Assembly (NCBI GenBank): GCA_021775375.1
Contig: JAJFHY010000188.1
Coordinates: 1 to 35,125 of the forward strand
Length of the DNA stretch: 35,125 nucleotides
Direction of reading: 5' to 3'
Source: Amylibacter sp.
GTDB taxonomy: Bacteria; Pseudomonadota; Alphaproteobacteria; Rhodobacterales; Rhodobacteraceae
Part shown: positions 1 to 35,125 of the stretch, piece by piece
Position numbering within the stretch: the first letter of the stretch is position 1
Layout of the letters: each line of letters begins with the position of its first letter
Program-made: the position numbers and the translations under genes
The notes under the pieces: model-generated
Seen by the model: only the letters and a program-made list of their open reading frames with translations
Databases searched by the model: none
Told to the model about the DNA's origin: nothing

Positions 1-678
1 CCGGCGACTTATCAGGAACCGGGTGTCTTGAAAGTTCTGGTTGTGATGACCGATGGGGATAATAGAGACCACTATGATCTTTATGACGGATACCGTTCCG
101 GCCCGTCCAATATGTACACAGTCATTGAAAGTGAAGCGCAATGCTATGGGGACCCAAATCACTGGAAAGTGCTGGATTTCGTTAACAATGGCTCTTACAG
201 CGATGATTGTGAATACGAGGAAGTGACGAACCATTACATCTACAGGCCTTCCAATGTCACATATTACAAGGTGAATAATGGCCAATCAGTAGGTGATCAG
301 TATATCAATCTTCCGGGTAATAACGCCGCATTGGCAGGTGACGTCGGCTACCGCGTGCAGCTATCATGGCCACAGGTTTGGGAAATAATGTCGACCAAAG
401 GCTATGCGCGTACGACCAATACAAGTTCGTCCAGCTACGAGAACATGTATTCACCGGCTTCCGAAGCGGATACCGAAATGAACAATGCATGTACAATCGC
501 AAAGAGCCGTGGTGTTGTTGTCTATACTATCGCCTTTGCTGCGCCATCTGCGGCACAGACGCTTTTACAGGGCTGCGCCAGCTCTCTGAATAACTATTAC
601 GATGTGGATAGTACGGATATTGCATCAGCTTTTTCAGCAATTGCGGTGTCTATTCAGAAACTAAAACTGACACAGTGA
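1..678 (+). CDS. TadG-like VWA-domain pilus assembly protein, 3' part
   Basis: The frame is open from the first base of the window, so the 5' end lies upstream and only the last 225 residues are visible. The motif VLVVMTDGDN near the start of the visible part is a late beta-strand of a von Willebrand factor A domain. The ending, a Cys followed by NNYYDVDSTDIASAFSAIA and then IQKLKLTQ, is the C-terminus usual for TadE/TadG-family proteins of Rhodobacterales, which sit in the envelope and belong to the Flp/Tad pilus system. The middle is rich in Tyr, Asn and Ser, as expected for an exported domain. No other tad gene is in the window, so this is probably a stand-alone tadG paralog; that is inference. 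The MIDAS motif DxSxS would lie upstream of the window and cannot be checked. Confidence 0.75.
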   Translation, partial: PATYQEPGVLKVLVVMTDGDNRDHYDLYDGYRSGPSNMYTVIESEAQCYGDPNHWKVLDFVNNGSYSDDCEYEEVTNHYIYRPSNVTYYKVNNGQSVGDQYINLPGNNAALAGDVGYRVQLSWPQVWEIMSTKGYARTTNTSSSSYENMYSPASEADTEMNNACTIAKSRGVVVYTIAFAAPSAAQTLLQGCASSLNNYYDVDSTDIASAFSAIAVSIQKLKLTQ

Positions 679-761
679 GGGTTTTGAGCGGAAATTTCAA
701 AGAAAAAGAGATTTCGAGATACAGAGTCCCTATAAAGGCCACTTCAGTATAGAGCGTCAGT

Positions 762-775
762 TTGATCTTGATCAA
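762..775. promoter_or_regulatory. FNR/FnrL-type binding site
   Basis: TTGATCTTGATCAA has both half-sites of the FNR consensus TTGAT-N4-ATCAA without mismatch. It lies 224 bases upstream of the start of the HemG-like flavodoxin. FnrL controls genes for low-oxygen growth and tetrapyrrole synthesis in Rhodobacterales, so the link is plausible, though the distance to the start codon is long for a class II site. Confidence 0.6.
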
Positions 776-885
776 AGTCAAGTAAAACAAAGTAGGTGAT
801 GGTTGGAGCAGGTTTCAAGCCTCAAGAGCAAGGAGCCTATATTGCATAAGCTGTTGCAGCCAAGCTAATATGTGGTTGTCTGCAG

Positions 886-903
886 GTGGGCAAAATTGCC
901 CAC
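886..903. promoter_or_regulatory. Inverted repeat, possible operator or hairpin
   Basis: GTGGGCAA and TTGCCCAC form perfect 8-base arms around a 2-base centre (AA). The flanks TGGTT (upstream, after a short bulge) and AACCA (downstream) extend the symmetry. There is no T-run after it, so it looks more like a protein-binding site or 5'-UTR structure than a terminator. It lies about 100 bases before the HemG-like gene. Confidence 0.4.
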
Positions 904-999
904 AACCAAAGATCACTGGACGTGACAACCATGTCCCGTCAAACTTGCAGAGTCGTTGATGGACTTACCTTTTGATGTCGATCTAAGATGGAGCGAGAA

Positions 1000-1539
1000 A
1001 TGACAATTCTTATTATTTTCGAAACGGTTGAAGGGCAAACTCGCAAGATCTCGCGTTTTGTCGAGAACGAATCCCGCAAGTCAGGTCAGGACGTAGTGTT
1101 GGTCGATACTGCTAACAAAACGACGCCTGTATCTTTTGCCGGCGTTGATAAGGTGATCCTTGCAGCTCCAGTGCATGAACGGCGGCATCCCAAGAAATTT
1201 GAAACCTTCATAGCCGACAACTTATATAAGTTAGAGTCGCGTGAAACGATGCTGATCTCAGTGAGTCTCAAAGCTGCATTCCCAGAATGCCTTGAGGAAG
1301 CGAGAGATTTTTTGATCGAGATGGAGATGCGCACAGGGCTCACACCAGACGTCGAAGCGTTGGTCGCTGGGGCGGTTCGCCCTAGCAGTTACGACTATTT
1401 TGCCACCCACATTATGCGTCATGTCGTACTTCGCGGACGGAATTATGACTTGGATGAAGGGGAACACGAATTCACCGATTGGAAAGCACTTGCGACGAAA
1501 CTTTCGAAATTTCTTACCGCTGGTACTTCTTCTGGTTAG
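1000..1539 (+). CDS. HemG-like flavodoxin-domain protein
   Basis: A 179-residue protein with a flavodoxin fold. The N-terminus MTILIIFETVEGQTRKI matches the FMN phosphate-binding loop of the HemG family (menaquinone-dependent protoporphyrinogen IX dehydrogenase), and VDKVILAAPVHERRHPKKF and the late EFTDWKALA align with HemG features. Typical HemG is about 180 residues, so it looks full length. An ATG at 988 is in frame, but the ATG at 1000 has GGAG six bases upstream (990-993) and gives the usual N-terminus, so I chose 1000. Many Rhodobacterales make protoporphyrin by other routes, so this could be an accessory oxidase or another flavodoxin-type redox protein. It stands alone. The perfect FNR site upstream suggests oxygen control, which would suit a quinone-linked, oxygen-independent enzyme; that is inference. 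Confidence 0.75.
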   Translation: MTILIIFETVEGQTRKISRFVENESRKSGQDVVLVDTANKTTPVSFAGVDKVILAAPVHERRHPKKFETFIADNLYKLESRETMLISVSLKAAFPECLEEARDFLIEMEMRTGLTPDVEALVAGAVRPSSYDYFATHIMRHVVLRGRNYDLDEGEHEFTDWKALATKLSKFLTAGTSSG

Positions 1540-2047
1540 GCGGTTGGAAAGTCGCAGTTACCGCACAGGCAAAATTTGGTTCGCCTTTGAAGAACAACGT
1601 TAAAATTTGATGAAGAATTACTATTCCAATGAGTCAGCTATTGGCCGGAAGCTGACTTGGCAACATTGGGCGGGAAGCGGTCATACGATACGGATGCGCG
1701 AGTTCCATATGAACTCCCAAATGCGGGCATTGCTTACTTTCTTGCAGAAACAAAGTCTTGCGGACTGTTTGGCAGTAAGTTCTCGTTTGTTGGGCCCGTA
1801 AGTTGTTTTGTCTCATCCTACGCACATAATGTAATTAATTTCTATGATGATGAATTAAGCATCCATTCACTATTAGGATTGTGCAGTCTTCGGTCATCAC
1901 ATAGCATGTTGTCATACACCACTTGATGCTAAAGATTTACCCTAAGATGGTTACAAAGGTTGATTTTACGAAGGCTATCTCTGGGCCAGAAACTCTGACT
2001 ACACAGTATATATTAGGTTTGCAGCATCTGATTAAAGGAAGCATAAA
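1540..2047. other. Long intergenic region, no gene recognised
   Basis: Short open frames here show no family signature and no codon pattern like the neighbours. The first part (about 1640-1800) resembles decayed spacer sequence of the 'GGAAGCTGAC...GGGAAGCGGTCAT' kind that I recall from Rhodobacterales intergenic regions. The second part (about 1815-2030) is AT-rich and probably carries the promoter of the M81 gene. An AAGGAA ribosome binding site lies at 2035-2040. Confidence 0.5.
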
Positions 2048-3526
2048 CTGACTTATAAAGTACTTACTGCAGAAATCTCGCATGAAACGAATACATTTAG
2101 CATGCATCCAACAGATTTACGGGCATTCAAGAGCCGTTATTTATTGACGGGTGAGCAAGCGATAGCAGAGCGCGGGCATCAGAACACAGAACTGGCCGGC
2201 ATGCTGGATGTGGCCGGCGATCGCGGCTGGCAAGTAGAACATGTGCTAAGTGCGTGTGCTGGCCCAAGCGGTCGGGTTACACGCGTTGCGTTTGATACAA
2301 TTGTTGGCCCGCTTATTGTTGCGGCAGAAAAAGGTGAATATGACGGCGTGCTATTGATGTTACACGGCGCAATGGTAACAGAGTTTTGTGAAGACGGTGA
2401 AGGGGAAATACTGAACCGCATACGGGCTGTGATCGGGTCAAAGCTGCCAATAGCCGTGACCCTTGATCCGCATGCAAACGTCACGCAGAATATGTGTGAC
2501 CAAGCGAATATCCTTGTATCTTTCACAAGCTATCCACATGTCGATATGCGAACGACCGGACGTCGAGCGGCCGAATTGTTGCATCAAACGATGCAAGGAG
2601 AAATCACACCGCGAACTTTGTGTGTACGCCGCCCGATGCTGGAAGAAGTCAACGGCGGGCGCACAGATATTGGCCCAATGATCGAACGTCATACAAAAGC
2701 ACGCGCCTATGAAACCTGTCGCAAGATCTTTGCTGTCAGCATCAACGGCGGCTTTGCCAGCTCTGATATTTTAGAAGTCGGGCCTACGGTTTTGGTGACA
2801 TATCAGGGCGAAGATGAGCGCCCTTTGAAGATTGCAAATGAACTTGCTGATGATATGTGGAACCTACGTCACGAAGTCTTAAACGACTACATGTCAGTTC
2901 AAGATGCAGCAGATATCGCGGCTGGGTGGGATATTTCGGACGGTCCGCTGGTGATTGCAGATTATGCGGATAACCCTGGCGCAGGTGCCTATGGTGATAG
3001 CACCGCTTTATTAGAATCATTGTTGGCGGCAAACATTACAGACGCTTGTTTTGGCCCGCTGGTTGACGCCAAAGCTGTGAAGGTTTTGTCAAAATTATCG
3101 GTCGGCGAACAGGTTCAAATAGCGATTGGAGGTAACAGCGTACCAAACTTTGGTGGTGGACCAGTTACGGTTGACGGCAAGATTATGTGGCAAGGTGACG
3201 GTCTGCTGATAGGTGATGGCCCCATATTAGGAGGGCTGGAGCGCGATTATGGCCCAACGGTAGTATTACGCGTCGGCGGAATGGATATCTTAATCGTGAC
3301 AATTGCAGACCAGATGCGCGATTTACAACAGTTTCGAACCTTCGGAATAGACCCTGCAAAAATGCGTGTGGTTGCGTTAAAATCCATGCAGCATTTTCGC
3401 GCGGCTTTTGAACCAATCGCAGGAAAAACGATCGTTTGTGACAGTGGGGCTCTTTGTACAACCCAGTATAATTTGCTTCCCTATAAGAATGCGCCCAGAC
3501 CCATCTTTCCACTTGATGAGATATAA
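2048..3526 (+). CDS. M81 family metallopeptidase (MlrC/microcystinase-like)
   Basis: The protein belongs to peptidase family M81 (MlrC-like, zinc). The Asp-His metal motif is in TLDPHANVT, a second His is in SYPHVDMRTTGRRAA, and the C-terminal MlrC domain contains GGGP and GDGP turns. The first ATG is at 2102, but the frame is open upstream to a stop at 2033 and encodes TYKVLTAEISHETNTFS, the conserved M81 N-terminus, before it. The only suitable initiator is CTG at 2048, seven bases after AAGGAA (2035-2040); this gives 492 residues, the usual family length. Natural substrates of most M81 proteins are unknown; small peptides or amide compounds are likely. The cupin gene follows 53 bases later with its own ribosome binding site and may be co-transcribed. 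Confidence 0.85.
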   Translation: MTYKVLTAEISHETNTFSMHPTDLRAFKSRYLLTGEQAIAERGHQNTELAGMLDVAGDRGWQVEHVLSACAGPSGRVTRVAFDTIVGPLIVAAEKGEYDGVLLMLHGAMVTEFCEDGEGEILNRIRAVIGSKLPIAVTLDPHANVTQNMCDQANILVSFTSYPHVDMRTTGRRAAELLHQTMQGEITPRTLCVRRPMLEEVNGGRTDIGPMIERHTKARAYETCRKIFAVSINGGFASSDILEVGPTVLVTYQGEDERPLKIANELADDMWNLRHEVLNDYMSVQDAADIAAGWDISDGPLVIADYADNPGAGAYGDSTALLESLLAANITDACFGPLVDAKAVKVLSKLSVGEQVQIAIGGNSVPNFGGGPVTVDGKIMWQGDGLLIGDGPILGGLERDYGPTVVLRVGGMDILIVTIADQMRDLQQFRTFGIDPAKMRVVALKSMQHFRAAFEPIAGKTIVCDSGALCTTQYNLLPYKNAPRPIFPLDEI

Positions 3527-3579
3527 ACACGCGCGGCCTGTGCCGCATTGCAATCAGATATAAACATTAAGGAACTCAT

Positions 3580-3975
3580 ATGGATATCCACAAAGCTAAC
3601 AGCCGCTCCACCACCTTCGCCGGTGCCGAGTATTTTACAGGCACGGTCATGATGGATCCCATCGTCACAGCACCCGAACCGGCCAGAGTACGTGCATTGC
3701 GTGTTAGTTTTTCACCAGGTGCCCGCACTAATTGGCATACTCATCCGCTGGGACAAACGCTCTATGTTATATCTGGTGTTGGCCGCATTCAAAAGCAGGG
3801 CGAAGCAATTCAAGAAATCTTACCGGGCGATACAATCTGGATCGCACCGGATGAAAAACACTGGCATGGAGCCGCGCCCGATCATGCAATGAGCCATATT
3901 GCTATCCAGGAAGAGTTGGAAGGCAAGCATGCTGACTGGCTGGAGCGGGTGACAGACGAGGAATACCAGACGTAG
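3580..3975 (+). CDS. Small cupin-domain protein
   Basis: A 131-residue single-domain cupin. Metal ligands are visible in cupin motif 1, WHTHPLGQTLYV (two His and a Gln), and motif 2 with the final His in KHWHGAAP. The sequence pattern (FTGTV...P, ARVRALRVSFSPGARTNWHTHP, IQE near the C-terminus) is that of the group containing the bacterial cupin hydroxynitrile lyases and many uncharacterised relatives often annotated as carboxymuconolactone decarboxylase-like cupins. AAGGAA lies five bases before the ATG. It follows the M81 gene and may act in the same catabolic step. The substrate cannot be told from sequence. Confidence 0.85.
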   Translation: MDIHKANSRSTTFAGAEYFTGTVMMDPIVTAPEPARVRALRVSFSPGARTNWHTHPLGQTLYVISGVGRIQKQGEAIQEILPGDTIWIAPDEKHWHGAAPDHAMSHIAIQEELEGKHADWLERVTDEEYQT

Positions 3976-4247
3976 ATTGGCTTTAAGCTGCCGTTCGCTG
4001 CGATGTTCACGAATGGCAGTCAAAAGCGAATAGTCCGGACACCATCGGGTCACCAACTGGTGCTGGCGTTAGACAATTTAAATTAAATCATTAAAGGCTA
4101 TGTGCGGCCATGGATGAACGTGCCAGTTGCAGGGTGAAATATAGGGCATGGTTCAATGACGTCATCCGGAAGGGATTGATTTCACTTGACTACACATGCT
4201 GCCTGTCGCTAGCCTTGGGCATTAAATCCAAGTGTGGGGGGTAAGTA
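3976..4247. other. Intergenic spacer
   Basis: No gene is seen. The stretch 3980-4050, with 'AAGCTGCCGTTCGCTGCGATG' character, resembles the decayed spacer sequence that I recall between genes in Rhodobacterales and is similar in kind to 1640-1800. A GGGGGG run at 4236-4241 serves as ribosome binding site for the next gene. Confidence 0.4.
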
Positions 4248-5249
4248 TTGAGCTCTAATCACGAAATTTATGCCGCATCACGACGCTTCGCGGGCTCTGA
4301 CGACCGGCGGGCATGGCTGGAACTTTCGGCAAGTCTTGCGGTCTACATTAGCGCAATGACGATCGGCCTGACGACGATAGGAACATGGTGGCTTACTGCG
4401 CCGGCGGTTCTGGTGGCTGCCGCAATGGGGCTTCGGATCTATATGATCCAGCATGATTGCATACACCGATCATTTTTCACGTCCCGAAAGTTGAATGATC
4501 GCATCGGGTCGCTGTTATCGCCAATTGCGATGACCCCGTATCAGGCGACGCGTTACATCCATGGCCTTCACCATAACTATGTCAGCGATCTCGAGCGACG
4601 AGATACGTTCGAGATATTTACGATGACGCTCAAAGAATGGCAGGCGGCACCGAGATGGAAGCGGCTGCAGTATCGGTATTATCGCAGTCCGGTTGTGCTT
4701 ATCCTGATCGGCCCCTTCTTGCTCTACGGTATCCTTCGGCGCATGCCTCTCTACGGGTTGAAGACCGGTTTGGGCGATTTGATCTTTCACAACGTATTGC
4801 TCGCCTCCTATCTCGGACTTATCTGGTGGGTCGCCGGTTGGAGCGGCATCGCCTTTTGGGTGGCGTCTTTTTACTTTGCCAGTGTCTTCGGCGCGCTAAT
4901 TCCTTATGTCGTGCACAATTTCGAGCATATACATTGGGGAAGGCGCCCCGAACTAACGTTTAAAACTGCGGCGCTCGAGGGCAGTGCGGTGTTGGATTGG
5001 GGCAGACTTTTTGACCTTACGATGATGAATATCGGCTATCACGACCTGCACCACCTCAACGCCAAAATACCTGGCTACAAACTCCGAACCGCCCATGAAA
5101 CGCTAGAGGCTGATGGGTTGTTGCGGTCAGAGAAAATAGGGTTCTTACAGGGCATCGCTTGCCTGCGTTGGAAGCTCTACGACGAGGATAATGGGCGCAT
5201 GATACCGTTTCCTGCGGCATCGCGGACGGTCTCCGTTCCGGCGGAATGA
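4248..5249 (+). CDS. Membrane fatty acid desaturase
   Basis: A 333-residue integral membrane di-iron desaturase. The three histidine boxes are HDCIH (residues 69-73), HGLHH (105-109) and HDLHH (265-269), with an additional HNFEHIH before the last one. Hydrophobic segments at about 28-66, 140-160 and 180-225 form the membrane domain. The start is TTG at 4248, seven bases after a G-rich ribosome binding site; no ATG fits better. Family members insert double bonds into acyl chains using O2 and reduced ferredoxin or rubredoxin; the regiochemistry cannot be predicted. The stop codon overlaps the ATG of the following lipoprotein gene, so the two are translationally coupled. Its codon choice appears somewhat more GC-rich than that of the flanking genes, which might reflect separate acquisition; I have not computed this. 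Confidence 0.85.
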   Translation: MSSNHEIYAASRRFAGSDDRRAWLELSASLAVYISAMTIGLTTIGTWWLTAPAVLVAAAMGLRIYMIQHDCIHRSFFTSRKLNDRIGSLLSPIAMTPYQATRYIHGLHHNYVSDLERRDTFEIFTMTLKEWQAAPRWKRLQYRYYRSPVVLILIGPFLLYGILRRMPLYGLKTGLGDLIFHNVLLASYLGLIWWVAGWSGIAFWVASFYFASVFGALIPYVVHNFEHIHWGRRPELTFKTAALEGSAVLDWGRLFDLTMMNIGYHDLHHLNAKIPGYKLRTAHETLEADGLLRSEKIGFLQGIACLRWKLYDEDNGRMIPFPAASRTVSVPAE

Positions 5250-5959
5250 AACCGCGTCTCCTTCCGGTCTTTGCAACACTTCTTCTTATGGCATCTTGCA
5301 CCCCCCACGGAACGGGCCCTGTCTACACGATGGATGCTGAACTCTATGACTGGGTCAAGGCACCAAAAGCAATCGATCAAAGCTCTGATCAGACACCGAT
5401 TATTGCCGATCCGATTGTAACCTTCCAACTTGCGCCCGGTGATAGTCGATCCGCACTGCGAGCAGGAAAGGAATGGCGCCTCGGCCACGCATATCTATTT
5501 GGTTATGACGTTCGCCTTGAACGCAAGTCGCTTGGAAACGAAAAGGTTACGCTATCGCGCTTAATCCGCAAGGGTGACCCGGCGACTGAGATAGCGTCTG
5601 TTCAACTTGACGCAGATCGTGGCGTGACGGTGATGGGGCGTACGTGCATTGCACCAACTGATCTTGGGGACTGGCATCGGGTCGAGATGCGGATCCGTCT
5701 GTCCAACAGGGACGCCGGGTTTCTGGAAGTGTTCTGCGACCGAAAGCCGATATGGGCGAGAGTTAATATCCGCACAACATTCCCGCCGGTTTGCCGCCTT
5801 CGTGATGGTTGCGACACAGATATACCAAAGCCCGTGCGATACGAATGGCAATTGGGCCTCTTGTCAAATGGTGGCGTTGCTAAACAGATCGAGGTGGAGA
5901 TGCAAAGGCTTCACTACCGGAGGATCTATTATATCCCGCATCGGGTCGGTACACTTTGA
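5246..5959 (+). CDS. Lipoprotein with lyase-like beta-sandwich domain
   Basis: A 237-residue exported protein. Residues 1-17 form a lipoprotein signal peptide with the lipobox end LLLMASC and Cys18 as the lipidated residue. The mature part is beta-rich and resembles the heparin lyase I-type / concanavalin-like sandwich (segments like WRLGHAYLFGYDVRLE, GDWHRVEMRIRLS and the final EMQRLHYRRIYY). A strict catalytic motif is not evident, so binding rather than cleavage is possible. Four Cys in the mature part after Cys18 may form disulfides. The ATG overlaps the desaturase stop by four bases. The role beside a desaturase is unknown; an outer-membrane or periplasmic partner acting on lipid or polysaccharide is only a guess. 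Confidence 0.65.
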   Translation: MKPRLLPVFATLLLMASCTPHGTGPVYTMDAELYDWVKAPKAIDQSSDQTPIIADPIVTFQLAPGDSRSALRAGKEWRLGHAYLFGYDVRLERKSLGNEKVTLSRLIRKGDPATEIASVQLDADRGVTVMGRTCIAPTDLGDWHRVEMRIRLSNRDAGFLEVFCDRKPIWARVNIRTTFPPVCRLRDGCDTDIPKPVRYEWQLGLLSNGGVAKQIEVEMQRLHYRRIYYIPHRVGTL

Positions 5960-5974
5960 AGCTGTGAATTGCTG

Positions 5975-6002
5975 TGAAAACCGGAGTTCGAGACTGTTTT
6001 CA
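5975..6002. terminator. Possible weak stem-loop between convergent genes
   Basis: TGAAAAC (5975-5981) and GTTTTCA (5996-6002) can pair around a 14-base loop. It lies between the lipoprotein gene and the convergent Fur-family gene. No T-run follows, so terminator function is uncertain. Confidence 0.3.
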
Positions 6003-6080
6003 GTGTAGAAATTCAATCTGAGACCGGTTGGCGCCTGCACCGCCCAGCCGATAGATTAGGGGCATTCCAGTTGCACGCAA

Positions 6081-6506
6081 CTAGCGGCGCTTTCGGCAAT
6101 ATAGCTCCATCCTATGGTGGATAACGTCAAAGCCAAGCTGGGCTGCGATTTCGTTCTGAAGTTGTTCGATCTTATCTGAGTTGAATTCGATGACCTCGCC
6201 GCTGTCCAGATCGACGATATGGTCGTGATGCTTTTTGGTGGCTGTTTCAAACCGTGCACTACCCCCCTCGAAACTATGCCGATGAACGACGCCCGCTGCC
6301 TCTAATAGGGACAGTGTGCGATAGACGGTGGCCAATGAAACGGCAGGCTCAATCAGCTTGGTGCGTTTGAGTAGTTCTTCTGCATCTGGGTGATCCTTCG
6401 CATCGCGCAATACTGACAACAACGCGATACGCTGGCGGGTTACACGCACTCCGGCATTGCGCAAAGCGGCGGTAAGTTTGGCTATTTTATCGTCTGCAAG
6501 TGTCAT
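6081..6506 (-). CDS. mur: Fur-family metal regulator, Mur-type
   Basis: A 141-residue Fur-superfamily repressor. The N-terminal winged helix includes VRVTRQRIALLSVL and the recognition helix VSLATVYRTLSLLEAAG; the dimerisation and metal domain contains KKHHDHIVDLDSGEVIEF and ends in ELYCRKRR. CXXC zinc pairs of Zur and classical Fur are absent. This form is the manganese-responsive Mur/Fur of alphaproteobacteria. The gene is divergent from sitABCD with an 80-base shared promoter region that carries repeated TGCGAAT motifs, so it most likely represses the Mn(II) importer when manganese is sufficient. An alternative is iron-responsive Fur; gene context favours manganese. Confidence 0.85.
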   Translation of the reverse strand: MTLADDKIAKLTAALRNAGVRVTRQRIALLSVLRDAKDHPDAEELLKRTKLIEPAVSLATVYRTLSLLEAAGVVHRHSFEGGSARFETATKKHHDHIVDLDSGEVIEFNSDKIEQLQNEIAAQLGFDVIHHRMELYCRKRR

Positions 6507-6518
6507 ATCAGGCTCTCC

Positions 6519-6588
6519 ATTCGCAACTAGATACTATCTTTGCGAATGGTTATCAATTTCATTTACACTTGCGAATAATTCTCATAAT
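6519..6588. promoter_or_regulatory. Mur/Fur-type operator repeats, sit promoter
   Basis: The divergent promoter holds two direct copies of TGCGAAT-N2-TT-N-TCA, at 6541-6555 and 6570-6584, 29 bases apart (about three helical turns). An inverted copy, ATTCGCAA, lies at 6519-6526 and mirrors TTGCGAAT at 6540-6547. The motif resembles the alphaproteobacterial Mur/Fur box. The second copy nearly touches the sitA start, consistent with direct repression. Confidence 0.6.
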
Positions 6589-7522
6589 GAATCAGGAGAT
6601 GAAGTTTTCCACTTTTTTGAGATTGGCCAAGATGAAGATATGCACAATGTTAATGGGTTCATTTAGTGCCATTGTTTTGGCAACAAGTGCGATGGCCCAA
6701 GACAATAAGTTCAAGGCGGTCACGACATTTACTGTCATTGCAGATATGGCGCGTAATGTAGCTGGGGATGCTGCAATCGTAGAGAGTATTACCAAGGCAG
6801 GTGCAGAAATCCACGGTTACCAACCGACCCCGCGTGATATCATCCGCGCACAGGACGCCGATTTAATCCTTTGGAATGGTCTGAATCTGGAATTGTGGTT
6901 TGAACAGTTTTTTTCCAACCTCTCTGACGTGCCCAGCGTTACGCTAAGCGACGGCATTAAACCGATGGGCATCGCAGAAGGCGAATATAGCGGCAAGCCA
7001 AACCCCCATGCATGGATGAGCGTAACAAGTGCCTTGATTTATGTCGATAATATCCGTGATGCGTTCATTACACATGACCCCAAAAATGCGGAGATTTATG
7101 CTGCTAACGCTGATGCCTACAAGCAAGAGATCACGGATGCGATTGCCCCGTTGCGCGATGCAATTCTTGCGGTCCCCACAGAACAACGCTGGTTGGTGTC
7201 CTGCGAAGGTGCTTTCAGCTATTTGATCCGCGATTTTAAGATGCAGGAATTGTATCTCTGGCCAATCAACGCCGACCAGCAAGGTACTCCGCAGCAGGTG
7301 CGTAATGTGATCGACCGTGTCCGCGCCAATAACATCAAATCGGTCTTCTGCGAAAGCACCGTCAGCCAAGCACCCGCCGAACAAGTTGCACGCGAAACGG
7401 GCGCAGAATACGGCGGCGTACTTTATGTGGATAGTTTGACAGAAGCAGACGGCCCGGTGCCTACGTATATCGACCTTCTCAGGGTCACTACTGAAACCAT
7501 CGCAAGGGGCTTAGCGAATTGA
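6587..7522 (+). CDS. sitA: Mn/Fe ABC transporter binding protein SitA
   Basis: Periplasmic cluster A-I (metal) binding protein of about 311 residues. A signal peptide is visible ([18 protein letters not shown]). The four metal ligands of the family can be assigned to His in EIHGYQPTP, His in KPNPHAWMS, Glu in SCEGAFSYL and Asp in [10 protein letters not shown]. There is no His-rich loop as in ZnuA, and the sequence matches SitA/MntA, so Mn(II) is the likely main substrate. The true start is uncertain: ATG at 6587 (no clear ribosome site), ATG at 6599 (AGGAG directly adjacent) and ATG at 6632 are in frame, and all leave an intact signal peptide. It heads a tightly packed sitABCD operon under the Mur-type boxes. 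Confidence 0.92.
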
Positions 7523-8361
7523 CCGATACCAAAGGCATCGCGGCCCGGGATGTGACCGTTACCTATCGTAACGGCCAAACCGCATTACGTAATGCAACGT
7601 TTGAAATTCCAACAGGCACGATCACGGCATTGGTTGGTGTAAACGGCGCAGGCAAGTCCACTTTGTTCAAAGCCATCATGGGTTTTGTGCCAACCGCCAA
7701 GGGCGAAATTTCGGTACTGGGTATGCCCGTCAAAGAAGCCTTACGCAAGAATATCGTGGCCTACGTTCCGCAAGCCGAAGAGGTCGATTGGTCTTTCCCG
7801 GTCCTTGTCGAGGACGTTGTGATGATGGGCCGTTACGGCCATATGGGTTTTCTGCGTCGCCCAAGCCAAGCGGACCACAAGGCTGTAACCGCTGCCCTAG
7901 AACGCGTGAACATGGTCGATTACCGTTTTCGCCAAATTGGTGAACTTTCCGGCGGACAACGTAAACGTGTTTTTCTTGCCCGCGCCTTGGCGCAAGAAGG
8001 CAAAGTCATATTGTTGGACGAACCGTTTACCGGCGTTGATGTCAAGACCGAAGACGCGATCATTGCGCTGCTGCGCGAGATGCGTGACGAAGGCCGCGTG
8101 ATGCTTGTCTCCACCCATAACCTCGGCTCGGTTCCTGAATTTTGCGATCGCACCATACTGGTCAAGGAAACGGTGCTGGCCTTCGGGCCCACCGAAGAAA
8201 CGTTCACCCATAAGAACCTTGAGATCGCTTTTGGCGGTGTGTTGCGCCATTTTGTATTGGGTGGGACAGACTTGCACGAAGATGACGATAGCCGCCAGAT
8301 CCATGTGATTACGGATGATGAACGCCCCTTCGTCGTTTACGAGGACGAGGCTGACAAATGA
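7519..8361 (+). CDS. sitB: Mn/Fe ABC transporter ATPase SitB
   Basis: A 280-residue ABC ATPase. Walker A is GVNGAGKST, the Q-loop is in [13 protein letters not shown], the signature is [15 protein letters not shown], Walker B is [12 protein letters not shown], and the switch His is in STHNLG. The 'EEVDWSFP' Q-loop sequence is typical of manganese/iron chelate-type metal importers. The start is TTG at 7519, overlapping the sitA stop by four bases, with AAGGGG upstream inside sitA. The C-terminal 40 residues are acidic. It energises SitCD. Confidence 0.92.
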
Positions 8362-9215
8362 TGGACACGCTGCTGCTGCCGTTCTCGTACAACTACATGT
8401 TCAATGCAATGTGGGTCAGTGCGTTGGTGGGGGCGATATGCGCATTCTTGTCCGCTTACTTGATGCTCAAAGGCTGGTCGTTAATCGGCGACGCATTAAG
8501 CCATTCCATCGTTCCCGGCGTTGCAGGCGCCTATATGCTGGGTTTGCCCTTTGCATTGGGTGCTTTTGCGGCCGGCGGACTGGCCGCCGGAGCAATGCTA
8601 TTTCTTAACCAACGGTCGGGACTGAAAGAAGATACGATCATCGGGCTCATTTTCACATCATTCTTCGGGCTTGGCCTGTTCATGGTGTCGCTGTCGCCAA
8701 CCTCGGTAAGCGTTCAGACAATTACAATGGGCAACATTCTTGCCATCACCCCCTCGGATACATTGCAGTTGGCGATTATCGGGTTCGTAACGCTGGCAAT
8801 TTTACTGGCCAAGTGGAAAGACCTGATGGTGACGTTCTTTGATGAAAATCATGCGCGATCCATCGGACTTAAACCTGATCTTCTCAAGGTCGTATTCTTT
8901 ACACTTTTGTCAGCCTCTTGTGTCGCAGCTTTACAAACAGTTGGGGCTTTCCTTGTGATAGCAATGGTCGTCACACCCGGCGCAACAGCTTATCTGCTGA
9001 CCGACCGCTTCCCGCGATTGCTTGTCTTAAGTGTCCTGATCGGGTCCGTAACCAGCTTTGTCGGTGCCTATCTCAGCTTTTTTCTGGATGGCGCAACGGG
9101 CGGCCTAATCGTTTCATTGCAAACACTCATCTTTTTGATTACGTTCTTCCTTGCCCCGAAGCACGGCTATCTGGCGACACGCCGCAAGGCTGCACGAGCA
9201 TTGGTTGCGCAATGA
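8358..9215 (+). CDS. sitC: Mn/Fe ABC transporter permease SitC
   Basis: A 285-residue ABC-3 family permease with about eight hydrophobic segments; the family hallmark [22 protein letters not shown] is near residue 40. The ATG at 8358 overlaps the sitB stop (ATGA); a second ATG follows directly at 8361. It pairs with SitD to form the membrane channel. Confidence 0.92.
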
Positions 9216-10042
9216 TTGAAACGATCCTCCTTCCATTCCAATTTGCCTTTATGAACAAGGCGTTTCTTATAATGGCGATACTTGCCGTGCCAACCAGCTT
9301 GCTGTCTTGTTATTTGGTGCTCAAGGGTTGGTCGCTGATGGGTGATGCCATCAGCCATGCAGTGTTGCCGGGCATTGTTGTGGCCTATCTGCTGGGCATC
9401 CCACTGATCATCGGGGCGTTTTGTGCAGGCATGGTCTGTGCACTGGCAACCGGGTTTCTGGCAGGCAACAGTCGGGTGAAACAAGATACGGTTATGGGTA
9501 TAGTATTTTCGGGCATGTTTGGTTTCGGGATCGTGCTTTATACGAAAATCAGCACCGACATGCACCTTGACCATATCTTGTTTGGCAACATGCTTGGGGT
9601 GAACACGACTGATCTTTGGACCGCAGGGTTAATCGCCGCGTTTGTGGGCCTTGTCATTATCGCCAAACGTCAGGATTTTCTATTGCACGCATTTGACCCA
9701 ATTCAGGCGCAAGCCGTTGGTTTGCATGTGGGTTGGTTACACTATGGTTTGCTCACGCTAATCTCTTTGACGATCGTAGCAACGCTTTCGGCAGTCGGAA
9801 TTATCTTGTCAATTGGCCTACTGATTGCCCCGGGTGCTATAGCATTTCTGCTGACCAAACGCTTCACGCTAATGCTGCCCATATCGGTTGGTGTAACATT
9901 GATATCAGGTGCATTAGGCATTTACATCAGTTTCTATATCGACAGCGCACCGGCACCCACGATTATCCTGATCATGTCGTTGATATTCATTGTAGCATTC
10001 GTCAGAACAAGCATGGTTGCACGTCGTGTAGCAGCGGTTTGA
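9212..10042 (+). CDS. sitD: Mn/Fe ABC transporter permease SitD
   Basis: A 276-residue ABC-3 family permease paralogous to SitC, with the hallmark LVLKGWSLMGDAISHAVLPGIV. The frame is open far upstream inside sitC, but ATG at 9212 overlaps the sitC stop by four bases and gives the normal length and N-terminus. It closes the sit operon. No clear terminator is seen; an insertion sequence remnant starts 18 bases after the stop. Confidence 0.92.
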   Translation: MIETILLPFQFAFMNKAFLIMAILAVPTSLLSCYLVLKGWSLMGDAISHAVLPGIVVAYLLGIPLIIGAFCAGMVCALATGFLAGNSRVKQDTVMGIVFSGMFGFGIVLYTKISTDMHLDHILFGNMLGVNTTDLWTAGLIAAFVGLVIIAKRQDFLLHAFDPIQAQAVGLHVGWLHYGLLTLISLTIVATLSAVGIILSIGLLIAPGAIAFLLTKRFTLMLPISVGVTLISGALGIYISFYIDSAPAPTIILIMSLIFIVAFVRTSMVARRVAAV

Positions 10043-10060
10043 CTAAATAGCCCCTGCAAT

Positions 10061-10235
10061 TGTAGACATCTTGCCCCCTAAAAAATGAGCCAAGGAGAAC
10101 TCAATGGCCCGATCCAATTTCACAAAAGAATTCAAGATTGATGCAATCAAGCAGATCACGGGTCATAGCTATTCTGTCGCTGACGTTTCCAAGCGTTTGA
10201 GCGTAAGCACACATTCACTTTATACATGGGTGTAG
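10061..10235 (+). mobile_element. IS3-type insertion sequence remnant (left end)
   Basis: TGTAGACATCTTGCCCCC at 10061-10078 looks like the left terminal repeat of an IS3-family element: it starts with TG and carries the TTGCCCCC core common in such ends. It is followed by the ribosome site and 5' part of an orfA. The rest of orfA, all of orfB and a matching right end are not found before pcaB. So this is a decayed, immobile fragment. Confidence 0.55.
10104..10235 (+). pseudogene. Truncated IS3-family transposase OrfA
   Basis: The 43-codon frame starts at an ATG with AAGGAG five bases upstream. It encodes MARSNFTKEFKIDAIKQITG, then SVADVSKRLSVSTHSLYTW, the N-terminal helix-turn-helix of IS3-type OrfA. 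A normal OrfA is about 90-100 residues and would continue with a leucine zipper; here a TAG follows at once and the downstream frame shows no relation. It is too short for a working transposase. Confidence 0.75.
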
Positions 10236-10335
10236 CGGTTTTCGTCGATTTGGCGAATACCGTGATCATCCAATTCTTTGTTTCACTCTAAGTTTTCAAA
10301 ATCGAGATTACAGAATATATCTCGCAAATTCGCTA

Positions 10336-11394
10336 TTATTTACAATTCCCCATATTCGTAATTGCAACACACAGTTTATTAGCTACGGCTAAACTTCTGG
10401 CAGTTGCCGCTGCCATTTGTGGCAGTAACATCCATTCAAGTACCCAAGCGGCACCTGAACGTTCTTGTTCATGAATAAGTGCTTGGTGCATGCCCGAAAT
10501 TTGCGTCGCATTGAACTTCGCCAAAGTGACAAGCAATTCAGCCATGATCGGATTTTGTTTATGAGGCATTGCCGAAGAACTACCTCCGCCTTTCATTGTG
10601 ATCTCATCGATCCCCTGTTGCGTCATCAGGCAAACATCTTGGCCCATTTTTCCAAGTGTACCCGTTACAAGCGATAACAAGCCTGCATATTCGACAACAT
10701 TATCACGCGTAGCGTGCCAAGCTCTGGGTGGATTTCCAAGTCCCAGTCTTGCTGCCATATCATCGGCGATAACTTGGCCTAAATCATCCATTGATGCGCG
10801 ATTCCCAACCGGGCCACCCAATTGTAACCTTTCAATCCGTGGCCTCAGCTGCGCTAGCCGAACACGGTGGTCATCAAGAGGAAGCATCCATGTAGCGATC
10901 CGGTCTGATACCGTGATTGGCAGTGCCGCCTGCATTCGCGTGCGGCCCATTAATGATCTGTCACCGAAACGTTCAGTTAAATCGACCATTGCCGCAGTGA
11001 GCTCGACCAGGCGTTGATCCAGTAAGATTGTTAACTCGCGAAGCGTTAATACAAGGGCTGTGTCTATTACATCTTGAGATGTGGCACCATGATGAACAGC
11101 CGCGGCGTTCTTTCCGGCTGCATTTCTGATTTGCGCCACAAGATTGGGAATGGGCAGGCCGTCTTGTAATGTCCCTGCTTTTAAATCGGTTAAATTCGGC
11201 TCGAATGTTTCGATCACTAACGCGGCTTGTTCTGCCATGTCACTGGGTACTTTACCTGCAATACCAAGAGCACGGCTATAGGCGGCTTCAAAGGTTAACA
11301 GATGTGATATTTGCTGCTCGGGCGACCATATCGCACTACCTTGCGCATCGGAAAAAAGCCCTCCGAGCCATGGATGATCAAAAACACTTGTCAT
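10336..11394 (-). CDS. pcaB: 3-carboxy-cis,cis-muconate cycloisomerase PcaB
   Basis: A 352-residue member of the fumarase/aspartase superfamily. The family signature GGGSSSAMPHKQNP is present near residue 275, with the upstream catalytic region HHGATSQDVIDTAL. PcaB lactonises 3-carboxymuconate to 4-carboxymuconolactone in the protocatechuate branch of the 3-oxoadipate pathway. Its start overlaps the pcaD stop by four bases. It is the last gene of the pobA-pcaCHGDB operon. The final residues (AITNMGNCK) differ from the usual Gly-rich end, and the IS remnant lies about 100 bases beyond, so the 3' end might have been altered by that insertion. Confidence 0.92.
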   Translation of the reverse strand: MTSVFDHPWLGGLFSDAQGSAIWSPEQQISHLLTFEAAYSRALGIAGKVPSDMAEQAALVIETFEPNLTDLKAGTLQDGLPIPNLVAQIRNAAGKNAAAVHHGATSQDVIDTALVLTLRELTILLDQRLVELTAAMVDLTERFGDRSLMGRTRMQAALPITVSDRIATWMLPLDDHRVRLAQLRPRIERLQLGGPVGNRASMDDLGQVIADDMAARLGLGNPPRAWHATRDNVVEYAGLLSLVTGTLGKMGQDVCLMTQQGIDEITMKGGGSSSAMPHKQNPIMAELLVTLAKFNATQISGMHQALIHEQERSGAAWVLEWMLLPQMAAATARSLAVANKLCVAITNMGNCK

Positions 11395-12170
11395 GTCAGG
11401 CGAGCATGCAGGTTTTTAATATGCTCTGCAACCGTTTGGGGGACTTCGATACATGGCAGGTGGCCAACCCCATCAATCAATTCATAGGTTGAACCACTTA
11501 TGAGGTTTGAAAGGGAATGCACCAAATCAGGTGGTGTCGCCATATCTTCAGACCCCGCGATACAGATTGTTGGTAAACGTAATTTTGCTGTACTATCGGT
11601 CAGGTTAGCATCACGGATTGCAGCACTAACCCCTGCATATCCACTGGCAGGTGTTCGGGTCAACATATTGCGGTAACCTGCAAATTCATCAGCCTGTGAC
11701 ATGCGAAAGCGGGTTGAAAACCAGCGCTCAAGAATAGTGTCGGCAATAGATGAAATCCCCCCTTTGTTCACTGCATCAATACGCGCATTCCATCCCTCTT
11801 CATCACCAATTTTTGCACCGGTGTTACAGAGCATCAAACCGGATACTAAATCGGGTCGTTGATTGGCAAGACCCTGCGCAATCATCCCGCCAACCGAAAC
11901 GCCACAGACCAACGCGCCACTCAATCCTAGATGATCCATTAGACCGGCCACATCACTGACAAGCAAATCCATTGTGATTGTCCCATCGTCGCTTAGTCCA
12001 TGCCCGCGTTTATCAATGGTAAGGATAGCGGGGTTCACATCAAGCCGTGTAATAACATTATCCCAGATACGAAAATCCGTGCCCAATGAGTTAAGAAAAA
12101 CTATTGGCACACCATCTCCACCCGTTAGGTGGTAATGGAGTGTAACATCCTTGAATTTAATAAACGGCAT
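11391..12170 (-). CDS. pcaD: 3-oxoadipate enol-lactonase PcaD
   Basis: A 259-residue alpha/beta-hydrolase. The nucleophile elbow is GVSVGG (Ser), the oxyanion region is LNSLGTDFRIWD, and the catalytic His is in GVGHLPCIE. PcaD hydrolyses 3-oxoadipate enol-lactone to 3-oxoadipate. It overlaps pcaB by four bases and follows pcaG after a 129-base gap, the largest in the operon, which includes a TTGTCA hexamer on the minus strand and might hold a second promoter. Confidence 0.9.
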   Translation of the reverse strand: MPFIKFKDVTLHYHLTGGDGVPIVFLNSLGTDFRIWDNVITRLDVNPAILTIDKRGHGLSDDGTITMDLLVSDVAGLMDHLGLSGALVCGVSVGGMIAQGLANQRPDLVSGLMLCNTGAKIGDEEGWNARIDAVNKGGISSIADTILERWFSTRFRMSQADEFAGYRNMLTRTPASGYAGVSAAIRDANLTDSTAKLRLPTICIAGSEDMATPPDLVHSLSNLISGSTYELIDGVGHLPCIEVPQTVAEHIKNLHARLT

Positions 12171-12299
12171 TTAACGCCTCTTCTCTATTTTCGACTTGTT
12201 CAGAAATCCTCTTTAACACCTCTGAATTATTTTGATTGATTGACAATGGATGTGTCACGGTAGCGCAAATAATGTAATCGGAGTTCGACATAATAAGGC

Positions 12300-12899
12300 C
12301 TAGACGTCGAAGAATACGGTTTCTTCATCACCTTGTAGGCAAATGTCGAAATGATAATTGGTACGACCAGCGCGCGCGATCAAAGTGTCGCGCCGTTGTG
12401 TTTGCTCGATCAGGTTAAGAACGGGATCAGCTGCATTGGCCATTGCCTCGTCGCCAAAATACATGCGGGTATTAAGGCCAACATTGATCCCGCGTGCGAC
12501 CAGCCATAGATTTAAATGCGGGGCCATTATTTGATTGTTTTGATTTTTCACAGCACCCGGCTTTATTGTCTCAAAAGTGAATTCTCCGGTCTCGAAATCT
12601 GAAATGACGCGGCCCCAGCCCCGGAAACCATCTTCAACATCGCCTTTACCGGGGTAGATGCCGGCAGCGTTGGCTTGCCAAACCTCGATCAGAACGTCTT
12701 TAACCGGCGCACCGGTGCCGTCACGCACCGTTCCAGTTACTTTGATCCGTGTTCCTTTTGCATTGGGGCCAATAATATCGCGACCCAATTCATTGGCGTA
12801 GATATTAAATCCCGCATCACCCGGGGCAAGCCCGATGTGGACATAAGGTCCAGCGGTTTGTGACGCAGTTTCCTTAAGATAGTTCAATGGTTGCGCCAT
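12300..12899 (-). CDS. pcaG: Protocatechuate 3,4-dioxygenase alpha subunit PcaG
   Basis: A 199-residue intradiol dioxygenase alpha subunit. The beta-sandwich core contains KVTGTVRDGTGAPVKDVLIEVWQA, and the end is DICLQGDEETVFFDV, typical for PcaG. The alpha subunit lacks the full iron-ligand set found in PcaH and builds the active-site wall. pcaH ends two bases before its start, so the subunits are co-translated. Confidence 0.93.
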   Translation of the reverse strand: MAQPLNYLKETASQTAGPYVHIGLAPGDAGFNIYANELGRDIIGPNAKGTRIKVTGTVRDGTGAPVKDVLIEVWQANAAGIYPGKGDVEDGFRGWGRVISDFETGEFTFETIKPGAVKNQNNQIMAPHLNLWLVARGINVGLNTRMYFGDEAMANAADPVLNLIEQTQRRDTLIARAGRTNYHFDICLQGDEETVFFDV

Positions 12900-12901
12900 G
12901 G

Positions 12902-13624
12902 TCAGTTTCCTTCCGGACGGTTCTCAAAAAAAGTCGAGCGGTGCCCGCGTAATATTATATCGAATTTATAGGCGATACTATCGAATGGGACGGTCGCATT
13001 CAGATCCAGTGCCGCCACAAGTTGGTCAATAGCGCGGCTGTCCGGTATCGTATTTACGATAGGACATTTGGCGATCAGAGGGTCACCTTCGAAATACATT
13101 TGGGTGATTAAACGTTGTGCAAAAGCAGTGCCAAAAACCGATATATGAATATGGGCGGGCCGCCAGTTATTGACCCAGTTACGCCAGGGGTAAGCACCGG
13201 GTTTGACGGTGCGAAAAGCGTAATAACCGTTTTCGTCAGTCAATGTACGCCCACAACCACCAAAATTAGGATCAATGGCCGCAAGATATGTATCCATTTT
13301 GTGACGATAGCGTCCACCTGCATTGGCTTGCCAAATCTCAACCAGTGTGTTCGGAACCGGTTGCGCATTTTCGTCCAAAACACGCCCATGAACGATAATG
13401 CGTTCGCCAATCGGATCGCCCGTTTTGGCGTAGTTGTTGATCAAATCGCTATCAATCGGATCAATGTCACATTGACCAAATGTAGGGCCTGTCAGCTCAC
13501 TCTCGGATGCCTGTAATGACAACATCGCCAAACGCGGTGATCTGGTAACGCTGGTTTTATAGTCAGGCGTAAAAGCGGGGGGATGCCATTCACGGTCGCG
13601 CTGATAAAGCTCGTCGCTGGTCAT
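12902..13624 (-). CDS. pcaH: Protocatechuate 3,4-dioxygenase beta subunit PcaH
   Basis: A 240-residue beta subunit that carries the non-haem Fe(III). The ligands are visible: Tyr in [10 protein letters not shown], Tyr in VKPGAYPW, and the two His in [12 protein letters not shown]. It cleaves protocatechuate between the hydroxyls to 3-carboxy-cis,cis-muconate. The N-terminal extension before the core matches PcaH. Its start overlaps the pcaC stop by four bases. Confidence 0.94.
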
Positions 13625-14004
13625 ACTGTGTCCCCTTCCATTTCTGCATATGTTTGCTTGGCAAGCTTGATGGCATGATTTGCAGTGGGCACGCCAGCAT
13701 AAATCGCGACATGCTGAAACACCTCGATTACATCCTGCTGGCTAGCACCTGTATTGGCGGTGGCCCGGATGTGCATCGGAATTTCGTCAAAGTTCTTTGT
13801 TGCTGCCAACAGGGCCAGCGTTATCATCGAACGTTCCCGTCGTGTGATTGCGTCACTTGCCCAAACAGTTCCCCAAGCACTTTCGGTGATCAATGTTTGG
13901 AAAGACGCGTCGAACGCAGTTTTACTGGCTTCTGCCCGATCGACATGTACGTCCCCCAGAACTTCGCGGCGCACCGACATGCCTTTTGTTAGGCGGTTTT
14001 GCAT
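13621..14004 (-). CDS. pcaC: 4-carboxymuconolactone decarboxylase PcaC
   Basis: A 127-residue protein of the AhpD/carboxymuconolactone decarboxylase family, with [18 protein letters not shown] near the start and [21 protein letters not shown] in the centre. It decarboxylates 4-carboxymuconolactone to 3-oxoadipate enol-lactone. In-frame starts exist at 14064, 14007 and 14004; I chose 14004 because AAGGAG lies six bases upstream and the usual N-terminus results. The longer start would run deep into pobA. The gene begins just after the pobA stop. Confidence 0.92.
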
Positions 14005-14014
14005 CATTCTCTCC

Positions 14015-15184
14015 TTAATAAGGTAGGCCAACATAATTTTCGGCCATGGCCTTTTGTGCGGCATGGTTAGTGCGCAGGAATTCGATTTCAGCGATTTGCA
14101 TTTTCAAATCGAATTCAGATTGATCCGGGTAACGATGCATCAGCGACGAAAACCACCAACTGAAACGCTCTGCTTTCCATACGCGGGCAAGCGCTTTCGT
14201 AGAATAGCTATCGATGCCGTCGGTAGTACCGTTTCCATAATAATCGCGTAGCCCATTAAACAGATAATGTACATCCGACGCTGCCGTATTCAGCCCTTTG
14301 GCACCTGTTGGGGGTACAATATGGGCTGCATCACCACATAAAAACAAACGGCCCCAGCGCATGGGTTCGGTCACGAATGACCGTAACGGTGCAATGGATT
14401 TCTCGATCGAGGGACCGGTGATCAATTCTTCCGCCTGCTTTGTCGGAATACGGCGTTTTAGCTCTTCCCAAAATGCCTCATCTGTCCAATCCTCGGGCTT
14501 TTCAGACAACGCGCACTGAATGTAATAACGGCTAAGGTTCTCATTGCGCATCGAACACAAGGCAAAGCCACGTTTTGACGCCGCATAGATCAGTTCGTGA
14601 TGAACCGGTGGGGTTTCAGACAATATACCAAGCCAGCCAAAAGGATAGATTTTCTCATACTCGCGGCGCACGTCCAGTGGAATTGTCTGGCGGCTAACCC
14701 CGTGAAAACCGTCACAGCCTGCGACGAAATCACAATCAATCCGACGACTTTCACCGTCGACTTTATAAATCACGTGGGGTGCGTCGGTGTTTGCATTATG
14801 AATGACAACATTTTCGACATTGAAGTCTATCTTGCCACCCGTTTCTTCGTGTGCCTCATATAAATCCCGCGTCACTTCCGTCTGACCATATATCATTACA
14901 GCATGGCCTGTATGTTCGACAAAATCGATGCGGAACGTCTTTTCACCATAGGAAATGACTGTGCCACTATGGCTGTGCCCCTCTTTTTCCATCCTATCAG
15001 CGACGCCTGCCTGACGCATAAGATCAAGCATGCCGCGCTCAAGAACTCCGGCGCGAACACGGTTTAAAACATAATCCTTGGTTTTACGCTCTAGCACCAC
15101 AGTGTCGATACCATGTACGTGCAGAAGCTGAGACAACAAAAGTCCCGATGGCCCTCCGCCAATGATGACAACAGCAGTGCGCAT
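14015..15184 (-). CDS. pobA: 4-hydroxybenzoate 3-monooxygenase PobA
   Basis: A 389-residue class A flavoprotein hydroxylase. The FAD dinucleotide motif is VVIIGGGPSGLLLSQLL at the N-terminus, the DG motif is FVAGCDGFHGVSR, and the second FAD motif is RLFLCGDAAHIVPPTGAKG. It converts 4-hydroxybenzoate to protocatechuate with NADPH and O2, feeding the pca genes that follow on the same strand. Length equals the family's. No regulator gene (PobR or PcaQ) is adjacent; the upstream region holds inverted repeats instead. Confidence 0.95.
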   Translation of the reverse strand: MRTAVVIIGGGPSGLLLSQLLHVHGIDTVVLERKTKDYVLNRVRAGVLERGMLDLMRQAGVADRMEKEGHSHSGTVISYGEKTFRIDFVEHTGHAVMIYGQTEVTRDLYEAHEETGGKIDFNVENVVIHNANTDAPHVIYKVDGESRRIDCDFVAGCDGFHGVSRQTIPLDVRREYEKIYPFGWLGILSETPPVHHELIYAASKRGFALCSMRNENLSRYYIQCALSEKPEDWTDEAFWEELKRRIPTKQAEELITGPSIEKSIAPLRSFVTEPMRWGRLFLCGDAAHIVPPTGAKGLNTAASDVHYLFNGLRDYYGNGTTDGIDSYSTKALARVWKAERFSWWFSSLMHRYPDQSEFDLKMQIAEIEFLRTNHAAQKAMAENYVGLPY

Positions 15185-15197
15185 AAAACCTCATCTC

Positions 15198-15246
15198 ATG
15201 TTCATATCTTTTATGAATGATGAATATTGATATGTAAAATGAACAT
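15198..15246. promoter_or_regulatory. Inverted repeats upstream of pobA
   Basis: TTCATA (15201-15206) and TATGAA (15212-15217) form a short perfect inverted repeat with a 5-base spacer. A wider pair, ATGTTCAT (15198-15205) and ATGAACAT (15239-15246), surrounds it. Both lie 14-62 bases upstream of the pobA start and are candidates for the aromatic-acid regulator's binding sites. Confidence 0.45.
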
Positions 15247-15357
15247 TTATCTCTCATAAAAGTAAAAGCCAAGGCGTTTACAATTCCAGAAAACATTCAG
15301 ACCTTACTTAAACCACATTACCGTGTTAGCCTGCACATATGCAGAGTCCTTCTGAAT

Positions 15358-16032
15358 ATGACACGTAAATATAACTTGCGGGCTATGGCGGCATTTGGCT
15401 GCGCAATTCTATTTGGTGTTGTAGGATATATTTTTTCTACAAGTTTCCTTGAAACAACAAGACACTACATTATGAATACCGAAACGGAAAACGCCCTGAA
15501 TACTGAATGGGCGACGATTTTGGCTCAGGTGGATTTGACACCAAAGCGGGTAAAGCTTGTTGAGGTTACCTTTGCTGGAAAAGCCGTGCAGAAGGTGGAA
15601 ATCCAGACCAAAGAAGCGATGCAGTCGCTGCCCAGCGCCAATGGCGGTTCTGAATGGCAATGCCTGACTGAAGCGCTCTATTTTGAAGCCCGTGGCGAAA
15701 GTCTGGTTGGTCAGGTCGCCGTGGCTGAAGTCATTTTAAATCGCAAAGCTAACACGCGGTTTCCAAAATCTGTTTGTGGCGTCATCAATCAGGGTGCCAA
15801 GCGTAAAAACGCTTGCCAATTTTCCTATAAATGCGATGGGCGCAAGGAAGTTTTTTCTGAACGAACGGCCTATGAAAGCGCCGGAAAACTGGCTCAGTTA
15901 ATGCTTGAAGGCACAACACATGACATAACCAAAGGTGCCACATTTTATCATACCAAAGCGGTCAATCCAAGTTGGTCACGCAAGCTGAAAAAGACGGTAA
16001 TTATCGGCGAGCATATATTTTTCAGTTACTAA
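15358..16032 (+). CDS. SleB-type cell wall hydrolase
   Basis: A 224-residue exported or membrane-anchored protein. Residues 10-28 form one hydrophobic segment; the C-terminal half is a Hydrolase_2 (SleB/CwlJ) domain with CLTEALYFEARGES carrying the likely catalytic Glu, then VAVAEVILNRK, VCGVINQG and ACQFSYKCDG. These domains act as lytic transglycosylase-like peptidoglycan hydrolases. The gene stands alone, divergent from pobA and convergent with the TRAP permease, and is probably a housekeeping cell-wall enzyme unrelated to either. Confidence 0.88.
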   Translation: MTRKYNLRAMAAFGCAILFGVVGYIFSTSFLETTRHYIMNTETENALNTEWATILAQVDLTPKRVKLVEVTFAGKAVQKVEIQTKEAMQSLPSANGGSEWQCLTEALYFEARGESLVGQVAVAEVILNRKANTRFPKSVCGVINQGAKRKNACQFSYKCDGRKEVFSERTAYESAGKLAQLMLEGTTHDITKGATFYHTKAVNPSWSRKLKKTVIIGEHIFFSY

Positions 16033-16094
16033 CATTATAAATGGTCACATTGGCTCATTGGCAACATGCTTATGCGCGCAACTTGACAATGAAA

Positions 16095-16117
16095 CGAGGC
16101 CGACAATGCCGGCCTCG
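16095..16117. terminator. Stem-loop between convergent genes
   Basis: CGAGGCCG (16095-16102) and CGGCCTCG (16110-16117) form a perfect 8-base, GC-rich stem with a 7-base loop. It lies between the convergent cell-wall hydrolase and TRAP permease genes. On the minus strand a short T-run follows, so it can serve as terminator for the TRAP operon and perhaps for both. Confidence 0.7.
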
Positions 16118-16154
16118 ATAATGTAGTTTAAATCTCACCCAAGACGGCCTTTGG

Positions 16155-18485
16155 TTACTGCCCGTCTAAATAGGCCGGCAGCCACAAAACGATCTCTGGA
16201 AAGATAAAGATCAGAGTCAGGCCGATAAGCTGAATGACCATGAATTGCATCATTCCAAGATAGATGTCCTTAAGATCCCATTGGGGGACAACCCCCTTCA
16301 GGAAGTAGGCAGAGAGCGCCACGGGCGGACTGAGCCATGCGGTTTGCAGATTTACCGCTACAAGAATAGCAAACCATATGAGCATGTCGCTTTCTTTGGC
16401 AAAACCAAGATCAAGTTGCACGATTGTAGGCACCAATATCGGGATAATAATCAAAACAATCGGCACCCATTCAAGTGGCCAGCCAAGTAAGAAGATCAAC
16501 GCCATGATTAAGATCAGCATCATTACAGGCGATAAGTTCATCGACAGCAACACTTCCGTAAGCATTTTAGGTGTTCCTAAGTTACTAAATACCGCACCAA
16601 AGAAGTTAGATGCTGCAACCAAGAACATGATCAAAACTGACAATTCCAGCGTTTTGATCAATGCATCATAAAAGCCAGCTCGCGTAAATTTGCGATATGC
16701 CATCGACAACAACATGGAGCCAAAAGCACCACATGCTGCGGCTTCTGCAGGGGTTGCCCAGCCAGCCAAGATTGAACCAAGCGCGAAAGCGATCAGAACA
16801 GTTGGCGGCACAAGCCCCATAAAGAACTCATACCAAAGGTCAGAGAAATAGAATCCGCCCGGCTTCACTTTACGCGTCCAAGTATAAACAAAGTACATGA
16901 ACCCAATCCAAATCAATGGAATGAAAAACCCAGCCGTTGGGAAGATTGCCAATTTACCAGATATGCCCCATGCGATGAGCCATACAAATGCCACCAGTCC
17001 AAACATCACCGCACAGACTTCTGCAAAGTAGTAGGGCGAAGTTTCTGGTTGTTCATCTTCAGGTAGGATTGGACCCAAATTAGGGTTCAACCAACAGCGT
17101 CCAAGCGCGTACGCCAAATACAGCACGCCCAACATGACGCCCGGAACAATCGCTGCGCGGAATAGATCAGTCACTGGAATTTCTAGTACCGGGCCCATCA
17201 CGATCAACATGATTGATGGTGGGATCAAAATACCAAGAGTACCACCCGCAGTAATAGTGCCAGCGGCCAATTTCACATCATATCCAGACTTGATCATTGT
17301 ACGACCAGCCATAATGCCAAGGATTGTAACGGATGCCCCAACAATACCAGTTGCAGCTGCAAAAATAATGGAAACAAATAAAACGGCCACATAGAGCGCC
17401 CCACGCGTCCTGCTCATCATCAATTGTACGGCTGTGAACAAACGTTCCATCAAACCCGCTTTTTCCATCATGATACCCATGAACGTAAATAACGGAACCG
17501 CGACCAATTGATCATCCAACATCACTTGGTTGGTTTGCAGTGTTTGTAGGAAGAACGTTAGCTTAAAGTTTCCACCCCAAGCACCGAATACAAAGGCCAA
17601 GAAGATTAATGTAAATGAAATAGGGAAGCCGACGAAGATCGAAAACAACATCGCTGCCAACATGATCAAACCGATTGTTGGCTTTGAGAAGTTAAACAAA
17701 CCCGTGTCACCTAACATGTCCCCCAGCGGTAAGGTTTCTGGGAAAAATATACTTACAAAGGTAAGTGCCAAGCCAACAAAGTAAACCGGTAAAAATTTGA
17801 TGAACTTGTTCTCACGTTCCTTGCCCATTTGATGAAAAGCACGGAAAAGCTCTGGAAAACCTTGCAGAAACAATAAAAGCGCACCTATTGGCATAAATAT
17901 GCGTGCAGGCCACAGGTAAGGCGCCCAAGTGCTATCAGAGGCACGTTCCCAGCTAGATGGGTTGAACATATCTGTACCGAACGATTTTAATCCGTATTGG
18001 TAGGACGACCAAAAGAAGAACAACATCGCTGGAAAGTAGAACGCAAGATACAATGTAGCATCCACCGTTGCTTGCGTTCGAGTAGACCAATTGCGATACA
18101 AGAAATCAGCGCGGATATGTACACCACGCATCAATCCATAACCTGCAGCACCCATAAACAAAACGCCGCCAGTCATTCTACTGATGTCGTAAGCGAAAAG
18201 CGTCGGGCCAAGGCCGAGTGATCGCGCCAGATCGCCCATATCGTTTTCAACGAAGATGGCAAAAGCCTTTCGTGACACAACTTCATAGACCATGACAAAA
18301 ATCAATGGCACCATCAAAAGACAGATGATACGACCAGCCCAGTTGTTAATCACATCAATCCAAGCAGTTATTGGCCGTTGCCATGCCGTCATGTCTTCAG
18401 GGGTCTCACCTGGCTCTTCAGCCCTACGTTCGGCAATTAGCTCGTCGGTAATTTCCAGATTCTCTGGAATTTCCTCTTCGGCCAT
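16155..18485 (-). CDS. TRAP transporter fused DctQM permease
   Basis: A 776-residue fusion of the small (DctQ) and large (DctM) TRAP membrane subunits. Residues 1-45 are an acidic cytoplasmic tail; 50-220 form the four-helix DctQ part; from about 250 on is DctM with hallmark VGASVTILGIMAGRTMIKSG, GGTLGILIPPSIMLIVMG and, near the end, NLQTAWLSPPVALSAYFLKG. I chose ATG at 18485 because GGAGGA lies seven bases upstream; the frame is open further but gives a non-conserved leader. With the binding protein gene just upstream it forms a complete Na+-dependent importer. Beside the DHPS genes, a sulfonate or related hydroxy-acid substrate is likely, but not proven. Fused QM forms are less common than split ones and typical of the TakP-like group. 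Confidence 0.92.
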   Translation of the reverse strand: MAEEEIPENLEITDELIAERRAEEPGETPEDMTAWQRPITAWIDVINNWAGRIICLLMVPLIFVMVYEVVSRKAFAIFVENDMGDLARSLGLGPTLFAYDISRMTGGVLFMGAAGYGLMRGVHIRADFLYRNWSTRTQATVDATLYLAFYFPAMLFFFWSSYQYGLKSFGTDMFNPSSWERASDSTWAPYLWPARIFMPIGALLLFLQGFPELFRAFHQMGKERENKFIKFLPVYFVGLALTFVSIFFPETLPLGDMLGDTGLFNFSKPTIGLIMLAAMLFSIFVGFPISFTLIFLAFVFGAWGGNFKLTFFLQTLQTNQVMLDDQLVAVPLFTFMGIMMEKAGLMERLFTAVQLMMSRTRGALYVAVLFVSIIFAAATGIVGASVTILGIMAGRTMIKSGYDVKLAAGTITAGGTLGILIPPSIMLIVMGPVLEIPVTDLFRAAIVPGVMLGVLYLAYALGRCWLNPNLGPILPEDEQPETSPYYFAEVCAVMFGLVAFVWLIAWGISGKLAIFPTAGFFIPLIWIGFMYFVYTWTRKVKPGGFYFSDLWYEFFMGLVPPTVLIAFALGSILAGWATPAEAAACGAFGSMLLSMAYRKFTRAGFYDALIKTLELSVLIMFLVAASNFFGAVFSNLGTPKMLTEVLLSMNLSPVMMLILIMALIFLLGWPLEWVPIVLIIIPILVPTIVQLDLGFAKESDMLIWFAILVAVNLQTAWLSPPVALSAYFLKGVVPQWDLKDIYLGMMQFMVIQLIGLTLIFIFPEIVLWLPAYLDGQ

Positions 18486-18509
18486 TTTGATGTCCTCCCC
18501 TTTTTTATG

Positions 18510-18588
18510 TGCAAGCACCCGGATAAATACAGGTGCTTGCAGATAAAGCTTAGTTACAAGAGGTGGGGGCGCGCAAGGCGTCCCCACC
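18510..18588 (-). promoter_or_regulatory. Two intergenic hairpins between dctP and dctQM
   Basis: Hairpin 1, directly after the binding-protein gene: GGTGGGG (18562-18568) with CCCCACC (18582-18588). Hairpin 2: GGTGCTTGCA (18532-18541) with TGCAAGCACC (18510-18519), a perfect 10-base stem with a 12-base loop, just before the permease ribosome site. Neither has a strong T-run on the minus strand. Such hairpins between binding-protein and permease genes usually protect or partly terminate the mRNA so that more binding protein is made. Confidence 0.6.
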
Positions 18589-18597
18589 AAATTTTAA

Positions 18598-19701
18598 TTA
18601 TTTTACAGAATCTGCAAATGCTTTACCCAAAGCGGCGTTAGACGCTTGTGAGCCAGCCCAGTAAGGGACTGCGATAGCAGCAAAATCTTTTTGTGACTGC
18701 CAAACTTCAGCGAAAAATGCGTTTTCTGCGGAATTCTTTTCCAACGCTGCTTTCGCTGCATTCATATATGCTGGGAAGTAGTCAGCAGGTGTGTCATGCA
18801 AGATAACGCCGTGGTTTTCCGTCAAATCTTTCAATGCTTTACCGTTTTCGTAGATACGGTAAGACATAGATTTAGACAAAGAAGCGTTTGCAGCAACTTC
18901 AATGGCTTTTTGTTGCAATGGTGTCAGTGAATTGTACACATCTTTGTTCAAGTACAAGTCAGCATTCACCACAACCTGGTGCAAGCCCTGAAGGTAGTAG
19001 TGCTTCAGCACTTTTTGGAAGCCGAATACTGAGTCAGGCTTCGGGCAGCACCATTCAGCCGCGTCGATTGTACCTTTTTCCAAAGCAGGCAGGATATCAC
19101 CACCACCCATAGCAACAGAGGCCACACCAATATCCTTGTATGTTTGACCTGGGATACCAGGAGGTGTGCGGAAGCGGTATTTACGGAAATCATCCATGCT
19201 GTTGATAGGCTCTTTGAACCAACCCAAAGCTTCCGGGCCAACTGGTTGCAACATGAAACCTTTAATGTTCATGCCCATTTCGTCCCATAGTTGGTCGTAC
19301 AGCTCTTTCCCGCCACCAAACTGGAACCAAGACAAGAATGCGATGTTATCAATGCCAACACCGGCACCCGCAACAGGTGAACCAAACAGCATTGCTGCAG
19401 GGTGTTTACCTGACCAGTAGTGTGTCCATGCAAAGCCACCTTCAACAAGGCCACTGTCGACCGCATCAAGCGTTTCTTTCACGCCAACAACAGAACCTGC
19501 CGCCAACACTTCGATTTTCACTTCGCCGTCTGTTAGATCAAAAACGTCTTTTGCAAAGTCTTTCAACATCACCACTTCGTCGGCTTTTGCTGAAATCACT
19601 GATTGCACGCGAATGACTGTTTCCGCCCATGCGGAAGCAGCAAATGACAAGCCTACAGCGGTGATCGCCAGACCTGTCGTTACTTTCTTAAGTTTAAACA
19701 T
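18598..19701 (-). CDS. TRAP transporter substrate-binding protein DctP
   Basis: A 367-residue periplasmic protein. A Sec signal peptide ends around SFAASAWAE (residues 18-27). The DctP-family ligand region includes the conserved Arg in YRFRTPPGIPG, then GDILPALEKGTIDAAEWCCP; this Arg binds the carboxylate or another acid group of the ligand. The AAEW pattern and overall layout resemble the TakP (oxo/hydroxy acid) subgroup. GAGGAAA precedes the ATG. It is followed by two hairpins and the fused permease. The ligand is probably an acidic small molecule; DHPS or sulfolactate is suggested by neighbours only. Confidence 0.9.
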   Translation of the reverse strand: MFKLKKVTTGLAITAVGLSFAASAWAETVIRVQSVISAKADEVVMLKDFAKDVFDLTDGEVKIEVLAAGSVVGVKETLDAVDSGLVEGGFAWTHYWSGKHPAAMLFGSPVAGAGVGIDNIAFLSWFQFGGGKELYDQLWDEMGMNIKGFMLQPVGPEALGWFKEPINSMDDFRKYRFRTPPGIPGQTYKDIGVASVAMGGGDILPALEKGTIDAAEWCCPKPDSVFGFQKVLKHYYLQGLHQVVVNADLYLNKDVYNSLTPLQQKAIEVAANASLSKSMSYRIYENGKALKDLTENHGVILHDTPADYFPAYMNAAKAALEKNSAENAFFAEVWQSQKDFAAIAVPYWAGSQASNAALGKAFADSVK

Positions 19702-19740
19702 GGTTTCCTCCCATTTGTTTATGCCCTCTGTATTTTGTTA

Positions 19741-19766
19741 CTGGATTGCGAAGGCATAAAATCCAG
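19741..19766 (-). terminator. Stem-loop between terC and dctP
   Basis: CTGGATT (19741-19747) and AATCCAG (19760-19766) can form a 7-base stem with a 12-base loop. It follows the TerC gene and precedes the binding-protein gene on the same strand. A weak or partial terminator, or an mRNA processing site, is possible. Confidence 0.35.
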
Positions 19767-19789
19767 CTGTTGGTTATTCATTATTGCCC

Positions 19790-20449
19790 TTACCCCATTT
19801 CAATTCCCTCAATGAGCCCAAGCAGGGGCCCAATTCCGTGAGAGATATCAAAAAATCCGCGGTACATCATCTCACCCGCTACATAAACTAGAACCACTAG
19901 GCCCAGCCATGAAATCGAAGGATACTTTGTTAGTAAGTGCATTATCATTGTGGCGGCAAACGCCATCAAAATAATTGCAAAACCCAAACCAAACACCAGC
20001 ATCTGTGTATCACCGTCTGCAATTGCCGCAACTGCCAGCACGTTATCAAGCGACATCGATACATCCGCGATCATGATGGAGAGCAACGCAGAAAATAGTG
20101 TGCGGCGCGGCGCGCCTGTATATCCTGAGTGACTATCCCCCGCTGTGGCTAACGCCAATTCGGCCTCGGCATCAACATTCACGCGTATTTCCACAAATAA
20201 GCGCCAGCAAACCCAAAACAGCAGCAACGATCCGACAAATAAAATGCCTGGAACGTCCAGAAGCTTTGTTGCAACAACGGCAAAAATAATTCGTAGAACT
20301 GCCGCAATTAACATGCCGTAGAATATAGCTTTCTTACGCAATTCCGGCGACAGACCTGCCGCGGCCATGCCAATAATCAAAGCGTTATCACCTGACAAAA
20401 TAAGGTCGGCAATAATAATCTGACCATAATCTAAAAAGGTTTCGATCAT
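19790..20449 (-). CDS. TerC-family integral membrane protein (YjbE-like)
   Basis: A 219-residue membrane protein with about seven hydrophobic segments. The two TerC motifs are present: LILSGDNALIIGMAA at residues 16-30 and MIADVSMSLDNVLAVAA in the second half; their Asp and Asn residues line the proposed ion path. Family members include Mn(II) exporters (MntE-like YkoY/YceF) and tellurium-resistance proteins. The start overlaps the stop of the GMC oxidoreductase by four bases (ATGA), so the two are translationally coupled. A TerC inside a catabolic TRAP operon is unusual; whether it moves a metal, sulfite or something else cannot be told. Confidence 0.85.
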   Translation of the reverse strand: MIETFLDYGQIIIADLILSGDNALIIGMAAAGLSPELRKKAIFYGMLIAAVLRIIFAVVATKLLDVPGILFVGSLLLFWVCWRLFVEIRVNVDAEAELALATAGDSHSGYTGAPRRTLFSALLSIMIADVSMSLDNVLAVAAIADGDTQMLVFGLGFAIILMAFAATMIMHLLTKYPSISWLGLVVLVYVAGEMMYRGFFDISHGIGPLLGLIEGIEMG

Positions 20450-22047
20450 GTGTGAACATCCTCTAGAATCATTGCAGAAACTTTTTCGCCAATCATAATG
20501 GCCGGTGCGTTTGTGTTACCGCTTGTGATCGTTGGCATGATAGAGCAATCCGCCACACGCAAACACGCAATTCCGTGAACGCGCAGCCGTTCATCCACAA
20601 CAGCCATGGGGTCGTTACCCATTTTGCAGGTACCTGTCGGGTGATAGATTGTAACTGCGGTGTTGCGCGCCCACTCCAAGGTCGCCTCTTCATCATCAAA
20701 CGCGACTTCGCGGCCCGGTTCATATTCTTCGGTGACATGGGATTTAAGCGGTTCAAACTGCGCAATCTTACGTGCAACTTGTATACCCTTGACGATTGTT
20801 TTCTGATCAAGCGGTGTTGCCAGATAATTCGGGTGGATATGTGGATGATCCAAATAGTTGGCTGATTTTAGTTTCAACTCACCCGCACTTTCTGGGCGCA
20901 TTTGTAAAACTGAAGCAGTAAATGCCGAAAACTTATGTGGGCCTTCAACAGCGTTATTTGCACTGAAGGGTTGGATGTGAAACTGGATATCAGGTGTTTC
21001 AAGATGCGCTTCGGTTTTTAGAAATCCAGTACCAAGGCTTGCGGCCATTGTCATAGGGCCTGTTCTGTTTAGTGCATATTGCAGCGCAATCATGCCCTGT
21101 TTGAAATAGTTGTTCGTCTCAATGTTGATTGTAGACAGGTCTGTTTTAAAAATTGGCCGCGCTTGCAGGTGGTCCTGTAAATTTTTACCAACACCTTTCA
21201 GGTCTTTTTGAATATCTATGCCAAGTGGCTTCAAATCCTCTGCATCACCAATCCCGGACAACATCAAGATTTGAGGCGACCCGATGGCACCTGCAGAAAG
21301 GATGACCTCTTTGCGGGCATTAATTGAAATTGGATTACCTTTTCTAACAGCATCCACACCCGTGACGCGGCCTTCAGAAATATTCAGCTTACGAACCTGC
21401 GTATGTGTGATAATTTCCAGATTTTCGCGCCCACGCGCAGGTTTTAGATAGGCAACTGCAGAGCTGCACCGTTTACCTTTATCAAGAGTTAGCTGGAAAT
21501 ATCCGACACCTTCTTGATCCACACCATTGTAATCGGGATTGTTCTTATATCCTGCTGCCACCGCAGCATCCAACCATTTGTCTACAATATCCCGCTTAAG
21601 GGCTGTGGGGGATACGGATAACGGGCCATTTTGGCCACGCGCGTCACTCTGTGGCTCGCCTTTCCACGTTTCGGTGCGTTTAAAATAGGGTAAGACATCA
21701 TCCCACGCCCATCCCGTGTTGCCCAGTTGTCGCCAGTGATCAAAATCTTGCGATTGCCCACGAACATAAAGTAGGCCGTTAATAGAGCTTGACCCACCTA
21801 ATACCCTGCCACGTGGCCAGGGAATGGATCGGCCATTTATACCATCATCTGCATCTGTTTTATATTGCCAGTCAGTGTTCGGATTCCCCATGGTTTTAAA
21901 ATAACCAACAGGAATGTGGATCCATGGATTTGAGTCTTTTCCGCCTGCTTCCAACAATGCCACGCTGAAGCGGCCGTTTTCCGACAAACGGTTCGCAATT
22001 GCGCATCCGGCAGAGCCAGCGCCAACGACAACAAAGTCAAAATCCAA
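20446..22047 (-). CDS. GMC-family FAD oxidoreductase (choline dehydrogenase-like)
   Basis: A protein of about 533 residues. The FAD motif is VVVGAGSAGCAIANRL at the N-terminus, followed by GRVLGGSSSINGLLYVRG; the C-terminal catalytic region has the conserved His in YHPTGTCKMG and the Asn in GNTNAPAIMIGEK. GMC enzymes oxidise primary or secondary alcohols; BetA-like members are membrane-linked and pass electrons to the respiratory chain. No ATG is available: TTG codons at 22068, 22050 and 22047 are in frame, and 22047 follows AAGGGG at five to six bases and gives the typical start (L/M)DFDFVVVGAG. Divergent from the IclR gene and coupled to terC. It may oxidise an alcohol imported by the TRAP system, possibly a DHPS-related compound. 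Confidence 0.88.
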   Translation of the reverse strand: MDFDFVVVGAGSAGCAIANRLSENGRFSVALLEAGGKDSNPWIHIPVGYFKTMGNPNTDWQYKTDADDGINGRSIPWPRGRVLGGSSSINGLLYVRGQSQDFDHWRQLGNTGWAWDDVLPYFKRTETWKGEPQSDARGQNGPLSVSPTALKRDIVDKWLDAAVAAGYKNNPDYNGVDQEGVGYFQLTLDKGKRCSSAVAYLKPARGRENLEIITHTQVRKLNISEGRVTGVDAVRKGNPISINARKEVILSAGAIGSPQILMLSGIGDAEDLKPLGIDIQKDLKGVGKNLQDHLQARPIFKTDLSTINIETNNYFKQGMIALQYALNRTGPMTMAASLGTGFLKTEAHLETPDIQFHIQPFSANNAVEGPHKFSAFTASVLQMRPESAGELKLKSANYLDHPHIHPNYLATPLDQKTIVKGIQVARKIAQFEPLKSHVTEEYEPGREVAFDDEEATLEWARNTAVTIYHPTGTCKMGNDPMAVVDERLRVHGIACLRVADCSIMPTITSGNTNAPAIMIGEKVSAMILEDVHT

Positions 22048-22073
22048 CAAGTTCCCCTTATATATCAAAAATT

Positions 22074-22088
22074 GAGACTTTTAGTCTC
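22074..22088. promoter_or_regulatory. Inverted repeat in IclR / GMC divergent promoter
   Basis: GAGACT-TTT-AGTCTC is a perfect 6-base inverted repeat with a 3-base spacer. It is placed centrally in the intergenic space between the GMC gene and the divergent IclR gene, so it is a good candidate operator for that regulator. Confidence 0.55.
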
Positions 22089-22154
22089 GTTTTTGGTAGA
22101 TAATTCGACTATAAGTAGGAAAAATCGATTCGTGCAACAAGAAGTTGGCTCTTT

Positions 22155-22913
22155 ATGGAAGAAAACCGAATACCCACAAACCTACGCACCCTTTTGATTT
22201 TAGAAGTCATAGGCAGAAGTGACAGCGCGATGACGCCTACCGAGATCAACAATCAGATCGGTTTGCCCAAGCAAACAGTTCACAGATTAGTTGCCACTTT
22301 GGAGAAAGAAGGATTCCTCATAAAAGAGGCTGATGGGAAACGCTACAGACCGGCACGCAGGCTCCGTCTTTTGGGGGCCGGATTATTACATGCATCTCGG
22401 TTTCACATCACCCGGCATCAAGTTTTACAAGACATTGCCACTCAAGTTAAAGAAGCTGTAAATTTTGTTGTGCCCGAAGAAACGGGTATGCACTATTTGG
22501 ACAGGATAGATACAAACTGGCCGTTTCGTATCCAGTTGCCGGTTGGCACAAATGTTCCATATCACTGCACAGCAAGCGGAAAAACATTTATGGCAAGCCT
22601 ATCCAAATCTGCACGCACAAAGTTTGTGGCCGGTCTGCAGCTGGAAAAACGCACAGAGAAAACACATATAACCCCGGAAACCTTACTGGCTGATTTAGCA
22701 ATCTGTGCAAAACGTGGTTATGCATTGGATAACGAAGAATTCATGGAAGGTATGCTTGCAATAGCGGTACCCGTAACAGATCGTTTTGGTCGCTATGTGG
22801 CCGCTCTTGCATTTCACGGCCCCAGCCAAAGATTGTCCATTGATATTCTGGAAGCCGACAAGGGCATCTTACTAAACGGGGCGGAGAAATTGAAAGCATC
22901 ACTATTCACTTAA
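22155..22913 (+). CDS. IclR-family transcriptional regulator
   Basis: A 252-residue IclR regulator. The winged helix is at residues 8-75 (LLILEVIGRSDSAMTPTEI, LPKQTVHRLVATLEKEGF). The effector domain follows with HCTASGKTFMASL and MLAIAVPVTDRFGRYVAALAF, both family hallmarks. ATG at 22155 fits. It is divergent from the GMC-terC-TRAP operon with an inverted repeat between, and presumably controls that operon in response to the transported substrate or its product. Confidence 0.92.
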   Translation: MEENRIPTNLRTLLILEVIGRSDSAMTPTEINNQIGLPKQTVHRLVATLEKEGFLIKEADGKRYRPARRLRLLGAGLLHASRFHITRHQVLQDIATQVKEAVNFVVPEETGMHYLDRIDTNWPFRIQLPVGTNVPYHCTASGKTFMASLSKSARTKFVAGLQLEKRTEKTHITPETLLADLAICAKRGYALDNEEFMEGMLAIAVPVTDRFGRYVAALAFHGPSQRLSIDILEADKGILLNGAEKLKASLFT

Positions 22914-22974
22914 GATTTTGCTGGCTACATTACCCCCTACTCATTCCGTCAATGCAATAATTAGGCAAAATACC

Positions 22975-24003
22975 CTAAAGCGGTACCCGGGCAAGTGACG
23001 ACCTTAGAACAACTTCCGTTTTAAATTCCAGACTTGAAACGGTATTATCATTCGACAATTTAGACAGTAATATCCGCGCTGCTGCTTTCCCCATTTCGAT
23101 TTGCGGAACACGTACGGTTGTCAAAGCAGGATCAACGACAGATGCAAGCCCTATATCATCAAAACCGGTGATCGATATTTGCTGTGGGACGCTTATTCCA
23201 CGCTCTCGCGCTCTGGTTATGGCACCGGCCGCCAGAACATCATTGCCGCAAATAATAACCGATGGAACCTCGGGGCCTTCCATGATTTCATCAAAGGCAT
23301 TAGCACTTTCAGCCAACATGTAAGGTGATTCAACTATACGCAGCAACCTTGCACCATGACCATAAACCTTGATGGCATTTTTGACACCTGCTATCCGGTT
23401 TTTCGCGCGATCATTATCCTTTGATATACCTGCGATCATCGCAATATTCCGATGGCCGTATCCAAGAACACATGTTGCTATCTCAAATGCCGCCTTTTGG
23501 TTGTCAAATCCAACAAAAAGCTGGGCAGGATCATCCTTATAGCACCAGGATATTACATATGGAACACCGCGAAGGGCCAAAAAGTCGGTGGTTTTCTTGG
23601 GCCGATCCGTCCCGATAAGCAGTAATCCATCGGCACCATGGGCCATCAGAGAACGGATTTGGGTGTATTCAGCCTCTGTACTATAACCCGTGCTGGCAAC
23701 AAGCATTGTCACACCGGCGTCTGACAACTCCTCTTGAAAAGCCTGAATCCCATTGGCAAACATAGCATTTGACATAGATGGAATAACTGCGCCGATCGTA
23801 TTTGTACGGTTCGAAGCAAGAGCGCGCCCTCCGAAATGAGGTGTATACCCAAGAGCTTCAATCGCTTTTTGAATACGCTCATGCGTTGCTTTGGCGACTT
23901 TATTGGGCATGTTGATCGAGCGGGATATCGTAGCCGTAGACACACGCGCCACACGTGCCACATCTTCCAGTGTCGGAGCGTCTTTCATTGTCATTCGTTC
24001 CAT
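22975..24003 (-). CDS. LacI-family transcriptional regulator
   Basis: A 342-residue LacI/GalR regulator. The DNA-binding headpiece is TLEDVARVARVSTATISRSIN followed by the hinge GYTPHFGGRALASNRT; the periplasmic-binding-like effector core runs from TIGAVIPSM to the end, with ITGFDDIGLASVVDPALTTV. Three Met codons lie at the start (24003, 23994, 23988); 23988 gives the most typical N-terminus (MKDAPTLEDV). It is divergent from hpsN. The 41-base palindrome between them is its probable operator and also covers its own -35-like hexamer, implying autoregulation. The inducer may be DHPS or sulfolactate; that is inference from context. It is convergent with the IclR gene. Confidence 0.92.
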   Translation of the reverse strand: MERMTMKDAPTLEDVARVARVSTATISRSINMPNKVAKATHERIQKAIEALGYTPHFGGRALASNRTNTIGAVIPSMSNAMFANGIQAFQEELSDAGVTMLVASTGYSTEAEYTQIRSLMAHGADGLLLIGTDRPKKTTDFLALRGVPYVISWCYKDDPAQLFVGFDNQKAAFEIATCVLGYGHRNIAMIAGISKDNDRAKNRIAGVKNAIKVYGHGARLLRIVESPYMLAESANAFDEIMEGPEVPSVIICGNDVLAAGAITRARERGISVPQQISITGFDDIGLASVVDPALTTVRVPQIEMGKAAARILLSKLSNDNTVSSLEFKTEVVLRSSLARVPL

Positions 24004-24046
24004 TCCACGTTTTCATGCTGTTACAAATTCAACCAACATTCGATTA

Positions 24047-24075
24047 ATCTTAATAAGACTTTCGTAAAATGTAAA
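24047..24075 (-). promoter_or_regulatory. Putative promoter of the LacI-family gene
   Basis: On the minus strand TTTACA (24070-24075, five of six matches to TTGACA) is followed after exactly 17 bases by TAAGAT (24047-24052, four of six matches to TATAAT). The -35 hexamer lies inside the palindromic operator. Confidence 0.5.
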
Positions 24076-24107
24076 CGCTTGCATAAATTATGCAAGCGTT
24101 TACATTT
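24067..24107. promoter_or_regulatory. 41-bp perfect palindrome: double LacI-type operator
   Basis: Twenty-base arms around a single central A at 24087 are perfectly symmetric. Inside lie two LacI-type sites, TGTAAACGCTTGCA (24070-24083) and its mirror TGCAAGCGTTTACA (24091-24104). Each has the central CG and flanking pattern of LacI-family operators. Their centres are 21 bases apart, two helical turns. Outer TTTACA hexamers on both sides serve as -35-like elements for the divergent LacI and hps genes; on the plus side TAAGAT follows at 24120-24125 with a 15-base spacer. Confidence 0.8.
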
Positions 24108-24193
24108 ATACCTGTGAATTAAGATTCGTTTGGTAAAAAACTGGATACTTCCATCTTTCCGCGACCAGATATCTACAAATAGGACCTACTAAA

Positions 24194-25501
24194 ATGGCTA
24201 GAAAATATCTTAAAAAAGCTCAAAAAACGGCAATGACCGACGCAAGTGATGTGCGTGAAACTGTTCAGAATATTCTGACTGATATCGAAGCTGGTGGCGA
24301 TGAGGCAGCATTAAAATATGCTGAAAAATTTGATCAGTATCAGGGTAGCATACTGTTGAACCAAGATGAAATTGCGGCGGCCTCGGCACTTGTATCACAA
24401 AAGCTCAAGGACGATATAGCCTATGCACATGATAACGTACGCCGTTTTGCTGAAACTCAAAAACAGACCATGCAAGATGTCGAATTAGAGGTCGTACCCG
24501 GCTTGATCGCAGGTCAAAAAGCTATTCCGTGCCGGGCCGCGGGCTGTTATGTTCCGGGCGGGCGTTATAGCCATGTTGCCAGTGCAATCATGACTGTTAC
24601 AACGGCAAAAGTTGCGGGTTGCCAACATATCACTGCCTGTTCGCCACCACGAATTGGTGAAGGGGTTGCACCTGCAATCATCTATGCGGCAAATCTTTGT
24701 GGGGCAGACAAAATCCTGTCTATGGGTGGTGTTCAGGGCGTTGCATCCATGGCTTTTGGTCTGTTTGGGCTACCCAAGGCCGATATTTTAGTCGGACCCG
24801 GTAACCAGTTTGTAGCCGAGGCCAAACGCATTCTGTTTGGTCGCGTCGGCATCGACATGATCGCAGGCCCAACAGACAGCCTGATACTGGCCGATCATAC
24901 CGCCGATCCGTTTATCGTCGCAACAGATCTCGTAGGCCAAGCCGAACATGGCTATAACTCTCCTGTTTGGCTGGTTACGGACAATCAGGCATTGGCCGAA
25001 AAGGTTATGGAAATCGTCCCTGGGCTTATTGACGATCTACCCGAGTTGAACCGCATGAACGCAGAAGCTGCATGGCGCGATTATGCCGAGGTTATCGTTT
25101 GCGATGACCGCGAAGAAATGGCGGCAACATCGGATGATTACGCACCAGAACACCTTTCTGTACAGGCCGAAGATTTGCCTTGGTGGTTGGAACGCCTGCA
25201 ATGTTACGGTTCACTGTTTTTAGGCGAAGAAACCACCGTGGCCTTTGGCGACAAAGCGTCAGGGACAAACCACGTTCTGCCAACATCGAAATCCGCCAGA
25301 TACACAGGTGGACTTTCAGTACATAAATACATGAAGATCGTTACATGGCAAAAATCCACGCGGGCAGGATCAAAACCCGTGGCTGAAGCCACTGCGCGAA
25401 TTTCACGACTGGAAGGGATGGAGGGTCACGCCCGTACGGCTGACGCGCGGTTACGCAAATACTTCCCTGAAGAATCTTTTGACTTAGCAGGAAACTCATA
25501 A
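24194..25501 (+). CDS. hpsN: Sulfopropanediol 3-dehydrogenase HpsN
   Basis: A 435-residue protein of the histidinol dehydrogenase family. Zn-ligand motifs GQAEHG, YAPEHLS and SGTNHVLPT are all present, as is the NAD-binding region VPGGRYSHVASAIMT and GGVQGVASMAFG. The sequence and operon mates show it is HpsN, not HisD: HpsN oxidises (R)-2,3-dihydroxypropane-1-sulfonate in two NAD-dependent steps to (R)-sulfolactate. AGGA lies nine bases before the ATG. It heads hpsNOP-uspA-comDE and is controlled by the palindromic LacI operator about 90 bases upstream. DHPS is a major sulfonate excreted by marine diatoms, which fits a marine Roseobacter. Confidence 0.9.
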   Translation: MARKYLKKAQKTAMTDASDVRETVQNILTDIEAGGDEAALKYAEKFDQYQGSILLNQDEIAAASALVSQKLKDDIAYAHDNVRRFAETQKQTMQDVELEVVPGLIAGQKAIPCRAAGCYVPGGRYSHVASAIMTVTTAKVAGCQHITACSPPRIGEGVAPAIIYAANLCGADKILSMGGVQGVASMAFGLFGLPKADILVGPGNQFVAEAKRILFGRVGIDMIAGPTDSLILADHTADPFIVATDLVGQAEHGYNSPVWLVTDNQALAEKVMEIVPGLIDDLPELNRMNAEAAWRDYAEVIVCDDREEMAATSDDYAPEHLSVQAEDLPWWLERLQCYGSLFLGEETTVAFGDKASGTNHVLPTSKSARYTGGLSVHKYMKIVTWQKSTRAGSKPVAEATARISRLEGMEGHARTADARLRKYFPEESFDLAGNS

Positions 25502-25504
25502 CCA

Positions 25505-26260
25505 GTGGAATTAGAACTGTTCGATATGCACGGAAAGGTGGCTTGCGTCACCGGGGCCAGCAGCGGCCTTGGTCGTTCTGCCGCCACGCTTTTAGCCAAA
25601 GCCGGTGCGAAGGTTGTGGGTGTTGCACGCCGATCAGATCAATTGGAACGTTGGCAGGAAGAGGCCGGTGGCAACACAGCCGTCGTTATTGCCGACCTCA
25701 GCGATCGTTCCAGCCTGAAGACCACTGCAAATGCCGTGGAAGCACAATTCGGGCCGCCGGATATTTTGATCAATGCGGCAGGCATCAATACGCGCGAGCA
25801 CGCTGATGCGGTAAGTGACGAAGGCTGGGACATGACAATGAACCTGAACCTGGCAGCCCCGTTCTTTCTGGCCCAAGCCTTTGTTCCGGCAATGAAAGCC
25901 AAACATTGGGGGCGGATCGTGAACTTTGCGTCTCTGCAATCGCGCAGAGCCTTTGAAAACGGCATCAGTTACGGGGCCTCAAAGGGGGCTGTGGAACAAA
26001 TGACCCGCGCCATGGCCGAGGCTTGGTCAGGGCATGGCATCACCGCTAACGCCCTAGCCCCCGGCTTCTTTCGCACCGAGCTAACGGGGCCCGTGTTTAA
26101 CAATCCGGTTCTGGCAGAGCGCAATGCCGCGCAAACCTGCATCGGTCGCAATGGCGAGCCAAGCGATCTGGACGGCCCATTGATGTTCTTTTGCACAGAT
26201 GCCTCGGCCTATGTCACAGGGCAAGTTCTGTTTGTTGATGGAGGCTATACCGCAAAATGA
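25505..26260 (+). CDS. hpsO: SDR-family DHPS dehydrogenase HpsO
   Basis: A 251-residue short-chain dehydrogenase. The cofactor motif TGASSGLGRSAA, NAAG, and the catalytic Ser-Tyr-Lys (Ser in FASLQS, then YGASK) are in place. In known hps clusters HpsO and HpsP together isomerise the DHPS enantiomers by oxidation and re-reduction at C2 so that HpsN can use both. The start is GTG at 25505, three bases after the hpsN stop; AGGAAA lies some distance upstream. The stop overlaps the hpsP ATG by four bases. Confidence 0.82.
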   Translation: MELELFDMHGKVACVTGASSGLGRSAATLLAKAGAKVVGVARRSDQLERWQEEAGGNTAVVIADLSDRSSLKTTANAVEAQFGPPDILINAAGINTREHADAVSDEGWDMTMNLNLAAPFFLAQAFVPAMKAKHWGRIVNFASLQSRRAFENGISYGASKGAVEQMTRAMAEAWSGHGITANALAPGFFRTELTGPVFNNPVLAERNAAQTCIGRNGEPSDLDGPLMFFCTDASAYVTGQVLFVDGGYTAK

Positions 26261-27261
26261 AAGCGCTGGTTTATACGGGTGTTGAAACACTGGAGTACCG
26301 CGACGTGCCGCAACCTGCACCGGGTGCGGGTGAAGCGTTGATCCGGGTTATGGCCTCGGGTATTTGCGGCTCTGATATGCATGCTTACATGGGCCATGAC
26401 GACCGTCGCCCTGCCCCTTTGATACTGGGCCATGAGGCCGCCGGTGTTGTCGTGGGTGGCCCCGATGATGGCCGCCGTGTGACACTTAATCCGCTGGTGA
26501 CATGTAATAATTGCCCGGCTTGTACGTCCGGGCGCACAAATCTTTGCGCAAAACGTCAAATCATCTCGATGCCACCACGTGAAGGCGCATTTGCGGATTT
26601 TGTCACCATGCCGCGCAGCAATTTGATAACTGTACCCGACACAACCAGTCTAAGTCACGCAGCCCTGACCGAGCCGATGGCATGCGGCTGGCATGGGTCA
26701 AGGCTTGCCAATGCCGCGTTAAATCTTCCAATGGGTGACATGTGTTGCCTTGTTATTGGCGGTGGGGCCATTGGTGTTGGTGCTGCCCTGTCACTGGCTG
26801 CACAGAAAGCGACAAATATAACTGTGATCGAGCCCAATGACATACGGCGCGAATGCTTACAAAACGTATCGGGTTTCATTACCTGCGATCCAACGGATAG
26901 CATTGTACCACAATATAGTAGTGTCGATATTGTCATCGATGCAGTGGGTTTTGCCGCCACCCGCAAAACCGCTTGTGCTTATGTCCGGCCGGGGGGCGTG
27001 ATTGTGCATATAGGGCTAGGTGAGGCCACTGGAGGGTTGGATATACGGCGCATGACGTTGCAAGAGATCCAGTTCATCGGCACCTATACCTATACCGCAG
27101 CAGACTTCATAGCGACGGCTGATGCTATTTTTTCAGGTCAACTCGGACCGCTCAACTGGATTGAAAGCCGGCCATTGGCTGACGGACAAGGAGCTTTTAG
27201 AGATATCCGTTCAAACCGGGTTGCAGCCCCCAAGATCATTCTTATACCGGAACACACATAA
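26257..27261 (+). CDS. hpsP: Zn-dependent (MDR) DHPS dehydrogenase HpsP
   Basis: A 334-residue medium-chain dehydrogenase. Catalytic Zn ligands lie in GICGSDMHAY and LILGHEAAG; the structural Zn cysteines are in CNNCPACTSGRTNLC; the nucleotide-binding motif is VIGGGAIGVGAALSL. Based on order and family it is HpsP, the partner of HpsO in DHPS isomerisation. The ATG overlaps the hpsO stop. Confidence 0.82.
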   Translation: MKALVYTGVETLEYRDVPQPAPGAGEALIRVMASGICGSDMHAYMGHDDRRPAPLILGHEAAGVVVGGPDDGRRVTLNPLVTCNNCPACTSGRTNLCAKRQIISMPPREGAFADFVTMPRSNLITVPDTTSLSHAALTEPMACGWHGSRLANAALNLPMGDMCCLVIGGGAIGVGAALSLAAQKATNITVIEPNDIRRECLQNVSGFITCDPTDSIVPQYSSVDIVIDAVGFAATRKTACAYVRPGGVIVHIGLGEATGGLDIRRMTLQEIQFIGTYTYTAADFIATADAIFSGQLGPLNWIESRPLADGQGAFRDIRSNRVAAPKIILIPEHT

Positions 27262-27337
27262 TCATAGTCGCCCCTAGACTCTAAGGCTATTGGGGATCAA
27301 GATCAGCGACTTAAAGCCACATAATAAAGGAACGACC

Positions 27338-27745
27338 ATGTACCAAAAAATTATCGTATCACTTGCTCTGGACCACGGTATTGGGCAAAAGGCCATTGAA
27401 GCGGCGTTGCAACTTAGGTCAGTGGGCGGTGAAATCATCGCCGTGCACGTTCATGAGCCCCTGCAAGGGTCTATAGCAGGCTCATATATGCCCGAAGACG
27501 CGGCCCAGATCGCTGTTAAAAACGCCAAAGAGCAGTTGGCCGAACGGTTGACCGGGACACCTGATATCAAGGCGGTTCTGATTAAAGGCCATTCTGGTCG
27601 CGCGATCACAAACTACGCCGAAGAGATAGGTGCGGATTGTATTATTGTGGGTTCCCACAAACCGGGCCTTGCCGATTATTTTCTGGGATCAACAGCTGCA
27701 CGCGTTGTTCGCCATGCACCTTGCTCCGTTCATGTTCTTCGGTAA
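27338..27745 (+). CDS. Universal stress protein (UspA family)
   Basis: A 135-residue single UspA domain. It starts with MYQKIIVSLALDHG, and the ATP-binding-type motif GSHKPGLADYFLGSTAARVVRHAPCSVHVLR (seen as two blocks, GSHKPG and STAARVVRHAPCSVHV) closes it. I chose ATG at 27338 with AAAGGAA six bases upstream; an upstream in-frame start would lack a ribosome site. UspA proteins accompany TRAP transporters (for example TeaD with TeaABC) and sulfonate gene clusters, where they may tune uptake. Confidence 0.88.
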   Translation: MYQKIIVSLALDHGIGQKAIEAALQLRSVGGEIIAVHVHEPLQGSIAGSYMPEDAAQIAVKNAKEQLAERLTGTPDIKAVLIKGHSGRAITNYAEEIGADCIIVGSHKPGLADYFLGSTAARVVRHAPCSVHVLR

Positions 27746-27770
27746 TCGGATAGCAAAAACCTCTGAATGC

Positions 27771-27784
27771 TATCAATATTGATA
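27771..27784. promoter_or_regulatory. 14-bp perfect palindrome upstream of comD
   Basis: TATCAATATTGATA is fully symmetric and lies in the 86-base space between uspA and comD, about 50 bases before the comD start. It could be a binding site for a separate regulator of the comDE genes. Confidence 0.4.
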
Positions 27785-27831
27785 CGCACCAAAAGTAAAA
27801 GACATACGTACTCATGAAGGAGAAACAAAAC

Positions 27832-28329
27832 GTGTCAATAAACACAAAAATCGTCGACGATTTCGTCGCAAACGGTGTGAATTTCATAACGACCGTACCT
27901 TGCAAACAACTGGCAGGTGTCATCGACGAAATTGAAGCCCGTGAAGAAATTTACCACATCCCTTCAAACAAAGAGGATGAGGGCATCGGGCTTTGCGCGG
28001 GGGCTTTTATGGGCGGCAAACGTCCGGCTATCATCATGCAAAACACCGCTATAGGCGTGACCGTCAACACGTTGGTCACATTGACCCAATTTTACCGGAT
28101 GCCGTTACCGATGTTGATTTCTTATCGGGGCGAACTGGGCGAACCGGTTGCTTGTCAGGTGGAAATGGCAGTTCACACAAAAGCGTTGCTGAACCAACTT
28201 CATATTCCCACCTATCACTTTCACAAGGATAGCGATGCGGATGAACTGGACGCAATCCTGAAACACACATTCATGTGCAATAAACCGGTCGCAATTCTGA
28301 CTGATGCATCATTCTGGAAAGGTTACTGA
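27832..28329 (+). CDS. comD: Sulfopyruvate decarboxylase alpha subunit ComD
   Basis: A 165-residue PYR-type thiamine-diphosphate domain. The conserved Glu that activates the cofactor is in SNKEDEGIGLCAG; TTVPCKQLAG near the N-terminus and YRGELGEPVACQ match ComD. With ComE it decarboxylates 3-sulfopyruvate to sulfoacetaldehyde. I chose GTG at 27832 because AAGGAG lies nine bases upstream; an ATG at 27814 is in frame but has no ribosome site and overlaps that AAGGAG. Confidence 0.9.
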   Translation: MSINTKIVDDFVANGVNFITTVPCKQLAGVIDEIEAREEIYHIPSNKEDEGIGLCAGAFMGGKRPAIIMQNTAIGVTVNTLVTLTQFYRMPLPMLISYRGELGEPVACQVEMAVHTKALLNQLHIPTYHFHKDSDADELDAILKHTFMCNKPVAILTDASFWKGY

Positions 28330-28331
28330 TT

Positions 28332-28886
28332 ATGATCCGTTCTGAAATCCTGCGCGACATCGCGCCTGTAATTCGCGACCAACTTGTTGTCTGCAACATT
28401 GGTCTTCCAAGCCAAGAGCTTCATATGATCGACGATCAATCAAGTAACTTCTATATGCTGGGGACAATGGGCCTGTCTTCCTCCATCGGTCTTGGCGTTG
28501 CTTTGGCACAAGATAAGAAGGTTATTTCAATCGACGGCGACGGCTCGGTCCTAACCAACTTTGGCACATTGCCGACTATCGCCAATAACGTAGCTGACAA
28601 TTATATCCTGCTGATCATCGACAATGGCAGCTATGGCTCTACCGGTGATCAGCCGACTTATGCGGGTATGAAAACTTCGCTTACTGCTGTGGCCAAGGCC
28701 TGTGGTTGTGAAAACGTTGTTGAATGTCAGGCCAAGGACACCAAACAGGCCCTGACCGATGCGCTTGCCGGCGACAAGATGACCATAATCGTGGCTAAAT
28801 GCGAAAGCGGTAATATCAAGGTTCCGGTTATCACCATGGACCCTGTTGTGATCCGTGATAGGTTCATGAAACAGGTTCAAGCCTAA
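28332..28886 (+). CDS. comE: Sulfopyruvate decarboxylase beta subunit ComE
   Basis: A 184-residue PP-type thiamine-diphosphate domain. The cofactor Mg motif is GDGSVLTNFG ... IIDNGSYGSTG (GDG with the distal Asn). It starts two bases after the comD stop. In archaea these enzymes serve coenzyme M synthesis; in bacteria with hps or slc genes they serve sulfonate degradation, as here. Confidence 0.92.
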   Translation: MIRSEILRDIAPVIRDQLVVCNIGLPSQELHMIDDQSSNFYMLGTMGLSSSIGLGVALAQDKKVISIDGDGSVLTNFGTLPTIANNVADNYILLIIDNGSYGSTGDQPTYAGMKTSLTAVAKACGCENVVECQAKDTKQALTDALAGDKMTIIVAKCESGNIKVPVITMDPVVIRDRFMKQVQA

Positions 28887-28893
28887 GATTTTG

Positions 28894-28918
28894 GGGGCCG
28901 CGCTGTGATTGCGGCCCC
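28894..28918 (+). terminator. GC-rich stem-loop after comE
   Basis: GGGGCCGC (28894-28901) and GCGGCCCC (28911-28918) form a perfect 8-base stem with a 9-base loop, eight bases after the comE stop. There is no T-run, and the next gene has its own AAGGAA, so this may be an attenuating or mRNA-protecting hairpin within the operon rather than a full terminator. Confidence 0.55.
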
Positions 28919-28933
28919 ACTCAAGGAATAAAA

Positions 28934-30055
28934 ATGCCCTGTGCGCGTAAAATACAATCCAGCGAAGATGCCCGCCTATTGGCAAAAAAGCGTCTGCCAT
29001 GGATGGTGTTTGATTATATCGACGGTGCAGCAGGTATTGGCCACGGTGAAGCATTGAACCGTACCGCCTTGCGCGATTTACAGTTGCAGCCACGAATATT
29101 AACAAATGTCAAAACCCGTAATTTAGGCGTGCGCGTCTTTGACCATGACGGTAAAGTTCCGTTCGGGATCAGCCCGATGGGTATGTGTAACCTGTCAACA
29201 CCTGGGGCAGATCTGATGCTGGCCCGGATCGCTGCGAAAAACTGCGTGCCAGTGGGCGTGTCAACCGTCGCCTCAACATCACTTGAAACCATGATCGAGG
29301 TTGCTGAAGGCCACGCATGGTTCCAGCTATATTTCAGCGGCGACGGCAGCACAGCCAAACGACTGGTTGCACGGGCAAAAGCCGCAGGGTACCGCACTTT
29401 AGTGTTAACGCTTGATGTGCCCGAGGTCGGACGCCGCCCGCGCGAATTGCGCCACGGATTCAAAATGCCATTCAAAATCGGCCCCAGCCAGTTTGTGGAT
29501 TTCGCGCTGCACCCACGCTGGTCACTGTCAGCACTCTTCAGGGGGCGTCCGGAAATGGCCAATTTCAGCGAGCCTGGCAATGAATTTGATCGCACCGAAA
29601 GCCGTGCTGCAGCTGATTGGTCTTACTTGGAAAGCCTGCGCGCCGAATGGCCCGGCAATTTGGTGGTCAAAGGTGTGTTAAGCGTAGAAGATGCTACCCG
29701 TCTTAAGGCGGTGGGTGTTGACGCCATTCAAGTATCCAACCACGGCGGCAGGCAGTTGGACAGCGCCCCGCCACCCATTCTGATGCTTGAAAAAATCCGT
29801 GCGGCTGTCGGCAAAGACTACCCATTATTCTACGATTCAGGCCTACGTTCAGGCGAAGATATCGTCAAAGCCTACGCAATGGGGGCTGATTTCGTGTTCT
29901 TCGGTCGCCCGCTTCTATATGCCATGGCCGCAATGTCAGAGCCCGGGCTTAAGCAACTTTGGAACGTCTATTCAGAGGAAACCAGCCTTACTTTGGCACA
30001 GCTTGGCAAAACCGCGATGCGGTCACTTTCAGAAAGCCTTGTTTCCACAACCTAG
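28934..30055 (+). CDS. slcD: FMN-dependent alpha-hydroxy-acid dehydrogenase (probable SlcD)
   Basis: A 373-residue member of the lactate oxidase / glycolate oxidase family. FMN and substrate motifs are visible: FGISPMGMCNLSTPGAD, WFQLYFSGD, VKGVLSVEDA, VSNHGGRQLDS (catalytic His) and YDSGLRSGEDIVKA with FGRPLLY. Such enzymes oxidise 2-hydroxy acids and pass electrons to quinone or cytochrome. Next to hpsNOP and comDE it most likely oxidises sulfolactate to sulfopyruvate, the role given to SlcD in marine roseobacters; plain L-lactate or glycolate dehydrogenase is the alternative. AAGGAA lies seven bases before the ATG. It follows a hairpin and is convergent with the arsenite pump gene. Confidence 0.8.
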   Translation: MPCARKIQSSEDARLLAKKRLPWMVFDYIDGAAGIGHGEALNRTALRDLQLQPRILTNVKTRNLGVRVFDHDGKVPFGISPMGMCNLSTPGADLMLARIAAKNCVPVGVSTVASTSLETMIEVAEGHAWFQLYFSGDGSTAKRLVARAKAAGYRTLVLTLDVPEVGRRPRELRHGFKMPFKIGPSQFVDFALHPRWSLSALFRGRPEMANFSEPGNEFDRTESRAAADWSYLESLRAEWPGNLVVKGVLSVEDATRLKAVGVDAIQVSNHGGRQLDSAPPPILMLEKIRAAVGKDYPLFYDSGLRSGEDIVKAYAMGADFVFFGRPLLYAMAAMSEPGLKQLWNVYSEETSLTLAQLGKTAMRSLSESLVSTT

Positions 30056-30081
30056 ACACAGCAGGAATGCATCATCATGCT

Positions 30082-31137
30082 TTAGTTTTGCGGGAAATGA
30101 TCGCGGGTTTTGTTGGCGAATGCGACAAGAGATAACATCACCGGCACCTCGACCAGCACCCCGACAACCGTTGCAAGGGCGGCTCCTGAATTCAGCCCGA
30201 ACAGGCTGATGGCAACAGCCACGGCAAGTTCAAAGAAGTTCGATGTCCCTATCATCGCGCAAGGGGCGGCTATTCTGAACGGTACTCGCATGGCCCATGC
30301 GGCTGCATATGCCACAGCAAAAATACCGTAAGATTGCAGCAAAAGCGGTATGGCGATCAACACGATCAGAAACGGTTGCGCTAAGATCACGCCGCCTTGA
30401 AAGCCAAACAGCAACATAACCATCGTTAAAAGGCCGATTATCGAGAACGGTTTTAATTTTGCGGTAAAGCCTGAAACGGCCTCGGTATTGTTTTTGCGCC
30501 CTAATAAAAGTTTTCGTGTGGCAATCCCCACGATCAGCGGCACCACGATATAAAGCACGACAGACAGGACCAGCGTATCCCATGGCACCGGAATATTGGT
30601 CACGCCAAGAAGCAAAGCCACAATCGGGGCATAGGCAAAGATCATGATCACATCATTCACACTGACCTGAACAAGGGTGTAATTTGCATCGCCCCGTGTC
30701 AGCTGTGACCAGACAAATACCATCGCAGTACAGGGAGCCGCCCCCAAAAGGATAAGCCCGGCTATATAGGCATCTGCATCACTTGCAGACATCATCCCCG
30801 CATAAATATATTTGAAAAACACAATCCCAAGAAGCGCCATAGTAAAGGGTTTTATCAACCAATTAACCACAAGCGTGATCATCAAGCCTTTGGGCTGATC
30901 TGCAACATGGGTAATGCTGCCAAAATCAACCGAGATCATCATAGGATAAACCATAGCCCAGATAAGAATGGCAACGACCAGATTGACATGGGCATATTCA
31001 ATTGCAGCAAGTAACGCAAAAAGCTCGGGATACAACTGACCCGCGAGGATGCCAATAAAAATAGCAAGGGCGACCCATACAGAAAGCCATTTCTCAAAAA
31101 TGCCGATGGATGGTGTATCCTGTGTTATATCAGTCAT
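30082..31137 (-). CDS. arsB: ACR3-family arsenite efflux permease
   Basis: A 351-residue protein with about ten membrane segments. The ACR3 hallmark with the essential Cys, [21 protein letters not shown], is near residue 130, and [14 protein letters not shown] is the second conserved block. It exports As(OH)3 in exchange for protons. It lies nine bases after the ArsR-ArsC fusion and is co-transcribed with it. The name acr3 is also used. Confidence 0.93.
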
Positions 31138-31146
31138 TTACTTATC

Positions 31147-31974
31147 CTATATCTTGTTGATTTCATCGACCCGCGCCTGCAACGATACCCTGTCGAGCGT
31201 ATCAAACGGCAAAGCGGCAAAGGCCCGTATCCGGTTGTGTAATTGTTCGTAAGCTTGCAGAAAGGCTCGCTGCTTTTCTGCGTCTGTGCCTGTGGCCTTG
31301 ACCGGGTCAGGCAAGCCCCAATGGGCGCTGATGGGTTGGCCCGGCCAAAACGGGCATTCCTCGTTTGCCGCCTGATCACAAACGGTAAAGACGAAATCTA
31401 TTTCAGGCGCATCAGGCGCTTGAAATTCCGCAATGCTTTTGGCGCGCAGCAGATCCGTGTCGTGCTCCTTGGATTGCAGCAGTGCAATGGCAAACGGGTT
31501 CAGCACGCTTCCCGCATGTGTGCCTGCGGAATAGGCTTCGAAACGATCCCCTGCTTCGCGGCGCAACAGGGCCTCGGCAAAGATTGATCGGGTGGAATTT
31601 CCTGTGCAGATAAAAAGGGCATTGCGTTTTTGCTTTGGATTACTGTTCGTTTCACTCGCGGATACTTCAGAGAGCGGCCAGCACATCTCACCACGACCGC
31701 GACAACAATCACGAAACATATAGTCCATTACTTGCTCAACAGCGGTAATTTCGGCGCAATAGCGCAACGATGTGCCGTGGCGGGTCTGCGTGATCAACCC
31801 AACCCGTTTAAGAGCCGCAAGATAGACTGATAATGTACTGGGCTTAATATCCAATGCTGCCGCCAACTCACCCGCCGGAACAGCATCGGGGTACCGGCGC
31901 ACAAGCAGGCGAAAGACCGCCATTCGCTGGGCGTGACCTAAGGTAGTCAGGCGATCAAGAACCATTATTTCCAT
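31147..31974 (-). CDS. ArsR-ArsC fusion: arsenic repressor plus arsenate reductase
   Basis: A 275-residue fusion. Residues 1-98 are an ArsR winged helix (LTTLGHAQRMAVFRLL, IKPSTLSVYLAALKRVGLI). A Cys cluster, C90, C91 and C98 in DCCRGRGEMC, ends the domain and probably senses As(III). After a linker (100-117) comes a low-molecular-weight phosphatase-type ArsC with CTGNSTR (CX5R, C123-R129), YSAGTHAG and FTVCDQAANEECPFWPG. The protein would repress the operon until As(III) binds, and reduce arsenate for the ACR3 pump. ATG at 31974 has no clear ribosome site; ATG at 31965 is an alternative. An inverted repeat just upstream is the likely operator. Confidence 0.88.
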   Translation of the reverse strand: MEIMVLDRLTTLGHAQRMAVFRLLVRRYPDAVPAGELAAALDIKPSTLSVYLAALKRVGLITQTRHGTSLRYCAEITAVEQVMDYMFRDCCRGRGEMCWPLSEVSASETNSNPKQKRNALFICTGNSTRSIFAEALLRREAGDRFEAYSAGTHAGSVLNPFAIALLQSKEHDTDLLRAKSIAEFQAPDAPEIDFVFTVCDQAANEECPFWPGQPISAHWGLPDPVKATGTDAEKQRAFLQAYEQLHNRIRAFAALPFDTLDRVSLQARVDEINKI

Positions 31975-31991
31975 ATTTCATGAATAACAGT

Positions 31992-32011
31992 ATATTAGAC
32001 TGGATCAATAT
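31992..32011. promoter_or_regulatory. Candidate ArsR operator
   Basis: ATATT (31992-31996) and AATAT (32007-32011) form an AT-rich inverted repeat around 10 bases, 18 bases upstream of the fusion's start. Size and composition fit ArsR-family sites. A TTGATC hexamer on the minus strand overlaps it and may be the -35 element. Confidence 0.45.
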
Positions 32012-32073
32012 ATTTCTCAGGGGCAATCCGCCCTAAGCAAAAAATATTACTGCCCTTTTATAAAAATGTACCC

Positions 32074-32319
32074 TTACCCGCCGACCATATAAGGCATCAG
32101 GACAAGCTCACTGTCGTCATTGATCTTGGTAAACCAGGCATCGCGGTAAATTTTACCGTCAAGCGCGAACGATACCCCGCGCTTGATTTGTGGCTCAAGC
32201 CCGGGGTAATCCACGACCAGTTGGTCGAGTATTTGTTTAAATGTGCCGGGGTCGGCCTCGACCTCGGCCTTGCCATCTGTGGCGGTTCTTAAAGAGCCCC
32301 AAATCGCGACTTTGACCAT
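32074..32319 (-). CDS. MoaD/ThiS-family sulfur carrier protein
   Basis: An 81-residue ubiquitin-like protein. It starts MVKVAIWGSLRTATDGKAEVE and ends MPYMVGG; the terminal Gly-Gly is the adenylation/thiocarboxylate site of MoaD and ThiS. It begins two bases after the Mo-subunit stop, so it belongs to the hydroxylase operon. General MoaD for molybdopterin is usually encoded with moaE; here no moaE is adjacent. It may supply sulfur specially for this enzyme's cofactor (molybdopterin or the Mo sulfido ligand); that is inference. Confidence 0.82.
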   Translation of the reverse strand: MVKVAIWGSLRTATDGKAEVEADPGTFKQILDQLVVDYPGLEPQIKRGVSFALDGKIYRDAWFTKINDDSELVLMPYMVGG

Positions 32320-32321
32320 GA

Positions 32322-34574
32322 CTAGCCCTTTGCGGACAATGCTTTAAGCACTCTTGGCGGCGACATCGGAAGTTCAGACATCCGCAAACCCGTTGCACGT
32401 GATACAGCATTGGATATCGCTGCAAGCGGTGGCACAATCGGGGTTTCCCCAACACCGCGCACACCGTAAGGGTGACCGGGGTTCGGGATTTCCAATATGA
32501 CCGTGTCGATGTTGGGCAAGTCAGAGGCCACGGGGATCCGGTAATCCAGCAGACCGGGATTTTGCAACCGCCCGTCTTCACCGTAAATATATTCCTCGTT
32601 CAAGGCCCATCCGATACCTTGCACCGCACCGCCCTGCATCTGTCCTTCGACATAATCGGGGTGGATCGCTTTGCCTGCATCTTGGAACACCGTATAGCGC
32701 AACACTTCGGTCGCACCGGTTTCAGGGTCAACTTCCACATCTACCAGATGCACACCGAAACTAACACCCGCACCGTCCGCATTCACCTCATGGTGGCCTG
32801 CAATCGGCCCGCCTGTTTCCGCAGATATTGCCGCAATCTCCTCAAGCGACATTGGGTCAAACGTGCCGGCATTGGGCCCGGACGGTTTCGCATAACCATC
32901 TTCCCAATAGACTGCGTCTTCATCAATATCCCAGATTTTCGCAACCCGTGCGCACATCTTTTGTTTTGCATCACGCGCGGCCTTAATCGTCGCCAGACCA
33001 ACCGCAAAGGTCACACGGCTACCATCGGTGATATCATTATGCCCTATCGAATTGGTGTCTGCCACAATCGTGCGTACCTTCTCGTAAGGAATACCAAGCT
33101 CTTCCGCCGCCATCAAACTGATAGATGCACGTGACCCGCCAATATCGGGATTACCTTCTGTAATCCCCACCGTGCCGTCAAAGTTCACGTTCAAAGACAC
33201 GCAAGTATTGCCACCAAAGTTAAACCAAAAGCCGCAAGACAGCCCACGACCCTGATTAGGGCCAAGCGGGGCGGTATAATGTGGATGCGCTACAGCCGCT
33301 TCCAGCGTGGCTTTCAATCCGATGTCGTCAAACGTCGGCCCGTATGACGATTTCGTGCCTTTTTGCGCGGCATTTTTCAGCCGCACGTCCAACGGATCAA
33401 GCCCAAGTTCCTGACACAGCTCGTCAACCACGCTTTCAACCGCATAAATCGCCATAGGTGCACCGGGGGCGCGGTACGCAGCCTCTTTCGGGCGGTTGGT
33501 CAGCACGCTCCAGCCAATTGTTTGCACAGCGTCCAGATCATACGCGGCAAAAGCACTTTGCGCACCGAACTGAACTGTACCACATGGAAACGCCCCGCCC
33601 TGATAGCGAAAAGTTGCATGCGCGGCTGTGATCCGACCGTCCTTGGTCATGCCGATTTTAACGTCCGAAGACGACGATACTGTCGGGCCGGATGCGCGGA
33701 ACACCTCTTCGCGGCTCATCACGATCTTAACCGGACGCCCCGATTTGCGCGACAGCGCCAGTGCAACAGGCTCGATAAACACCGTTGTTTTGCCACCAAA
33801 ACCACCCCCGATTTCCGATGCCGTCACCCGCAGCTGACTGGCCTCGATTTCCAGAATGTCGGCACAAAGCTCGCGGACAAAAAACTGCCCTTGGGTACAA
33901 CACCACAATTCACCTTTGCCATCGGAATTCATTGACGCAAGACAAGCGTGTGGCTCGATATATCCCTGATGGGTTGCTGCCGTCTTAAAGCTGCGTTCAA
34001 CGATCTTGTCCGCCTTGTCAAAGCCTGCGTCCATATCACCGTGACCAAATTCAAAATGATATGTCACGTTTTCAGACAGACCTGCAGGCAGATCATCCAT
34101 GGCCCGCCCCGCTTGCACAATTGGTGCATCCGGGCGCATAGCCGCATCCACATCCGTGACATGCGGCAAAGCTTCATAGTCCACCTTGATCAGTTTCAAC
34201 GCCTTTTTAGCAATCGCCGCACTGGTCGCAGCCACGGCTGCCACCGCGTGCCCGTCATAAAGCACCTTTTCACGTGCCATACAGTTGTCTTGCACATCAA
34301 GCACCGAACTGTCGTCAGGCAGACCAAAATCTTTTGACGTAATGATCGCCTTAACACCGCTTAGCGCTTCTGCCGCAGATGTATCGATTGACTTGATCAA
34401 AGCATGCGCATGCGGGCTGCGTAAAATATGACCAAACAGCATGCCGGGCGCGGTTGCATCCGCACCGTACAGGGCACGGCCCGTTACTTTGTCAATCCCG
34501 TCAGGGCGCGCTGGTCTTGTGCCGATAACTTTAAAAACTCGTTTTTTGTTAGCGTCTAATGGCATTTTACGCAC
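32322..34574 (-). CDS. Molybdenum hydroxylase large (Mo-cofactor) subunit
   Basis: A 750-residue xanthine dehydrogenase-family large subunit. The N-terminal domain starts at VIGTRPARPDGIDKVTGRALYGAD; the cofactor motifs ASEIGGGFGGKT and AYRAPGAPMAIYAVES are present, and the catalytic Glu is in YGVRGVGETPIVPP near the end. It binds molybdopterin (probably as the cytosine dinucleotide) and hydroxylates an aldehyde or heteroaromatic ring carbon. The substrate cannot be predicted; similar three-subunit enzymes act on CO, nicotinate, quinoline, hypoxanthine and others. The canonical CO dehydrogenase loop VAYRCSFR is not present, so it is not form I CO dehydrogenase. It overlaps the 2Fe-2S subunit gene by eight bases if ATG at 34574 is used; ATG at 34565 is the other option. 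Confidence 0.92.
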   Translation of the reverse strand: MRKMPLDANKKRVFKVIGTRPARPDGIDKVTGRALYGADATAPGMLFGHILRSPHAHALIKSIDTSAAEALSGVKAIITSKDFGLPDDSSVLDVQDNCMAREKVLYDGHAVAAVAATSAAIAKKALKLIKVDYEALPHVTDVDAAMRPDAPIVQAGRAMDDLPAGLSENVTYHFEFGHGDMDAGFDKADKIVERSFKTAATHQGYIEPHACLASMNSDGKGELWCCTQGQFFVRELCADILEIEASQLRVTASEIGGGFGGKTTVFIEPVALALSRKSGRPVKIVMSREEVFRASGPTVSSSSDVKIGMTKDGRITAAHATFRYQGGAFPCGTVQFGAQSAFAAYDLDAVQTIGWSVLTNRPKEAAYRAPGAPMAIYAVESVVDELCQELGLDPLDVRLKNAAQKGTKSSYGPTFDDIGLKATLEAAVAHPHYTAPLGPNQGRGLSCGFWFNFGGNTCVSLNVNFDGTVGITEGNPDIGGSRASISLMAAEELGIPYEKVRTIVADTNSIGHNDITDGSRVTFAVGLATIKAARDAKQKMCARVAKIWDIDEDAVYWEDGYAKPSGPNAGTFDPMSLEEIAAISAETGGPIAGHHEVNADGAGVSFGVHLVDVEVDPETGATEVLRYTVFQDAGKAIHPDYVEGQMQGGAVQGIGWALNEEYIYGEDGRLQNPGLLDYRIPVASDLPNIDTVILEIPNPGHPYGVRGVGETPIVPPLAAISNAVSRATGLRMSELPMSPPRVLKALSAKG

Positions 34575-35043
34575 CTCTCATTTCAGCAGCAGCAGATTGA
34601 ACCGCTTTGATAATTTTGTCATAACCCGTGCAGCGGCACAGATTGCCTGCCAGCCAGTAACGTATTTCAGTATCTGTCGGGTTCGGGTTCTTTTCCAGCA
34701 ACGCTTTCGCTGCCACAAGGATGCCCGGTGTGCAAACCCCGCATTGCAAGGCAGCGCCATCGATAAAATGCTGCTGCAGCGGGTGCAAGGTCTCGCCCTG
34801 CGCCATGCCTTCAATGGTTTCAACTGCGGCCCCGTCGGCCTCGGCGCCCAGCACAAGACACGAACACACAAGCCGTCCGTTCACTGTCACACTGCAAGCG
34901 CCGCAATCGCCCGAACCGCAACCCTCTTTCGACCCGGTCAGCCCGAGGCGGTCGCGCAATACGTCCAGAAGCGACTCGTCAGGAGCACAGATAAATTCTG
35001 TCGGATCACCGTTTATTGTGGTCGATACGTGGATATTTTTCAT
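34567..35043 (-). CDS. Molybdenum hydroxylase small (2Fe-2S) subunit
   Basis: A 158-residue CoxS/XdhC-like iron-sulfur subunit. The plant-type cluster is CGSGDCGACSVTVNGRLVCSC; the second cluster is CGVCTPG ... NLCRCTGYDKI. Eight cluster cysteines are visible. It relays electrons from Mo to FAD. Start ATG at 35043 overlaps the upstream FAD subunit stop by four bases. Confidence 0.94.
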   Translation of the reverse strand: MKNIHVSTTINGDPTEFICAPDESLLDVLRDRLGLTGSKEGCGSGDCGACSVTVNGRLVCSCLVLGAEADGAAVETIEGMAQGETLHPLQQHFIDGAALQCGVCTPGILVAAKALLEKNPNPTDTEIRYWLAGNLCRCTGYDKIIKAVQSAAAEMRGA

Positions 35044-35125
35044 GCGTTTTCTCCGGCCCGTTTATAGGCAATCAGGGCTGCGCGTTTTGCTAACACGCCA
35101 GCAGTTTGGGTGCGGAACGCAATGG
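35040..35125 (-). CDS. Molybdenum hydroxylase FAD subunit, C-terminal end
   Basis: Only the last 28 codons are in the window: a frame ending AGVLAKRAALIAYKRAGENA and a TGA that overlaps the next ATG. Position and the Ala-rich C-terminal helix fit the medium (FAD-binding, CoxM-like) subunit of the hydroxylase. The gene continues beyond the right edge. Confidence 0.65.
   Translation of the reverse strand, partial: IAFRTQTAGVLAKRAALIAYKRAGENA

Follow-up and report, generated by a model that had tools for sequence, protein, structure and literature searches.

A perfect palindrome between hpsR and the hps genes of an Amylibacter genome as a probable pair of HpsR operators with an embedded promoter

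The 41-bp perfect palindrome that separates hpsR from the hps genes in the window, i.e., the whole stretch of 35,125 nucleotides from Amylibacter sp. analysed here, is probably the shared control element of these two divergent transcription units, with the hps promoter embedded in two operators of the LacI-family regulator HpsR. Judging from the sequence comparisons below, we give this reading a probability of roughly three in four. Phytoplankton and marine bacteria use DHPS, a marine sulfonate, as a major currency between them. In the proposed mechanism, HpsR dimers would bind both 14-bp operators, two helical turns apart on the same face of the DNA. The inner half of operator A would serve as the hps -35 element and the outer half of operator B as the -10 element, the operator distance of 21-23 bp thereby doubling as a sigma70 spacer of 16-18 bp. 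By analogy, HpsR seated on the operators would cover both hexamers and exclude RNA polymerase until a compound of the DHPS pathway, acting as inducer, frees the DNA. The other two operator halves may form a weaker mirror promoter for hpsR, through which HpsR would also repress itself.

The hpsR gene (22975..24003, minus strand, 342 aa) was identified from its open reading frame, a domain search and an annotated R. pomeroyi counterpart. Its product combines an N-terminal LacI HTH domain (PF00356, 2.5e-15) with a periplasmic-binding-like C-terminal domain (PF13377, 7.1e-29), as is typical of the LacI/GalR family. The R. pomeroyi gene SPO0590, located beside hpsKLMNOP, is annotated as hpsR of the LacI family (PMC4334477). 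On the plus strand, the palindrome is followed by an hpsN-like gene of the histidinol-dehydrogenase family (24194..25501), named from its family and the gene order, and by genes for an hpsO-like SDR dehydrogenase (25505..26260) and an hpsP-like zinc alcohol dehydrogenase (26257..27261), both recognized by open reading frame and domain search, as well as an hpsQ-like universal stress protein (27290..27745). The cluster continues on the same strand with the sulfopyruvate decarboxylase subunits (27814..28886; comD 27814-28329, comE 28332-28886) and an slcD-like FMN-dependent dehydrogenase (28934..30055, open reading frame and domain search), this extension (27814-30055) suggesting a route from sulfolactate to sulfoacetaldehyde. 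An SBF-family transporter (30082-31137) adjoins a gene at 31147-31974 that fuses an ArsR-like HTH to a low-molecular-weight phosphatase domain resembling arsenate reductase. Positions 16155-22068 hold a TRAP transporter (a fused DctQM and a DctP), a TerC-family protein and a GMC oxidoreductase similar to choline dehydrogenase; a search of this region for a second HpsR-type site with up to 2 mismatches found none. In the window, hpsR and hpsN have no TRAP genes between them.

The palindrome (24067..24107, strand-neutral), found by an inverted-repeat search and evident from the letters, consists of two arms of 20 nt each (24067-24086 and 24088-24107), which are 100% complementary and separated by the single A at 24087. 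By hand arithmetic, a stretch of 35,125 bases would contain a palindrome of this kind with a chance of ~3e-8 (35,125 x 4^-20). It contains two predicted LacI-type operators of 14 bp that are conserved in the family, operator A on the hpsR side (TGTAAACGCTTGCA, 24070..24083, plus strand) and operator B on the hps side (TGCAAGCGTTTACA, 24091..24104, plus strand). They are mirror copies, 21 bp apart from start to start. The sequence-only reading of this DNA had described just such a perfect 41-bp palindrome with two LacI-type sites 21 bp apart, and both the letters and the repeat search bear it out. Both sites, like the consensus of the 73 pairs described below, are even palindromes with a central CG, the form of LacI/GalR-type operators. 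That operator-type sites are a general feature of the genome was considered and rejected, as operators A and B are the only two exact matches to TGYAARCGYTTRCA in the assembly (3.2 Mb, 91% complete); allowing one mismatch, the genome-wide number showed no excess over a reversed control pattern (16 vs 16). Almost symmetrically around the palindrome lies an outer 9-bp inverted repeat (AATCTTAAT at 24046-24054 and ATTAAGATT at 24118-24126), which includes two TAAGAT hexamers discussed below; by eye, it was not seen in the five relatives inspected.

We searched 295 genomes of the family, one per genus and all from this single family, for HpsR with a cut-off of E <= 1e-80. Matches were found in 80 of them, 81 in total owing to two copies in G183, and all 81 upstream regions were read. 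A pair was accepted at distances of 14-45 bp if its two sites together had no more than 4 mismatches to a search pattern that takes A or G at position 12. Under this rule, 73 of the 81 regions carry the operator pair, at 22 bp in 44 loci, 23 bp in 19 and 21 bp in 10, and no locus among the 73 has its best pair at any other distance within 14-45 bp. These counts do not represent independent events because the genomes share ancestry. The pairing of LacI operators two helical turns apart is thus conserved in relatives, which supports this part of the sequence-only reading. With a stricter rule of at most 2 mismatches per site, the pair remains in 71/81 regions, or in 72/83 after adding L121 and L122 from a search of the genus. 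In one locus (G089), the pair is preceded by a third site at a distance of 23 bp. No pair was detected in 8 of the 81 regions.

The commonest forms among the 73 pairs are TGTAAGCGCTTGCA for operator A and TGTAAGCGCTTACA for operator B. Operator A is the reverse complement of operator B in only 8 pairs, and perfect symmetry over the whole length, with the centre base of odd-length elements scored as one mismatch, occurs in the window's pair alone (1/73). The perfect symmetry is therefore a local embellishment of an element with two operators that is itself conserved. The same comparison bears on the notion that the palindrome acts as an RNA hairpin or terminator instead of a DNA site. A perfect 20-bp inverted repeat would suit a hairpin, yet a terminator-like site was not found, and 72 of the 73 loci lack the whole-pair symmetry while both 14-bp sites persist; we regard this notion as extremely improbable.

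The distribution of the locus is patchy. Within the genus of the window, the regulator is present in just 3 of 33 genomes, and the other two copies are 50-51% identical; one of these two relatives (L122) has a single operator. A gammaproteobacterial metagenome-assembled genome (L005) carries hpsR and hpsN in divergent orientation with two mirror-image sites 22 bp apart, the regulator being 61% and hpsN 83% identical. The patchy presence in the genus and the gammaproteobacterial copy suggest that the hps locus may have spread horizontally.

The operator pair follows the regulator. HpsR is encoded opposite hpsN within 9 kb for 72 of the 81 matches, and 68 of these 72 have the pair. Where the two lie within 600 bp, 22 of 24 regulators have it, and where they lie farther apart, up to 9 kb, 46 of 48. 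In R. pomeroyi, the two genes are separated by TRAP transporter genes, and the same may hold for these 48 distant loci. Nine HpsR matches have no hpsN opposite within 9 kb, and 5 of them carry the pair. Conversely, neither the pair nor a site with at most 1 mismatch was found in the obtainable upstream DNA of any of the 27 hps loci without an adjacent HpsR. The hpsN set behind this count comprises the best 105 matches (E 4.0e-207 or better) in 99 genomes, 27 of which lack an adjacent HpsR; it left out lower-ranked matches, some of 71% identity, and second hpsN copies where one copy is regulated, except for the stretch beside G187 C2. Several of the 27 upstream stretches end at contig ends (after 192 bases in G102, 438 in G133, 3450 in G281, 3899 in G064 and 4216 in G209). 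Given 68/72 with and 0/27 without an adjacent HpsR, the paired sites most likely belong to HpsR. Joint control of the regulator and the DHPS genes, as first suggested from the window, agrees with the placement of the pair between both units and with its tracking of HpsR.

The operators also contain hexamers at promoter distance. We predict the hps -35 element, TTGCAT (24079..24084, plus strand), in the inner half of operator A and the hps -10 element, TACATT (24101..24106, plus strand), in the outer half of operator B and the 2 nt that follow it, with a spacer of 16 bp. For hpsR, mirror symmetry of the palindrome places a predicted -35, TTGCAT, at 24090..24095 (minus strand) and a predicted -10, TACATT, at 24068..24073 (minus strand) in the outer half of operator A; the latter position scores above 2 in 52 of the 73 loci. 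Because the two sites are mirror copies here, the two predicted promoters of the window are identical and the palindrome is complete. Among the relatives, TTGC of the predicted hps -35 is present in 73/73 pairs, and position 12 is G in every operator A and A in 72 of the 73 operators B. The operator distances of 21, 22 and 23 bp correspond to promoter spacers of 16, 17 and 18 bp.

We scanned all positions across the 73 loci with simple self-made sigma70 weights for -35 and -10 elements. The best -35 offset falls in operator A (mean 3.65, above 2 in 73/73). For a -10 on the hps strand, just one offset has a positive mean, and it falls within operator B's outer half (mean 3.96; 56/73 loci above 2). 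Two other offsets resemble a -35, one base before operator A (68/73 above 2, mean 2.10) and the start of operator B (36/73), neither having a conserved -10 at 16-18 bp in the 73 loci. On the opposite strand, the predicted hpsR -35 position reads TTACA, with TTA and not TTG, in 55 of the 73 relatives, and the mirror promoter is presumably weaker because TTACA replaces TTGCA. Most alphaproteobacterial sigma70 promoters analysed lack T at -7, and TTG is well conserved across most species (PMC8407463); the corresponding place of the predicted hps -10 holds T in 48/73 loci. The embedded hps promoter of the window matches only 7/12 bases, by hand count, of the E. coli consensus, and a simple promoter scan of the window did not list it among its matches.

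The sequence-only reading had placed the promoters differently, taking the outer TTTACA hexamers as -35 elements and TAAGAT as the -10 on each side, so that the operators would cover the -35 regions only. The letters are indeed there, with TAAGAT at 24120-24125 (plus strand) and 24052-24047 (minus strand) and spacers of 15 bp on the hps side and 17 bp on the hpsR side, and the simple promoter scan passes only the hpsR-side TTTACA-17-TAAGAT (9/12), a kind of match of which shuffled sequences average 0.9. The placement itself is not conserved. At 15, 16 and 17 bp after operator B, a -10-like score above 2 is reached in only 3, 8 and 2 of the 73 loci, respectively; the hps-side spacer of 15 bp also argues against it, and so does the base at which the outer hexamer begins, operator B position 9, which is C in 68/73. 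Leader lengths, based on automatic start-codon choice by a simple self-made rule, provide a further argument. In G151, 24 nt separate operator B from the hps ATG, and in G146, whose pair is weak, 17 nt separate operator A from that of hpsR. Promoters at the outer hexamers are impossible at these two loci, as their transcripts would start downstream of the initiation codon, whereas the embedded promoter fits both leaders; the window's own distances to the start codons (89 and 66 or 75 nt) fit either placement. Taken together, we find the outer placement very doubtful, although for the window considered by itself the hpsR-side version stays plausible.

Loci that have lost one operator offer the best test of the embedded promoter, since the bases there can no longer be ascribed to binding of the repressor. 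In the 83-locus set (the 81 HpsR regions plus L121 and L122), 9 loci have a single operator under the rule of at most 2 mismatches, including G212 and G123, which count as weak pairs among the 73, and two (G029 and G145) have no operator at all. G196, with both sites within 2 mismatches, is not a single-operator locus. All four loci with only operator B (G185, G102, G079 and G137) have a TTG 17 or 18 bp upstream of its TACA. With only operator A, a TA follows the -35 by 17 or 18 bp in four of five loci (G113, G183b, G212 and L122), and G123 has no TA at 16-18 bp. Thus, the other promoter half is retained at the right distance in 8/9 single-operator loci, the chance rates in the same DNA being 0.048 for each TTG and 0.149 for each TA.

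These loci also help in weighing the view that cooperativity between HpsR dimers alone sets the spacing, with TTG and TA reflecting tuned operator strength, i.e., a weak A and a strong B, and no promoter. This view draws on LacI-family site pairs in general, whose distances show maxima at 13, 22 and 32 bp, as well as on the RafR and ScrR regulogs, which have double sites only, at 21-22 bp (PMC4052901). Cooperativity alone, however, would leave the retained TTG or TA at promoter distance in eight of the nine loci unaccounted for. A weak operator A could equally arise by changes in its outer half, yet it is position 12 that is invariably G, while position 3 is T in 69/73, and no locus has its best pair at 31-33 bp. 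We consider cooperativity as the sole cause rather unlikely; cooperative binding and an embedded promoter are compatible, and both explanations can be true.

GANTC is the methylation motif of CcrM. In the window, such a site, GATTC (24123..24127, plus strand), lies downstream of the predicted hps promoter, and 52 of the 73 pair loci have a GANTC within 24 nt after operator B, leaving 21 without one in that stretch. Among 768 5-mers with one wildcard, GA.TC shows the largest excess downstream of operator B, with 52 vs 5.9 in shuffles. Extended to the first 40 nt, 53 loci have the site, which begins 8-10 bases past operator B in 33 of them, i.e., at the predicted start of the embedded promoter; the GATTC of the window lies ten bases farther downstream than this commonest place. 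All four bases occur in the middle position (A in 33/54 sites, T or G in 13/54), and C precedes the motif in 29/54. The hpsR side has GANTC in only 2/73 loci. The 24-nt stretch lacks the site in the gammaproteobacterial L005 and in L121 and L122 from the same genus.

We rejected the idea that GANTC is common to intergenic DNA or to promoters at large. As background, we used twenty 20-kb stretches around hps loci, with crude calling of open reading frames and the hps promoters included, where intergenic DNA has 1.76 GANTC per kb and 3.5% of 41,599 24-nt windows contain one. None of 31 other predicted promoters in these stretches, a small control, has the site; only 3 hps promoters pass the same promoter filter, 2 of them with GANTC. 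The genome encodes GcrA (4.1e-49) and a CcrM-like methyltransferase, a 365-aa open reading frame with a RAMA domain (profile PF18755 for the CcrM tail). By eye, this frame contains a DPPY motif.

Tentatively, and more doubtfully than the operator assignment, the hps promoter might be a joint switch of LacI-type repression and CcrM methylation in many genera of the family, the GANTC near the predicted start tying a nutrient operon to replication-coupled methylation. The link could run through GcrA, or HpsR could shield the site and leave a heritable mark. Of the cell-cycle-regulated starts of Caulobacter, 96 carry a GANTC in the 50 bp upstream of them (PMC4287350), whereas here the motif lies at or after the predicted start, which speaks against a simple GcrA reading. 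The shifted place of the site in the window and its absence from the 24-nt stretch in 21 of the 73 loci, in L005 and in L121 and L122 count against such a reading as well. The extended GcrA motif YGAKTCK proposed for Caulobacter does not describe the hps sites, whose middle base is mostly A; Brevundimonas has no such extended preference, only a slight one for C before GANTC (PMC7987155). A limited literature search of titles and abstract openings found no earlier report of GANTC at hps promoters.

The present analysis puts forward HpsR operators for dozens of genera, together with a simple explanation of their spacing of 21-23 bp, namely that the operators would double as -35 and -10 elements. 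The conserved GANTC makes a link between a catabolic operon and DNA methylation directly testable in this group. As far as we have seen, the predicted HpsR operator, the apparent embedded promoter that would explain the spacing, and the GANTC site are new in detail; the available text of two papers mentions a regulator and no operator (PMC11131964; PMC11382572).

Among known systems, a repressor gene and the gene that it controls have divergent, overlapping promoters covered by two operators in the tetR/tetA region of Tn10. The two-operator divergent layout is alike, with a LacI-family instead of a TetR repressor and another spacing. The hpsR-hpsKLMNOPQ locus of Ruegeria pomeroyi DSS-3 (SPO0590 onwards) likewise has a LacI-family HpsR beside DHPS genes, its available description giving no operators (PMC4334477); in the window, hpsR directly faces hpsN. 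LacI-family pairs at about 22 bp are already known and have been interpreted as cooperative binding (PMC4052901), which makes the operator pair as such nothing unusual. The RafR regulog of Enterobacteriales and the ScrR regulog of Burkholderiales share with it a conserved pair of even palindromes with central CG at 21-22 bp, i.e., two helical turns (PMC4052901); the hps pair serves divergent sulfonate genes, frequently has GANTC downstream and seems to embed a promoter. Bidirectional promoters of E. coli also seat RNA polymerase both ways on near-symmetrical DNA, as at PacrA/acrR with its auto-repressor, and share one -10 (PMC12825309). The predicted -10 elements of the hps region are instead outermost, 33 bp apart from start to start in the window, which speaks against the shared -10 type, and its -35 elements are innermost with two operators overlaid.
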